Below, piece after piece: positions 1 to 64,000 of a stretch of DNA of 64,000 nucleotides. Each line of letters starts with the position of its first letter. The stretch's first letter is position 1. Origin of the DNA: Mycolicibacterium arabiense (GTDB taxonomy: Bacteria > Actinomycetota > Actinomycetes > Mycobacteriales > Mycobacteriaceae); NCBI RefSeq assembly GCF_010731815.2, contig NZ_AP022593.1, forward strand, positions 4,402,001 through 4,466,000. The letters run 5' to 3'. A model generated the notes under the pieces. The model was not told where the DNA came from, searched no databases, and saw only the letters and a list, made by a program, of their open reading frames with translations. Both the position numbers and the translations under genes were made by a program.

Positions 1-837
1 CAGTTCGACGGGCACCTCGGGCTCCTCGGCGAACACGTCGAGCCCGGCGCCCGCGATGCGTCCCTCGGTCAGCGCGCGCACCAATGCGGGCTCGTCGACG
101 ACGCTGCCGCGCGCGATGTTGATCAGGTAGCCGTCGGGGCCGAGGGCCTCTAGCACGTCGGCGCCGACGAGCTTGGCCGTCCCGCTTCCGCCCGCCGCCG
201 CAATCACCAAGACGTCCACCCGGCGGGCCAGCTCGACGGGTGAGCCGACGTACTCGTACGGGGAGTCGTCGACGACGTGGCGGTTGTGGTAGGAGATCGT
301 GCAGCCAAAGGCGTTGAGCCGCTTGGCGATCGCGCTGCCGATGCGGCCGAGGCCGATGATGCCGACCTTCCTGTTGCTCACCTGACGGGTCAGCGGGTAG
401 TTGCCGTCGACCGGCCAGTGCCCCGCGCGCAGGTAGCGGTCGGCGGCGCTGAACTGACGCATCGTGTCGATCAGCAGGCCTACCGCGGTGTCCGCCACGC
501 AGTCGGTCAGGACGTCGGGGGTGTTGGAGACTCCGACGCCGCGCTCGCGTGCCGCGTCGACGTCTGTGGTGTCGTACCCGACGCCGAAGTTCACCACCGC
601 GCCGAGGTTGGGCAGCGCAGCCATCAGCTCTGCGTCGACACCGGTGCGGCCGGAGGTGACGACTGCGCCGACGTCCGCGCCGAACCGGTCGAGGAACTCC
701 GTCCGCGCCTGCTGATCGTCGGGTAGTTCCAGGGCGTCGTAGGTGCTGCGCAGGGTCTCCGACAGGGATGGCTTGAGCGGCCCCACCTGCAGCACGCGGC
801 GTGGCGTGCGGTCGCCTGGAACGGGGGTCGTGGGCAC
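1..837 (-). CDS. D-isomer 2-hydroxyacid dehydrogenase (3' end beyond the window)
   Basis: NAD(P)-dependent oxidoreductase expected to interconvert 2-keto acids and D-2-hydroxy acids, of the glyoxylate/hydroxypyruvate reductase type. The reverse-strand translation shows the Rossmann motif VGIIGLGRIG, the catalytic Arg in NIARGSVVD and the LDVFAEEP segment with the catalytic Glu. The His-containing end lies beyond position 1. The GTG start at 837 is chosen because GAGGAG lies about 8 bases upstream. It is divergent from the ABC transporter operon, and a second dehydrogenase of the same superfamily lies at 9891, so both may serve one organic-acid pathway. The exact substrate cannot be read from the sequence. 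Confidence 0.88.
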   Translation of the reverse strand, partial: MPTTPVPGDRTPRRVLQVGPLKPSLSETLRSTYDALELPDDQQARTEFLDRFGADVGAVVTSGRTGVDAELMAALPNLGAVVNFGVGYDTTDVDAARERGVGVSNTPDVLTDCVADTAVGLLIDTMRQFSAADRYLRAGHWPVDGNYPLTRQVSNRKVGIIGLGRIGSAIAKRLNAFGCTISYHNRHVVDDSPYEYVGSPVELARRVDVLVIAAAGGSGTAKLVGADVLEALGPDGYLINIARGSVVDEPALVRALTEGRIAGAGLDVFAEEPEVPVEL

Positions 838-872
838 GGCTGTCTCCTCGGGTGGCTGGAATGCCTGTACTT

Positions 873-903
873 ACCTTAAGGATGCGCGCGAATACCTGTC
901 CAA
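873..903 (-). promoter_or_regulatory. Candidate promoter of the first 2-hydroxyacid dehydrogenase
   Basis: On the minus strand TTGGAC (plus-strand 898-903) and TAAGGT (873-878) are separated by 19 bases. The -10 overlaps the perfect palindrome CCTTAAGG (874-881), which recurs upstream of gudD at 8462-8469. Inferred from motifs only. Confidence 0.4.
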
Positions 904-1077
904 CTCGGAATTAGCATGACTTGATACCGAAGGGGCATAACTGCGGGAATCGGGGCCGCTGCCGGGTATCAACAACCCGTCTGCGGATGCATCGACCCAG
1001 CTCAAGCCATGTTTTTAGCCATGATCACGACAGCCGATCATGCCCAAGAATGGCCGTCGGAGCCCCTCCGAGGTGGG

Positions 1078-1107
1078 TTGACGCTGTTCCTCGGCCACTC
1101 ATACGGT
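1078..1107 (+). promoter_or_regulatory. Candidate SigA-type promoter of the ABC transporter operon
   Basis: TTGACG at 1078-1083 and TACGGT at 1102-1107 with an 18-base spacer, about 60 bases before the substrate-binding protein start. A second TANNNT hexamer (TACCGT) lies at 1113-1118. Inferred from consensus. Confidence 0.5.
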
Positions 1108-1169
1108 GTGTCTACCGTCACAGACCTCATCCACATACGTGGACGTCACAGCCCGACATGGAGGAAAAC

Positions 1170-2774
1170 ATGGCCGCATCTTCGATGCCTGCGCCACATC
1201 GGCGGACCCGCCGCGCAGGAGTCACCGCACTCGCGGTGGCCGGCGCCTGCCTCGTCGCCAGTGGGTGCACGGTCGCGAACTCCGGATCCGGCGGCTTCGA
1301 CACCAACACGTTGCGCATCGTCCTGTCCCAGGAACCGCCGACGCTGGAACCCTGCGAGAGCTCGCTGACCTCCACCGGCATCGTGGTCCGGTCGAACATC
1401 ACCGAGCCCCTCATCGAGCGCAACCCCACCAGTGGCGACCTGGAGCCCCTGCTCTCGACCGGATGGCGTCAGACCTCGCCGACGGAGTGGACGTTCGACG
1501 TCCGCAGCGGCGTCACCTTCTCCGACGGCAAGCCGTTCAGCGCCAAGGACGCCGCCTACTCGATCGATCGCGCCGTCAACTCCGACTTGGGTTGCAACGT
1601 CGATGGATACGTCTTCGGCGACGAGAAGCTGAAGATCGCCACCCCCGACGACGCGACGCTGACCGTCGCCACCGAGCAGCCCGATCCGATTCTCCCGCTG
1701 CGCATCTCGTTCGTCGAGATGGTGCCCGTCGGCACCAGCATGACCGAGAAGGTGCGCGAGCCGATCGGCACCGGGCCGTACGCGATCGCGGACTGGGAGT
1801 ACGGGCAGAAGCTGATCCTGGCCCGCAACGACGCCTACTGGGGTCCAAAGCCGGCGTTCCCCCGCGCCGAATACCAGTGGCGCAGTGAGGGCAGCGTACG
1901 CGCGGCCATGATCACCAATGACGAGGCCGACATCGCCACCTCGCTCGGCCCGGAGGACGGCGCGGGCGACCGCGGCGTCCCGTTCCAGAACAACGAGACC
2001 ACCGCGCTTCGCATGCAGGCCACCGAGGCCCCGCTCGACGACATGCGGGTTCGCCAGGCCATCAACTACGCGGTGAACCGCACCGGCATCGTGAAGGCGC
2101 TGTTCCGCGGCCTCGGCGATCCTGCCTCACAACTGATTCCGTCCGGCGTCGTCGGATACAACGACCAACTGCAGCTGTGGCCGCACGACGCGGACAAGGC
2201 CAAGGAACTCGTCGCCGACGCGAAGGCCGACGGCGTGCCCGTCGACCGTCAGATCCGCCTCATCGCCCGCACCGCGCAGTTCCCGAAGATCGCCGAGACC
2301 GTCGAGGTGCTGCAGAGCGAGTTCACCGACATCGGGCTCAACGTCAAGATCGAGATGATGGACACCGCCAGCCAGCTGCAGTACCAGCTGCGGCCGTTCC
2401 CTGCGAACACCGGCCCGTACCTCCTGATGATCATGCACGGCAACCAGGCCGGCGACGCCGCCTTCACGATGGACCAGTACATGCTCAGCGATGGGCCGCA
2501 GAGTGCCTACGGCACAACGGAGTTCGACGCCAAGATTCGCGCCGCGGAAGCCCTCACCGGCCAGGCCCGCCAAGACGCCTTCGCGAAGCTGTTCGCCGAG
2601 GAACCCCAGGAGATCATGCAGATGGCCTACATCGCCCACATGAAGGGCATCCTCGGCAAGTCCCCGCGCGTCGACTACACCCCGAACTCCGCCACCGGTG
2701 ACGAGATGCGGCTGTCCGAGATGACCGTGTCCGCCGATGGCACCGGCGACCCGGTCGATCCCGCTGTCTCCTGA
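1170..2774 (+). CDS. Peptide-type ABC transporter substrate-binding lipoprotein (SBP_bac_5 family)
   Basis: Extracytoplasmic solute receptor of a Dpp/Opp-type importer, 534 residues, normal for the family. The ATG at 1170 is chosen because GGAGG (1160-1164) lies 5 bases upstream. It yields a basic N-terminus, a hydrophobic stretch and the lipobox VASGC with Cys33 as the lipidated residue. The mature part shows the family layout, including TLEP, an SDGKPFSAKDAAYSI segment and a GTGPY segment. First gene of an operon with two permeases and two ATPases. Family members bind peptides, but also opines, sugars or metal complexes. The nearby glucarate dehydratase suggests an acidic ligand, which is inference only. 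Confidence 0.93.
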   Translation: MAASSMPAPHRRTRRAGVTALAVAGACLVASGCTVANSGSGGFDTNTLRIVLSQEPPTLEPCESSLTSTGIVVRSNITEPLIERNPTSGDLEPLLSTGWRQTSPTEWTFDVRSGVTFSDGKPFSAKDAAYSIDRAVNSDLGCNVDGYVFGDEKLKIATPDDATLTVATEQPDPILPLRISFVEMVPVGTSMTEKVREPIGTGPYAIADWEYGQKLILARNDAYWGPKPAFPRAEYQWRSEGSVRAAMITNDEADIATSLGPEDGAGDRGVPFQNNETTALRMQATEAPLDDMRVRQAINYAVNRTGIVKALFRGLGDPASQLIPSGVVGYNDQLQLWPHDADKAKELVADAKADGVPVDRQIRLIARTAQFPKIAETVEVLQSEFTDIGLNVKIEMMDTASQLQYQLRPFPANTGPYLLMIMHGNQAGDAAFTMDQYMLSDGPQSAYGTTEFDAKIRAAEALTGQARQDAFAKLFAEEPQEIMQMAYIAHMKGILGKSPRVDYTPNSATGDEMRLSEMTVSADGTGDPVDPAVS

Positions 2775-2812
2775 GCCACTGCCGACCAACTCCACGACCA
2801 GGAGATCAGCCC

Positions 2813-3742
2813 ATGTTCTCGTTCGTCCGGCGCCGGATGTACACCAGCGCACTGCCCCTCATCATCGTGTTGCTCGGCGTGTTCCTGCTCGCCCGCCTCA
2901 CCGGTGACCCGACCAACCTCTACCTGCCCGAGTCGGCCACCGCCGATCAGCGTGCCGAGTTCGCCGCCAAGAACGGCTTCGACCAGCCGATGCTGACCCA
3001 GCTGGTCGACTACTTCAAGGGCGTCCTGCACCTCGACTTCGGCACGTCGCTGCGCACCGGGGAGTCGGCGTCGTCGATGGCGTTCCGCGCCTTCCCGGCC
3101 ACCCTGCAACTCGCGTTCGCGACGATGCTGCTCGCGATCGTCGGTGCCGTGATCATCGGCTGTTGGGCCGCCTACCGACCCAACTCGCTGGCCGACCGCT
3201 TCTCCAGCCTGCTGTCGATGACGGCGGCGAGCATCCCGGACTTCTGGTTCGCCATCACCGGCGTCTGGCTCTTCGCGGTGCTCATGGGCTGGCTGCCCAC
3301 CTCCGGCACCGACGCGGGCGTGCTGTCGTGGATCCTGCCGATCGCCACGCTGATGATCCGACCGCTCGGCGTCCTCACGCAGGTGGTCAGGGGCGCGATG
3401 GTATCGGCACTGTCGGCGCCCTACGTACGGCTCGCCCGGAGCAAGGGCGCCAGCGACTTCCGCGTCGTCACCCACCACGCGCTGCGCAACGCCGCAGCCC
3501 CCGCGCTCACCGTCGCAGGCGATCTCGCCGTCGGCCTCATCAACGGCGCGGTGGTGGTCGAGGCGATCTTCGGCTGGCCCGGTATCGGCAAGCTCATGAT
3601 CGACGCAATCCTGCAGCGCGACTTCGCGGTGCTCCAAGCCGCGGTCCTGCTGACCGCGGTGAGCATCTTCGTCCTCAACATCGCCATCGACGCCTGCTAC
3701 GCGCTGCTCGACGCACGCGTGCGGGAACCGGCCAAGGTCTAA
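2813..3742 (+). CDS. ABC transporter permease, DppB type
   Basis: Inner-membrane permease of the peptide/nickel importer family, 309 residues. It has an N-terminal membrane segment followed by an external loop and five further hydrophobic segments. The EAA-type cytoplasmic loop that docks onto the ATPase lies near residues 200-230 (YVRLARSKGAS), and the closing FGWPGIGKL motif is typical of DppB. It follows the binding protein by 38 bases, with GGAGA upstream of the ATG. Pairs with the next gene to form the translocation pore. Confidence 0.93.
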   Translation: MFSFVRRRMYTSALPLIIVLLGVFLLARLTGDPTNLYLPESATADQRAEFAAKNGFDQPMLTQLVDYFKGVLHLDFGTSLRTGESASSMAFRAFPATLQLAFATMLLAIVGAVIIGCWAAYRPNSLADRFSSLLSMTAASIPDFWFAITGVWLFAVLMGWLPTSGTDAGVLSWILPIATLMIRPLGVLTQVVRGAMVSALSAPYVRLARSKGASDFRVVTHHALRNAAAPALTVAGDLAVGLINGAVVVEAIFGWPGIGKLMIDAILQRDFAVLQAAVLLTAVSIFVLNIAIDACYALLDARVREPAKV

Positions 3743-3754
3743 GGGAGCAGCGCC

Positions 3755-4741
3755 ATGAGCACTCAACTCGATCTCGTACCAGTCAAGCCCACCACCGCGA
3801 TCGTCGGCGAATCCGGAGCCAAGCGACGGAAGTCGGGCTCGAGCTGGTACCGCCTGCTGGTCAACGACCGGGTCGCCGCGGCCGCCGCCGTGGTGCTCGG
3901 GCTGGTGTTCTTGACCGCGATCTTCGGCCCGATGCTGATGGGCGGGCTCGCCACCGACATCGACCTGGACAACTCCAATCAGGCGCCGTTCACGCTCGCC
4001 AACGGCTGGGCGAACATCCTCGGCACCGACCCGCTGGGGCGCAGCATGCTCGCCCGGCTCGTCGTCGCCTGTCGGACCACGCTCTCGGTCGCGATTCCCG
4101 CTGTGGTGATCTCCGCGATCGTGGGCTCGATCGTCGGGATGTGGGCCGGCTTCTACCGCGGTTGGCGCGAGACGGTCGCCATGCGGATCGCAGACGTCAT
4201 CATGAGCTTCCCGTCACTGCTGCTGGCCGTGGTGGTGCTGTACGTCTTCTCGCCGAGTGCCGCCAACATCGTTGCGGTCCTGGCGATCACGCGCATCCCG
4301 GTCTACCTGCGCACCGCCCGCGCCGAGTCGGCCGAGCTGTCGAGCCGCGTGTTCGTCGACGCCGCCCGCACGTTCGGGGCCAGCGGACGCTCGATCATCA
4401 CGCGCCACGTCGTGCCGATCGTGCTGCCGACGCTGCTCACCGTGGCGACGCTGGACTTCTGCTACGTCATGCTCGCCGAGTCCTCGCTGAGCTTTCTCGG
4501 CATCGGCATCCAGCCGCCCGACGTCAGCTGGGGCCTGATGGTCGCCCAGGGCCGCACCTACCTGCACACCGCCTGGTGGCTGTCGTTCTTCCCGGGTCTG
4601 GCCATCGTCATCACCACGGTGTCGGCGACCATCCTCGCCGCCTGGGCGCGGATCGCGACCGACCCGGGTCAGCGGTGGCGCCTGACCGTCCCGCAGAAAC
4701 GCCTGTCCCGCTTCGCCAAGACCGGAAAGCGCCTGTCGTGA
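3755..4741 (+). CDS. ABC transporter permease, DppC type
   Basis: Second permease of the importer, 328 residues. A charged N-terminus precedes the first membrane segment (about residues 40-65), followed by the OppC-type external loop containing GTDPLGRSMLARL. The EAA-type loop is around VFVDAARTFGAS, and the C-terminal SSLSFLGIGIQPPDVSWG motif is diagnostic for the DppC/OppC family. It starts 12 bases after dppB with AGGGAGCAG in front. The C-terminus is basic and cytoplasmic. Confidence 0.93.
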   Translation: MSTQLDLVPVKPTTAIVGESGAKRRKSGSSWYRLLVNDRVAAAAAVVLGLVFLTAIFGPMLMGGLATDIDLDNSNQAPFTLANGWANILGTDPLGRSMLARLVVACRTTLSVAIPAVVISAIVGSIVGMWAGFYRGWRETVAMRIADVIMSFPSLLLAVVVLYVFSPSAANIVAVLAITRIPVYLRTARAESAELSSRVFVDAARTFGASGRSIITRHVVPIVLPTLLTVATLDFCYVMLAESSLSFLGIGIQPPDVSWGLMVAQGRTYLHTAWWLSFFPGLAIVITTVSATILAAWARIATDPGQRWRLTVPQKRLSRFAKTGKRLS

Positions 4742-4764
4742 AAGCGCCTCTCGAAGGGAATGTC

Positions 4765-5799
4765 ATGACCGCCCAGGTAGCCGAGCACCCGCCCGCCGAC
4801 CACACCGAAGCAGACCCCGCGCTGCGGGTCGACGGCCTCACGGTCGACATCCGCACCATCGCGGGCAGCGTGCGCGCCGTCGACCACGTGTCGTTCTCGG
4901 CGCACCGCGGCGAAACGCTGGCCCTGCTCGGGGAATCCGGCTGCGGCAAGTCGATGACCGCGACCGCCCTCGTCGGGCTGCTCGAACCCGTCGCCGAGGT
5001 GACCGACGGCTCCGCCGAACTCGCAGGCCGCAACGGCACCGCCGATCTGCTGGCCGTCGACCGCAAGACGCGGCGGCAGATGGCGGGCACGGAGCTGGCC
5101 ATCGTCTTCCAGGACGCGCTCACCGCACTCAACCCGCTCTACACCGTCGGCACCCAGCTGGCCGAGCCGTTCCGCATCCACCACGGGATGAATGCGAAGG
5201 ACGCCAAGGGCAAGGCCGTGGAACTCATGACGCGCGTTGGCATCCCGCAGCCGGAGGAGCGTCTCAAGAGCTACCCGCACCAGTTCTCCGGCGGCATGCG
5301 GCAGCGCCTGCTGATCGCCATGGCGGTCGCGCTGAACCCCCGCGTCCTGATCGCCGACGAACCGACCACCGCCCTCGACGTCACCGTGCAGGCCCAGATC
5401 ATGGCACTGCTGAAGAGCCTGCGCTCTGAATACGACATGGCCGTCGTACTCATCACCCACGACCTTGCGCTGGTGGCCGAGGAAGCCGATCGCGTCGCGG
5501 TGATGTACGCAGGCAACGTCATCGAGACCGGACGGGTCGCCGAGGTGTTCGCCGAACCAAAGCACCCGTACACCAAGGGCCTGCTGAACTCCGTGCCCAT
5601 CAACGCCGAGCGGGGCGCGCACCTCAAGTCGATCGGCGGGTCGCCGCCGGACCTGAACTCCATCCCGAAGGGGTGCGTGTACCAGGAGCGGTGCCCGCTC
5701 GCCGCCGAGATCTGCCGCACCACGCGGCCCGCACTGGCGCCCGTCGGCGCCGGACGGCGGTCGGCGTGCCACTTCCCCGAGGAGGTCACCAATGTCTGA
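4765..5799 (+). CDS. ABC transporter ATP-binding protein, DppD type
   Basis: Cytoplasmic ATPase powering the importer, 344 residues. Walker A is GESGCGKS (about 56-63), the Q-loop is in IVFQDALTALNP, the signature is FSGGMRQR, Walker B is VLIADEP and the switch is ITHD. The C-terminal Oligo_HPY extension carries a CVYQERCPLAAEIC cysteine cluster as in DppD/OppD. The ATG at 4765 is preceded by GAAGGGA. The reading frame stays open far upstream across the permease genes, but that part is out-of-frame translation. Its last 8 bases overlap the next ATPase, indicating translational coupling. Confidence 0.92.
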   Translation: MTAQVAEHPPADHTEADPALRVDGLTVDIRTIAGSVRAVDHVSFSAHRGETLALLGESGCGKSMTATALVGLLEPVAEVTDGSAELAGRNGTADLLAVDRKTRRQMAGTELAIVFQDALTALNPLYTVGTQLAEPFRIHHGMNAKDAKGKAVELMTRVGIPQPEERLKSYPHQFSGGMRQRLLIAMAVALNPRVLIADEPTTALDVTVQAQIMALLKSLRSEYDMAVVLITHDLALVAEEADRVAVMYAGNVIETGRVAEVFAEPKHPYTKGLLNSVPINAERGAHLKSIGGSPPDLNSIPKGCVYQERCPLAAEICRTTRPALAPVGAGRRSACHFPEEVTNV

Positions 5800-6799
5800 T
5801 CAACTGCTCACCGTCCGCGACCTGACCAAGTCGTTCCGCGTGCCCGGCGGCCGCAAGGGCCACGACAGGCTGTGCGCCCTCGACGGCATCGACCTCGACC
5901 TCGCCCGCGGCCAGACGCTCGGCCTGGTCGGCGAATCCGGTTGCGGTAAGTCGACTCTGGCTCGCACGCTGATGATGCTCGAACGCCCGGACTCGGGCAC
6001 GGTCACCTTCGACGGCATCGACCCGTTCGCGCTCAAGGGCAAGGAGCTGCTCGAGTTCCGTCGCCGCGTGCAGATGGTCTTCCAGGATCCCTACGCCTCG
6101 CTCAACGCGCGCATGTCGGCAGGCGACATCATCGCCGAGCCGTGGCGAACCCACCGCGGACTGCACCCGTCGCGCAAGGACCGCGACACCAGGGTGCGCG
6201 AACTGCTCGACCTCGTCGGGCTCGGCGCCAAGGCGATGGAAAAGTTCCCGCAGGAGTTCTCGGGCGGGCAGCGTCAGCGGATCGGCATCGCTCGGGCGCT
6301 CGCGCTCGACCCGGACGTGATCATCTGCGACGAGCCCGTGTCGGCGCTGGACCTGTCGGTGCAGGCGCAGGTGCTCAACCTCCTCAACGACCTGCAGCAG
6401 CAGCTGGGGATCTCGTACGTGTTCATCTCCCACGACCTGTCGGTTGTTCGGCACGTCGCCGACCGGGTGGCGGTCATGTACCTCGGGCGCATCGTCGAGT
6501 CCGGACCCACCGACGCCGTCTTCGACCAGCCCAGCCACCCCTACACCGGGGCACTGATGTCGGCGGCGCCCAAGCTCGACGCCGTGGACCGCGCCGACCG
6601 GATCCTGCTCAAGGGCGAGGTGCCCTCACCGCTCAACCCGCCCTCGGGATGCCGGTTCCGCACCCGCTGCTGGAAGGCGACCGACGTGTGCGCCGAGGAA
6701 CTGCCGCCGCTGGCAACCGATTCCGCGGTGCCGGGCCACGCCGCGGAATGCCACCACCCGCTGACCGAGGACCGTGCGGCCCTGTCGCAGAGCGCGTGA
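5792..6799 (+). CDS. ABC transporter ATP-binding protein, DppF type
   Basis: Second ATPase of the importer, 335 residues, presumably forming a heterodimer with the preceding protein. Walker A GESGCGKST (about 48-56), Q-loop MVFQDPYASLN, signature FSGGQRQR, Walker B VIICDEP, switch ISHD, then an Oligo_HPY tail with FRTRCWKATDVC. GGAGG lies just upstream of the ATG inside the preceding gene. Last gene of the five-gene transporter operon. The next gene begins 22 bases downstream and may be cotranscribed. Confidence 0.92.
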   Translation: MSDQLLTVRDLTKSFRVPGGRKGHDRLCALDGIDLDLARGQTLGLVGESGCGKSTLARTLMMLERPDSGTVTFDGIDPFALKGKELLEFRRRVQMVFQDPYASLNARMSAGDIIAEPWRTHRGLHPSRKDRDTRVRELLDLVGLGAKAMEKFPQEFSGGQRQRIGIARALALDPDVIICDEPVSALDLSVQAQVLNLLNDLQQQLGISYVFISHDLSVVRHVADRVAVMYLGRIVESGPTDAVFDQPSHPYTGALMSAAPKLDAVDRADRILLKGEVPSPLNPPSGCRFRTRCWKATDVCAEELPPLATDSAVPGHAAECHHPLTEDRAALSQSA

Positions 6800-6821
6800 G
6801 CCGGTTCGGTGACGACGACCG

Positions 6822-7544
6822 GTGAGCGTCACGGCGTACTCCGTCATCGCGGTCGCGATCCTGTTCGCGTCGTGCCTGCAGGCGTCGATCGGCTTCGGCA
6901 TGGGCATGTTGGCGGCGCCGGTGGTGGCGTTGGTCGATCCCAGCCTGATCCCCGGCACGCTGATCATGCTTGCCTCGCTCGTCACGCTGATGGTGGTGAT
7001 CCGCGAACGCACCGCGATCGACGTGCGGGGCACCGGCTGGGCGCTGGTCGGGCGGGTCCCGGGGACCGTCGCCGGGGCGCTGCTGCTGGCCGCGATGCCC
7101 GAACGCGCTCTGGCGCTGGCGATCGCAGGCGTCGTGCTGGCGGGCGTGCTGGTGACCAGCTTCGGCTGGTCGCCGACCCCGCGGCGACGCAACCTGGTGC
7201 TCGCCGGCGCGACGTCCGGTGTCCTCGGAACCGCGACGTCGATCGGTGGACCGCCGATGGCGCTGGTGTGGCAGCGCAGTACGGGCGCGGAGTTGCGCGG
7301 CACGATGAGCGGCTTCTTCCTCATCGGGTCGGTGCTGTCCATCGGCATGCTCAGCCTCACCGGCTCGATCGACGGGGACACGTGGCGCTGGTTCGCGTTC
7401 CTGATCCCGGCCACCGTGGTCGGCTACGCGCTGTCGCGGTGGGCGAACCGGCTGCTCAACCCGCAGCGGCAACGCTGGACGGCGATCGTGGTGTCCGCGG
7501 CCGGCGCGGGCGTGCTCGTCGTCCAGCAGGTGGGTGCGCTGTGA
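6822..7544 (+). CDS. TauE/SafE (TSUP) family membrane permease
   Basis: Integral membrane protein of 240 residues with about seven to eight hydrophobic segments and the family GFGMGMLAAPVVAL motif near the N-terminus and a GTATSIGGPPMAL motif in the middle. The two motifs represent the internal duplication of the TSUP fold. Members export or import sulfite, sulfoacetate or other small organic anions. Its place between a solute importer and an IclR regulator fits anion handling in the same pathway. The GTG at 6822 has GGTGACGACGACC in front, and no strong ribosome binding site is visible. Confidence 0.85.
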   Translation: MSVTAYSVIAVAILFASCLQASIGFGMGMLAAPVVALVDPSLIPGTLIMLASLVTLMVVIRERTAIDVRGTGWALVGRVPGTVAGALLLAAMPERALALAIAGVVLAGVLVTSFGWSPTPRRRNLVLAGATSGVLGTATSIGGPPMALVWQRSTGAELRGTMSGFFLIGSVLSIGMLSLTGSIDGDTWRWFAFLIPATVVGYALSRWANRLLNPQRQRWTAIVVSAAGAGVLVVQQVGAL

Positions 7545-7568
7545 GGCCCCGCGGCGCCGGTCACCGGG

Positions 7569-7584
7569 TTACCGTACGGGGGTG
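7569..7584 (+). promoter_or_regulatory. -10 hexamer of a likely leaderless iclR-type transcript
   Basis: TACCGT at 7569-7574 is followed by 7 bases and GTG at 7582. This TANNNT-N7-GTG layout is typical of leaderless mycobacterial transcripts and decides the chosen start of the regulator. Confidence 0.4.
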
Positions 7585-8424
7585 GCAGCGGTGACGTCGG
7601 GCACGCCGGAACCCGTCGACGGCGTTGTGCGGAAGATGAATTCGTCGCGGTCGGGCGTGAAGTCGGCCGCACGGACCGTGGAACTCCTCGAGTACCTGGC
7701 GGCACGGCAAGACCGGCCTGCGCGGATCCGCGAGATCAGCGAGGCGCTCGACATGCCGCGCAGCAGCGCCCACGCCCTGCTCCGCACGTTGATGACCCAG
7801 GGGTGGGTGCGGGCCGACGACGCCGGAACGCAGTACGGCATCGGCATCCGCGCACTGCTCGTCGGCACCAGCTATCTCGACAGCGACCCGTACCTGCCGA
7901 TGATCACCCCGTTCGTCGATGAACTGCGCCAGGACCTCGACGAGACCTTCCACGTGGGGCGGCTCGACCTCACCGACGTCGTATACCTCGCCACCCGCGA
8001 ATCCCGGCAGTATCAGCGCGGTGCGAGCCGGGTGGGCAGGCGTCTGCCCGCCTACGCCACGGCGCTCGGCAAGGCGCTGCTGGCCGACCGGATCGGCGAC
8101 GAACGCGACCGGCACGTTCCCGAGGTCCTCCAAGCCCTGACGCCCAAGACCATCACCGATCGCGCCGGGCTGGACGCCGCCCTGGAGACGGCGCTGGTCC
8201 GTGGCTACGCAACCGACGACGAGGAGAACACCCCCGCGGTGCGCTGCTTCGCCGTCGCACTGCGGTACACCCGGCCCGCGCAGGACGCGATCAGCGCATC
8301 GGTGCCGATCGCGCGCCTGACACCCGCCCGTGAACGCGAGATCGTCGAAGCGCTGTGCGCCATGGGGGACAAGGTGACTCGCGTCCTCCGCCCGGTCGCC
8401 AACGGGGACAAGTGGTTCGCGTGA
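7582..8424 (+). CDS. IclR family transcriptional regulator
   Basis: 280 residues from the chosen GTG. An N-terminal winged helix-turn-helix (about residues 20-80, with AARTVELLEYLAA and IREISEALDMPRSSAHALLRTL) is followed by the IclR effector-binding domain, which shows YLATRESRQYQRGASRVGRRLPAYATALGKALLA, with the family P-x-x-x-TALGKALLA element. IclR proteins commonly control aromatic or organic-acid catabolism from nearby operators, so the adjacent gudD cluster is the likely target. Alternative starts are GTG 7534, overlapping tauE, and ATG 7636. Confidence 0.9.
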   Translation: MAAVTSGTPEPVDGVVRKMNSSRSGVKSAARTVELLEYLAARQDRPARIREISEALDMPRSSAHALLRTLMTQGWVRADDAGTQYGIGIRALLVGTSYLDSDPYLPMITPFVDELRQDLDETFHVGRLDLTDVVYLATRESRQYQRGASRVGRRLPAYATALGKALLADRIGDERDRHVPEVLQALTPKTITDRAGLDAALETALVRGYATDDEENTPAVRCFAVALRYTRPAQDAISASVPIARLTPAREREIVEALCAMGDKVTRVLRPVANGDKWFA

Positions 8425-8461
8425 CGACTTCTGCTCGATGCGCCTGCGGCATCAATCAATG

Positions 8462-8503
8462 CCTTAAGGGTGTTGGACGTGCATCGACCGCGCTTCGTAG
8501 GCT
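8462..8503 (+). promoter_or_regulatory. gudD promoter with CCTTAAGG palindrome
   Basis: TTGGAC at 8473-8478 and TAGGCT at 8498-8503 are separated by 19 bases. The -10 ends 6 bases before the ATG at 8510, so the transcript is probably leaderless. The 8-base palindrome CCTTAAGG (8462-8469) lies just upstream of the -35 and matches the one at 874-881. It is a candidate operator half for the adjacent IclR protein. Confidence 0.45.
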
Positions 8504-8509
8504 GAGGTA

Positions 8510-9886
8510 ATGACGCACCCTTCCCCGTCGCTTCGCGCGCCCGGCACCAGCCGCACGCCGGTCGTCACCGAGATGCGCGTCGTCCCCGTCGCGGGCCACG
8601 ACGGCATGCTGCTGAACCTTAGCGGCGCACACGGGCCGTTCTTCACGCGGAACCTGGTGATCGTCACCGACTCCAGCGGCAACACCGGCGTCGGCGAGGT
8701 ACCGGGCGGAGCCGCCATCGCGCGCACGCTCGAGGACGCCAGGGGGCTGGTCGAGGGACGCAGCATCGGTGACTACCACGCCGTGCTCAACGACGTCCGC
8801 CGCACCTTCGGCGATCGCGACGCCGGCGGCCGCGGTGCGCAGACCTTCGACCTTCGCGTCACCGTGCACGCGGTGACCGCCGTCGAGTCCGCACTGCTCG
8901 ACCTCCTCGGCCGCCACCTCGAGGTCCCCGTGGCCGCACTCCTCGGCGACGGTCAGCAGCGGTCCAGGGTGCAGGCGCTGGGCTACCTATTCTTCGTGGG
9001 CGACCGGACCAGAACCGATCTGCCCTACCGCTCGGCGGCCGACGAAGGCGCCGACGCCGACGACTGGATGCGCATCCGCCACGACGAGGCCCTGACCCCG
9101 GAAGCCGTCGTCCGGCTCGCCGAGGCTGCCCGCGACCGGTACGGCTTCCGCGACTTCAAGCTCAAGGGCGGCGTGCTGCCCGCGCCCGACGAGGCCAAGG
9201 CGGTCATCGCGCTGGCGGACCGGTTCCCAGACGCCCGAATAACCCTGGACCCGAACGGTGGCTGGCTGCTGGCCGACGCCATCACCACCTGCCGCGAGCT
9301 GGCCGGTGTACTCGCCTACGCCGAGGACCCGGTGGGACCCGAGGGCGGCTTCTCCGGCCGTGAGGTGATGGCCGAGTTCAAGCGCGCCACTGGGCTGCCG
9401 ACCGCCACCAACATGATCGCCACCGACTGGCGCGAGATGGGTCACGCTATTCGTTCCGGCGCGGTCGACATCCCACTGGCCGATCCGCACTTCTGGACCA
9501 TGGCCGGGTCGGTGCGCGTCGCCCAGCTGTGCGACGCGTGGGGGCTCACCTGGGGCTCGCACTCCAACAACCACTTCGACGTGTCGCTGGCGATGTTCAC
9601 CCACGTCGCCGCCGCCGCACCGGGTGACATCACGGCGATCGACACCCACTGGATCTGGCAGGACGGGCAGCGGATCACCAAAGCGCCCTTCGAGATAGTC
9701 GACGGGTACCTGGACGTGCCGGACGCGCCCGGGCTGGGCGTCGAACTCGACGACGACGCCGTGGCCGCCGCCCACGAGCTGTACCTGAGCGAGGGGCTCG
9801 GCGCCCGCGACGACGCCATCGCGATGCAGTATCTGGTCCCCGGCTGGACGTTCGACTCCAAACGACCTGCACTGCAACGGAACTGA
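8510..9886 (+). CDS. gudD: Glucarate dehydratase
   Basis: Enolase-superfamily enzyme converting D-glucarate to 5-keto-4-deoxy-D-glucarate, 458 residues. The N-terminal capping domain has [18 protein letters not shown]. In the barrel, the catalytic Lys pair is in FKLKGGV, the Mg ligands are in TLDPNGGW and [10 protein letters not shown], the Asn is in [11 protein letters not shown], and the catalytic His is in SHSNNHFD. The close match of these blocks to characterised GudD makes the substrate call better than a generic mandelate-racemase assignment. The following dehydrogenase begins 4 bases later. No keto-deoxyglucarate aldolase or dehydratase is present in the window. Confidence 0.92.
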
Positions 9887-9890
9887 CGCC

Positions 9891-10874
9891 GTGAAGATCC
9901 TGATCGCCGATGCCAACCTCGCCCCGCACCGCGAGCGCCTCGAGGCGGCCCTGCCCGACGACGCCACAACGGTGTGGCGACCCGGTGCCGGCGTGGCCGA
10001 TCTGCTCGACGACCTCCGTGACGCGGAGGTGTACGTCGGCGCACGGTTCACCGCGGAGATGGCAGGCGCGGCGGAGAAGCTGCGGCTGATCCACGTCGCG
10101 GGCGCGGGAACCGACCGCGTCGACTTCTCGGCACTCGGGCCCGACGTCCTGGTGGCCAACACCTTTCATCACGAACGGTCGATCGCCGAGTACGTTCTGG
10201 CGACGGCGATCGTGCTACGGCGGGACTTCCTCGCCCAGGATCGCGCGCTGCGGCGCGGCACGTGGGCGACGTCGGTCTACGACGACACCATCCCGCAGCT
10301 GGGCACACTCCGTGACAGCCGGATCGGGTTCGTCGGCTTCGGCCACATCGGTCAGTGCGCGTGGGACTTGTTCCGGGCGGTCGGGTGCAGCGGCGCAGCG
10401 GTGACCGGATCGGGGCGCCAAGACGCCGCGGCGTACGGACTCGACTGGGTGGGCGACACCTCGCGCCTCGGTGCGCTCGCACGGGAGGTCGACGTCATGG
10501 TGGTGTCGGCGCCGTTGACGCCGGCGACCACCGGGATGATCGGCACGGCCGAACTGCAGGCGCTGGGTGCCGAGGGAGTGCTGATCAACGTCGGGCGCGG
10601 CCCGCTGGTCGACGAGCGAGCGCTCTACGAAGCCCTCGTCGAGGGTCAGATCCGGGCCGCCGCCATCGACGTCTGGTATCGCTACCCGTCATCGCCCGGT
10701 ACGCCCACCGCCGTCGGCGACCTGCCGTTCGGCGAGCTGTCGAACCTCGTGATGACGCCGCATTCGTCCGGGGTCACCACCGACACCTTCCGCGGCCGCG
10801 CCGACGACATCGCCGCCAACATCGGCAGGCTCGGCCGCGGCGAGCAACTGCGCAACGTCGTCACCCCCGCCTGA
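9891..10874 (+). CDS. D-isomer 2-hydroxyacid dehydrogenase
   Basis: 327-residue NAD(P)-dependent dehydrogenase, cotranscribed with gudD (gap of 4 bases). The cofactor fold shows FVGFGHIGQ, the catalytic Arg is in NVGRGPLVD and the catalytic His is in MTPHSSGVT. The segment that normally carries the catalytic Glu reads AIDVWYRYP, with Tyr where the Glu-Pro pair is expected, so the acid-base system may differ. Its likely partner role is reducing or oxidising an intermediate related to glucarate breakdown, but the substrate is unknown. Confidence 0.87.
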   Translation: MKILIADANLAPHRERLEAALPDDATTVWRPGAGVADLLDDLRDAEVYVGARFTAEMAGAAEKLRLIHVAGAGTDRVDFSALGPDVLVANTFHHERSIAEYVLATAIVLRRDFLAQDRALRRGTWATSVYDDTIPQLGTLRDSRIGFVGFGHIGQCAWDLFRAVGCSGAAVTGSGRQDAAAYGLDWVGDTSRLGALAREVDVMVVSAPLTPATTGMIGTAELQALGAEGVLINVGRGPLVDERALYEALVEGQIRAAAIDVWYRYPSSPGTPTAVGDLPFGELSNLVMTPHSSGVTTDTFRGRADDIAANIGRLGRGEQLRNVVTPA

Positions 10875-11285
10875 GGCCGCGGTCGCCCGGCGCATCACCG
10901 CTACCGTCAGCCTAGTTAGCTGCTGGCACGATTCCTTTCGTTGACAAGCAACTTGGCGGCGCAATGGTGATTGCCGACATTGGCGAAAATACCGTCCTGG
11001 CAAATTGTCGCCGGGTATCCGAATAACGCTTCGGACGTTTGGATTCGGCGCAATTCGTCACCATCAGCTATCGTTGTGGCGCTCGCGAAAACCGGTCACG
11101 ACGTGCTGATTCGACATCACGGCCCCGATGTCACGGCAATGACGAAATGGATCCGAACACGTGGTCACAATGGCGTCATATTCCATACCGTCGTTTCGGT
11201 CTCCGAGAGTAACTGAACCGTTGGTATCGAATCCTGCCCGTCCGGACTATCGCTCGGCGTGGGTGCGACCTCAGGAGGCGTGGGC
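10875..11285. other. AT-richer intergenic region before the acyltransferase
   Basis: 411 bases, visibly richer in A and T than the flanks, with several TTCG and AATA runs. It contains a TTGACA at about 10940. An 81-codon open frame at 10971-11216 has no ribosome binding site, no recognisable domain and codon use unlike its neighbours, so it is not called. It may be a regulatory or Lsr2-bound segment. Confidence 0.5.
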
Positions 11286-12608
11286 ATGACCCGAAGGACC
11301 GAGACGCCGGGCGCGGCGACCCCGCCCGCGACGAAGGGTTCGGGCCGGGTGCGGGCCAGGATCATCGGCCTGGACGGCGTCCGCGGCATCCTGTGCCTGT
11401 CGATCGCCATCACTCACGTCACCACCCACTTCTCGCCGAACACCGCGCAGACCTGGATGACGAGCCTGCTCGGCTTCTCGCTGGTCTACTTCTTCGTCCT
11501 CAGTGGGTTCCTGCTGTTCCTGCCCTACGTGCGGAACCTGTCCGACGACCGTGACGTCGCCCGCATGCCGAGCATCGGCGACTACACACTGCACCGCGTC
11601 GCCCGAATCATGCCGGTCTACCTGGTCATCTTCCTGATCGTGAACTATCTGCTGCAGGTCTCCTACGTCGAGAACCCCGTCCTGCAGAAGGTCGGGACCG
11701 ACGAGGGCACCGGGATGATCACCGACCCGTGGCAGCTGCTCGCCAACCTCACGCTCACGCAGTCCTACTTCCCGCAGTACATCCAGACGGGCATCAACCC
11801 CGCGTGGTCGCTGACGCTGGAGTACGCCTTCTACGCCTCGCTGCCGCTCCTCGGCATCGCGTTGTTCGCGCTGCGCAAGCGCGTCTCGATGAACCCGTTG
11901 GTGCTCGCCGCGCTGGCGCCCGCGCTGCTGCTGGTCATCGGCATGATCGGCCGCAGCCTGATTCCGGTCGTCTTCGCGCATTCCGGCTCGACGGACTTCA
12001 TGTTGCTCAACTGGGGTCCGAACTGGGCTGCGGTCTTCACCAAGAGCTTCCTGACCAACGCCGACAACTTCGCCCTCGGCATGTTCGCCGCAGTGGTGTT
12101 CGTGGCCATGGAGCGCGGTGTCCTGCGCGAGCGGATCAGCAAGCGGGTGCGGCTGATCTCGGCCGCCGCGATCCTGCCCATGCTGGCCGTCTCCGCGGTG
12201 ACTCTGGCGGTGGCCAACCAGTTCACCACCGCGGGTGTCGCCGTCGTCGCCGCCCTGATGATCCTGGTCATCGTCGCCCCGCTGGCCCGCGGGCAGAAGA
12301 CCAAGCTCGCCGTATGGCTGGACGCACGACCCATCCGCTACGTGGGTGAGATCTCGCTGTCCGCCTACCTGTGGCACTTCCCGATGATCCTGGTGCTCGG
12401 CAGGCTGGGGGTGATGGCGGGCGACGACGCATGGGGCATGTGGCGCAACGTCGTGGTGCTGCTGGCCGTCACGATCGCCGTCGCGTCGATCACCTACTAC
12501 GGCGTCGAGAAGCCAGTGATGAAGTGGGCCAAGGCACTTCGCAAGAAGAAGGTCGCGGTGCCCGCCGATCCCGAACTGGCGCCCGCCGGCATCCCGAAGA
12601 CCACCTAG
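11286..12608 (+). CDS. Membrane acyltransferase, OafA/YrhL family (acyltransferase 3)
   Basis: Multi-spanning membrane protein of 440 residues that probably O-acylates a cell-surface glycan or lipid. It has about ten hydrophobic segments. Family signatures are GLDGVRGILCLSIAITHVTTHF with the catalytic His, FVLSGFLLFLPYV, and the closing YVGEISLSAYLWHFP block. The ATG at 11286 is preceded by AGGAGG (11273-11278) at 7 bases. A lysine-rich tail (ALRKKKVAVP) is cytoplasmic. It stands alone, with an AT-richer upstream region. Confidence 0.88.
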   Translation: MTRRTETPGAATPPATKGSGRVRARIIGLDGVRGILCLSIAITHVTTHFSPNTAQTWMTSLLGFSLVYFFVLSGFLLFLPYVRNLSDDRDVARMPSIGDYTLHRVARIMPVYLVIFLIVNYLLQVSYVENPVLQKVGTDEGTGMITDPWQLLANLTLTQSYFPQYIQTGINPAWSLTLEYAFYASLPLLGIALFALRKRVSMNPLVLAALAPALLLVIGMIGRSLIPVVFAHSGSTDFMLLNWGPNWAAVFTKSFLTNADNFALGMFAAVVFVAMERGVLRERISKRVRLISAAAILPMLAVSAVTLAVANQFTTAGVAVVAALMILVIVAPLARGQKTKLAVWLDARPIRYVGEISLSAYLWHFPMILVLGRLGVMAGDDAWGMWRNVVVLLAVTIAVASITYYGVEKPVMKWAKALRKKKVAVPADPELAPAGIPKTT

Positions 12609-12687
12609 GTGCCCTGCAGCTCAGGCTGATTCGAATGAGTTGCAGCGCTGTGGCCGTCCTGTGATGGTGCCCTGCGACCATCTTCGA

Positions 12688-13410
12688 GTGACACCTTCAG
12701 TGGCGACGACGGACAGTGGGCTGGCCGCTCGCGTCACGGCCATCGCTTCGATCGGCGCCGCGGTGATCCACTTCGCCGTCATGCCCGACCACTGGCGCGA
12801 CTGGGTGCCCTCCGGGGTCTTCTTCGCCGGGATCGCGGTGTTCCAACTGGCTTGGGGGCTCGCGGTTCTCACGCGTCGCCCCGGCGCGGTGCTCCTGGCG
12901 ACCGGGATCCTGGCCAACCTCGGATCGGTCGCGCTGTGGGCGCTGTCGCGAACCGCGGGTGCCCCGTTCGGGCCGCACGCCGGCGAGCCGGAGTTGGTGC
13001 AGGCCGCGGGAATCTGCTCGCTCATGCTGCAGGGCTACGTCGTCATGGGCGCGGCCTGGCTGTGGAGCCGGGGTCGTCGGTCCGGTGCCATACCGGTTTT
13101 CGGCTACGGGCTCGTCCTGCTCGGCGCCACCAGCGTCATCGCCGCGGCGGCCGCGGTGGGCGTCGCCTCCGGACTGCAGCACCAGCACCACTCGGGCACC
13201 GAGGCGGCGCACGGCGGCCATGCCCCGGCTACCGCGGAAGACCATGCGCAGCACGATCATTCGACGCCTGCCGTACCGCCGCAGCCGGTTCCAGGGGCGC
13301 CCGCGCAGCTGGCCGACACCGGCAAGCGCCCGCCGCCGAGGGTCGTCGTCGTCGAACCGGCCGCCCCCGCGCCCGCGGAGTCGGACGGCCACGACCACGA
13401 TCACGGGTAG
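12688..13410 (+). CDS. Four-helix membrane protein with His-rich C-terminus, function unknown
   Basis: 240 residues from GTG 12688. Four or five hydrophobic segments fill the first 150 residues. The remainder is a hydrophilic tail rich in His, Pro and Ala, with QHQHH, GGHAPATAEDHAQHDH and a terminal GHDHDHG, which looks suited to binding zinc, copper or nickel. No enzymatic motif is visible. The nearest neighbours give no metal context, so the metal role is inference from composition. An upstream ATG at 12640 is possible but adds residues without a signal. Confidence 0.7.
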   Translation: MTPSVATTDSGLAARVTAIASIGAAVIHFAVMPDHWRDWVPSGVFFAGIAVFQLAWGLAVLTRRPGAVLLATGILANLGSVALWALSRTAGAPFGPHAGEPELVQAAGICSLMLQGYVVMGAAWLWSRGRRSGAIPVFGYGLVLLGATSVIAAAAAVGVASGLQHQHHSGTEAAHGGHAPATAEDHAQHDHSTPAVPPQPVPGAPAQLADTGKRPPPRVVVVEPAAPAPAESDGHDHDHG

Positions 13411-13437
13411 CGCGTCGCGCAGGCCCGGCGAACCGGG

Positions 13438-13971
13438 TCAGCACCAGTTCTGGTAGCCGCCCTCGGGTCCCAGCATCCGCTCCAGCCGCGTGCGGTTGAT
13501 GCGCGCCAGCTCGTTGCGGACGACCTTGCGCTCGGTCTCCACGTCGTGATGCATGCGTTCGGTGACGGCCTTCAGCACGTCGGTGGCACACGCTCCGTCG
13601 ACGAACATCACGAAGGTGAAGCCGAACCGCTCGGCATACTCGGCGGCCGCGTCGTTCAGTGCGGTCATCACGGTCTCGTCGTCGTCCCACACCGAGCACT
13701 GCTCGGCCTGTGACCGCGCGCTACGCGGCCGACGGCCGATGGTGGGACACGCCTCGAGAATCTGGTCGATCGCAGGTTCCGGCATCGAGAACAGCAGCGC
13801 GTCGGCTCGGCGGAACAGCGCGTCGTGGCTGCCGTAACTGCGGCCGGCGACGATGTCGCGCGCCAGCGCCAGGCTGTTGCAGCACTCGTAGACGGCGTGC
13901 ACTGCCTTGCGTTCGGGCCACGCATTGAATGCGGCCAGGCCCACTCCCTGATGCATCAACACGAAGCCCAT
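13438..13971 (-). CDS. uraD: OHCU decarboxylase-like protein with altered active site
   Basis: UraD converts 2-oxo-4-hydroxy-4-carboxy-5-ureidoimidazoline to S-allantoin in urate breakdown. This 177-residue protein has the family layout: N-terminal helices with FNAWPERKAV, the SxxEQ block (Ser87, Glu90, Gln91), FGFTFVMFVDG, and a C-terminal E-x-x-R helix. The usual HPRLG motif reads CPTIG, so the catalytic His is Cys75. The protein may be a diverged relative with another role. No urate oxidase or transthyretin-like gene is nearby. ATG 13956 is an alternative start. Confidence 0.8.
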   Translation of the reverse strand: MGFVLMHQGVGLAAFNAWPERKAVHAVYECCNSLALARDIVAGRSYGSHDALFRRADALLFSMPEPAIDQILEACPTIGRRPRSARSQAEQCSVWDDDETVMTALNDAAAEYAERFGFTFVMFVDGACATDVLKAVTERMHHDVETERKVVRNELARINRTRLERMLGPEGGYQNWC

Positions 13972-14038
13972 GATGCGAGGCAGATGGTGCGCCTGCGTTA
14001 CCCCGTGTTACGCCGAGGAAAATTCGCTACCTGGAAGC

Positions 14039-14527
14039 TCAGTGCCCGCTGGTCTTGAAGCGCTCGAGCGACCGGGTGATCTCCGCCTCGGCCTCGCTGC
14101 GGCCGACCCAGTCGGCGGCCTCGACGAACTTGCCCGGCTCCAGGTCCTTGTAGTGGACGAAGAAGTGCTTGATCGCCTCGAGCTCGAAGGACGGGACGTC
14201 CCCGAGGTCCTGAACGTGATCCCAACGAGGGTCGCCGGCGGGCACGCACAGCACCTTGTCGTCGCCGCCCGCGTCGTCGGTCATCTGGAACATCGCGACG
14301 GGCCGGACGTCGATCGCCGCGCCGGGGAACAGCGATTCGGGCAGCAGGACCAGCGCGTCGAGCGGGTCGCCGTCCTCGCCGAGGGTGTCCTGGATGAAGC
14401 CGTAGTCGGCGGGGTAGCCGAACGCGGTGTAGAGGTACCGGTCGAGCTTGACCTTGCCGGTCTCGTGATCGACCTCGTACTTGTTGCGCGAGCCCTTGGG
14501 GATCTCGACGACGACCTCGAACTCCAC
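14039..14527 (-). CDS. ppa: Inorganic pyrophosphatase
   Basis: Soluble Family I pyrophosphatase hydrolysing PPi to phosphate, 162 residues, the normal bacterial length. Active-site blocks seen are the N-terminal [22 protein letters not shown], and the metal-binding [10 protein letters not shown] with three Asp. The GTG start is preceded by AAGGAG at about 8 bases. It is divergent from dacB, as Rv3628 and Rv3627c are in M. tuberculosis. Confidence 0.97.
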
Positions 14528-14672
14528 GGTCGCGGCTCCTTCGTGTGATGTGGTGAGTGCGGTCAGCGCCTCGCCAGGCGATGACGCGGGTCAACCATAG
14601 ACGAGCGATACCCTGTCAACTCAGGGCATTGCCTCGGGCAAGCGCTCGTCAGCATCTCGAGCCAGGAGAGTC

Positions 14673-16061
14673 ATGCGGCCCACCCGGTGGCGCAGGTCCA
14701 CCCACGTCCTCGTCGGCGTCGGGGTGCTGCTGGCGGTCGCCGTCCTCGTCACGGTCGCCGGGGTGTTCGTCGCGGGAGGCCCCCGCACCAGCGAGGCGCA
14801 GGCCGTGGATCCGCAACCGGAACCCGCCGCCGCCGAACCCGCGGTGTACGGCCTCGACGACAGCGCCCCGAAACCGGCGCCCCCGCGGCTGTCCGCCGTC
14901 ATCGGCCCGTTCGCGGCCGACCCCAACCTGGGCCGCCTGACCGGCCGCATCACCGACGCAGCCACCGGCGAGGAGTTGTGGGAGCGCGGAGCGTCCGTGC
15001 CGATGCAGCCCGCGTCGACCAACAAGCTGCTGACCGCGGCCGCCGCCCTGCTTGCCCTGGACCGCGACGCAACGCTGACCACGACCGTGCTCGCCGACCC
15101 CGACGAGCCGGGCGTGGTGGTCCTCAAGGGTGGCGGCGACCCCACGCTGTCGGCCGCGCCCCCGAAGACCGCCACCTGGTATCGCAACGCCGCCCGGATC
15201 ACCGACTTGGCCGCGCAGGTGCGCCGCTCGGGCGTCACGCCGAGGACGGTTCGGGTGGACCTGGGCGCCTACAGCGGGCCGACGATGGCACCCGGCTGGG
15301 ATCCGCTGGACATCCAGAACGGCGACATCGCACCGATCGAGTCGGTGATGCTCGACGGTGGACGCACCCAGCCCGTGAGCGTCGAGTCCCGACGTTCGAC
15401 CACGCCGGCACTCGATGCCGGGCGTGCACTGGCCGTGGCGCTCGGCGTCGACCCGCGCACCGTCGGCGTCCTGCCGTCACCACTGCGCGACGGCCGCGAG
15501 ATTGCCTCGGTGGAGTCACCGCCGCTGATGGAACGACTCCGGGAGATGATGAATGCGTCGGACAACGTGATGGCCGAGAGCATCGGCCGGGAGGTGGCGG
15601 CCACGCTCGACCGCCCCGCCAGCTTCGACGGCGCGGCCGGTGCGGTGCTCGAGCAGATCCGCCGCTCGGGCGTCGACACCGCGGGCGCCGTGCTGCGTGA
15701 CTCCAGTGGCCTGTCGATCGACGACCGCCTGACCGCCGAGACCCTCGACGAGGTCGTCACCGCCGCGGTCGGCGACGACGAGCCCAAGCTGCGTCCACTG
15801 GTCGACCTGCTGCCCATCGCCGGTGGCAGCGGGACCCTGTCGAACCGCTACCTCGACACCGACGCCGGCCGCGAGGCCGCGGGCTACCTGCGGGCCAAGA
15901 CCGGATCGCTGACGGGAACCAACGCGCTCGCCGGCATCGTCACCGACGAGTCCGGGCGGGTGCTCACGTTCACGTTCATCTCCAACTTGGCGGGGCCCAC
16001 CGGCCGCACCTCCCTGGACGCCCTGGCCGCCGCACTGCGGTCGTGCGGGTGCAGCGCGTGA
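14673..16061 (+). CDS. dacB: D-alanyl-D-alanine carboxypeptidase/endopeptidase (PBP4 family, Rv3627c-like)
   Basis: Peptidoglycan hydrolase of the S13 family, 462 residues. An N-terminal membrane anchor or signal (about residues 12-33) precedes a Pro/Ala-rich linker. The catalytic triad motifs are visible in order: SxxK as STNK (Ser113 region, QPASTNKLL), SxN as SDN in MNASDNVMAES, and KTG in RAKTGSLTGTN. AGGAGA lies 5 bases before the ATG. The next gene overlaps its stop by 4 bases, indicating an operon with the metalloprotease, tilS and possibly hpt. Confidence 0.93.
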   Translation: MRPTRWRRSTHVLVGVGVLLAVAVLVTVAGVFVAGGPRTSEAQAVDPQPEPAAAEPAVYGLDDSAPKPAPPRLSAVIGPFAADPNLGRLTGRITDAATGEELWERGASVPMQPASTNKLLTAAAALLALDRDATLTTTVLADPDEPGVVVLKGGGDPTLSAAPPKTATWYRNAARITDLAAQVRRSGVTPRTVRVDLGAYSGPTMAPGWDPLDIQNGDIAPIESVMLDGGRTQPVSVESRRSTTPALDAGRALAVALGVDPRTVGVLPSPLRDGREIASVESPPLMERLREMMNASDNVMAESIGREVAATLDRPASFDGAAGAVLEQIRRSGVDTAGAVLRDSSGLSIDDRLTAETLDEVVTAAVGDDEPKLRPLVDLLPIAGGSGTLSNRYLDTDAGREAAGYLRAKTGSLTGTNALAGIVTDESGRVLTFTFISNLAGPTGRTSLDALAAALRSCGCSA

Positions 16062-17167
16062 GCGCCGCCTCGGCTCCCACCGTCGGACGCACCGTCGACT
16101 GGGACTTCGCAGCGACGGTGGCGCGCAAGCTCGTCCGTCCCACCCCGCCCGTCACCGAGTACACCCGCCGCCAGGCCATCGAGCAGTTGTCGGAGGCGGC
16201 ACGGCGTTCCGAGGGCCCGGTCCGCGAGGTCACCGGTCTGGTCGAGGGCGCGACGATCACCGAGGCGCGGATCGTCGACCGTCGCGAATGGGTCACTGCC
16301 GCATCGCAATCCATGCGGGTGATGACCGGCGGCGACGGGGGCGACGCCAGCGGCTTCCTGACCCGCCGCATCACCGGGGCGCAGACGGGTGCGGTGCTGG
16401 CCTTCGTGTCCTCGGGGATCCTGGGGCAGTACGACCCGTTCGCGACGGGGTCCGACTCGGGGAGTAGTGCCGGCGGGCAGGAGCGCAGCGACTCGGGGAG
16501 TAGCTCAAGCCCGGGTGAGCTGCTGCTGGTGTACCCGAACGTGATTGCCGTCGAGCGGACGCTGCGCGTGCAGCCCGCGGACTTCCGGCTGTGGGTCTGC
16601 CTGCACGAGGTGACCCACCGGGTGCAGTTCCGCGCCAACCCGTGGCTCGCCGACCACATGTCGCAGGCGCTGGCCGTCCTCACCGACGACGCCACCCAGG
16701 ACGCCGGCGCAGTGGTGGGCAGGCTCAGCGAGTTCGTCCGCGATCGCCGCAACGGCGTCGAAGCCGAACCCAATGCCGAGGGCATCCTGGGGCTGATGCG
16801 CGCCATCCAGTCCGAACCGCAGCGGGCGGCGCTCGACCAATTGCTGGTCCTCGGAACGCTTTTGGAGGGGCACGCCGACCACGTGATGGACGCGGTCGGC
16901 CCTGCCGTCGTGCCGACGGTGGCCACGATCCGGCGTCGGTTCAACGACCGCAGACAGCGCAAGCAGCCACCGCTGCAGCGTGTCGTGCGGGCGCTGCTGG
17001 GGTTCGACGCCAAGATGAGTCAGTACACGCGGGGCAAGGCCTTCGTCGACGACGTCGTGTCCAAGGTCGGCATGGAACGGTTCAACGTGGTGTGGACCGG
17101 GCCCGAAACCCTGCCGCTGCCAGCCGAAGTCGACGAGCCGCGGCGATGGATCGACAGGGTCCTCTAG
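16058..17167 (+). CDS. Zinc-dependent metalloprotease-like protein (DUF2342, Rv3626c-like)
   Basis: 369 residues of the actinobacterial family sometimes called F420-biosynthesis-associated. It contains the zinc-binding LHEVTHRVQF (HExxH) near the middle and a downstream Glu in the LEGHADHVMDA segment that could complete the site. GTG 16058 overlaps the dacB stop (GTGA), which is why it is preferred to GTG 16043. A Ser/Gly/Asp-rich insertion near residues 130-155 contains two copies of a 14-base repeat (16454-16467 and 16490-16503) and looks like a recent in-frame insertion. The physiological substrate is unknown. Confidence 0.85.
   Translation: MSAASAPTVGRTVDWDFAATVARKLVRPTPPVTEYTRRQAIEQLSEAARRSEGPVREVTGLVEGATITEARIVDRREWVTAASQSMRVMTGGDGGDASGFLTRRITGAQTGAVLAFVSSGILGQYDPFATGSDSGSSAGGQERSDSGSSSSPGELLLVYPNVIAVERTLRVQPADFRLWVCLHEVTHRVQFRANPWLADHMSQALAVLTDDATQDAGAVVGRLSEFVRDRRNGVEAEPNAEGILGLMRAIQSEPQRAALDQLLVLGTLLEGHADHVMDAVGPAVVPTVATIRRRFNDRRQRKQPPLQRVVRALLGFDAKMSQYTRGKAFVDDVVSKVGMERFNVVWTGPETLPLPAEVDEPRRWIDRVL
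16454..16503 (+). repeat. Pair of 14-base direct repeats inside the metalloprotease gene
   Basis: GACTCGGGGAGTAG occurs at 16454-16467 and 16490-16503, exactly 36 bases (12 codons) apart, so the frame is kept and the encoded segment repeats DSGSS. The intervening GAGCGCAGCG stretch resembles small dispersed repeats known from mycobacterial genomes, but that identity was not checked. Confidence 0.75.
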
Positions 17168-18108
17168 CCACTCTGCGCCGCGCCGTCGAGGGCTTCGCGC
17201 AAGCGCACCCGATCGGCGACGACGCCTGGTGCGTGGCGCTGTCGGGGGGTGCTGACTCGCTCGCGCTCACCGCGGTCGCGGCACGCCTGCGCCCGACCAC
17301 CGCGCTCGTCGTCGACCACGGACTGCAGCCCGCGTCGGCTGCCGTCTCCGCGGCCGCCTGCGCCCAGGCCCGGCACCTCGGCTGCACCGACGCCCGCGTG
17401 CTCACGGTCACCGTCGGCTCGTCCGGCGGTCCGGAAGCGGCGGCACGCCGCGCCCGCTACGCCGCGCTCGACGCCGAGCGCGGAGGCCGGCCGGTGCTGC
17501 TGGCGCACACGCTCGACGATCAAGCGGAGACCGTGCTGCTTGGGCTGGGCCGCGGCTCCGGTCCACGGTCCATCGCAGGCATGCGCGCCCACGACCCGCC
17601 GTGGGGCAGGCCGCTGCTCGGGGTGCGACGCGACGTCACGCGCGCGGCCTGCGCCGAACTCGACCTGACGCCGTGGGACGACCCGCACAACGCCGACCCC
17701 CGCTTCACCCGCGTCCGGCTACGCACCGAGGTGCTGCCGCTACTCGAGGAGGTCCTCGGCGGCGGTGTCGCCGAGGCCCTGGTGCGCACCGCGGCGGCGC
17801 TGCGCGAGGACACCGACGAACTCGACGCCCAGGCGTCGGTTCGGCTGAAGGCGCATGCCGTCGACGGCGGCCTGGCGGTGGACCTCATGGCCGAACAGCC
17901 CGCCGCGATCCGGCGCCGCGTCATCAGGGGTTGGCTGCTGGCCGAGGGCGCGACGGGCCTCACCGACAAGCAGATTCGCGCAGTCGACCTGCTGATCACC
18001 GACTGGCGGGGCCGAGGTGGCGTCGCGGTCGAGTCGCCGCACAGGGGCCAGCGCGTGTTCGCCGAGCGCCGCGGCGACCGCCTCGCCCTGCGTCGCGAAC
18101 CGGTGTGA
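17146..18108 (+). CDS. tilS: tRNA(Ile)-lysidine synthase
   Basis: Essential PP-loop ATPase that modifies C34 of the CAU-anticodon tRNA(Ile) to lysidine so that it reads AUA. 320 residues. The PP-loop ALSGGADSLAL lies at about residues 31-41. Further conserved blocks are HTLDDQAETVLLGLGRGSG and the NxDxxFxRxRLR-like NADPRFTRVRLRTEVLP. The ATG at 17146 overlaps the metalloprotease end by 22 bases, showing coupling. The C-terminal substrate domain is short, as in mycobacteria. Ortholog of Rv3625c by position. Confidence 0.94.
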   Translation: MDRQGPLATLRRAVEGFAQAHPIGDDAWCVALSGGADSLALTAVAARLRPTTALVVDHGLQPASAAVSAAACAQARHLGCTDARVLTVTVGSSGGPEAAARRARYAALDAERGGRPVLLAHTLDDQAETVLLGLGRGSGPRSIAGMRAHDPPWGRPLLGVRRDVTRAACAELDLTPWDDPHNADPRFTRVRLRTEVLPLLEEVLGGGVAEALVRTAAALREDTDELDAQASVRLKAHAVDGGLAVDLMAEQPAAIRRRVIRGWLLAEGATGLTDKQIRAVDLLITDWRGRGGVAVESPHRGQRVFAERRGDRLALRREPV

Positions 18109-18180
18109 ACGGGCCGCGGTTCGGACACGCATCCTTGGCTTCTGTTGGTCGCAGCGAGGCGGACGTGGCACGCTGTTGCC

Positions 18181-18798
18181 GTGGATCGGTCGAGCGAAGC
18201 GACGGGGGTTGATCCGACGCATCGTGCCGAGGAGCTGTACCCGGGTGACATCAAGTCGGTACTGCTCTCGCAGGAGCAGATCCGAACGCGGACCAACGAA
18301 CTCGCCGAGGAGATCGGCCACGCCTACCGGGACGCGGTCGCCGAACACGGCGAGGACCTGCTGCTCGTCACGGTGCTCAAGGGCGCGGTCATGTTCGTCA
18401 CCGACCTGTCCCGGGCGATCCCGCTCCCGACGCAGCTCGAGTTCATGGCCGTCAGCTCCTACGGTTCGTCGACGTCGTCGTCGGGTGTGGTGCGGATCCT
18501 CAAGGACCTCGATCGCGACATCAACGACCGCGACGTCCTGATCGTCGAGGACATCATCGACTCGGGGTTGACCCTGTCCTGGCTGCTCCGCAACCTCGCC
18601 AGCCGGCATCCCCGCTCGCTCAACGTGTGCACGCTGCTGCGCAAGCCCGACGCCGTCCGCACCGAACTCGACGTCAGCTACATAGGTTTCGACATCCCCA
18701 ACGAGTTCGTCGTCGGCTACGGCCTCGACTACGCCGAGCGCTACCGCGACCTGCCCTTCATCGGGACCCTCGAACCGAAGGTCTATCAGAACCCCTGA
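18181..18798 (+). CDS. hpt: Hypoxanthine-guanine phosphoribosyltransferase
   Basis: Purine salvage enzyme transferring the phosphoribosyl group of PRPP to hypoxanthine or guanine, 205 residues. The PRPP-binding loop is [14 protein letters not shown], the substrate loop is [12 protein letters not shown], and [11 protein letters not shown] is the first conserved block. GTG 18181 is preferred because the family homology [13 protein letters not shown] begins soon after it. GTG 18145 is an alternative. tilS-hpt adjacency is widespread and supports an operon. Ortholog of Rv3624c. Confidence 0.95.
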
Positions 18799-18814
18799 TC
18801 GTCAGGAGCGTGAC

Positions 18815-21052
18815 GTGATCCAGCCCGACGCCGTCGACACCCACACGGCGCTGCGAATCTGTCCGTTCTGCGAGGCCACCTGCGGTCTGGTGCTCACGAT
18901 CTCCTCCGGTGCGGTGACGTCTGCGCGTGGTGACCGCGAGGACGTCTTCAGCGCCGGCTTCATCTGCCCAAAGGGTGCGAGCTTCGGTCAACTCGACGGC
19001 GATCCCGACCGCCTCACCGCACCGCTGGTCCGCCGCGACGGCGAACTCGTCGAGGCGACCTGGGACGAGGCGTTCCAGGCGGTCGCGGACGGTCTCGGCG
19101 CGGTGGTGGGCGAGCACGGCGGGCGATCGGTGGCGGTCTACGCAGGCAACCCAAACGCCCACACCATCGCGGGGGGCCTCTACGTCCCGTTGATCATCAA
19201 GGGGCTCGGCACCCGGCTGACGTTCTCGGCCAGCACGCTGGACCAGATGCCCAAGCACGTCTCGCTCGGCCTGATGTTCGGCAACCCCGTCGCGTTCACG
19301 GTGCCCGACGTCGACCGCACCGATCACCTCGTCGTCATCGGCGCGAACCCCATGGTGTCCAACGGCAGCCTCGCGACCGTGGCCGACTTCCCCGGCAAGC
19401 TCAAGGCGCTGCGCAAGCGCGGCGGCCGGCTGATCGTCGTCGACCCCGCCCGCACCAGGACCGCCGAGCTGGCCGACCAGCACATCGCCCCGCGGCCGGG
19501 GACCGACGCCGCGCTGTTGCTCGCGGTCGTTCACACCCTGTTCGACGAGGACCTGGTGGACCTCGGTGCCCTCGCCCCGCACGTGACGGGGCTCGACGAC
19601 GTACGCGCGCTGGCCGACGGATTCGCACCGGAAGTCGTCGCCGACCACTGCGGTGTGACCGCCACCGAGATCCGCGCCCTGACCCGAGACCTGGCCGCCG
19701 CGCCGTCGGCCGCGGTGTACGGCCGGATGGGCACCTCCACCGTCGAGTTCGGATCGCTCGGCAGCTGGCTCGTCGACGTCGTCAACGTGCTCACCGGAAA
19801 CCTGGACCGGCCCGGCGGCGTGATGTTTCCGCAGTCGCCGGTCTCCTCTGCGCCGCGACCGCCCAAGCCGGGCCGCGGTTTTCGCACCGGACGGTGGCAC
19901 AGCCGGGTGTCCGGCCACCCCGAGGTGCTGTCCGAACTCCCGGCCGCCGCGCTGGCCGAGGAACTCGCGACACCCGGCGACGATCAGCCCCGCGCGGTGA
20001 TCTCCATCGCGGGCAACCCGGTGCTGTCGGCACCCGACGGCGACGCTCTGAGCCGGGCGCTCGACGGCGTCGACTTCATGCTCAGCGTCGACCCCTACCT
20101 CAACGAGACCACGCGGCACGCCGACGTCATCCTGCCGCCGCCCCCACCGTCGCAGAGCGCGCACTTCGACGTCGCGCTGAGCAGCACGCCCGTGCGCAAC
20201 AACGCGCGGTACTCGCCGCCCGCCGTCGAACTCGCGCCGGGCAGGCTCGACGAGCCGGAGATCCTGTCGCGCATCGCGCTGATCCTGTACGGCCTCGGCC
20301 CGTTCGCCGATCCCGCGCTCGTCGACGAGCAGGTGATCACGATGACGCTGGCCAAGGAGACCGCCGACCCCGAATCCCCGGTCGCCGGACGGGATCCCGA
20401 AGAGTTGACGGCGATGCTGACCGCGGGGCGCGGGTACGAGCGCAGGCTCGACATGATGCTGCGCCTCGGGCCCTACGGCGACTGGTTCGGCGCCCGCGAG
20501 GACGGTCTGACGCTGGAACGGTTGAAGGCCGCGCCGCACGGCATCGACTTCGGTGCGCTGCGTCCGCGGCTGACCGAGGTGTTGCGCACGCCGTCGGGCA
20601 AGGTCGAGCTGGCACCGGCGCCGCTCGTCGCCGACGTCGCGCGGCTGGCTGCCTCGCTGGAGCGCAGCGCCGACGACTTCGTGCTCATCGGCCGGCGGCA
20701 CCTGCGGTCGAACAACAGCTGGATGCACAACCTGCCCGCGCTCGCCGGCGGGACCAACCGCTGCACGCTGCAGATCCACCCGCTCGACGCCGAGGATCTC
20801 GGCATCACCGACCGCGCCCGGATCAAGGGCCCCGGCGGCGAACTCGAGGCGCCCGTCGAACTGACCGACGCCATGCGCCGCGGCGTCGTGTCACTGCCGC
20901 ACGGCTGGGGACACGATCCGGGCGCCGGCCAGCGCGTCGCCGCCACGCAGCCCGGGGTGAACGTCAACCAGCTCAACGACGGCCTGACGCTCGACCCGCT
21001 GTCGGGGACCGCCGTGCTGAACGGGATTCCCGTGCAGCTCGCGCCCGCCTAG
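18815..21052 (+). CDS. Molybdopterin oxidoreductase (DMSO reductase superfamily)
   Basis: 745-residue enzyme binding a bis-MGD molybdenum cofactor and one [4Fe-4S] cluster. Cluster ligands are Cys16, Cys19, Cys23 and Cys51 (CPFCEATC and FICPKG). The Mo/W-bis-PGD domain includes GNPNAHTIAGG at the residue region that usually supplies the metal ligand, so Cys or Sec is not obvious there. The C-terminal dinucleotide-binding domain has RRHLRSNNSWMHN and PHGWGHD. No signal peptide is seen, so it is cytoplasmic. It has no electron-transfer subunit gene beside it. Formate dehydrogenase-like or a substrate-specific oxidoreductase are both possible. Confidence 0.85.
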   Translation: MIQPDAVDTHTALRICPFCEATCGLVLTISSGAVTSARGDREDVFSAGFICPKGASFGQLDGDPDRLTAPLVRRDGELVEATWDEAFQAVADGLGAVVGEHGGRSVAVYAGNPNAHTIAGGLYVPLIIKGLGTRLTFSASTLDQMPKHVSLGLMFGNPVAFTVPDVDRTDHLVVIGANPMVSNGSLATVADFPGKLKALRKRGGRLIVVDPARTRTAELADQHIAPRPGTDAALLLAVVHTLFDEDLVDLGALAPHVTGLDDVRALADGFAPEVVADHCGVTATEIRALTRDLAAAPSAAVYGRMGTSTVEFGSLGSWLVDVVNVLTGNLDRPGGVMFPQSPVSSAPRPPKPGRGFRTGRWHSRVSGHPEVLSELPAAALAEELATPGDDQPRAVISIAGNPVLSAPDGDALSRALDGVDFMLSVDPYLNETTRHADVILPPPPPSQSAHFDVALSSTPVRNNARYSPPAVELAPGRLDEPEILSRIALILYGLGPFADPALVDEQVITMTLAKETADPESPVAGRDPEELTAMLTAGRGYERRLDMMLRLGPYGDWFGAREDGLTLERLKAAPHGIDFGALRPRLTEVLRTPSGKVELAPAPLVADVARLAASLERSADDFVLIGRRHLRSNNSWMHNLPALAGGTNRCTLQIHPLDAEDLGITDRARIKGPGGELEAPVELTDAMRRGVVSLPHGWGHDPGAGQRVAATQPGVNVNQLNDGLTLDPLSGTAVLNGIPVQLAPA

Positions 21053-21080
21053 GGTCGATCGACCGACCGACCCAAGGGCG

Positions 21081-21836
21081 CTAGCCCAGTTCCCACACCA
21101 CGGTCACGGAGAACCCGACGGTCTGCTGACCCGGCGACAGCGGCACCGACATCGCTTCGGCAGCGTCGTAGCGGGGCATCGGGGTCGGGGGAGGAGTGGC
21201 CGCGCCGACCTCGGAGATCGAGATGACGGTGCCGAGGTCGAGGCCGGAGAGTTCGGCGTACTGCTGAGCGCGGTCCTTGGCGTCGTTGAACGCGCGGGCG
21301 CGGGCGTCCTTGACCATCTGCGAGTCGTCCTCGATCGCGAAGCTGACCGAGTTGATCCGGGTCGCGTTGCCGCCGGTGGTCTGGATCGCGGTGATCGTCG
21401 GCGATGCGGCGTTGATGTCCCGGATCTTCACCGCGATCGAATTGCTCGCCTGGTAGCCGTTGATGGTGCTGTTCTCGCCGTACTGCGGTTGCAGGTTGAC
21501 CTGCGTGGTGCTGATGTCCTTGCGGTCGATGCCCTGCCCGGCGACGGCGTCGATGACGGCGGTCATGCGCTCGTTGGTCTGGTTCATCGCGGCGGTCGCG
21601 TCCGGGGCCAGCGACTCGATCGCGGCGTTGACCGTGACGGTGTCGGGCGTGCCCTCGACCTTGCCCTCGCCGACCACGGTGACCTGCCGCGGCACGGGTC
21701 CGTCGGGTCCCGCGACTGGGCCGGCGGGCGCCGAATCGCAGCCCGAAACCGCTGCGACCAGCAGGCCTGCGACGGTGATGACGAGGACTCTGGACGGCTT
21801 CTTCGCCCACGCGCTGATCGACATACGACGCACCAT
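21081..21836 (-). CDS. lpqG: SIMPL-domain (DUF541) lipoprotein, LpqG-like
   Basis: Secreted lipoprotein of about 251 residues. A basic N-terminus and hydrophobic run end in the lipobox VSGC (Cys33 from ATG 21836; ATG 21824 is an alternative start). The mature protein is a SIMPL domain: VTVVGEGKVEGTPDTVTV at the beginning, NERMTAVIDAVAGQGIDRKDISTTQVNL, and a C-terminal SVTVVWEL strand. The molecular function of mycobacterial LpqG is not established. It is the ortholog of Rv3623 by position and sits directly next to ftsH here, without the block present in M. tuberculosis. Confidence 0.9.
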   Translation of the reverse strand: MVRRMSISAWAKKPSRVLVITVAGLLVAAVSGCDSAPAGPVAGPDGPVPRQVTVVGEGKVEGTPDTVTVNAAIESLAPDATAAMNQTNERMTAVIDAVAGQGIDRKDISTTQVNLQPQYGENSTINGYQASNSIAVKIRDINAASPTITAIQTTGGNATRINSVSFAIEDDSQMVKDARARAFNDAKDRAQQYAELSGLDLGTVISISEVGAATPPPTPMPRYDAAEAMSVPLSPGQQTVGFSVTVVWELG

Positions 21837-21895
21837 ACAGACGGCGAGCAGCGTCACCACCTGGTAATAAGGCCAAGATCGGCTCGAGTGTGGGG

Positions 21896-21931
21896 CTCGT
21901 GCACGCAAAACGTGGCCATGGCGTGCACGAG
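21896..21931. repeat. Inverted repeat in the lpqG-ftsH intergenic region
   Basis: CTCGTGCACGC at 21896-21906 and its exact complement GCGTGCACGAG at 21921-21931, separated by 14 bases. It lies in the 220-base divergent promoter region and could be an operator or a dispersed palindrome. There is no T-run, so it does not look like a terminator. Confidence 0.6.
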
Positions 21932-22056
21932 GCCCACGTTCGGCGCGGTGCAGGCGTCGGGAACTACCGGACGTTGTTCTAGCGGTAGCCTTGAACATCC
22001 CATCTGCGCGTATCGGAAGGACCTGGCCGAGGTAACCCTGCTGGCCGAAGAGAACG

Positions 22057-24453
<2,397 letters not shown>

Positions 24454-24471
24454 GACGAACGGAGCCACCGG

Positions 24472-25083
24472 ATGACGCGGTCGGAGATCGACCCCATTCT
24501 GCGCGAAGAGACACCGCAGTTCGATCAGGAACGTGCCGAGGCAGCGGTGCGCGAACTCCTGATCGCCGTCGGGGAGGATCCCGATCGGCACGGGCTGGTC
24601 GACACCCCGGCCCGGGTGGCCCGCGCGTACCGGGAGATCTTCGCGGGGCTCTACACCGACCCGGACACGGTCCTCAACACCACGTTCGACGAGCAGCACG
24701 ACGAGCTGGTGCTGGTGAAGCAGATCCCGATGTACTCCACGTGCGAGCACCATCTGGTGTCGTTCCACGGCGTCGCGCACGTCGGGTACATCCCTGGCAT
24801 CGACGGGCGGGTGACGGGGCTGTCGAAGATCGCACGGCTCGTCGACCTCTACGCCAAGCGCCCGCAGGTGCAGGAGCGTCTGACCGCGCAGATCGCCGAC
24901 GGACTGATGCGCAAGCTGAACCCGCGCGGCGTCATCGTCGTCATCGAGGCCGAACACCTCTGCATGGCGATGCGCGGCGTGCGCAAGCCCGGCGCCACCA
25001 CCACGACCTCCGCGGTGCGCGGGCAGTTCAAGACCGACAAGGCCTCGCGGTCCGAGGCGCTGGAACTGATCTTGCGCAAGTGA
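24472..25083 (+). CDS. folE: GTP cyclohydrolase I (type IA)
   Basis: First enzyme of folate synthesis, making 7,8-dihydroneopterin triphosphate from GTP, 203 residues. The zinc ligands Cys and His appear in [12 protein letters not shown], and the second Cys is in [15 protein letters not shown]. The core [14 protein letters not shown] and Q-I-A-D blocks are present. GGAGCCACCGG precedes the ATG. It overlaps folP by 4 bases (GTGA), the start of a tightly coupled folE-folP-folB-folK cluster. Confidence 0.97.
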
Positions 25084-25931
25084 GCCGTCCCGTCGCTCCG
25101 CTTGCCCCGATCGTGATGGGGGTCGTCAACGTCACCGACGACTCGTTCTCCGACGGCGGCCAGTTCCTCGACCGCGACAGGGCGGTCGAGCACGCTCTGG
25201 CACTGGTCGCAGACGGCGCGGCGATCATCGACGTCGGCGGGGAGTCGACCCGGCCCGGTGCGGTCCGCGTCGACGCGGGTGTCGAGACCGCGCGGGTGCT
25301 CCCGGTCGTGGAAGCGCTTGCGGGCGAGGGCGTCCGCGTCAGCATCGACACCATGCACGCCGAGGTGGCTCGGGCCGCACTCGAATGCGGCGCGAGCATC
25401 GTCAACGACGTCTCGGGTGGGCGCGCCGACCCCGCGATGGCTCCGTTGCTCGCGGATGCCGGCGTCCCGTGGGTGCTGATGCACTGGCGATCGGTCGGCG
25501 CCGACCGTCCGCACGACGTGCCGCCCTACGGTGACGTGGTCGTCGACGTCCGCACCGAATTGATGGAGAGCGTCGACGCCGCCGTCGCCGCTGGCGTCGA
25601 CCCGGCCAAGCTGATCATCGACCCGGGGCTCGGGTTCGCGAAGTCCGCTGCCCACAACTGGGCGCTGCTGCGCGCCCTTCCGGAGTTCGTCTGCACGGGC
25701 ATGCCGGTGCTCGTCGGCGCGTCCCGCAAGCGCTTCCTCGGCACGCTGCTCGAGGACGCCGACGGACGACCCCGGCCGCCGGACGGCAGGGAGACCGCGA
25801 CGGCCGTGGTCTCCGCGCTCGCCGCACTGCACGGCGCGTGGGGTGTGCGGGTGCACGACGTGCGTGCGTCGGTGGATGCGCTGAAGGTCGTACGGGCGTG
25901 GACTGATGTTGGAGGTAGCGCCGGTGGCTGA
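25080..25931 (+). CDS. folP: Dihydropteroate synthase
   Basis: Condenses p-aminobenzoate with dihydropterin pyrophosphate; the sulfonamide target. 283 residues. TIM-barrel motifs are [15 protein letters not shown] at the N-terminus, [31 protein letters not shown] and the phosphate-binding [13 protein letters not shown] 25080 overlaps the folE stop. Equivalent to M. tuberculosis folP1 (Rv3608c) by position and motif content. folB begins inside its 3' end. Confidence 0.96.
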
Positions 25932-26304
25932 TCGAATCGAATTGCGCGGCTTGGCCGTTCGCGGCAACCACGGTGTCTTCGACTACGAGCGCGCCGACGG
26001 GCAGGACTTCGTCGTCGACCTGACGGTGTGGGTGGACCTCGCCGCGGCCGCCGCGAGCGACGACCTCGCCGACACCCTCGACTACGGCGCGCTGGCGCAA
26101 CGGGCGTACGACATCGTGGCAGGCCCGCCGCGCAACCTCATCGAGACGGTCGCCGCCGAGATCGCCGACGACGTGATGGGCGATGACAGGGTGCACGCCG
26201 TCGAGGTGGTGGTGCACAAGCCGCAGGCACCGATCCCGCTCGCGTTCCGCGACGTCGCCGTGGTGGCCAGGCGGTCGCGGCGCAACGGCAGGGGCGCTGA
26301 GTGA
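25924..26304 (+). CDS. folB: Dihydroneopterin aldolase
   Basis: Cleaves 7,8-dihydroneopterin to 6-hydroxymethyl-dihydropterin and glycolaldehyde, 126 residues. Characteristic blocks are [22 protein letters not shown], a central [12 protein letters not shown] with the active-site Tyr, [13 protein letters not shown] carrying the substrate-binding Glu, and [11 protein letters not shown] with the catalytic Lys. GTG 25924 is chosen over ATG 25906 because GGAGG (25911-25915) lies 8 bases before it and homologs begin at this point. It overlaps folP and folK. Confidence 0.95.
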
Positions 26305-26816
26305 CGGCGGTGGTGCTCTCCATCGGCTCCAACCTCGGTGACCGGCTCGCGCACCTGCAGTCGGTGGTCGACGGTCTCGGCGATGCCGTCCGCGCCGTCT
26401 CACCCGTGTACGAGACCGACGCGTGGGGTGGTGTCGAGCAGGGCCCGTTCCTCAATGCCGTGGTACTCGCCGACGATCCGGTGCTGGACTGCCGGGGTTG
26501 GCTTGACCGAGGTCAGGAACTGGAGCGGGCAGCCGAACGCGTCCGCGAGGTGCACTGGGGACCGCGCACCCTCGACGTCGACATCGTGACCTGCCACGAC
26601 GGCGCCGATGAAGTTCGGTCGTCGGACGAGACGCTGACCCTTCCGCATCCGCTCGCGCACCAGCGGGCGTTCGTGCTCATCCCGTGGCTGGCCACCGACC
26701 CGGCGGCCAGCCTCACCGTCGCCGGCACGCGTCGGCCCATCGCCGAACTCCTCGACGGCATCGACGCGTCGGAGCGCGCCGGGGTGCGAGCGACCGATCT
26801 GGTTCTGACGATCTGA
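26301..26816 (+). CDS. folK: 2-amino-4-hydroxy-6-hydroxymethyldihydropteridine pyrophosphokinase
   Basis: Transfers pyrophosphate from ATP to hydroxymethyl-dihydropterin, feeding FolP. 171 residues. Family motifs are [13 protein letters not shown] near the N-terminus, [22 protein letters not shown], the metal-binding [14 protein letters not shown], and [19 protein letters not shown] 26301 overlaps the folB stop by 4 bases, and its own stop overlaps the next start by 1 base. The operon therefore delivers three consecutive steps plus FolE. Confidence 0.96.
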
Positions 26817-27292
26817 TGGGCCCCACCCGCAAACGGGACCTGCTCGCCGGGACGGCCCTTGTCGCCGTCGTCGGCTACGTCGTGGTCGCCGGCCTGTATC
26901 GCTTCTTCCCCCCGCTGACCATTTGGACGGGGATCTCGCTGCTGGCCGTTGCGGGCGTCGAGGCGGGTTGGGCGTTCTACGTGCGCTCGAAGATCGGCGC
27001 CGGCGAGGTCGGATTCGGCGACGGGCGGCTGCATCCGCTGGCGGCTGCGCGTTCGGTCATGGTGGCCAAGGCGTCGGCCTGGGTGGGAGCCCTGGTCCTC
27101 GGCTGGTGGCTGGCCGTGGTCGTATACCTGCTCCCGCGCCGCGACGTCATGCGCGTGGCGGCCGAGGACACCGCGGGCGCGGTGGTGGCTGGTGTCAGTG
27201 CGTTGGCCTTGGTCGTCGCGGCGCTGTGGCTGCAGCATTGCTGCAAGTCGCCGCAGGATTCGCCGGACGATCAGGATGGCGTGAGGGAGTAG
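26816..27292 (+). CDS. DUF3180 membrane protein (Rv3605c-like)
   Basis: 158 residues with four hydrophobic segments (about 10-30, 36-55, 80-102, 120-140) and short cytoplasmic ends. It is a conserved actinobacterial family of unknown function that follows folK in mycobacteria. The ATG at 26816 shares one base with the folK stop, so it is translationally coupled. The C-terminus ends in a Cys pair followed by acidic residues (QHCCKSPQDSPDDQD). No catalytic motif was recognised. Confidence 0.88.
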   Translation: MGPTRKRDLLAGTALVAVVGYVVVAGLYRFFPPLTIWTGISLLAVAGVEAGWAFYVRSKIGAGEVGFGDGRLHPLAAARSVMVAKASAWVGALVLGWWLAVVVYLLPRRDVMRVAAEDTAGAVVAGVSALALVVAALWLQHCCKSPQDSPDDQDGVRE

Positions 27293-27368
27293 GGGAACGC
27301 CAGGTCGGGACGCCGAATCGCCGCCGCGGTCGACACGCGACGCGACCTGTGACCGGTACAGTCCTCCC

Positions 27369-28919
27369 ATGGCCGATCCGACCCGTGGTGTGCGCCCCCG
27401 GCGCGCCAGCCGCAGGCCGGGTGGAGCGCTGCTGACGACGTTGCTGGTGCTCGCCATCATCGCGAGTTCGGCCCTGGTGTTCACGAATAGCGTTGAGCTG
27501 CTGAAGCTTGCGGTCATCGTCGCGCTCTGGGCGGCGGTGGTCGCCGCGTTCGTCTCGTTCATCTATCGCCGACAGGCCGACGTGGATTCGGCGCGTGCCC
27601 GCGACCTCAAGCTGGTGTACGACCTGCAGCTCGATCGGGAGATCTCAGCCCGCCGCGAGTACGAACTCGGCCTCGAATCGCAGTTGCGCCGCGAGCTGAG
27701 TTCGGAGCTGCGCGCACAGTCGGCCGATGAGGTGGCAAGCTTGCGTGCCGAACTGGCGGCGCTGCGTGCCAACCTCGAGATCATCTTCGACGCCGACCTC
27801 TCGCATCGGCCTGCGATCGAGACCGAGCGGACGACCGTGCATCGCTTCCCCGACTGGGATCGCGTCGGCGACCAGCCGGGGGAGCGCGAGCGCGTTGCGA
27901 CCCCCGGTCGCGTGGTCAGCAGCCGCATCGACGCCGAGGACGCCGACGAGGCGGAGCCGAACACCGAGGAAAGCCCGATCATCGACGTCCCGGTCGAGCC
28001 GCCACCGGAGCCCGAGCGCCCGGCGTCGGAGTTCGGCGGTGCCCATCGGCTGGGGTCGGAGTCGGGCACGCCCATGGGTCCCCCTACCGCGACGTGGCCG
28101 CCCCCGCCTGGACCCACTGCCGCACCGAGCCCGGCCTTCACGCCGCCACCACCGCCCCCGCCGCCGACGCGCGCGCCGGAACCCGCAGCGACGCCGCCCG
28201 AACCCGAGGTGCGGGTGTCGTGGCTGTCCACCCCGCCGCCACCGGTGTCACCCGCCCCGCCGCCCCCGGTGGCGCCCACCCCGCCACCACCGGTGTCACC
28301 CACCCCGCCTGCCGCTCCCGCACCGGACGTGCCGCCCGCTGCGCGCTCACCGTGGCAGGAGCCCGAGCGGCCGGGCAGGCACACCTCCACCAACGACGCC
28401 CCGGGCTGGCGTCCGGCCCCTGCCGAGGGCGAGTTCATCCCGGCCGGCACGCCGGGCAGCAACTGGGTGTCACCCGTCGTGGAGCCGACGCCGGAGCCCA
28501 CCGAGCCACCAGCGCCGGAGCCCAGCGAGCCGCCGGCGGCTGAAGCCAGCCAGCCACCCACCCAGCCACCCACCGAATCACCCGTCGCGCCGCCCAGCGA
28601 GCCGGCCGTGCCGCCGGTGATGGCGCCGCCGCCGACCGAGTCCCGCGGCCGCCACTCGGGCAGCGACGCCGCTGCCGACGACGGTCCCCGCCGGGCGCGG
28701 CACTGGGCCCCGGGCGTCGACCCCGGTAAGGCCCCGACGCCGCCGACCCTGGCGTCGCCCTCGCCGGACCGCGCTGCCAGGCATCGTCCGCCGGAGGAAC
28801 CCGAGGACACCGAGGAACCGCAGGGACAGCACGCGGACGGCATGCCCGCGTCGGAACTGCTGGCGAGGTTGCAGGCGGGCGCAGGTGGTGGCGGCCGTCG
28901 GAGACGGCGAGAAGACTAG
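27369..28919 (+). CDS. Membrane protein with coiled segment and Pro-rich tail (DUF6779, Rv3604c-like)
   Basis: 516 residues. Two membrane segments (about 17-37 and 40-62) are followed by a charged helical stretch (ARDLKLVYDLQLDREISARREYE) and then an Arg/Glu-rich segment that probably forms a coiled coil. From about residue 230 onward the protein is a long low-complexity Pro/Glu/Ala-rich region, likely cytoplasmic and disordered, ending in a basic GGGRRRRRED tail. It is conserved next to panC in mycobacteria and has no known function. A 15-base direct repeat spans the stop codon (28893-28907 and 28920-28934). Confidence 0.85.
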   Translation: MADPTRGVRPRRASRRPGGALLTTLLVLAIIASSALVFTNSVELLKLAVIVALWAAVVAAFVSFIYRRQADVDSARARDLKLVYDLQLDREISARREYELGLESQLRRELSSELRAQSADEVASLRAELAALRANLEIIFDADLSHRPAIETERTTVHRFPDWDRVGDQPGERERVATPGRVVSSRIDAEDADEAEPNTEESPIIDVPVEPPPEPERPASEFGGAHRLGSESGTPMGPPTATWPPPPGPTAAPSPAFTPPPPPPPPTRAPEPAATPPEPEVRVSWLSTPPPPVSPAPPPPVAPTPPPPVSPTPPAAPAPDVPPAARSPWQEPERPGRHTSTNDAPGWRPAPAEGEFIPAGTPGSNWVSPVVEPTPEPTEPPAPEPSEPPAAEASQPPTQPPTESPVAPPSEPAVPPVMAPPPTESRGRHSGSDAAADDGPRRARHWAPGVDPGKAPTPPTLASPSPDRAARHRPPEEPEDTEEPQGQHADGMPASELLARLQAGAGGGGRRRRRED

Positions 28920-28934
28920 GGCCGTCGGAGACGG
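28893..28934 (+). repeat. Direct repeat across the stop codon of the Rv3604c-like gene
   Basis: GGCCGTCGGAGACGG at 28893-28907 and 28920-28934, period 27 bases. The unit includes GACTAG near its end, so the stop codon region is duplicated. Probably replication slippage. Confidence 0.7.
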
Positions 28935-29051
28935 TTAGGGACTAGGGCCGAACAGGCCGTTGCCCCCGATGAGTTAATCTCTTGGCGGCCGTCCGGTACC
29001 CGCTGAGCGGGCCTGGAACGAACGAAGAACGACGTCAGCGAGGTCGTCTAG

Positions 29052-29981
29052 GTGGGGACGCCCAACGGATTCCGTCCAGCACGGCTGTCGGTCGGCATCA
29101 TCTCGGCCGGTCGGGTCGGGACCGCGCTCGGCGTGGCACTCGAACGGGCCGAGCACGTCGTGGCGGCGTGCAGTGCCATCTCCAAGGCGTCGCGGCGCCG
29201 GGCCGAACTCCGGTTGCCCGAGACCCCCGTGCTCCCGGTGCACGACGTCGCCGCACGAGCCGAGCTGCTGCTGCTGGCCGTGCCCGACGTCGAACTGCCG
29301 GGTCTGGTTGCGGGGCTCGCGAGCACCGGTGCGGTCCGACCCGGCACCATCGTGGTCCACACTGCCGGCGCCAACGGAATCGGCGTCCTGTCGCCGCTGA
29401 CCGAACTCGGCTGCATCCCGCTGGCCATCCACCCGGCGATGACGTTCACCGGCGCGGATGAGGACATCGCGCGGTTGTCGGAGGCCTGCTTCGGCATCAC
29501 CGCGGCCGACGAGATCGGCTACGCGATCGCGCAGTCACTGGTGCTCGAGATCGGTGGCGAACCGTTCCGCGTGCGCGAAGATGCCCGCACGCTCTATCAC
29601 GCGGCCCTCGCCCACGGCGGGAACCACGTCATCACCGTGGTGCTCGACGCCGTCGAGGCACTTCGCGCCGCCATCAAGGGCCAGGAACTGCTCGGCCAGG
29701 AACTGGTCGGCGACGGGCCCGGCGGCATCGCCGAACGCGTTCTCGCGCCGCTGGCACGGGCCTCGCTGGAGAATGCGCTGCAGCGTGGGCAGAGTGCGCT
29801 CACCGGCCCGGTGGCCCGCGGCGACGCCACAGCCGTCGCCGGGCACCTCGCCGCGTTGCGGGAAGTGGATCCGGAACTGGCGCAGTCATATCGAGCGGTT
29901 TCGTTGCGAACGGCCCAGCGTGCCCACGCGCCCGCCGACGTGTTCGCCGTGTTGACCGCAGAGTCGGAAGGATCGTCGTGA
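29052..29981 (+). CDS. Rossmann-like/DUF2520 oxidoreductase-type protein (Rv3603c-like)
   Basis: 309 residues. The N-terminal Rossmann-like domain ([23 protein letters not shown]) is followed by a DUF2520 helical domain, an arrangement related to ketopantoate reductase and pyrroline-carboxylate reductase. The [12 protein letters not shown] segment and the AHGGNHVI segment are family-conserved. It overlaps panC by 4 bases, which suggests a role near pantothenate synthesis, possibly ketopantoate reduction. That is inference. A TAATCT -10-like hexamer lies at 28975-28980, giving a leader of about 65 bases. Confidence 0.87.
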
Positions 29982-30922
29982 TCACTCGCAGACCGCCGAA
30001 GTTCAACCCGGGTGACCTGAACGTCTACTCGAAGCCGGCCGACGTGTCCGACGTGTCGCGTGCGTTGCGCACCACCGGCCGACGCGTGGTGCTGGTGCCG
30101 ACGATGGGCGCGCTGCACGAGGGGCACCTCTCGCTGGTGCGCAAGGCCAAGGCCGTCCCCGGCGCGGTGGTCGTGGTGTCGATCTTCGTCAACCCCTTGC
30201 AGTTCGGCGCCAACGAGGACCTGTCCGCCTACCCACGCCCACTGGAGGACGACCTCGCCGTATTGCGGGACGAGGGCGTCGAGATCGCGTTCACCCCGAG
30301 CGAGGCCGACGTGTACCCCGCCGGTCGGCGCACCACCGTGCACCCCGGGCCGCTCGGCGCAGAACTCGAAGGTGCCTCTCGGCCAGGGCATTTCGCTGGG
30401 ATGCTGACCGTCGTGCTCAAGCTGCTCAACATGGTGGCACCCGATCAGGCGTTCTTCGGGGAGAAGGACTACCAGCAGTTGGTCCTGGTGCGTCAGATGG
30501 TCGCGGACCTCGACCTCGGCGTCCGGATCGTGGCCGTGCCGATCGTGCGCGAAGCCGACGGGTTGGCGATGTCGTCGCGCAATGTCTACCTCGACGAGGT
30601 GCAGCGCGAGCAGGCGGGCGCGCTGTCCGCAGCGCTGCTGGCGGGCCTGTACGGGGCGGCCGGTGGCGCGCAGGAGGCGTTGGAGGCCGCGCGTGCCGTG
30701 CTCGTCGAGGTGCCCGCACTCGAGGTCGACTACCTCGAGGTGCGCGACGTCTGGCTCGGCCCGGCGCCCGCGGAGGGGCCCGCCCGGATGCTCGTGGCGG
30801 CGCGGCTCGGTGCGACCAGGCTGCTCGACAACATCGCGATAGACGTCGGCGCGTCCGCCGGGATCGACGGCCACTCAAGGGTGGAGTCGGACGCCGACCG
30901 CGAATTCCCCTGGAGGCTCTGA
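29978..30922 (+). CDS. panC: Pantothenate synthetase
   Basis: Joins D-pantoate and beta-alanine with ATP to make pantothenate, 314 residues. The nucleotidyltransferase signatures are [14 protein letters not shown] (HxGH), FVNPLQFG, the central [16 protein letters not shown], and the KMSKS-equivalent [16 protein letters not shown] 29978 overlaps the preceding stop. The stop overlaps the ATG of the panD remnant by 1 base. The enzyme appears intact, so its beta-alanine must come from elsewhere if panD is not functional. Confidence 0.97.
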
Positions 30923-31014
30923 TGTTTCGGACCTTGCTCGAGTCGAAGATCCACCGCGCGACGGTGACCCAGGCTGACCTGCACGGCGTGGCCGACCCGT
31001 TCTCGGCGCGGTAG
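30922..31014 (+). pseudogene. panD: Aspartate 1-decarboxylase remnant, 30 codons
   Basis: PanD makes beta-alanine from aspartate and matures by self-cleavage at Gly24-Ser25 to form its pyruvoyl cofactor. Here the first 21 residues match the family perfectly (start [15 protein letters not shown], then TQADLH), but the frame then reads GVADPFSAR and stops. About 110 residues are missing, including the Gly-Ser cleavage site. The start position, the 1-base overlap with panC and the TAG 5 bases before coaX are all kept. This fits an in-frame internal deletion. No other panD is present in the window. Confidence 0.88.
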
Positions 31015-31019
31015 CGGCC

Positions 31020-31823
31020 GTGCTCCTCGCAATCGACGTACGCAACACCCACACCGTCGTCGGCCTGGTGTCCGGATCGGGCGATCACGCGAAGGTGGTG
31101 CATCACTGGCGCATTCGCACCGAGTCCGAGGTGACAGCCGATGAACTCGCCCTCACCATCGACGGGTTGATCGGCGACGACGCCGAACAACTCACCGGTG
31201 CCACGGGCTTGTCGACGGTGCCGTCGGTGCTGCACGAGATCCGGGTGATGCTCGAACAGTACTGGCCGACGATTCCGCACGTGCTGATCGAACCCGGTGT
31301 GCGAACCGGGATCCCGCTGCTCGTCGACAACCCCAAGGAAGTCGGGGCCGACCGCATCGTGAACTGCCTCGCCGCCTATCAACGGTTCCACTCCGCCGCG
31401 ATCGTCGTCGACTTCGGATCGTCGATCTGCGTGGACGTGGTGTCGCACAAGGGGGAATTCCTCGGCGGCGCGATCGCGCCCGGCGTGCAGGTCTCCTCGG
31501 ATGCCGCGGCAGCGCGGTCGGCAGCCCTGCGGCGGGTCGAGTTGACCAGGCCCCGTTCGGTGATCGGCAAGAACACAGTCGAGTGCATGCAGGCCGGCGC
31601 GGTCTTCGGATTCGCCAGCCTCGTCGACGGTCTGGTGAACCGGATTCGCGAGGACGTCGACGGGTTCGGCGGTGACGACGTGGCCGTGGTGGCCACCGGT
31701 CACACTGCACCGCTCGTCCTTCCCGACCTGCACACCGTCGGGCACTACGACCCCCACCTGACCCTCGACGGCCTGCGACTGGTGTTCGAGCGCAACCGCG
31801 ACGGCGCGCGGGGCAAGCGCTAG
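31020..31823 (+). CDS. coaX: Type III pantothenate kinase
   Basis: Phosphorylates pantothenate in the first step of CoA synthesis, 267 residues, ASKHA fold. Conserved blocks are [15 protein letters not shown] (phosphate 1), [15 protein letters not shown], the [14 protein letters not shown] metal-binding region, [11 protein letters not shown] and a [10 protein letters not shown] near the end. The DVGNT motif of other CoaX reads DVRNT. GTG 31020 follows the panD remnant by 5 bases, so panC, panD and coaX form one transcript. Confidence 0.94.
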
Positions 31824-31895
31824 CGGAAGTGCGGGCGAGGCCCCACCACGCAGACCTGGAGCCCTCACGTCGAGGGGAGCGGTCGGGAGTTCATT

Positions 31896-31912
31896 TAAGC
31901 TGGCACGTCGTG
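31896..31912 (+). promoter_or_regulatory. -10 of a likely leaderless lysS transcript
   Basis: TAAGCT at 31896-31901, then 8 bases, then GTG 31910. The same hexamer and spacing precede cysS (50787), and TAAGCT with 7 bases precedes bluB. It decides the lysS start over the open frame that begins at 31829. Confidence 0.5.
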
Positions 31913-33439
31913 AGCACTGCTGATCGTCCCGAGAGCCGCGAGGTCTCCGACCCCGGCCCCGACGTCCCCGAACAGTTCCGGATTCGGCAGGCCAAGCGGG
32001 AGCGGCTGATCGTAGAGGGCCGCGACCCCTACCCGGTGGAAGTGGCAAGGACCCATACGCTCGCCGAGGTCCGCACGACCCACGCCGACCTCGAGCCGGG
32101 CGCGGAGACCGGTGAGTTCGTCGGTGTCGCAGGCCGCGTCGTGTTCGCGCGCAACTCGGGCAAGCTGTGCTTCGCGACGCTGCAGGAGGGCGACGGAACG
32201 CAGCTCCAGGTGATGATCAACCTGGCGAAGGTGGGTCAGGAGTCGCTGGATTCGTGGAAGGCCGACGTCGATCTGGGCGACATCGTGTTCGTGCACGGCG
32301 AGGTGATCAGCTCGCGGCGGGGCGAATTGTCTGTGCTCGCCGATTCCTGGCAAATCATTTCCAAGGCATTGCGGCCGCTTCCGGTGGCCCACAAGGAAAT
32401 GAGCGAGGAGTCCCGCGTCCGGCAGCGCTACGTCGATCTGATCGTCCGTCCCGAGGCCCGCACGATTGCGCGGCAGCGCATCGCGGTGGTGCGCGCCGTG
32501 CGTTCCGCGTTGGAGCGGCGTGGGTTCCTCGAAGTCGAGACGCCGATGTTGCAGACGCTGGCCGGCGGGGCCGCCGCACGGCCATTCATCACGCACTCCA
32601 ATGCGCTCGACGCAGACCTCTACCTCCGCATCGCGCCGGAACTGTTCCTGAAGCGATGCCTAGTCGGCGGTTTCGAGCGGGTCTTCGAGTTGAATCGCAA
32701 CTTCAGAAACGAAGGCGCCGATTCGACGCATTCGCCGGAATTCGCGATGCTGGAGACATATCAGGCCTTCGGAACGTATGACGATTCCGCAGTCATGATG
32801 CGGGAGATGATTCAAGAGGTCGCCGACGAGGCGATTGGCACCAGGAACGTCACCTTGGCCGACGGCACTACCTACGATCTCGACGGAGAATGGGCCACCG
32901 TCGAAATGTATCCGTCGCTGTCGGAGGCGTTGGGCGAGGAGATCACCCCTGACACCGAGGCGTCGTACCTCTGGGCGGTGGCCGACCGATTGGGTGTCGA
33001 GATCGCCCGTGACCGCGGCTACGGGCACGGAAAGCTGGTCGAGGAGCTGTGGGAGCACACGGTCGGAGAGACCCTGTGGGCGCCAACGTTCGTGCGTGAC
33101 TTCCCCGTCGAGACCGCACCGTTGACGCGGGCCCACCGGAGCCTTCCCGGCGTGACCGAGAAATGGGACCTGTACGTCCGGAAGTTCGAGTTGGCGACCG
33201 GCTATTCCGAACTCATCGACCCCGTGATCCAGCGGGAGCGATTCGAGGCCCAGGCGCGCGCGGCGGCGGCCGGTGACGACGAGGCAATGGTGCTGGACGA
33301 GGATTTCCTCGACGCACTCGAGTACGGGATGCCACCCACCACGGGCACCGGAATGGGCGTCGATCGGCTGCTGATGGCTTTGACGGGCTTGTCCATTCGC
33401 GAAACCGTTTTGTTCCCGATAGTGCGACGCCAAGGCTGA
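31910..33439 (+). CDS. lysS: Lysyl-tRNA synthetase (class II)
   Basis: Charges tRNA(Lys), 509 residues. The N-terminal OB fold recognising the anticodon contains [24 protein letters not shown]. Class II motif 2 is [12 protein letters not shown], and motif 3 is [16 protein letters not shown] near the C-terminus. The [18 protein letters not shown] block reads [14 protein letters not shown] here, as expected for the aminoacylation site. Codons in the central third use more A/T-ending triplets, including AGA, than neighbouring genes, a mild anomaly. Ortholog of Rv3598c. Confidence 0.97.
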
Positions 33440-33543
33440 CCGCACGTTCAGTTATCATACTTCTTGAATGATTCGTTTTTTCATGCCAATATTGCGTATG
33501 GGTTCGGGTGAACCCATTGGGGGCAGAAGGGTCGTGTGGGCTA
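33440..33543. promoter_or_regulatory. AT-rich lsr2 promoter region
   Basis: 104 bases much richer in A/T than the flanks. TTGAAT at 33464-33469 and CAATAT at 33487-33492 with a 17-base spacer form a plausible promoter. An AT-rich promoter would suit binding by Lsr2 itself, but autoregulation is inference. Confidence 0.4.
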
Positions 33544-33885
33544 ATGGCGAAGAAAGTTACCGTCACCTTGGTCGATGATTTCGATGGTGAGGCAGCCGCC
33601 GACGAGACCGTTGAATTCGCGCTCGACGGGGTGAACTACGAGATCGACCTTTCCGCGAAGAATGCCGCAAAGTTGCGCAACGACCTGAAGTCATGGGTCG
33701 AGGCGGGCCGCCGGGTCGGTGGCCGCCGTCGTGGCCGCTCGGCGGGCACCGGTCGCGGCCGTGCCTCGATCGACCGCGAGCAGAGCGCAGCCATCAGGGA
33801 GTGGGCGCGCCGCAACGGCCACAACGTCTCCACCCGCGGCCGGATCCCGGCCGACGTCATCGACGCCTTCCACGCCGCAACGTAG
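33544..33885 (+). CDS. lsr2: Nucleoid-associated xenogeneic silencer Lsr2
   Basis: Small H-NS-like protein that bridges AT-rich DNA, 113 residues. The N-terminal dimerisation domain starts [15 protein letters not shown] and includes [14 protein letters not shown] basic linker ([14 protein letters not shown]) leads to the C-terminal DNA-binding domain with the AT-hook-like [11 protein letters not shown] 33544 is chosen because homologs begin [12 protein letters not shown]. The frame is open from 33508. Ortholog of Rv3597c, between lysS and clpC1 as expected. Confidence 0.97.
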
Positions 33886-33932
33886 GCCGACGTTGCCGTT
33901 CCCGGCGTCGCGCCGGCGTGGCGCGGGGTCCG

Positions 33933-33947
33933 TTCGCTAGCGGCGAA
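33933..33947. promoter_or_regulatory. ClgR-type operator upstream of clpC1
   Basis: Perfect inverted repeat TTCGC-N5-GCGAA at 33933-33947 fits the CGC-N5-GCG core recognised by the actinobacterial Clp regulator ClgR. It lies about 190 bases before the clpC1 start in a 250-base intergenic region. Inferred from the known consensus. Confidence 0.5.
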
Positions 33948-34136
33948 GCGCATGCGCCGAAATGCGGAAACGATTCGCATTCCCCTTGCGTTGCTCTAGT
34001 GCATCACCGGGTAGCCGGAGACAGGCGGGGCATGCCCGGCCTTCGCCCACTACAGTGGACCGTGGGTGCAGGGCGTGGTGAACACGCCGAGAAGTTTCAC
34101 GAGCTGCGCTATTTGATGGAGAGCAGGTAACCACCG

Positions 34137-36674
<2,538 letters not shown>

Positions 36675-36686
36675 CCACGCAGTACG

Positions 36687-36718
36687 CGAACGCCCCCGAC
36701 GCGAGTCGGGGGCGTTCG
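36687..36718 (+). terminator. Strong intrinsic-type terminator after clpC1
   Basis: Perfect 14-base stem CGAACGCCCCCGAC (36687-36700) and GTCGGGGGCGTTCG (36705-36718) with a 4-base loop. No U-run follows, as in the I-shaped terminators common in mycobacteria. Confidence 0.85.
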
Positions 36719-36754
36719 TGCGTTCGGGGGCTTGCCGTCGATCTTGAACCCGTC

Positions 36755-36880
36755 GACGGCTCCGCGTGGTTGAATGCTGCTGTACCCGACGGCGAAGGAA
36801 TCTGGTGAGAATCCAGAACGGTCGCGCCACTGTCATAGTCAGACCCGACGCCGTCACCACCTCTGAAACGGGACGCGAAC
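36755..36880 (+). ncRNA. Cobalamin riboswitch
   Basis: The leader of cbtB contains the conserved riboswitch core: a GGTGAGAATCC element (36803-36813 region) preceded by AAGGAATCT, and the B12 box GCGCCACTGTCA (36824-36835). The flanking arms CGACGGCG (about 36787) and CGACGCCG (about 36846) can pair and close the structure. It lies between the clpC1 terminator and cbtB, so it should lower expression of the cobalt-transport genes when adenosylcobalamin is plentiful. Boundaries are approximate. Confidence 0.85.
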
Positions 36881-36900
36881 TCCCGAAAGGACGACCGACA

Positions 36901-37115
36901 TGAACTCAGCCGACGCACGCACGAGCGCAGCGCCCGCCCTCGACCTCTCCGCCACCCGCGCGGCGGTGTGGCTTTCTGCCACCGCCTTCCTCGCCCTGCT
37001 CGTCCTCTACTTCGTCGGCATGGACCAGGGCGCGACGTCGGTGTTCGGCAACAGCACCGTCGTGCACGAGTTCGTCCACGACGCCCGGCACCTTCTCGGA
37101 TTCCCCTGCCACTGA
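36901..37115 (+). CDS. cbtB: CbtB, small subunit of a predicted cobalt transporter
   Basis: 71-residue single-span membrane protein. One hydrophobic helix (about 22-43) is followed by an external tail with the conserved metal-binding pattern VHEFVHDARHLLGFPCH, which carries four His and one Cys. Pfam-type CbtB proteins always precede CbtA under cobalamin riboswitch control, as here. CGAAAGGACGACCGAC lies upstream of the ATG. The role in cobalt uptake is a family prediction. Confidence 0.9.
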
Positions 37116-37146
37116 TACGCGGGACGAGGAGGGACGACAAACCAAT

Positions 37147-37950
37147 ATGGAGAAGCAGATCATCGGGCGCGGCCTTCTGGCAGGCGCCCTTGCAGGACTG
37201 TTCGCGTTCGTGTTCGCACGGATCTTCGTCGAACCCGTCATCGACCGGGCGATCGGCTACGAGGACGGCGTAGGCGCCGCGCACGAGGCGATGGAGCACG
37301 CGGCGTCGGCTGCGGGGCACAGCCACGGTGAGGATGGCGGCGGGTTCTCACGCGCCATTCAGATGAACATCGGCATGGGTCTCGGCGTGCTCGCGTTCAG
37401 CGTCGCCATCGGTGCGTTGTTCGCGGTGGTGTTCGCCGTGGCGTACGGGCGGGTCGGGAACGTCTCGGCCAAGCTGCTGTCGCTGTACGTCGCAGGTGGA
37501 ATGCTCTTGAGCCTGTACGTCATTCCGTCGTTGAAGTACCCGGCGAGCCCACCTGCGCTCAGCCTGGACGAGACGATCCGTCAGCGGACGCTGCTCTACC
37601 TGGCGATGGTGGTGCTGTCGGCGGCGTTGCTCGTCGGCGCGGTTGCGCTCGGCCGGCGGTGGTCGGCGAAGTTCGGCGCCTGGAACGCGTCGCTGGCGGC
37701 AGCGGGGACCTACGTCGTCGCCGTTGCCGTGGTGATGCTGATCCTGCCGACGATCGACGAGACGCCGGGCCCGCTGCGCGACGACGCGGGCGCGATCGTC
37801 TACGAGGGCTTCCCAGCCGACGTGCTGTACGACTTCCGGTTGTACTCCCTCGGGGTGCAGGTCGTCATGTACGCGACGATCGGCCTCGCCTTCGCGGCGC
37901 TGGTGTCGAAGGTGCTCGACGGTCGACGCCACGACGCGTTGGCGGCCTGA
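37147..37950 (+). CDS. cbtA: CbtA, membrane subunit of a predicted cobalt transporter
   Basis: 267 residues with about six hydrophobic segments. An N-terminal RGLLAGALAGLFAFVFARIFVEPVI is the family signature, followed by a His-bearing loop (EAMEHAASAAGHSHGED) that may hold the metal. Later segments include SLKYPASPPALSLDETI, another CbtA-conserved block. It follows cbtB by 31 bases with GGACGAGGAGGGACGAC upstream. With CbtB it is predicted to import cobalt for B12 synthesis, consistent with the riboswitch and with bluB elsewhere in the window. Confidence 0.9.
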   Translation: MEKQIIGRGLLAGALAGLFAFVFARIFVEPVIDRAIGYEDGVGAAHEAMEHAASAAGHSHGEDGGGFSRAIQMNIGMGLGVLAFSVAIGALFAVVFAVAYGRVGNVSAKLLSLYVAGGMLLSLYVIPSLKYPASPPALSLDETIRQRTLLYLAMVVLSAALLVGAVALGRRWSAKFGAWNASLAAAGTYVVAVAVVMLILPTIDETPGPLRDDAGAIVYEGFPADVLYDFRLYSLGVQVVMYATIGLAFAALVSKVLDGRRHDALAA

Positions 37951-37958
37951 GCAACTCG

Positions 37959-38510
37959 GTGAGTGAAGTCGTCCGGCTGACCTTGGTGTCGCACGCCATG
38001 ACCGATGCCATGGCAGCCGGACGCTTCCCGATCGACGAGCCGCTCAACGGGCTCGGACAACGGCAATTGGACGCCACTGTCGAACTCGGTCCGATCGACG
38101 CGGCGGTGTGCGGGCCGGAGAAGCGGACCCGTCAGACCGCAGAACTGCTCGGTCTTCGCGCCGAGACCGACGACGCGCTGGCCGACCTCGACTGCGCCAC
38201 ATGGCGCGGTCAGGTTCTCGGCGGGGTGCCGCCCGCGGAACTCGCCGTCTGGCTGACCGATCCGACGCAGGCCCCGCACGGCGGGGAGTCGGTGGTCGAC
38301 GTGATGATCCGGGTGCGTAAGTGGCTCGACTCGCTGGCGGATCGGCGGGGGAGGCTGGCCGCGGTGACGCATCCGGCCGTGATCCGGGCAGCCGTACTGG
38401 TTGCCCTCGACGCGCCGCCGAGGTCGTTCTGGCGGGTCGACGTGGCACCTGCCAGCAGGACCGTGATGCATCTGCGCGGTCAGGCGTGGACGCTGCGCTC
38501 TACCGGTTAG
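37959..38510 (+). CDS. Histidine phosphatase superfamily protein with degenerate RHG motif
   Basis: 183-residue protein related to CobC and phosphoglycerate mutase. The segment that should read RHG at the phosphohistidine reads LTLVSHAMTDAM, keeping the His but replacing Arg with Ser and Gly with Ala. The second His lies in VTHPAVIRAAV, and the CGPEKRTRQTAELL block with a conserved Arg is normal. GTG 37959 begins 8 bases after cbtA, so the gene is under the same B12 riboswitch. A role in cobalamin metabolism such as alpha-ribazole phosphatase is possible but unproven. The 3' end overlaps lpqF by 11 bases. Confidence 0.8.
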   Translation: MSEVVRLTLVSHAMTDAMAAGRFPIDEPLNGLGQRQLDATVELGPIDAAVCGPEKRTRQTAELLGLRAETDDALADLDCATWRGQVLGGVPPAELAVWLTDPTQAPHGGESVVDVMIRVRKWLDSLADRRGRLAAVTHPAVIRAAVLVALDAPPRSFWRVDVAPASRTVMHLRGQAWTLRSTG

Positions 38511-39879
38511 GCGGTCCGACCGAGATCAATCCGAAGGCCTGCGTGGCGATCGACAGCAGCCATCCGGCGGCGATCTGACTGCGGTAGGCGGGCCAGTTGA
38601 GCTGGAAGCTGACCACCCAGCCTTGGCCGGTGCGGTCGGTGGCGTACCAGCTGAACGTCAGGTCGCCCGGCAGGTTGCCGCCCTTCGACGCGATGTACGT
38701 CCAGGTCTTCGGGTCGAGTTCGATGCCGGGGGTGGCCGACAGGATCGCCCGGACCGGTGCGGCGGGCCCGACGGCGGAGGCCTGCAGCGCTGCGTGCACG
38801 CGGCAGACGTCCATCGCGGTGCCGTACCACTCCGCCCCGTAGGGCGACGCCGGCGTGCGGGTGCGTTCGGGGTCGGGCTCGTACGGCAGGACGTTGGTCT
38901 GGTGCAGCAGTTCCGCGCGGCGCTGCGGCGACGCCTGCTTCCACTCCTCGCGTACGTCCGGCTTGCCCCAGCCGACGGAGAACATCTCGTGCGCGGTGGG
39001 GAACGGCGTCATCGCCGCCGGGTCGTGGTGGCCCGCCGTGGCCAAGGCGCGTTCCACCGCGCCCGGCCCGAGCCGCTCGATCAGCATGTCGGTGGCCATG
39101 TTGTCGCTGGCCGAGATCATCTCCTGCGCGGCGTCTCGCACCGACACGCTTGCCCCCGGCGGCAGGTCGTCGAACCCGGCGGAGCCGACGACCTTGGCCT
39201 CCTTGGTGATCACCAGTTGCTCGTCCCAGGTGAGGGTGCCCGCGTTGACGGCTTCGCTGACGGCCAGCAGCACGTACAGCTTGAAGATCGAGGCCAGCGG
39301 CAGCGATTCGTCGACGTTGGTGCCCACGACCTTGGTGCACTTGCCGCTGGACACCTTCGACGCGGCGTACGAGTAGCGGGCGCCCGACTTGGTGATCTCG
39401 GCGTCGACGTCCGACCACTGCTTGATCTGCGGCTTGACCAGCGTCATGTCGAAGCGGTCGACCAGACCGGCGTCGTTGGTGCGCAGCTTGACGTCCTGGG
39501 CCACCTGATACGAAGTCAACAGATGCAGGGTGGCCGACCCGGCACCGACCTCGATGCCGGTGACGGTGATCGGCCGGTCCGCCCACAGGCGGTCCATGGC
39601 ACCGGCGACGGGTTCGATCAGCTCCGGGCTGGCGAGGGTGCCGACGGTGACGGTACCGATGGGCCAGTCCGAGTTGACCATGTCGACGAGCTGCTTGGCC
39701 CGCAGCCCCTGCGGGGTGTTCGTGTCGATCCGAGTCCCGTACGCGGCCTCGGCGGGAGCCGGACCGGTAGGAGAGCAACCGCAGGCCAGGACTGCGACCA
39801 GCATCGCGGCGATCGTCGCTCCGACCACCCGGTGTCGCATCCGGCCTGCGTTACGCCGTGGCGCCGGTCCTCGTGACAT
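38500..39879 (-). CDS. lpqF: Beta-lactamase-fold serine hydrolase lipoprotein, LpqF-like
   Basis: 459 residues. From ATG 39879 a basic N-terminus and hydrophobic segment end in the lipobox LACGC. Catalytic motifs of the penicillin-binding/class A beta-lactamase fold are visible: SxxK as SIFK in PLASIFKLYVL, SDN in ISASDNMATDM, and KGG in IASKGGNLPGD. An N-terminal extra domain precedes it. ATG 39840 is an alternative start. It follows mhuD by 14 bases on the same strand, and this pair matches Rv3593 and Rv3592. The substrate is unknown. Confidence 0.92.
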   Translation of the reverse strand: MSRGPAPRRNAGRMRHRVVGATIAAMLVAVLACGCSPTGPAPAEAAYGTRIDTNTPQGLRAKQLVDMVNSDWPIGTVTVGTLASPELIEPVAGAMDRLWADRPITVTGIEVGAGSATLHLLTSYQVAQDVKLRTNDAGLVDRFDMTLVKPQIKQWSDVDAEITKSGARYSYAASKVSSGKCTKVVGTNVDESLPLASIFKLYVLLAVSEAVNAGTLTWDEQLVITKEAKVVGSAGFDDLPPGASVSVRDAAQEMISASDNMATDMLIERLGPGAVERALATAGHHDPAAMTPFPTAHEMFSVGWGKPDVREEWKQASPQRRAELLHQTNVLPYEPDPERTRTPASPYGAEWYGTAMDVCRVHAALQASAVGPAAPVRAILSATPGIELDPKTWTYIASKGGNLPGDLTFSWYATDRTGQGWVVSFQLNWPAYRSQIAAGWLLSIATQAFGLISVGPPNR

Positions 39880-39893
39880 CGATTCCCACGTCG

Positions 39894-40205
39894 CTACGAT
39901 CCCGACCGCTGGACGTCGAGCACGACCTCGAACTCGAGCAGTGACGCACCGGTGGCGACGGGATTCGCGCGCTGGCCGGCGTGGGCTTCTACCGCCGGGC
40001 CGCTGGCCCAGGCCTCGAATGCCTCTTCGGACTCCCACTGCGTGACGACGAAGTAGCGGTCCTCGCCCTTGACCGGGCGGAGCAGCTGGAAGCCGAGGAA
40101 GCCGGGCTGGCCGTCGACGGCGTGGGCGCGGTTCGCGAAGCGCTTCTCCAACTCGGGGCCGGCGTCCGGCGGAACTTCGATCGCGTTGATCTTCACCACG
40201 GGCAT
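39894..40205 (-). CDS. mhuD: Heme-degrading monooxygenase MhuD
   Basis: Cytoplasmic ferredoxin-like dimer that opens heme to mycobilin and releases iron, 103 residues. Key residues of characterised MhuD are present: Asn7 in MPVVKINAIEV, the heme-ligating His in VEAHAGQRANP and the Trp in EAFEAWASGPA. ATG 40205 is chosen because it gives the standard numbering. ATG 40211 adds two residues. It lies immediately upstream of lpqF. Confidence 0.95.
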   Translation of the reverse strand: MPVVKINAIEVPPDAGPELEKRFANRAHAVDGQPGFLGFQLLRPVKGEDRYFVVTQWESEEAFEAWASGPAVEAHAGQRANPVATGASLLEFEVVLDVQRSGS

Positions 40206-40248
40206 GGGCATCAGGCTACCGCCCCTGGTGCCGGGGCAGTATTAGCCC

Positions 40249-41019
40249 ATGCGGACCGAACTGCTGACCGACAGGGGCGGTCGGGGTGAGCCGGTGGTGC
40301 TGGTGCACGGTCTGATGGGGCGGGGGAGCACTTGGTCGCGTCAGATCCCGTGGCTGACCGACGTCGCCCGGGTCTACACCTACGACGCGCCATGGCACCG
40401 CGGCCGTGACGTCGAGGATCCGGAGCCGATCAGCACCGAGCGGTTCGTCGCCGATCTCGGCGACGCGGTGGTCTCGCTCGGTCGGCCGGTGACGCTGGTC
40501 GGTCATTCCATGGGCGGCCTGCACTCGTGGTGTCTGGCCGCCGAGCGGCCGGACTTGGTGCGTGCTCTCGTCGTGGAGGACATGGCGCCGGACTTCCGCG
40601 GGCGTACGACGGGACCGTGGGAGCCGTGGGTGTACGCACTGCCGGAGGAGTTCACGTCGCACCGGCAGATACTCGACGCGTTCGGTGACGTCGCGGGGCG
40701 CTACTTCGCCGAGGCGTTCGACCGCACGCCGACGGGGTGGCGGCTGCACGGCCGCACCGAGCGCTGGGTCGAGATCGCGGCGCAGTGGGGTACCCGCGAC
40801 TACTGGAAGCAGTGGCACGCGGTGCGGGCGCCGACGCTGCTGATCGAGGCGGGCAACTCGGTGACTCCGCCCGGTCAGATGCGCCGCATGCACGAGACCG
40901 GTTTCCGGACAACCCTTTTGGATGTTCCGGGCGCCGGCCACCTGGTGCACGACGATGCGCCGGAGGAATACCGCCACGCGGTGCTCGCGTTCTTATCGAC
41001 GTTCGCCGGAGGCGCCTGA
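40249..41019 (+). CDS. Alpha/beta hydrolase (Rv3591c-like)
   Basis: 256-residue hydrolase. The oxyanion-hole HGLMGRGSTW, the nucleophile elbow GHSMGG (Ser about residue 86), an acidic residue in the LLIEAGNSVTP region and the catalytic His in PGAGHLVHDD are all present. No signal peptide, so cytoplasmic. It is divergent from mhuD with a 43-base gap. The substrate cannot be named; family members hydrolyse esters or C-C bonds. Its 3' end overlaps the small membrane protein gene by 27 bases. Confidence 0.88.
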   Translation: MRTELLTDRGGRGEPVVLVHGLMGRGSTWSRQIPWLTDVARVYTYDAPWHRGRDVEDPEPISTERFVADLGDAVVSLGRPVTLVGHSMGGLHSWCLAAERPDLVRALVVEDMAPDFRGRTTGPWEPWVYALPEEFTSHRQILDAFGDVAGRYFAEAFDRTPTGWRLHGRTERWVEIAAQWGTRDYWKQWHAVRAPTLLIEAGNSVTPPGQMRRMHETGFRTTLLDVPGAGHLVHDDAPEEYRHAVLAFLSTFAGGA

Positions 41020-41214
41020 CGCCGGCCAGGCCGGGCTCTGCTCGAAGCGGGTGCGCGCGGCATCGGCATCGTGCTGGATGCGGTACCAGTCGGGGTCGTC
41101 GGCGACGCCGTCGTAGTAGGTCCGGATCGGCTGGCCGCGGTGCGACGACCAGCTCAGCAGGGCGGCCACGGCGAACGGTGCGGCGAGGATGAGGAAGGTG
41201 AGCAAGATGTCCAT
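40993..41214 (-). CDS. Small membrane protein, function unknown
   Basis: 73 residues. One N-terminal membrane helix (MDILLTFLILAAPFAVAALL) is followed by a hydrophilic part with TYYDGVADDPDWYRIQHDADAARTRFE. The codon use and the clear membrane-then-soluble pattern support a real gene, although it overlaps the end of the hydrolase gene on the other strand. It starts just before the divergent GlxA-type regulator. No domain recognised. Confidence 0.65.
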   Translation of the reverse strand: MDILLTFLILAAPFAVAALLSWSSHRGQPIRTYYDGVADDPDWYRIQHDADAARTRFEQSPAWPASGASGERR

Positions 41215-41251
41215 GGCAGCAATTGTTCGACCTTTGAGATCCCGCCAACAG

Positions 41252-41288
41252 TGGCAGAACTGACTGAGGAGGATAAGATACTGCCATG
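41252..41288 (+). promoter_or_regulatory. Leaderless promoter and inverted repeat of the GlxA-type regulator
   Basis: TAAGAT at 41274-41279 is followed by 6 bases and ATG 41286, fitting a leaderless transcript. TGGCAG (41252-41257) and CTGCCA (41281-41286) form an inverted repeat that brackets the -10 and reaches the start codon, which would suit autoregulation. Inferred. Confidence 0.35.
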
Positions 41289-42251
41289 ATCAAGACCGTC
41301 TCAGCTCTGGTGCTCGACGGGTTGGCCGTCTTCGAGTTCGGCGTCCTGTGCGAGGTGTTCGGCATCGACCGCTCCGCCGAGGGAGTGCCGAACTTCGACT
41401 TCAAGATCTGCGGGCCCGAACCGGGCAAGCCGCTGCGGACGTCGGTCGGCGCCTGGATCACCCCGGACCACGGCTACGAGGACCTCGTCGGCGCCGACCT
41501 CGTTGCGATCCCCGCCATCTCGGGCCCGACCTATCCGGAGGAGGCGCTCGCCGCGATCCGCAAGGCCGCCGAATCCGGGTCGATCATCCTCACCGTCTGC
41601 TCGGGCGCCTTCGTCGCGGGTGCTGCCGGTCTGCTCGACGGGCGAGCCTGCACGACGCACTGGATGCACGCCGACGAATTGGCCGCCATGTACCCGACGG
41701 CCAAGGTCGACCGCAACGTCCTCTACGTCGACGACGGCAACCTGATCACCAGTGCGGGCACGGCTGCGGGCATCGACGCCTGCCTGCACCTGGTGCGCCG
41801 CGAACTGGGCAGTGAGGTCACCAACGTGATCGCACGCCGGATGGTCGTCCCGCCGCACCGCGACGGCGGTCAACGCCAGTACATCGATCAGCCGATCCCG
41901 GTGCGATGCTCGGAAGGCTTTGCGCCGCACCTTGATTGGATCCTCTCCAACCTCGAGAAGCCGCACACCGTCAACACGCTGGCCAAGCGGGCGAGCATGT
42001 CGGCGCGGACGTTCGCGCGGCGCTTCGTCGAGGAGACCGGTCGTACGCCGATGCAGTGGGTGACCGACCAGCGCGTGCTCTACGCCCGCCGGCTCCTCGA
42101 GGAGACCGACCTGGACATCGACCAGGTCGCAGACCGGTCCGGGTTCGGCACCGCGACGCTGCTGCGCCATCACTTCCGGCGCATCATCGGCGTGACGCCG
42201 TCGGACTACCGGCGCCGGTTCGCCTGCACCGACTGTGCGGCGACGGCCTGA
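41286..42251 (+). CDS. GlxA-family transcriptional regulator (DJ-1/PfpI plus AraC)
   Basis: 321 residues. The N-terminal amidotransferase-like DJ-1/PfpI domain (about 5-170) has the nucleophile-position Cys in TVCSGAFVAG. The C-terminal AraC domain (about 215-315) has two helix-turn-helix units, with FARRFVEETGRTPMQWVTDQRV and FGTATLLRHHFRRIIGVTPSDYRRRF. Such proteins sense a metabolite with the N-terminal domain. A target operon is not evident here. The C-terminus ends CTDCAATA, with a Cys pair. Confidence 0.92.
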   Translation: MIKTVSALVLDGLAVFEFGVLCEVFGIDRSAEGVPNFDFKICGPEPGKPLRTSVGAWITPDHGYEDLVGADLVAIPAISGPTYPEEALAAIRKAAESGSIILTVCSGAFVAGAAGLLDGRACTTHWMHADELAAMYPTAKVDRNVLYVDDGNLITSAGTAAGIDACLHLVRRELGSEVTNVIARRMVVPPHRDGGQRQYIDQPIPVRCSEGFAPHLDWILSNLEKPHTVNTLAKRASMSARTFARRFVEETGRTPMQWVTDQRVLYARRLLEETDLDIDQVADRSGFGTATLLRHHFRRIIGVTPSDYRRRFACTDCAATA

Positions 42252-42264
42252 CCCATCCTCGGAG

Positions 42265-43617
42265 CTACAGCGAGTAGAGGTGCCACGGCCCCGGCACGCC
42301 CTTGAGGTCGTGCACGCCGCGTGAGGTGAACGTGCGCAGCGAGCCCGCGACGATCTCGCGGACCGTCGAGGACACCAGCACTTCACTGGGACCTGCCAGC
42401 GCCGCGATCCGCGCCCCGATGTGCACCGCCATGCCCGCGATGTCGTCGCCGCGCATCTCCACCTCGCCGGCGTGCACGCCCACGCGGACCTCCAGGCCGA
42501 TCGACGCTACGGCGTCGACGATGGCCTCGGCGCAGTCCAGGGCGCCGCTCGGGCTGGTGAACGTCGCGATGAAACCGTCTCCGGCGGTGTTGATCTCGTG
42601 CCCGCGGAATCTATCGAGCGTGTTGCGCACCGTGGCGTCGTGGTGGTCGAGCAGATCGCGCCAGCGGTCGTCGCCGAGCGTGGCCGCCCGCGCCGTCGAC
42701 CCCACGATGTCGGTGATGACGACGGTGCTCAGCACCCGTTCGGCGTCGGCCTCCCCGCGGGACCCGGTGATGAATTCCTCGACCTCGTCGAGCATCGGGC
42801 CTGCGTCCCCGATCCAGTACAGGGAGTCGTTGCCGGGCAACTCGACGTAGCGCGCACACGCGATGTGGTCGCCGAGGTAGCGCCCGTGCTCGACGCCGAC
42901 GAAGGCCGAGTCCCTGCGGTGCATCACCAGTGTCGGAGTGGTGATCGACGAGAGTTTGTGCCGCACATCGGCTCCCGCGATGACCTCACTGGACTTGCGG
43001 GCCATGCTCGGGGAGGCGGCCCGATTGCCCGCGTGGTCCCACCAGCTGCGGAACGCACGGTCGGACGCCACCGACGGCGCGACGATGCGCAGCACGTCGA
43101 AACCCCGCTCGACGGCGTCTGGTTCGTGCGCGATGGTGGTGAACGGGTTCGCCCCGTCGGACTTGGCGCCGAATTCGTAGTCGGCTGCCCAGAGTGCGCG
43201 GGCGCTCGCGTTGACCAGCACCAGGTGGCTGACGCGGTCCGGGTGGTCGGCGGCCAGTAGCAGCGCACTGACCGCGGTGAACCCGGACGCGAGCACCGCT
43301 GCGCGCTCGGAGCCGATGGCGTCGAGCACCGTGATCGCGTCCTCCGCCCAGCAGGACGGGGTGACGGTGGCGTCCGACCCGATTCGCGACGACATCCCCA
43401 TCCCGCGCTGATCGAAGCGGATGACGCGGCAGAAGCTAGACAGTCGGCGGTAGAAGCGGTACATCGCCGGTTCGGCGTCCATCACGTCGATGGGCACGAA
43501 CGGGCCGGGCATGACGATCAGGTCGACCGGCCCCTCGCCGAGCACCTGGTAGGCGATGTCGAGGTCGAAGCGCGACGCGAACTGGATTCGCGCCGCCTGG
43601 AATCGACGACCGGCCAC
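42265..43617 (-). CDS. Alpha/beta hydrolase-class III adenylate/guanylate cyclase fusion
   Basis: 450 residues in two domains. The first (about 1-270) has the alpha/beta hydrolase fold with [10 protein letters not shown], but the nucleophile elbow reads VLASGFTAV instead of G-x-S-x-G, so it is probably not a hydrolase and may be a sensor. The second (about 285-450) is a class III cyclase domain with metal-binding Asp in [10 protein letters not shown] and AGDGFIATF and a substrate region around [14 protein letters not shown]. Such fusions occur in M. tuberculosis (Rv1900c type). It stands alone, convergent with the GlxA-type gene. Confidence 0.88.
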
Positions 43618-43657
43618 CCGTCGAGGCTAATCCACCGAGCGGTTCCGGCGTGCCGAA

Positions 43658-44566
43658 CTAGCCGCCCTCGCCGGCCAGTGCGAACAACCCGTCGGCGGTC
43701 TGTTCGACCAGTCCGTCGCTCAGCAGCGACAGCAGCGCCCGGTCGCGTTGGACGGTGTCGGTCAGCCACACCACGTCGAGTTCGGCGCGCGGGACGGGAG
43801 AGGCGTTCGCGCGCAACACGTCCAGCAACCGGCCCCGCACCTGTCGATCGGTGCCGGTGAAGCGCTGCGGTCGGCGTGCGGGTGTGGTCGCGGGTGGGTA
43901 GCCCGCCGCTCGCCACGCGCACGCGCCCAGCGGACATATGCCGCACTTCGGTGATCGTGCCGTGCACACCGTCGCGCCCAGTTCCATCACCGCGACCGAG
44001 AAGCGCGGTGCCCGTTCGTCGTTCGGCAGCAGGGCTTCGACGTCGGCGAGGTCGCGCACGCTGGCGGGCGAATCGGCCCGTCCGTGCACCGCACGGGCGA
44101 CCACGCGGCGCACGTTGGTGTCGACGACCGGCACCCGCTTGCCGTAGGCGAAGCAGGCCACGGCCCGTGCGGTGTACACCCCGACGCCGGGCAGCGTCAG
44201 CAGCGTGTCGACGTCGTCGGGAACCTCGTCGCCGTGGTCGGTGGCGATGGTGGTCGCGCATTCGTGCAGCCGCTTCGCGCGCCGCGGATAGCCGAGCTTG
44301 CCCCACGCCCGCAGGACGTCGGCCTGCGACGCCGCCGCGGTCGCCGACGGGGTCGGCCACCGCGCGATCCAGTCGCGCCAGATCGGCTCTACCCGGGCCA
44401 CGGGGGTCTGCTGCAACATGAACTCACTGACGAGGATCTGCCACGCGCTGACCCCCGGCCGACGCCACGGTAGGTCCCGCTGCTCGCGGTCGTACCAGTC
44501 CAGCAAAACCGTGGCGTCGAGGCTCACGGTGCTCTCCGGAAGTGGCTCAGGCAAGATGACACCCAT
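43658..44566 (-). CDS. mutY: A/G-specific adenine DNA glycosylase
   Basis: Base-excision repair enzyme removing A paired with 8-oxoguanine, 302 residues. Helix-hairpin-helix and catalytic Asp appear in LLTLPGVGVYTARAVACFAYGKRVPVVDTNVRR. The [4Fe-4S] cluster Cys are in CTARSPKCGICPLGAC. The substrate-recognition QQT is in EFMLQQTPVARV. ATG 44566 gives the N-terminus MGVILPEP, matching homologs, but it shares the CATG at 44564-44567 with the canB start. GTG 44527, with GGAGAG upstream, is an alternative. Confidence 0.95.
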   Translation of the reverse strand: MGVILPEPLPESTVSLDATVLLDWYDREQRDLPWRRPGVSAWQILVSEFMLQQTPVARVEPIWRDWIARWPTPSATAAASQADVLRAWGKLGYPRRAKRLHECATTIATDHGDEVPDDVDTLLTLPGVGVYTARAVACFAYGKRVPVVDTNVRRVVARAVHGRADSPASVRDLADVEALLPNDERAPRFSVAVMELGATVCTARSPKCGICPLGACAWRAAGYPPATTPARRPQRFTGTDRQVRGRLLDVLRANASPVPRAELDVVWLTDTVQRDRALLSLLSDGLVEQTADGLFALAGEGG

Positions 44567-45185
44567 GCCGAATTCGAATCCCGTGAGCGCATGGAAGGCA
44601 CTACGCGAGGGTAACGACCGCTTCGTCAGCGGTAAGCCCCAACACCCGAGCCAGGGAATTGCCGACCGGGAGCGCCTCGTCGACGGCCAGAAGCCGACGG
44701 CGGTGCTGTTCGGGTGTTCCGACAGCCGCGTCGCAGCCGAGATCATCTTCGATCAGGGCCTCGGCGACATGTTCGTCGTGCGCACCGCCGGCCACGTCAT
44801 CGACTCCGCGGTGCTGGGCTCGATCGAGTTCGCGATCAACGTGCTGGGCGTACCGCTGATCGTCGTGCTCGGCCACGACAGCTGCGGTGCGGTCAAGGCG
44901 ACGCTGACCGCGATCGACGAGGGCGCGGTACCGGGCGGGTACGTGCGCGACGTCGTCGAACGCGTGACGCCGTCGATCCTGATGGGCAGGCGTGAGGGCA
45001 TGACGAACCTCGACGAGTTCGAGGCCAAGCACGTCAACGAGACCGTCCAACAGCTCCGTGACCGCTCCACTGCGATCCGCGACGCGCTCGAGGCGGGCAC
45101 GGTGGCGGTGGTCGGCGCGACCTACCACCTCGCCGATGGACGCACCGAGCGGCGGGCTCACATCGGCGACATCGGCGAAGCCTGA
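44565..45185 (+). CDS. canB: Beta-class carbonic anhydrase
   Basis: Interconverts CO2 and bicarbonate, 206 residues. Zinc ligands and the active-site dyad are in FGCSDSRVAAE (Cys, Asp, Arg) and VVLGHDSCGAV (His, Cys). VVRTAGHVIDSAVLGSIEFA is the conserved central block. Cytoplasmic, with no signal. The ATG at 44565 overlaps the divergent mutY ATG inside one CATG. Orthologs of this pair in M. tuberculosis are Rv3588c and Rv3589. A weak AGGCAAG lies upstream. Confidence 0.95.
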   Translation: MPNSNPVSAWKALREGNDRFVSGKPQHPSQGIADRERLVDGQKPTAVLFGCSDSRVAAEIIFDQGLGDMFVVRTAGHVIDSAVLGSIEFAINVLGVPLIVVLGHDSCGAVKATLTAIDEGAVPGGYVRDVVERVTPSILMGRREGMTNLDEFEAKHVNETVQQLRDRSTAIRDALEAGTVAVVGATYHLADGRTERRAHIGDIGEA

Positions 45186-45255
45186 CGCGAGTTTCGTCAC
45201 GAGACTGGACGGCGACACGCCGAGCACGGTCGGACGATAGGGCGTGACCTGCCCT

Positions 45256-45270
45256 TACCGTTGAAATGTG
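45256..45270 (+). promoter_or_regulatory. -10 of a likely leaderless Rv3587c-type transcript
   Basis: TACCGT at 45256-45261, then 6 bases, then GTG 45268. Confidence 0.4.
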
Positions 45271-46053
45271 CTGGATACAGAACCGCATCGGCCGCTGCCG
45301 CCGGAGATCTACAAGCGGCGCCGGATGCTCGCGATCGGCGTTGCCGCGTTCGTCATCGCCCTAGTCGTGGCGATCGTGTTCGTCGTCGTGGCGAACTCCT
45401 CGGGTGATTCGTCGTCCGGTGAGGGCGCCACGAACAGCCCCACCGCAGCCGCCCCCACACCGCTGCCGGGCGAGAACCCCGAGGTCAAGACCCCGGTTCA
45501 GCCGCCGGCCCAGCAGGCGCCGCCCCCGACGCCGACCCCGTCGGCAGCCGTGACGCCGCCGCCGGTGCTGAAGGAGGGCGACGACTGCCCGGATTCGACG
45601 CTTGCCGTGAAGGGCATCACCAGCCAGCCCAACTACGTCATCGGCGACCAGCCGAAGTTCACCATGGTCGTCACCAACATCGGCCTGGTGGCCTGCCAGC
45701 GCGACGTCGGCGCCGCGGTGCTCGCCGCGTACGTCTACTCGCTGAACAACGACCGCCTGTGGTCGAACCTGGACTGCGCCCCGTCCAACGAGACGCTGGT
45801 GAAGACGTTCAACCCGGGCGAGCAGGTCACCACCGAGGTGACGTGGACCGGCATGGGCTCGGCAGCCAACTGCCCACTGCCCCGCGAACCGATCGGACCG
45901 GGCACCTACAACCTGGTGGTGCAGCTCGGGAACCTGAGGTCGGCGGCAGTGCCGTTCATCCTCGCCGAGGCGGCGCCGCCCGCGCCGGGTGAGGCCCCGC
46001 CGGAGCCGGCGCCCGTGGCACCCGAGGGTGAAGTTCCCGCGCCGGTCGGCTGA
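45268..46053 (+). CDS. Membrane-anchored protein with extracytoplasmic domain (Rv3587c-like)
   Basis: 261 residues. A short cytoplasmic N-terminus, one membrane anchor (about 20-46) and a Pro/Thr-rich linker lead to an external domain (about 100-230) that begins CPDSTLAVKGITSQPNYVIGDQPKF and has four Cys probably forming disulfides. A Pro/Glu-rich tail ends the protein. The external fold resembles an immunoglobulin-like domain, which is a guess from strand pattern. Function unknown. It is convergent with disA across a 25-base-stem palindrome. Confidence 0.88.
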   Translation: MLDTEPHRPLPPEIYKRRRMLAIGVAAFVIALVVAIVFVVVANSSGDSSSGEGATNSPTAAAPTPLPGENPEVKTPVQPPAQQAPPPTPTPSAAVTPPPVLKEGDDCPDSTLAVKGITSQPNYVIGDQPKFTMVVTNIGLVACQRDVGAAVLAAYVYSLNNDRLWSNLDCAPSNETLVKTFNPGEQVTTEVTWTGMGSAANCPLPREPIGPGTYNLVVQLGNLRSAAVPFILAEAAPPAPGEAPPEPAPVAPEGEVPAPVG

Positions 46054-46064
46054 CCCCCCACTTC

Positions 46065-46127
46065 CGCCGAACTGGAGAGTCGCGTCGTTCTGCGCGCGCC
46101 GCAACGACGTGACTCTCCAGTTCGGCG
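46065..46127. terminator. Long palindrome between convergent genes, probably a bidirectional terminator
   Basis: Arms 46065-46089 and 46103-46127 pair over 25 bases with one G-T mismatch. The core arm is CGCCGAACTGGAGAGTC and the loop is 13 bases. It lies between the stop of the Rv3587c-like gene and the stop of disA. The sequence may also belong to a dispersed intergenic palindrome family, which was not checked. Confidence 0.75.
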
Positions 46128-46133
46128 CAGGAC

Positions 46134-47270
46134 TCAGGCGAGCTGATCGGCGATCGTCGACTCCGCGAGCGCCGACAGGCCCTCCCGGATGTGACGCGCC
46201 CACATGGATCCGATGCCGTCGACCGACTGCAGATCGCTCGCACTCGCGGCCAGCACGCCCTGCAGCGAACCGAACGACCGGACCAGCAGATCGACGTGGG
46301 CGAACTGCAGTCGCGGAATGCCCGCCATCGCGCGGTAACCGCGTGAACTCATCGCGGAGTCCTGCGCCTCCGCCGTCGACGGATAACCGAAAACCCTTGC
46401 CAGGGCGGTGAAGTCGAGCAACTCGGTGTCCGACAGGCCGTCGAGTTCCTCGAGCGTGGCACTCACCTGGGCGCCCGTCGGCGGGTCGGGGTTGGCGTGA
46501 TAGTCGCGCACGATCAGCTCGCGCGCGGTGTCGTTGTCGCCGACCAACTCCTCGAGCTGCAGCTTGAGCTGCCTGCCGTCGGTGCCGAGTTCGACGACGT
46601 CCGCGTCGATCTCGAGGCTGATGCGCCGCACCATCTCCAGGCGCTGCACCACCGTCATGACGTCGCGCAGCGTGACGAAGTCCTCGATCTCTGCCGTGGA
46701 CAGCTGCCGGTTCACCTCGTCGAGCCGCGTCTTGTACCGCTCGAGCGTCGCGATGGTCTGGTTCGTACGCGACAGGATGGTCGCCGAGTCGGGGACGACG
46801 TGCCGCTCGCCTGCGACGTACACGGTGACGATGCTCATCGAGTGGCTGACCGAGATCACCGGATAGCCGGTCTGCACGGCCGTGCGCTCGGCGGAGCGGT
46901 GCCTGGTGCCGGACTCGTCGGTGGGGATCGACGGATCGGGGACGAGTTGCACGTTGGCCCGCAGGATGTGCGTGCCGTCGCTCGACAGCACCACCGCGCC
47001 GTCCATCTTCGACAGCTCGCGCAGCCGGGTAGGGGCGTAGCGCACGTCGAGTTCGAAGCCACCGTCGCAGATGGCCTCGACGCTCTCGTCGTACCCGAGC
47101 ACGATGAGTGCGCCGGTGCGGCCGCGCAGGATGCGCTCCAGGCCATCGCGCAACGGGGTTCCGGGAGCGAGCCTGCCGAGCGTCTCGCGCAGCGTCGGCC
47201 GCGCCAGCTGCACCACGTTGTTCGGGGTGCCGCGGACTGCTGCCCTGCCGCCGGACTTCACAACGGCCAT
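46134..47270 (-). CDS. disA: DNA integrity scanning diadenylate cyclase
   Basis: Makes cyclic di-AMP from two ATP, 378 residues. The DAC domain has the signature [10 protein letters not shown] and the RHRSAERTA motif. A helical linker follows, then a C-terminal helix-hairpin-helix domain (about 310-370) with [19 protein letters not shown] for branched DNA. GAGGAGGGG directly precedes the ATG. It starts 15 bases after the radA stop, so radA-disA form an operon as in M. tuberculosis (Rv3585-Rv3586). Confidence 0.96.
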
Positions 47271-47285
47271 CGGCCCCTCCTCGGA

Positions 47286-48674
47286 TCAGCCCTTATTGTC
47301 TGCGATCTCCCGCAGCACACGCAACGCCCCACCGATGTTGTCGGCATTGAGCAGTCGCAGACCCGCCGGGCCGTCCTTCACCCCTGGCGGCACGATCGCC
47401 GACGTGAAGCCCAGTCTGGCCGCCTCGGAGAGCCGACGGTCCATGCCGGTGACCCGGCGCAGATCGCCGGCCAGGCCCACCTCGCCGATGGCGACGGCCG
47501 TTGCGGGCATCGGGATGTCGGCGTACGCCGACGCGATGGCCAGGGCGACGGCGAGGTCCGACGAGGGGTCGGTCAGGCGCATGCCGCCGACGGTGGACAG
47601 GTAGATGTCGTACGACCCGACCGACAGGTGCGCGCGCTTCTCCAGCACGGCGGTGATCATCGCCGCACGAGACGAGTCGATGCCGCTGACTGCCCGCCGA
47701 GGGCTGCCCGTCGACGCCGACCCGATGAGCGCCTGCACCTCGCCGATCAGTGGCCGCTTGCCGTCGAGCGTCACGGTCACCGCGGTGCCCGGCACGGGTG
47801 CCGGACGCTGGTCGAGGAATAGTCCGGAAGGATCGGCGACGCACTCGATTCCGTTGTCGTGCAACAGGAAGCAGCCGACCTCGTCTGCGGCGCCGAAGCG
47901 GTTCTTGACGCCGCGGACCATGCGCAGCGCCGACGCACGGTCGCCCTCGAAGTGCAGCACCACGTCGACGAGGTGCTCGAGCGAGCGCGGTCCCGCGATG
48001 GCGCCGTCCTTGGTGACGTGGCCGACGAGCAGCATCGCGACACCGGTGGTCTTGGCGGCCATGGTCAACGCCGTGGTGACGGCCCGCACCTGGGTGACGC
48101 CGCCGGTGACGCCGTCGACCTCGGCCGTGGACATCGTCTGCACCGAGTCGACCACCACGAGCGACGGCTGGACCGCCTCGATGTGGCCCAGTGCGGTCTG
48201 TAGATCGGACTCGGCGGCGAGGAACACCTCGTCGTGGCTGCAGCCGGTGCGTTCGGCGCGCAGCCGGATCTGGCCCGCGGACTCCTCGCCGGACAGGTAG
48301 AGCGCGCGGCGACCGGTCTCGGCCCAGCGGTGGGCGACCTCGAGCAGCAGCGTGGACTTGCCGACGCCGGGATCGCCGGCGAGCAGCGTCACCGAACCGG
48401 GCACCAGCCCGCCGCCGAGGACGCGGTCCAGCTCGCTGATGCCGGTGTGGAAGTGCCGGGTGGCCCCGGGATCGATCGAGCTGATCGGCACCGCGGGGGA
48501 GGCGGGCGCGACGGCCCGTCGTACCGCAGCGCCGTGGACCGTCGACAGCACGGCCACCTCGTTCACGGTGCCCCAGGTGCCACAGTCAGGACAGCGGCCG
48601 ACCCACTTGGCCGCCACGTGACTGCATTCGGAACACCGGAACTGCGAACGTGCCTTCGAGCCGGTTCGTGTCAC
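47286..48674 (-). CDS. radA: DNA repair protein RadA
   Basis: RecA-like DNA repair helicase, 462 residues. An N-terminal zinc finger ([23 protein letters not shown]) is followed by the ATPase core with Walker [10 protein letters not shown] and the RadA-specific KNRFG motif ([15 protein letters not shown]). A C-terminal Lon-like domain (about 320-462) has the [21 protein letters not shown] block. GTG 48674 is chosen because TACCGT (plus strand 48681-48686) lies 6 bases upstream, fitting a leaderless transcript. A longer frame open to 49595 is not used. Confidence 0.95.
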
Positions 48675-48686
48675 GCCGTGACGGTA
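48672..48686 (-). promoter_or_regulatory. -10 of a likely leaderless radA transcript
   Basis: Reverse-strand TACCGT at 48681-48686, then 6 bases, then GTG at 48674-48672. Confidence 0.4.
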
Positions 48687-48724
48687 TCGGTCACCACCGA
48701 CAGAACCACTCAGGCGCGCTAGCG

Positions 48725-49366
48725 CTAGTGGCCGCCGCCCTCGCTGTGGCCGCCGCCGGCTTCTTCGCCGATGGCCGAACCCGAGCCGCCGTTGTGGATC
48801 TCCGGCTCCTTGTCGCGGCGCTGGGTCTCGCCGGCCGAGATCGGCACGGCGATGGTGGAGGAGCCTGCCTTCTCGAAGGTGAAGGTGAAGTCGTAGTTGA
48901 TGCCGTTGGTGATCGGCTTGGTCAGCGCGACCTTCGCCTCGGCCGCATCGACCACGTCGACCGCCTCGAGTGCACTGACCTGGCCGTCGGGGGTGCCGAC
49001 GACGAGGCTTCCGTTGGCGGGCACCTCGGTCTTGCCGGTGACGCTGACGGTCCCGAACTCCGAGGTGATCGAGACGAGCTTGTCGGGCTCCTCGGCAGAT
49101 CCGTTGATCGCGACGAAGATCAACTCGGCATCGGTGCCCGGCTCGACGTAGTCGGTGGTCTGGGGTGCGCGCAGGTGCAGATTGCGGAGGGCGATGCCGT
49201 ACGTCGGCTGGCCGACCCACACGTTGGTGCCGTTGATGGCCGGCTGCTGCATGGCGGTCTGCGAGATCTGCCCGGCGCCACATCCGGAGAGCAGAACCGT
49301 CGCGGCGACGCCCAGGGCGGCGACGCCCGACGTGACGGCGGACGAGCGCGATCGGGAGCGGTTCAC
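48725..49366 (-). CDS. lpqE: Lipoprotein LpqE, copper-chaperone-like fold
   Basis: 213-residue exported lipoprotein. The signal peptide ends in the lipobox LLSGC. The mature part resembles PCuAC-like beta-barrels ([22 protein letters not shown] and a later [14 protein letters not shown]), and the C-terminus is a Gly/His-rich tail ending [10 protein letters not shown] that may bind metal. It is read toward radA with a 50-base gap, as Rv3584 next to Rv3585. Its exact function is not established. Confidence 0.9.
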
Positions 49367-50215
<849 letters not shown>

Positions 50216-50222
50216 CCCGATC

Positions 50223-50771
50223 ATGACCGGGGTGCCACGGATCGGTCTCGGCACCGACGTACATCCCATCGAGGCCGGCCGGCCGTGCCGGCTCCTGTGT
50301 CTCGAATTCGTCGACGCCGATGGCTGCGCCGGGCATTCCGACGGCGACGTCGCTGCGCACGCCTTGTGCGATGCGCTGCTCAGCGCGGCGGGGCTCGGTG
50401 ATCTGGGTTCGGTGTTCGGCACCGACCGCGACGAGTGGCGCGGTGTCACGGGCGCCGAGATGCTGCGTCACGTACACGGTCTCGTGCTGGCCGAGGGCCT
50501 TCGCGTGGGCAATGCGGCGGTGCAGGTGATCGGGAACAGGCCCAAGGTGGGGCCACGGCGGGCGGAGGCGCAGACGGTGTTGTCCGAACTGCTGAACGCT
50601 CCGGTCTCGGTGTCCGCCACCACCACCGACGGTCTCGGTCTCACGGGCCGCGGCGAGGGGTTGGCCGCGATCGCGACGGCCCTGCTGGTGACCGACGAGC
50701 GCTTGCGCGAGGAGTCGACTGGCCCCGACGAGCGCTTGCGCGAGGAGTCGACTAGGTCAGATGACGGTTAG
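50223..50771 (+). CDS. ispF: 2-C-methyl-D-erythritol 2,4-cyclodiphosphate synthase, with repeat tail
   Basis: MEP-pathway zinc enzyme making the cyclic diphosphate from CDP-ME phosphate, 182 residues. Metal ligands are in GTDVHPIE and [33 protein letters not shown] is the C-terminal conserved block. Other IspF proteins end about there (near 159 residues), but this one carries 25 extra residues encoded by two copies of a 29-base repeat (DERLREEST twice). ispD, which normally lies between carD and ispF in mycobacteria, is absent at this locus. Confidence 0.95.
50692..50753 (+). repeat. Tandem 29-base repeats at the ispF C-terminus
   Basis: Two identical copies at 50692-50720 and 50725-50753 (period 33 bases, 11 codons), each reading CCGACGAGCGCTTGCGCGAG and then GAGTCGACT. 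The frame is kept and gives DERLREEST twice. It resembles short mycobacterial dispersed repeats inserted at a gene end. Confidence 0.85.
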
Positions 50772-50786
50772 AGCCGATCAGGCCGG

Positions 50787-50803
50787 TAAGCTGCGACGTC
50801 GTG
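50787..50803 (+). promoter_or_regulatory. -10 of a likely leaderless cysS transcript
   Basis: TAAGCT at 50787-50792, 8 bases, then GTG 50801. The hexamer, spacing and the GACGTCGTG ending closely match the lysS start region. Confidence 0.5.
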
Positions 50804-52207
50804 ACTGACGGCGGATTGCGACTCCACGACACCATGACCGGTGCCGTGCGCGACTTCGTCCCGCTGCGCGAGGGTCACGCCTCGATCTACCTGTGCGGGG
50901 CGACGGTGCAGGGACTTCCGCACATCGGCCACGTGCGCAGCGGCGTCGCCTTCGACGTGCTGCGGCGCTGGCTGACGGCGAAGGGCTACGACGTCGCCTT
51001 CATCCGCAACGTCACCGACATCGACGACAAGATCCTCAACAAGGCCGCCGATGCGGGGCGCCCGTGGTGGGAGTGGGCGGCGACCTTCGAGCGCGCCTTC
51101 ACCTCCGCGTACGACGCGCTCGGCGTGCTGCCGCCGTCGGCCGAACCGCGCGCCACCGGCCACATCACCCAGATGGTCGAGTTGATCGAGCGCCTGATCG
51201 AGCGCGGCCACGCCTACGCCAGTGGCGGCGACGTGTACTTCGACGTGCTGAGCCTGCCGGAGTACGGCGCGCTGTCCGGGCATCGGATCGACGACGTGCA
51301 CCAGGGCGAGGGCGCCGCCACCTGCAAGCGCGACCCGCGCGACTTCACCCTGTGGAAGGGCGCCAAGCCAGGCGAGCCGTCGTGGCCGACGCCGTGGGGT
51401 AGGGGCAGGCCCGGCTGGCACACCGAGTGCGTCGCGATGTGCGAGGCCTACCTGGGTTCGGCCTTCGACATCCACGCCGGCGGCATGGACCTGGTGTTCC
51501 CGCACCACGAGAACGAGATCGCGCAAGCCAAGGCGGCTGGTGACGGGTTCGCCCAGTTCTGGCTGCACAACGGTTGGGTGACGCTCGGCGGCGAGAAGAT
51601 GAGCAAGTCGCTGGGCAACGTCCTGTCGATCCCCGCTGTGCTGCAACGGGTCCGGCCTGCGGAGCTGCGCTACTACCTCGGCAGCGCCCACTACCGCTCG
51701 ATGCTCGAGTTCTCCGAGAACGCACTGCAGGACGCCGTCAAGGCGTACGCGGGCATTGAGGACCTGCTGCATCGGGTGCGCACCCGCGTCGGCGCCGTCG
51801 TCCCCGGCGAGCCGACGCCGCGATACGCCGCTGCGCTCGACGACGACCTCGCGGTGCCCGCGGCGCTCGCCGAGGTCCACGCGGCGCGTGCCGAGGGCAA
51901 CCGGGCACTCGACGCGGGCGACCACGAGGCGGCGATGGCCCACGCACGTTCGATCCGGGCGATGATGGGCATCCTCGGCTGCGACCCCCTCGACGAACGC
52001 TGGGTGTCGCGCGACGAGACGTCGGCTGCGCTGGCAGCCGTCGACGAACTAGTCCAGTGGGCGCTCGTGCAGCGCCAGGACGCTCGCGCCAACCGGGACT
52101 GGGCGCAGGCCGACGAGATCCGCGACCGATTGAAGGCCGCGGGCGTCGACGTCACCGACACCGCCGACGGTCCGCAGTGGTCGCTCCTGGACGGCTCCGA
52201 CAAGTGA
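50801..52207 (+). CDS. cysS: Cysteinyl-tRNA synthetase
   Basis: Charges tRNA(Cys), 468 residues, class I. The HIGH motif is in [16 protein letters not shown] and KMSKS in EKMSKSLGN. Zinc-binding residues are Cys in YLCGATV, the Cys in [13 protein letters not shown] and the His-Glu in HHENEIAQ. It is the charging enzyme rather than the mycothiol ligase MshC, because the full anticodon-binding C-terminus (about 350-468) is present. rlmB begins 20 bases later. Confidence 0.96.
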
Positions 52208-52227
52208 AGCGACGGGAAACGATCTAG

Positions 52228-53172
52228 ATGGCAGGCAATTCACAGCGCCGCGGCGCGGTGCGCAAGACGGGGACCAAGAAGGGGCCGACGGTCGGCTCCG
52301 GTGGTGTCCGGCGCCGCGGCCTCGAGGCCAAGGGCGCCACGCCGCCCGCGAGCGCACGGCCGCATCATCCCGCCGGCAAGCGGGCAGCGACGGCGGCCCG
52401 TAAGGATCAGGGCAGGCACAAGAAGACCGACGACACCGAAGTGGTGCTCGGCCGCAACCCGGTGCTGGAGTGCCTGCGGGCGGGAGTTCCGGCGACGGCG
52501 CTCTACGTCGTACTGGGCACCGAGTCCGACGAGCGGCTCACCGAGTCGGTGCAACGCGCAGCCGATGCCGGTATCGCCATCCTCGAGGTACAGCGCCACG
52601 ACCTCGACCGGATGAGTTCCAACGGCCTGCACCAGGGGATCGCCCTGCAGGTGCCGCCGTACGACTACGCCCACCCCGACGACATGCTGGCGGCGGCCAC
52701 CTCCGACGTAACGCCCGCACTGCTGGTCGCGCTGGACAACATCTCCGACCCGCGCAACCTCGGCGCCATCGTGCGTTCGGTGTCGGCGTTCGGCGGGCAT
52801 GGCGTCGTGATCCCGCAGCGCCGCTCGGCGTCGGTGACGGCCGTGGCTTGGCGTACCAGCGCGGGCGCGGCCGCCCGGTTGCGGGTCGCGCGGGCCACCA
52901 ATCTGACTCGCACGCTGAAGAGTTGGGCCGATGCCGGTCTGCTGGTCGTCGGCTTGGACGCCGGGGGCGACACCGAACTCGACGAGATCGACGCGACCGG
53001 TCCGATGGTCGTGGTCGTCGGCTCCGAGGGCAAGGGTCTGTCGCGACTGGTGCGGGAGAACTGCGACGCGATCGTGTCGATCCCGATGGCCGGCCCGACC
53101 GAGTCGCTCAACGCGTCGGTCGCCGCGGGCGTGGTGCTGGCCGAGATCGCCCGGCAACGCCGAGCCAACTGA
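52228..53172 (+). CDS. rlmB: 23S rRNA 2'-O-methyltransferase, RlmB (SpoU) family
   Basis: 314-residue SPOUT methyltransferase (Rv3579c-like) for a ribose 2'-O of 23S rRNA. A basic, low-complexity N-terminus (about 1-65) precedes the substrate-binding domain ([15 protein letters not shown]). The knotted SAM domain has [36 protein letters not shown] and [20 protein letters not shown]. Cotranscribed with cysS. The exact guanosine target is inferred from the family. Confidence 0.93.
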
Positions 53173-53202
53173 CCCACCCCCCAACCTCACCTTCTTCCCG
53201 CC

Positions 53203-53919
53203 TTACCTCTCTCCGCGAGCGTGCGTGTCTGCGGGCGACACGCCGCGCTGAAACCCGAGTTCGCGCACGGTCGCCGTCGCGTTGAGGTCGATGCGATGCT
53301 CCGCAGCTCGGATCAGGTCGTGGTCGTGGGTGGCCGCGACGACGGTCGTGCCCTCGGCGGCCATGCGTCGAAGGTGTACGACCACGTGGGCTGCCGAGTC
53401 GGCATCGAGCCCGGTCGTGGGCTCGTCGAGGAGCAGCAGCCCTGCCTCCTGGACGAATGCCTGTGCGAGCAGGACGCGTTGGCGTTGACCGCCGGAGAGT
53501 TCGCCCATGGTGCGCCTGCGCAGATCGTCCAGTCCGAGTTCGGCCATCCAATGGTCGACGACGCCGTGGTCGGTGCGGCTGGGACGCCGAAGTAGGCCGA
53601 GGCGACTCCAGCGGCCCATCATCACCACCTCGGCGGCCGTCATCGGGAAGGCGTCGGTGACCGCACTGCGCTGAACTGCCAGGGCGGTGTCACCCCACGG
53701 GGCTCGGACATCGCCCCCGTGTGGGCGCAGTACACCCGCGAGAAGTCCCAGCAGCGTTGACTTTCCCGATCCGTTCGAGCCGACGACCGCGGTGACGGCG
53801 CCGGGCGTCACCGACAGGTTGAGCCCACGGAAGACCTCCGCCCCGGGGTAGCCAAAGCGGACGTTGGTCAGCTCGATCGACGTCGAGCCGAGTGGCGATT
53901 TATTGAAAATGAGTTTCAT
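53203..53919 (-). CDS. aztA: Zinc ABC transporter ATP-binding protein (AztA-like)
   Basis: ATPase of a zinc importer, 238 residues. Walker A GSNGSGKST, signature LSGGQRQR, Walker B LLLLDEPTTGLD and switch His in ATHDHDL are all present. ATG 53919 overlaps the Zur-like palindrome at 53904-53918. The permease gene starts 11 bases away on the opposite strand, so one operator can silence both. A longer frame open to 54186 is antisense to the permease and is not used. Its 3' end is convergent with rlmB. Confidence 0.88.
   Translation of the reverse strand: MKLIFNKSPLGSTSIELTNVRFGYPGAEVFRGLNLSVTPGAVTAVVGSNGSGKSTLLGLLAGVLRPHGGDVRAPWGDTALAVQRSAVTDAFPMTAAEVVMMGRWSRLGLLRRPSRTDHGVVDHWMAELGLDDLRRRTMGELSGGQRQRVLLAQAFVQEAGLLLLDEPTTGLDADSAAHVVVHLRRMAAEGTTVVAATHDHDLIRAAEHRIDLNATATVRELGFQRGVSPADTHARGER
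53904..53918. promoter_or_regulatory. Zur-like operator between aztA and the permease
   Basis: TGAAAATGAGTTTCA at 53904-53918 is an imperfect palindrome close to the actinobacterial Zur consensus TGAAAATGATTTTCA (one base off). It overlaps the aztA start codon and lies 12 bases before the permease start. Zinc-dependent repression of both transcripts is inferred. Confidence 0.65.
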
Positions 53920-53930
53920 TACTGCTAAGA

Positions 53931-55928
53931 GTGTACATCGTGACTCACTGGCTGCTGGCGCCCTTCGAAGCCGACATCGTGGCGCGTGCCCTAGCGGCGG
54001 GTGTATTGGCTGCGTGCCTGTGCGCGTTGGTCGGATGCTGGGTCGTGCTGCGGGGCAGCGTGTTCCTCGGCGAAGCCATGTCGCACGGCATGCTGCCGGG
54101 GGTAGCAATCGCGGCGCTGCTGGGTGGCAGCCTGATGGTCGGCGGGATGATCGCGGCGCTCGCGATGGCACTTGGCATCGCGGCAATCGGCCGATCGTCG
54201 AAACTCGCCTCCGACACCAGCATTGGGCTCCTGCTGGTCGGCATGCTCGCGCTCGGGGTGATCATCGTGTCCCGATCACAGAGCTTCGCGGTGGACCTGA
54301 CCGGTTTTCTCTTCGGCGACGTGCTGGGGGTTCGGAGCGTCGACCTCGCCATCCTCGCCGCCGCGCTGACGTTCACCCTTGCGGCAACGGTCGTCGGGCA
54401 TCGCGCCTTCGTCGCGGTGACGTTCGACCCGCGCAAGGCCGCCACCCTCGGCCTGCGGCCTCAGCTCGCGGCAGTCGCGCTCACGGTCCTGATGGCGGTC
54501 GCCATGGTCGCCACCTTCCACGTGGTGGGGACGCTGCTGGTCCTCGGCCTCTTGGTCGCCCCACCTGCCACGGCGCTGACGTGGGCCCGGTCGATTCCCC
54601 GCGTCATGGCGTTGGCTGCAGTGTTCGGTTCGGCAGCAACGTATCTGGGGCTGCTGATCTCTTGGCACGCCGGAACTGCGGGCGGAGCGACGATCGCGGG
54701 TGTCGCCGTGCTGATCTTCTTCCTCTCCACCGCCGCCCACCTGCTGCGCGGCCGGTGGAGGCAGGTCTCCACCGCGACGGCGGTCGCGTGTCTGGCGGCC
54801 GGCTGCTCGAACGGCGCCGAACCGGCTGTGCCGCCGGCGACCTCGGTCGGTGCGGGGGACCAGGTGGTCATCGAGGGCGCCCGCGAACTGGACGGGGCGC
54901 TCACCAAACTCGTCTTGGTCGACCCGCGTACGGGTGACACGGCCGTCTACGACGCGGTGGACGAGACCGAGACGCGAGTCGACTCAGCAGGACCCGTGAC
55001 GTCGATCGCCGGTGACGGCCGCTTCGCCTACCTCGGCACGGACGATCAGACCTTGATCGTCGATGCCGGTGCGTGGACCTTCGATCACGGCGACCACTAC
55101 CACTACTTCGCCACCGAACCCGCCCTCGTCGGCACGCTGGACGTGCCAGTCACGTCGGTCAGTGCCAGCAATTCGGTCACGGCGGTAGCGGGCGGGAACG
55201 ACGTCCGGCTGCTCGACCGCGAACGGCTCGGCGCCAAGGAGGTCGAGCCACCATCCGGACTCGACGTGGGCGACGACGTCACCGCGGTGGTGCCGTACGG
55301 CAAGCGGCTCGTGACGGTGACCGACGCGGGCATCGTTCGAGCGGTCGACGACGGCGGGTCGACCGACCTCGTCGGCACGTGTCCCAGCCCGTCGTGGTCC
55401 GAGCCGACCCGGCGGGCGGTCGTATTCGGTTGCGCCACCGGCGCGATTCGGGTGACCGGTGGTGACGGCGACCTGACGGTGACCGACATGCCCTTCCCTG
55501 CCGATGCGCCCGCGCAGCGGCCGCTGAAGATGGATCATCGCGACCGCGCCGACGTCTTCGCCGGCGTGTCCGAGGGCACCGTCTGGGTGCTCGACAGCCG
55601 ACTGCGCAGGTGGACGGTGATTCCGGTTCCAGATGCGTTGACTGCCAACACCTCCGGTGACGGCATGGTCCTCGTCCTGCACCGCGACGGCACGCTCAGC
55701 GGCATCGACGTGAGCACGCGGACCGAGACGGCGCGCGTCCCGCTGTTCCCCGGTGGCGTTCCGGCCGACGGCCCGCAGCCGGTCATCGAGATCGACTCCG
55801 ACAGGGCGTACGTCAACGACGCAGCGGCCCGCCAGGTCTACGAGATCGACTACGCCGACGGGCTGCGGTTGGCGCGGACGCTGCGCACCGAGGTATCGCC
55901 GGGCCTGATGGCCGAGGCCGGCCGATGA
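53931..55928 (+). CDS. aztB: Zinc ABC permease (AztB-like) fused to a lipoprotein-like His-motif domain
   Basis: 665 residues in one frame. Residues 1-278 are a ZnuB/TroC-type permease with eight to nine hydrophobic segments (LRGSVFLGEAMSHGMLPGVAIA and VVGTLLVLGLLVAPPATAL). A cytoplasmic basic end (LLRGRWRQ) is followed by a short hydrophobic run and the lipobox-like LAAGC with Cys292. The rest (about 300-665) is a beta-propeller-like secreted domain with the His motif DHGDHYHYF at 385-393 and a terminal repeat resembling the end of the separate aztD product. No ATG or GTG in frame begins the second part. LspA cleavage into permease and lipoprotein is a hypothesis. Confidence 0.85.
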   Translation: MYIVTHWLLAPFEADIVARALAAGVLAACLCALVGCWVVLRGSVFLGEAMSHGMLPGVAIAALLGGSLMVGGMIAALAMALGIAAIGRSSKLASDTSIGLLLVGMLALGVIIVSRSQSFAVDLTGFLFGDVLGVRSVDLAILAAALTFTLAATVVGHRAFVAVTFDPRKAATLGLRPQLAAVALTVLMAVAMVATFHVVGTLLVLGLLVAPPATALTWARSIPRVMALAAVFGSAATYLGLLISWHAGTAGGATIAGVAVLIFFLSTAAHLLRGRWRQVSTATAVACLAAGCSNGAEPAVPPATSVGAGDQVVIEGARELDGALTKLVLVDPRTGDTAVYDAVDETETRVDSAGPVTSIAGDGRFAYLGTDDQTLIVDAGAWTFDHGDHYHYFATEPALVGTLDVPVTSVSASNSVTAVAGGNDVRLLDRERLGAKEVEPPSGLDVGDDVTAVVPYGKRLVTVTDAGIVRAVDDGGSTDLVGTCPSPSWSEPTRRAVVFGCATGAIRVTGGDGDLTVTDMPFPADAPAQRPLKMDHRDRADVFAGVSEGTVWVLDSRLRRWTVIPVPDALTANTSGDGMVLVLHRDGTLSGIDVSTRTETARVPLFPGGVPADGPQPVIEIDSDRAYVNDAAARQVYEIDYADGLRLARTLRTEVSPGLMAEAGR

Positions 55929-56836
55929 GGCGATGGACCCTCGTCTGGGCGACGGCCCTGATCGCTGCGTTGGTCACCGCCTGCAGCGGCTCCTCCGGGC
56001 AGCAGAACGGAGAGATCGTCGTGACCACGAACATCCTCGGAGACGTCGTCCGCAACGTCGTGGGTGATGCGGCCGAAGTGCGAGTACTGATGCAGCCCAA
56101 CGCAGATCCGCATTCCTTCGGCGTGTCGGCGCAGGACGCGGTCGCCATGTCCAGCGCAGGCCTGATCGTCTACAACGGCCTGGGGCTCGAGGAGAACGTG
56201 ATCCGCAACGTCGAAGGCGTTGCCGAAGAGGGCGTGCCCACGTTGGCAGTCGGTGACCACGTCGACCCCATCCGGTACGCCGAGGGCGAGAGTTCCGGCG
56301 CACCCGATCCGCACTTCTGGCATGACCCCGAGCGGATGATCGCTGCCGTCGACGTGATCGAGAAGGCGATCGTCCGGGACGTCGGGGGCATCGACGCTGC
56401 GGCGGTGTCGCGCAACGCTGAGGACTACCGGGCGGAGCTGCGGGACCTCGACGCCACGATGGCCGAGGAGTTCCGCACCATTCCCGTCGAGCGCCGCAAG
56501 CTGGTGACCAACCACCACGTGCTCGGGTACTTCGCACAGCGGTTCGGCTTCACCGTCATCGGCGCCGTCGTGCCGAGCGGCACGACGCTGGCGGCGCCGA
56601 GCGCCTCGGACCTCGACTCACTCGTTGGGGCGATCGAAACAGCCCGGGTGCCTGCGATATTCGTCGACTCGTCGCAGCCCGAACGCCTGGCCCGAGTGCT
56701 CGCCGAGGACGCCGACGTCGACGTGCGGATCGTTCAGTTGCACAGCGAGTCGCTGAGCCCGCCCGGTACCCGCGCGGCCACGTACCTCGACATGATGCGC
56801 GCCAATGCCGACGCCATCGTCACCGGCCTGCGATAG
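55925..56836 (+). CDS. aztC: Zinc ABC transporter substrate-binding lipoprotein (AztC-like)
   Basis: Cluster A-I metal receptor, 303 residues. The signal peptide ends in VTAC with Cys20 lipidated. Expected zinc ligands are His63 in ADPHSFG, His130 in PDPHFWHD, His197 or 198 in TNHHVLGYF and Asp248 in FVDSSQPE. It has no long His-rich loop, unlike ZnuA, which is the AztC pattern that relies on a separate chaperone. ATGA overlap with the permease gene and 36 bases before aztD. Confidence 0.92.
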   Translation: MRRWTLVWATALIAALVTACSGSSGQQNGEIVVTTNILGDVVRNVVGDAAEVRVLMQPNADPHSFGVSAQDAVAMSSAGLIVYNGLGLEENVIRNVEGVAEEGVPTLAVGDHVDPIRYAEGESSGAPDPHFWHDPERMIAAVDVIEKAIVRDVGGIDAAAVSRNAEDYRAELRDLDATMAEEFRTIPVERRKLVTNHHVLGYFAQRFGFTVIGAVVPSGTTLAAPSASDLDSLVGAIETARVPAIFVDSSQPERLARVLAEDADVDVRIVQLHSESLSPPGTRAATYLDMMRANADAIVTGLR

Positions 56837-56872
56837 CCGCAGGCCTTCACCCTCAACGAGAGAGAGCATCAC

Positions 56873-58063
56873 ATGACGAGATCGCGCTGGCTGTATCGCG
56901 CTGGAGCACTGTCCTGCACGATCATGGCCTTGATGGCGTGCTCGAGTGGCAGCAACGAGAACGCCGAGAGCACGACGACGTCGGCGGAGCCTCAAACGGC
57001 GCCCATCCCGGAGCCATTGGTCGCCACCTACGACGGCGGCCTCTACGTGCTCGACGGCGAAACCCTCGAAGTGCGGCAGGACATCCCACTCGACGGCTTC
57101 CTGCGCCTCAACCCGGCCGGCGACGAGTCCCACGTCCTGGTCACCACCACCGACGGGTTCCGCATCCTCGACGCCGCCGGAGGCGAGTTGACCGACGACA
57201 CGTTCCCCGCAGCCGAAGCGGGACACGTCGTCGTGCACGGTGAGAACACGGTGCTGTTCGCCGACGGCTCGGGTGAGATCACCGCATTCGATCCGCACGC
57301 GCTGGCCGACGGCATGCCGGAGACGCAGAAGTTCACCACGCCGCAGGCCCACCACGGAGTGGCCGTCATCCTGGCCGACGGAACGCTGGTGCACAGCATC
57401 GGTGATCCCGAGAACCGCACCGGGGCGGTCGCGATGCAGGGCGACCGTGAGATCGCCCGCAGCGAGGAATGCCCCGGCATCCATGGCGAGTCGGTCGCTG
57501 CCGACGAGGTCGTGATCCTCGGCTGCGAGAACGGGGTCCTGAAGTACGCCAACGGCAAGTTCACCAAGATCTCCAGCCCGACTCCATACGGACGGATCGG
57601 CAATACCCGGGGACACCAGGACTCGCCCGTCGTGCTCGGTGACATGAAGGTCGACGCCGACGCGGAAATGGAGCGACCGCAACAGTTCTCCCTGATCGAC
57701 ACCACCACGGACCAGCTCAAGCTGGTTCGGATGCCGCCGTCGGTGAGCTACTGGTTCCGCTCGCTCGGCCGCGGTCCCCAGGGTGAGGCGCTGATGCTCG
57801 GCACCGATGGCCAGCTGCACGTCTTCGACCCGGTCAGCGGTGACCTGGTGAAGTCCATCCCGGTGATCCAGCCGTGGACCGAGCCCGACGACTGGCAGCA
57901 GCCGGGACCCGCCGTCTTCACGCGCGAGCAGTCCGTGTACGTCAGCGATCCCGCGGCGAAGCAGATCCACGTGGTCGACCTGCAATCGGGGCAGATCACC
58001 AACTCCGCGACGCTCGAGCAGACCCCCAACGAACTCAGTGGCGCCGTGGGTCACGAGCACTGA
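56873..58063 (+). CDS. aztD: AztD-like extracytoplasmic zinc chaperone lipoprotein
   Basis: 396 residues. A signal peptide ends in a lipobox (LMAC, Cys about 23). The mature protein is beta-propeller-like, with repeats such as VATYDGGLYVLDGETLE, FADGSGEITAFDP and TREQSVYVSDPAAKQIHVVDLQ. His clusters in QAHHGVAV and IHGES and a terminal GHEH may bind zinc. AztD proteins hand zinc to AztC. It lacks the DHGDH-type motif, which here is found in the permease-fused domain. Its GAGAGAG ribosome binding site lies upstream. The gene is convergent with arsB. Confidence 0.85.
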   Translation: MTRSRWLYRAGALSCTIMALMACSSGSNENAESTTTSAEPQTAPIPEPLVATYDGGLYVLDGETLEVRQDIPLDGFLRLNPAGDESHVLVTTTDGFRILDAAGGELTDDTFPAAEAGHVVVHGENTVLFADGSGEITAFDPHALADGMPETQKFTTPQAHHGVAVILADGTLVHSIGDPENRTGAVAMQGDREIARSEECPGIHGESVAADEVVILGCENGVLKYANGKFTKISSPTPYGRIGNTRGHQDSPVVLGDMKVDADAEMERPQQFSLIDTTTDQLKLVRMPPSVSYWFRSLGRGPQGEALMLGTDGQLHVFDPVSGDLVKSIPVIQPWTEPDDWQQPGPAVFTREQSVYVSDPAAKQIHVVDLQSGQITNSATLEQTPNELSGAVGHEH

Positions 58064-58072
58064 CGACACCAC

Positions 58073-59317
58073 TCAGACGCCGAACACCTCGACCGATGCC
58101 CACAGCCCCACCACGCCGAGCACCAGCGTGACGGGCACCGTGGCCAGCCCCACCCTGCTGAACTCCAGGAACGGCGCCGGAATGCGTTCGCGCTGAACGA
58201 CGTTGCGCCACAGCAGGTTGGACAGCGATCCCGGGTAGGTGAGGTTCGGTCCGACGTTGACGCCGATCAGCACGGCCAGGACCGCGGCGGGTCCCGCGCC
58301 GGCGACCAGCGGTAGCAGCACCAGCACGGCGGGCAGGTTGTTCACCACGTTCGACAGCAGCGCGGCCACGGCGGCGATGCCGAGCAGTGCGGGCAGCGAG
58401 GTGCCGACCGGCAGCACGTCGCGCATCGCGGTGTCGAGGCCGTGGTGCATCACCCCTGCCACCACGACGCCCAGGCACAGCACGAACGCCAGGAACGGCA
58501 CGTTGGCCGACGCGGCGATGTCGCGGACCGTGCTGTGCCCGCGCACCAGCGCGCGGACGCCGAGGACCACCGCCCCCGCCAGCGCCGCCCAGGCCGGTGA
58601 CGCATCGAGCAGCGAGGTCACGGCGAACCCGGCCAGCGTGAGGCCGAGTACGACGAGCACGAACACCGGGGTCTCGGCGGGCGGTGGCGCGACGTCACCG
58701 TCTGGCGCCGCTGCCAGCTCGCGTCGGAAGTACATGCGCAGGATCACGAACTCGGCGGCGATGACGAGCAGCCACGGCAGCGTCATCAGGGCGGTGAAGT
58801 GGGCGAAGGTGAGGCCTGCGGCGCTGAACGCGAGCAGGTTGGTCAGGTTCGACACGGGCATCAGCAGCGACGCGCTGTTGGCCAGGTGCGCCGTGGCGTA
58901 GGCGTGCGGCCGGGACGGCAGACCCAGCGTCCGTGCCGTCGCGAGCACGACGGGCGTCAGCAGCACCACGGTCGCGTCGAGGCTGAGCACGGCGGTGGTG
59001 ATCGCGGCGATGACGAACACCGTCGTCAGCAACCGCACCGGCCTGCCCTTGCTGCGCCTCGCCATCGCCACGCCTGCGGAGTGGAACAGCCCCTCGTCGT
59101 CGCACAGCTTGGCCAGGACGAGCACGGCGGCGAGGAAGCCCACGACCGGCAGCAGCCGGGTGACCTCGGTGAGCGCGTCGTCGACCGACACCACGCCGGT
59201 CGCGATCAGCAGACCGGCGGCCGGTATCGCGGCCACGGCCTCGGGCAGGCGGCGCGGCCGGACGAGCGCGAACGCCAGGACCGTCGCCAGCGCCAGCAGC
59301 GCCAGCGTCAGCTCCAC
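58073..59317 (-). CDS. ArsB/NhaD-superfamily transporter (Rv3578-like)
   Basis: 414-residue membrane protein with 10-12 hydrophobic segments, of the ion-transporter superfamily that includes ArsB and SLC13. Two similar halves carry the hairpin motifs SLDATVVLLTPVVLA and NVVNNLPAVLVLLPL. In M. tuberculosis the positional ortholog is annotated arsB2. No arsR or arsC lies nearby, so arsenite as substrate is not supported by context, and an anion exchange role is equally possible. The GTG/ATG start region is upstream of the MBL gene end by overlap of 10 bases. Confidence 0.87.
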   Translation of the reverse strand: MELTLALLALATVLAFALVRPRRLPEAVAAIPAAGLLIATGVVSVDDALTEVTRLLPVVGFLAAVLVLAKLCDDEGLFHSAGVAMARRSKGRPVRLLTTVFVIAAITTAVLSLDATVVLLTPVVLATARTLGLPSRPHAYATAHLANSASLLMPVSNLTNLLAFSAAGLTFAHFTALMTLPWLLVIAAEFVILRMYFRRELAAAPDGDVAPPPAETPVFVLVVLGLTLAGFAVTSLLDASPAWAALAGAVVLGVRALVRGHSTVRDIAASANVPFLAFVLCLGVVVAGVMHHGLDTAMRDVLPVGTSLPALLGIAAVAALLSNVVNNLPAVLVLLPLVAGAGPAAVLAVLIGVNVGPNLTYPGSLSNLLWRNVVQRERIPAPFLEFSRVGLATVPVTLVLGVVGLWASVEVFGV

Positions 59318-60228
59318 GGGTCGCAGCGCTCCCAGAGGGTCGGAAGGTGAAGCGCCACCCCGTCTTCGCGCGCCAGCCGGGTGAGCACCCGCATCGACGC
59401 GTCGAGGTCGTCGCCGGCATACGGCAGTGCGCGCAGCGGTTCGTGCAGCGGGCGGAAGAAGTCGTCCCAGTGGATCAGCACCACCCGGCGTGCGCCGACC
59501 GTGCGGACCGTCTCGTCCCAGTAGTCGACCAGGTACCGCTCCGGCTGCAGGCCGAGCTGTCCGACGCCGAGGTAGGCTACGTCGGCCCGGTGGCCCCGGA
59601 GTGCGCCCGGCACGAAGCCTGCGCTACCGACGACGAGCATGGCCCGGCCCGTCGGCCGGTGCCGGATCATGGTCGACCAGGACTCGCCGCACCGGTAGGC
59701 GGCGGCCTTGACCGGCGGCACCACGGGCCGCTCGACGTCGCCGGGGAAGCGGTCGGGTGGGCAGTGGTCACCGGCGACGAGCGTGACCTCGAACGCGCCG
59801 AGGTCGACGGCACTGCCCGGGGTGACGACGAGCAGCCGGTCCTCGGGCAATCCGCCACCGCGGCCGACGTTGGCGGTCGACGACCCGCCGACCAGGGTCG
59901 CCCCGGTGCGGTCGGCCACCACTGCGCTGTCCATCGCATGGTCGAAGTGGGTGTGCACCGGCAGCACCGCGGCGAGCCGGTCGACGCCGAGGCGGGCCAG
60001 GCAGCCGTCGATCCGAGGCAGTGACGGGGCGAGCCGCCTGGTGCCCACCGCGAGGAGGCTGGGCCGGGAGAAGAATCCGTCGGTCATGATCGCCGAGCCG
60101 CCGTCGGCGATCAGCAGCGTGGTCACGCCCGCCCACGTGACGGTGACCGGCGATCCGGCGTCGGCGGCAGGGGCGTCGAAGTATCCGGTGTAGTCGCGAA
60201 GGTCGGGTCTGCCGAGCTTGAGGCGCAT
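59308..60228 (-). CDS. Metallo-beta-lactamase-fold hydrolase (Rv3577-like)
   Basis: 306 residues with the MBL-fold zinc motif HTHFDHAMDS (about 93-102), a further His in VAGDHCPPD and a C-terminal LIHWDDFF. An N-terminal extension of about 30 residues ([18 protein letters not shown]) precedes the domain. No signal peptide, so cytoplasmic. The substrate is unknown; related proteins are hydrolases or phosphodiesterases. The start shares bases with the pxpA stop, so they form an operon with arsB. Confidence 0.88.
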   Translation of the reverse strand: MRLKLGRPDLRDYTGYFDAPAADAGSPVTVTWAGVTTLLIADGGSAIMTDGFFSRPSLLAVGTRRLAPSLPRIDGCLARLGVDRLAAVLPVHTHFDHAMDSAVVADRTGATLVGGSSTANVGRGGGLPEDRLLVVTPGSAVDLGAFEVTLVAGDHCPPDRFPGDVERPVVPPVKAAAYRCGESWSTMIRHRPTGRAMLVVGSAGFVPGALRGHRADVAYLGVGQLGLQPERYLVDYWDETVRTVGARRVVLIHWDDFFRPLHEPLRALPYAGDDLDASMRVLTRLAREDGVALHLPTLWERCDPWS

Positions 60229-60992
60229 CAGACGAACGCCCTCAGTTGCAGCCCGTCGGCAATCAGGCGGTCGCGCACGGCGGTCGCGATCCGAACCGCA
60301 CCGGGCGAATCACCGTGTACGCACACCGATTCCGCGGTGATCGGGATGGTCGAACCGTCGATCGCGGTGACCCGTCCGTGCCCCGTCATGGCGGCGACCC
60401 GCTCGGCGATCTCGTCGACGTCGTGCAGCACTGCGCCCTGCTCCCGACGCGACACCAGTGTGCCGTCGGGCTGGTAGGCGCGGTCGGCGAAGGCCTCGGG
60501 CACGGTGCGCAGTCCGAGAGCCCGTGCCGCGTCGAAGAACTCCGAACCGGCGAGGCCGAGCACCGGCAGCGCCGGATCGACGAAGTGCACGGCGGTGGCC
60601 ACCGCGTCGGCCTGCTCGGCGTGCCGGATGATCGTGTTGTATAGCGCGCCATGGGGTTTGACGTAGGCGACGGCGGACCCTGCGGCATGGGCAAGCGCCC
60701 GCAACGCACCGATCTGGTAGACGACGTCGGCCACCAGGTCTTCGTGGCTGACGTCGATGAAGCGGCGACCGAAACCGGCGAGGTCGCGGTAGCCGACCTG
60801 CGCGCCGATGCGGACGCCACGGGCGGCTGCTGCGCGGCACGTGCGGAGCAGCCCAGCGGGGTCGCCGGCGTGGAAGCCGCATGCCACGTTGGCGCTGGTC
60901 ACCACCTCGAGCATCGCCTCGTCGTCGCCGAGGCGCCACGCGCCGAAACCCTCACCGAGATCGGCGTTGAGGTCCATGGTCACGGCCGACAC
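60228..60992 (-). CDS. pxpA: 5-oxoprolinase subunit A (LamB/YcsF family)
   Basis: Component of the ATP-dependent 5-oxoproline hydrolase PxpABC, 254 residues from GTG 60992 or 249 from ATG 60977. The family begins [12 protein letters not shown]. Further blocks are [28 protein letters not shown] and [13 protein letters not shown] 60992 is preferred because TAGGCT (reverse strand of 61000-61005) lies 7 bases upstream. pxpB and pxpC are not adjacent. Confidence 0.9.
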
Positions 60993-60997
60993 GGGGG

Positions 60998-61666
60998 CTA
61001 GCCTACGGCGCGTGGCTGTGAACTCGCCCAGCCGTTCTCGGTGACGAACTCGGGCAGCGGTCGGGCGTGGGTCCACTCCTCGATCTCCAGTACCGGTCGC
61101 CGGGGGAACTCCGGCACCGGCCCCAGGCACAGCACTGCAACGGGTTCGGAGTCGGCGGGCATGCCGAGCAGCCGTGCCAGCCGCGCCGGGTCGAAGATCG
61201 ACACCCAGCCCAGCCCCAGCCCTTCGGCGCGCGCGGCGAGCCACAGGTTCTGGATCGCGCACGACACCGAGGCGAGGTCCATCTGCGGCATGGTGCGACG
61301 GCCGAACACGTGGCGCTCGCGGTCGTCGCCCAACGCCACGACGAGCAACTCCGCGCAGTCGAGGATCCCCTCGACCTTCAGCGCGAGGAACTCATCGCCG
61401 CGGGGTCCGAGTGCGTCGGCGGTCAGCGCGCGTTCGTCGTCGACGATGCGGTGGACCTGGCGGCGGAGGTCGTCGTCGCTGATGCGGATGAAGCGCCAGG
61501 GCTGCATCAGTCCGACGCTGGGCGCGGCGTGCGCGGCCTGCAGCAGCCGGGCGAGGACCGGCGCAGGGACGGTCGCCCCCGCGACGAACTCCCGCATGTC
61601 GCGCCGCTCCAGGATGGCCCGGTACACCGCGCGACGCTCGTCGGCGCTGAAGGCGTGGGCGGTCAC
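60998..61666 (-). CDS. bluB: 5,6-dimethylbenzimidazole synthase BluB
   Basis: Oxygen-dependent flavoenzyme of the nitroreductase fold that turns FMN into DMB, the lower ligand of vitamin B12, 222 residues. Diagnostic blocks are ERRDMREF near the N-terminus, [17 protein letters not shown] and [38 protein letters not shown] 61666 is chosen because TAAGCT (reverse strand of 61674-61679) lies 7 bases upstream. Together with the B12 riboswitch and cbtBA it implies cobalamin synthesis in this organism. Confidence 0.93.
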
Positions 61667-61679
61667 GCGGGGAAGCTTA
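61664..61679 (-). promoter_or_regulatory. -10 of a likely leaderless bluB transcript
   Basis: Reverse-strand TAAGCT at 61674-61679, then 7 bases, then GTG at 61666. Same hexamer as lysS and cysS. Confidence 0.45.
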
Positions 61680-61706
61680 GGCGGGCGCGAGTGGCAGCAT
61701 CGACGT

Positions 61707-62537
61707 GTGACCACATCCCGTGCCGACGTGCTGATCACCGCGACCGACCTACGCGCCCGCCTCGACGCGGGCGAGGACGTCACGGTCCTCGACGTTCGGT
61801 GGCAACTCGCGGCGCCGGACGGACGTGGCGATTACGAGAACGGGCACGTCCCAGGGGCGGTGTACGTCTCGCTCGACGACGACCTCACTGACCACGCCGT
61901 CGTCGGACGCGGCCGGCACCCTTTGCCGTCGGGACGCGACCTGCAGGAGGCGGCTCGGCGATGGGGGATCCGGTCGGGCGTCCCGGTGGTCGTCTACGAC
62001 GACTGGAACCGCGCCGGATCGGCCAGGGCGTGGTGGGTGCTCACCGCCGCGGGCATTCCGGGGGTGTGCATCCTCGACGGTGGCCTCGCCGCCTGGCGGG
62101 ACGCGGGTGGCGACCTCGAGACCGGCTCGGCCGCAACCCAACCCGGTGACGTGGTGGTGGTCCACTACGACCTGTACGCCGGGGCTCTGCCGACGCTGAC
62201 CGCCGACGAGGCGGCGCATGCCGACCGGCTCGTCGATGCCCGCGCGCCGGAACGATTCCGCGGCGAGCACGAACCGGTCGATCCGGTCGCCGGCCACGTG
62301 CCCGGTGCGGTCAACGTGCCGAGCACGTCGCTGCTGGGCGCCGACGGCACCTTCCTGTCCGGCGCCGAACTCGCCAAGGCGCTCGACGGCGCGACGGGCG
62401 CGTATTGCGGCTCGGGGGTGACGGCATCGGTGGTGGTGGCGGCCTCGGTCGCCGCCGGAACGCCCGTTGCACTGTTCCCCGGGTCGTGGTCGCAATGGAG
62501 TGCCGAGCCCGGGCGTCCGGTGGCGACGGGGGCCTGA
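61707..62537 (+). CDS. Thiosulfate/3-mercaptopyruvate sulfurtransferase (two rhodanese domains)
   Basis: 276 residues. The first rhodanese domain (about 10-125) is inactive, with VVVYDDWNRAGSARAWW in place of the Cys loop. The second (about 150-270) has the active-site Cys in AYCGSGVTASV. AHVPGAVNVPSTSL-type blocks (GHVPGAVNVP) and a DARAPERFRG segment are family-typical. GTG 61707 is the chosen start and sits 40 bases from the divergent bluB start. Confidence 0.92.
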   Translation: MTTSRADVLITATDLRARLDAGEDVTVLDVRWQLAAPDGRGDYENGHVPGAVYVSLDDDLTDHAVVGRGRHPLPSGRDLQEAARRWGIRSGVPVVVYDDWNRAGSARAWWVLTAAGIPGVCILDGGLAAWRDAGGDLETGSAATQPGDVVVVHYDLYAGALPTLTADEAAHADRLVDARAPERFRGEHEPVDPVAGHVPGAVNVPSTSLLGADGTFLSGAELAKALDGATGAYCGSGVTASVVVAASVAAGTPVALFPGSWSQWSAEPGRPVATGA

Positions 62538-62560
62538 TCCACCCGATTCGGCCTTTCTAA

Positions 62561-62580
62561 TGAAAACGGTTATCGTTACA
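62561..62580. promoter_or_regulatory. Zur-like operator upstream of znuA
   Basis: TGAAAACGGTTATCGTTACA at 62561-62580 matches the general mycobacterial Zur box pattern and ends 2 bases before the ATG at 62583. The second zinc operator in the window. Confidence 0.6.
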
Positions 62581-62582
62581 TT

Positions 62583-63572
62583 ATGATCGTCTCGCGCCGT
62601 CTCGCCGCCGCCTTGCTCGTGGTGCCGTTCGTACTGACGTCCTGCTCCAACAGTGGTGACGACTCGGCGTCCTCGTCCTCGTCCGCGCCGACCGACGCCG
62701 CGCCGTGCCCCGTCGCGCCCGTCGACGTGGTCGTCAGCGTCGATCAGTGGGGCGACGTGGTCACCGAACTCGGGGGTGCGTGCGCGAACGTCACCACGCT
62801 CCTGGCCAGCTCGTCGGTCGACCCACACGACTACGAACCCTCGCCCGCCGACGCGGCGAAGTTCGAGGGCGCCCGCCTCGTCGTGGTCAACGGGGGTCAT
62901 TACGACGAGTGGGCGGGCAAGCTCGCGGCCGGTTCGGCACCCGACGCGCCCGTCGTCGATGCCGTCCGGATCAGCGAGGGGGAGGCAGGCCACGACGAAG
63001 CCGCCCACGAGGCCGGGCACGAGGGTCACGAGGACGGTGCGGCCAACCCACACGTCTGGTACAGCCCGACCGCCGTCAGCGGAGTCGCCGACGCCGTGAC
63101 CGCCGAGCTGTCCGAGATCGCCCCGGACGCCGCGGACTACTTCGCCGAGCGGCGCAGCGCGTTCGCGACGTCGCTGCAGCCCTACGACGACGCCATCGCC
63201 GCGATCAAGAAGTCCGCGTCGGGCAAGACCTACGCCGCGACCGAAGCGGTGTTCGACGAGATGGCCACTGCCGTCGGCCTGCAGAACAAGACCCCGGCCG
63301 GCTACCAGACCGCGTCCAACAACGAGGCCGACCCGTCGCCTGCGGACCTCGACGCCTTCCTCACCCTCCTGCAGGACAAGGGTGTCGACGTGCTGATCTA
63401 CAACACCCAGACCGAGGGATCGGTGCCTGAGCAGATCCGTGCCGCGGCCGAGTCGGCGAGCGTCCCGGTCGTCGAAGTCACCGAAACGGTGGCGCCCGGC
63501 ACGGATTCGTTCGAGGCTTGGCAGGTGGCTCAACTCACCTCCCTTGTCGAGGCGCTCGGTGTCTCCGTCTGA
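62583..63572 (+). CDS. znuA: Zinc ABC transporter substrate-binding lipoprotein (ZnuA-like)
   Basis: 329 residues. The signal peptide ends in LTSC with Cys21. A Ser-rich linker precedes the cluster A-I fold. Metal ligands expected: His82 in VDPHDYEP and His157 in ANPHVWYS. The third His is replaced (TEAVFDEM, Glu221) and the closing Asp region reads YNTQTEG, an actinobacterial variant. A His-rich loop (about 134-157) contains several His and Asp. The Zur-like box overlaps its promoter. It overlaps the ATPase gene by 14 bases. Confidence 0.92.
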   Translation: MIVSRRLAAALLVVPFVLTSCSNSGDDSASSSSSAPTDAAPCPVAPVDVVVSVDQWGDVVTELGGACANVTTLLASSSVDPHDYEPSPADAAKFEGARLVVVNGGHYDEWAGKLAAGSAPDAPVVDAVRISEGEAGHDEAAHEAGHEGHEDGAANPHVWYSPTAVSGVADAVTAELSEIAPDAADYFAERRSAFATSLQPYDDAIAAIKKSASGKTYAATEAVFDEMATAVGLQNKTPAGYQTASNNEADPSPADLDAFLTLLQDKGVDVLIYNTQTEGSVPEQIRAAAESASVPVVEVTETVAPGTDSFEAWQVAQLTSLVEALGVSV

Positions 63573-64000
63573 CGGCAGCGAACCGGCGCTCGCCTTCGAC
63601 GACGTCAGCGTCGTCCGTGGCGGCCGGCTGGTCTGGTCCGAGGGCACGTTCGTGGTACCGGCGGGCGGGATCGTCGCCGTCATCGGAACCAGCGGCTCCG
63701 GCAAGACCACGCTGCTGCACGCGGTGCTCGGCATCATCCCGACCGCCTCGGGGGAGATCCGGGTGCTCGGGGAACGCCCCGGATCGGCCACCGGCCTGAT
63801 CGGCTACGTACCGCAGAACTACGCCGCCGCCGCGGGCACGGCGATACGCGCCTGCGACGCGGTACTGCTCGGATTGACCGGCAACCGCTGGGGTTTCGGA
63901 CGCGCGACTGCGGAACAACGCAGCCGGGTGGAGGAGATCATCGCGGCGGTCGACGCAACCGAGTTCGCAGGCCGTCGGCTCTCGCAGCTCTCCGGCGGGC
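63559..64000 (+). CDS. znuC: Zinc ABC transporter ATP-binding protein (ZnuC-like), cut by the window end
   Basis: N-terminal 147 residues of an ABC ATPase. Walker A is GTSGSGKTT, the Q-loop is IGYVPQNYAAAA, and the signature begins LSQLSGG at the edge. GTG 63559 overlaps the znuA end by 14 bases. The permease is expected just beyond the window. This is a second zinc importer independent of the azt locus. Confidence 0.9.
   Translation, partial: MSPSDGSEPALAFDDVSVVRGGRLVWSEGTFVVPAGGIVAVIGTSGSGKTTLLHAVLGIIPTASGEIRVLGERPGSATGLIGYVPQNYAAAAGTAIRACDAVLLGLTGNRWGFGRATAEQRSRVEEIIAAVDATEFAGRRLSQLSGG

Follow-up and report, generated by a model that had tools for sequence, protein, structure and literature searches.

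The window analysed here, a stretch of 64,000 nucleotides from the Mycolicibacterium arabiense genome (6.45 Mb in 2 contigs), holds a locus in which the models for AztA, AztB, AztC and AztD all score above their curated cut-offs. The ATPase gene aztA (53203..53919; NF040873, 232.7 bits, cut-off 220) lies on the minus strand, with its ATG start at 53919 predicted from the sequence. Divergent from it, on the plus strand, are a fused gene (53931..55928, from a GTG at 53931 or 53940 to the TGA at 55928) that joins aztB to a second coding region, for which we coined the name aztE in this analysis; aztC (55925..56836; NF040870, 377.3 bits, cut-off 350), which encodes the substrate-binding lipoprotein and shares 4 bases with the end of the fused gene; and aztD (56873..58063; NF038015, 446.7 bits, cut-off 400), which encodes a further lipoprotein. 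The permease domain spans residues 7-259 (53949..54707, plus strand; NF040871, 336.8 bits, cut-off 280) and has a Pfam ABC-3 match at residues 15-268. The initial annotation of this DNA had called it a ZnuB-type permease. The ABC-3 match bears out the metal permease, but not the type, as the ZnuB model (NF007089) reaches only 81.7 bits against a cut-off of 284 and the AztB model passes instead. By these profile scores, the permease is the AztB of the known AztABCD zinc importer. Elsewhere in the window (62583-63572) lies the gene of another binding lipoprotein of the zinc type, which has a His-rich loop, and a second ABC-3 permease lies just beyond the window end (L002), pointing to a ZnuABC-like system close by.

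As initially described, one frame joins permease, lipobox and later domain, running through 665 codons from GTG to TGA with zero internal stops. A start at GTG 53940 (MTHW) is rated equal to one at GTG 53931, because three related loci (L088, L091 and L095) show an ATG at the matching place. Among 198 genomes sampled from the genus, AztB scored above its cut-off in 22, and the same in-frame fusion is present in 19 of these 22 AztB loci, the window counted. This conservation rules out an assembly error or a chance open frame, and it contradicts the frameshift error that had been raised as a possible undoing of the fusion. As to the exceptions in the genus, AztB and the second domain lie in differing frames in L022 and L023, with the unfused genes overlapping in L023, and the frame is broken near the AztB end in L004. 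The longer version of the latter locus (L089, genome G153) has its break near position 2262, which could be genuine or a sequencing error.

The search for this architecture in other actinobacteria, suggested with the initial annotation, extends the fusion to Nocardia, Lentzea and Saccharothrix in addition to Mycobacterium/Mycolicibacterium, among the fused loci that could be named. Separate aztE genes occur in the listed loci of Streptomyces, Glycomyces, Prauserella and Kribbella, and beyond the genus AztE is mostly encoded by a standalone gene between aztB and aztC. An AztE homologue adjoins aztB in 79 of the 80 actinobacterial loci over the cut-off among the matches listed (L003-L024 and L030-L087), L078 being the one without. 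The best named match to the AztE part of the window comes from Mycolicibacterium lacusdiani, at 88% identity. A tree built from 133 distinct AztE rows, of which 58 are fused, 69 are separate and 6 have no AztB in the stretch, requires at least five changes of the label fused or separate, with gains and losses indistinguishable. A triple fusion was also seen: in L093 (genome G095), positions 1465-4389 form a single 975-codon open frame for AztB, AztE and AztC, with AztD as the next gene. Our search of the open-access literature found no title or abstract opening that describes an AztB fusion or a fifth Azt protein, which is weak evidence of absence because subscription papers lie largely outside that search.

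The AztE domain, at about residues 316-665 (54876..55925, plus strand), is a divergent AztD-type beta-propeller and a paralogue of AztD, as judged from sequence comparison and the predicted structure. AlphaFold2 (AF2), run as the structure prediction proposed earlier as a check, yields a confident propeller, almost wholly made of strands, with block mean pLDDT of 75-96 save in the last two blocks; the HGDH turn joins strands 381-385 and 390-394. In a Foldseek search against the PDB, ranks 1-9 are all AztD chains from Citrobacter and Paracoccus (E 3e-17 to 6e-15; TM-score by target 0.65-0.67). At the sequence level, the window AztE matches the AztD profile NF038015 weakly (23.9 bits over residues 495-646, below the cut-off of 400), and other AztE members match nearly the entire profile, the best seen reaching 153.6 bits (genome G343). 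Identity between AztE and AztD is 18-24%. With the fused protein as phmmer query, the PDB sequences gave three permeases and no AztD at E up to 0.1, so that the link to AztD becomes visible through profile, alignment and fold search. Cys484 and Cys501 (55380..55433, plus strand), kept in 38/38 fusions, are the counterpart of an AztD Cys pair that forms a disulfide (PMC6689063). The domain had at first been taken for a secreted, lipoprotein-like His-motif domain; an exported metal-binding domain is indeed the type that emerges, but its kinship with AztD, evident from the nine best Foldseek matches, and the surrounding Azt system had been overlooked. Separate AztE proteins on Streptomyces plasmids are annotated as hypothetical in RefSeq records. 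A phage record (MT836139.1, 14932-15906) also gives a weak AztE match (23% identity, E 3e-6), perhaps through general propeller likeness.

In Paracoccus, AztD has two zinc sites (PMC6689063). Site 1 lies in the pore and consists of His124, His167 and His218, and site 2 consists of His99, His102 and Asp104 on the blade-2 hairpin together with the C-terminal His408. Transfer of zinc to AztC takes place from site 2 alone (PMC6689063). The motif DHGDHYHYF of the window protein, found at residues 385-393 as first stated, aligns with site 2, where HGDHYH (residues 386-391; 55086..55103, plus strand) agrees with the pattern HGxHx(D/H). A His takes the position of Paracoccus Asp104, and the C-terminus of AztE is GR, so that the C-terminal His ligand is absent. 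None of the three site-1 pore His is present in the window AztE. The AztD encoded downstream (56873-58063) has all three site-1 His, in AGHV, AHHG and IHGE, and its site-2 hairpin is a gap in the alignment; this AztD thus lacks exactly the zinc site that AztE keeps, a point missed in the initial annotation. The two zinc sites of AztD therefore appear, from the alignments, to be divided between AztE (site 2) and AztD (site 1), which is the new point of this study, and both proteins would bind zinc here.

This division was counted in 61 loci found through AztB, including the window (long regions for 60), with AztE present in 59 and AztD in 59. AztE keeps site 2 in 59/59 and is without any site-1 His in 57/59, with one such His in L140 and all three in L114. 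Among 60 AztD open reading frames (ORFs) at these loci, site 2 is present in 0/60 and all three site-1 His in 58/60, the remaining two being halves of a single broken gene (L139). The AztD proteins without AztE in the stretch, gathered as AztD-profile matches with about 4 kb on each side where the contig allows, show site 2 in 48/53 and both sites complete in 46/53. Eight AztD proteins from plasmid records outside AztE loci have site 2 in 8/8, with three site-1 positions in five and two in three (Thermus, Deinococcus and Neorhizobium). The reverse arrangement, AztE without AztD in the stretch, was found in none of 206 loci. Because of the kinship among the rows, the Fisher test value for the split (p 1.3e-26) is not to be read as a probability, and what the counts establish is that the division is stable, not that it arose many times independently. 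A further 80 loci (L243-L322) were found through the AztE motif, and the main count therefore omits their AztE motif counts. Site 2 is present in 0/80 of the AztD rows from these loci, some of which share genomes with other loci in the count. Three rows shorter than 200 aa (L244_D, L308_E and L318_E) were excluded.

By motif pattern, seven AztD proteins outside AztE loci are without site 2 (L198, L202, L209, L213, L228, L239 and L240); the alignment count, used instead, leaves five of 53 (L198, L202, L209, L239 and L240). The genomes of L198, L202 and L239 hold another, two-site AztD (L233, L236 and L196, respectively), that of L209 also carries AztE (L091), and at 255 aa the L240 frame is short. 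The extra AztD of L209 (genome G142, 3799-5041) flanks aztA on its other side; this genome carries the fused locus as well. Several other arrangements were observed. At most of the loci L187-L240, from many actinobacterial genomes, a two-site AztD stands by itself, no gene for an Azt transporter having been detected in the surrounding 4 kb or so. In a Salipiger plasmid (L155, 2882-5460), a lone AztD lies next to zigA, a zinc GTPase chaperone gene. In M. houstonense, M. porcinum, M. setense and Mycobacterium sp. URHD0025 (L259, L260, L262 and L267), AztE and AztD are adjacent, and neither AztB nor AztC has a match in the stretch; in L259 and L262 the pair is followed by a CobW-type gene and a ZnuA-like gene. 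Such a pair may serve another zinc importer.

Between permease and propeller lies a putative internal lipoprotein signal (54738..54806, plus strand), made up of a basic stretch, a hydrophobic run and the lipobox-like LAAGC with Cys292, which is confirmed as first proposed (Cys codon 54804-54806). In an alignment of the window with 37 of 38 references (L320 omitted), Gly291 and Cys292 are the sole invariant positions between residues 264 and 315, being kept in 38/38 fusions. This alignment is the independent check, since the broader junction survey chose the Cys by lipobox pattern and its (G/A)C is therefore partly built-in. In that survey, from which the spurious Streptomyces rows L308 and L318 were left out, the net charge ahead of the hydrophobic run is at least +2 in 58/58 distinct junctions. 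The -3 residue of the window lipobox is Ala, which departs from the strict form with Leu, Val or Ile at that position. In lipoprotein maturation, Lgt lipidates the lipobox Cys and LspA cleaves the signal. Basic stretches next to membrane helices are cytoplasmic by the positive-inside rule, so the RGRWR stretch would be cytoplasmic and the propeller outside, whether cut or tethered. The invariant lipobox inside the fusion suggests, as the simplest reading, that the lipoprotein signal still works within the precursor, and Cys292 lipidation or LspA cleavage is thus likely. The initial proposal of a permease, a lipobox and an exported metal-binding domain, either tethered or cut by LspA, fares well as to this architecture, in view of the conserved Gly-Cys and the basic stretch.

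The same linker bears on whether AztE is made as a separate protein, initiated within the long frame, so that the fusion is only apparent. An in-frame start 14-28 codons before the Cys is found in 15/29 mycobacterial and 24/29 other distinct fusions, and unfused genes within the genus overlap (L023). But no single internal start position is conserved among the fusions, and no ATG, GTG or TTG lies 14-28 codons before the Cys in 14/29 distinct mycobacterial fusions, the window among them. In the window itself no in-frame ATG, GTG or TTG occurs from the 32nd codon before the Cys, within the last permease helix, to Cys292. An internal start, which the initial annotation had named as evidence that would tell against a fused protein, is thus contradicted on sequence evidence by the window and 13/28 other mycobacterial fusions. 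We consider separate initiation very improbable, although it is less firmly excluded outside mycobacteria because 24/29 of the other fusions carry an in-frame linker start.

The main rival to cleavage is an uncut tether, with the hydrophobic run forming an extra membrane helix and AztE staying covalently on AztB, where it would dock AztC. Some ABC permeases carry fused substrate-binding domains. The occurrence of the fusion in several lineages, with the at least five label changes on the AztE tree, agrees with such a tether, as does the helix that AF2 draws through the linker stretch. The membrane parts are, however, poor in both AF2 models, where the signal continues the last permease segment as a single long helix; this helix gives no support to a cut signal peptide, and a model of this quality neither confirms nor excludes cleavage. 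Against a plain anchor, which needs no Cys, stands the invariance of Gly-Cys in 38/38 fusions while the nearby linker varies, although a lipidated but uncut form is compatible with it. Overall we regard the uncut tether as rather unlikely.

Our preferred explanation is that the locus encodes a five-part Azt zinc importer (divergent aztA, fused aztB and aztE, aztC and aztD) in which the AztD sites are split and AztE is exported as the tail of an AztB precursor; we give this explanation as a whole a probability of about 0.65. The last permease helix, followed by the basic stretch and the lipoprotein signal, would place the propeller outside the membrane, where AztE would most likely be lipidated at Cys292 and freed by LspA, or else tethered, beside the permease. 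Its HGDHxH hairpin would play the part of site 2 in Paracoccus AztD and deliver zinc to AztC, and AztD would keep a reserve of zinc at site 1 or give it to AztE. The fusion and its conservation, the kinship with AztD, the site split and the conserved lipobox can all be read from the sequences; the direction of zinc transfer and the relay would follow from Paracoccus biochemistry by analogy. A more specific version, with polyprotein-like maturation in which LspA leaves a lipid-anchored site-2 chaperone at the permease mouth and zinc is relayed from AztD to AztE, AztC and then AztB, is tentative, and we would put it somewhat short of an even chance. Counting against the preferred explanation are the low profile score of the window AztE (23.9 bits against 400), the missing C-terminal His and the lone site-1 His of L140. 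Instead of a zinc donor, AztE could be a decayed AztD or serve as a scaffold or sensor, given its divergent sequence and the loss of that C-terminal ligand of site 2. Decay would not, however, spare the transfer site, and site 2 is present at all 59 AztB-found loci with AztE; moreover, the three site-2 His are invariant in 15/15 and 38/38 aligned rows, as are the Gly and the Cys pair, both sets being partly motif-gathered. A non-donor AztE therefore seems improbable to us.

Zur control of the locus is suggested by a candidate Zur-box-like inverted repeat, TGAAAATGAGTTTCA (53904..53918, no strand assigned), located between aztA and aztB and containing the predicted aztA start. A strict box pattern is enriched at aztB upstreams, being found in 47/128 distinct ones as compared with 2/705 random windows from the same loci. 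In M. smegmatis, the zinc-transport cluster MSMEG_6045-6071 responds to zinc starvation (PMC7174638). The window locus may be under Zur control.

As to the origin of the split, we built a tree by quick search from 26 AztE, 26 AztD, 27 other actinobacterial AztD and 7 outside references, with the zinc-site columns masked. AztE forms one clade (SH-aLRT 99), whose deepest row is L114, with both sites present; this row sits on a long branch and its placement is uncertain. AztD rows from AztE loci do not form one clade, and starred branches force at least two label changes. Outside the class, L328 and L330 have a single two-site AztD between aztB and aztC; no further aztD match was found in the L330 stretch covered, and the L328 contig ends directly after aztC. 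This suggests that a two-site AztD formerly occupied the position of AztE. AztE would then descend from a two-site AztD-type chaperone and retain site 2 alone, and the downstream AztD would retain site 1 alone. DNA repeats between the AztE part and aztD were uninformative, with the direct families listed (20 of 33) all at most 28 bases long.

If this interpretation is true, the two sites of AztD are physically separated in nature, and the role of site 1, which the AztD structure paper leaves open even though the site is conserved (PMC6689063), could be read from AztD alone. The actinobacterial loci would provide natural one-site proteins with which to measure storage and transfer independently. 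In the fusion, a lipoprotein signal may be working inside a multi-pass protein and pairing chaperone and permease one to one, and a likely role can be offered for a family named hypothetical in RefSeq records. Of the findings on this locus, the site split is the larger one.

The closest known system is AztABCD of Paracoccus denitrificans (PMC6689063, PMC7463823), whose ATPase, permease, binding protein and chaperone belong to the same families and whose chaperone has the same propeller fold. The locus described here differs in having a fifth component, AztE, fused to AztB, and in having its zinc sites spread over two paralogues. The initial annotation, which knew of no characterised zinc importer of such design, missed that AztABCD has been characterised in Paracoccus (PMC6689063). 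The azt operon of a Klebsiella plasmid has four genes and one two-site AztD, unlike the window locus. Compared with the AztD structures (PDB 6ck1, 6cmk and 6n01), AztE has the same fold, Cys pair and site 2 but no site 1, and the window AztD has the same Cys pair and site 1 but no site-2 hairpin. A zinc chaperone domain joined to an importer component is also seen in streptococcal AdcA, where a ZinT-type domain is fused to a ZnuA-like binding protein (PMC6689063). The partner there is the binding protein, whereas in the window it is the permease. The fold of the AdcA ZinT-type domain is unrelated to the AztE propeller. Finally, C. glutamicum cg0040-cg0043, named as secreted protein, binding protein, permease and ATPase (PMC2823685), are probably azt genes, and an AztB match above the cut-off is present in our C. 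glutamicum control genome. The passages of that report covered here describe no fusion, unlike in the window; what the two loci share is the divergent arrangement of ATPase and permease genes with a box between them, a candidate one in the window, the cg0042/cg0043 promoter being bound by Zur in C. glutamicum (PMC2823685).
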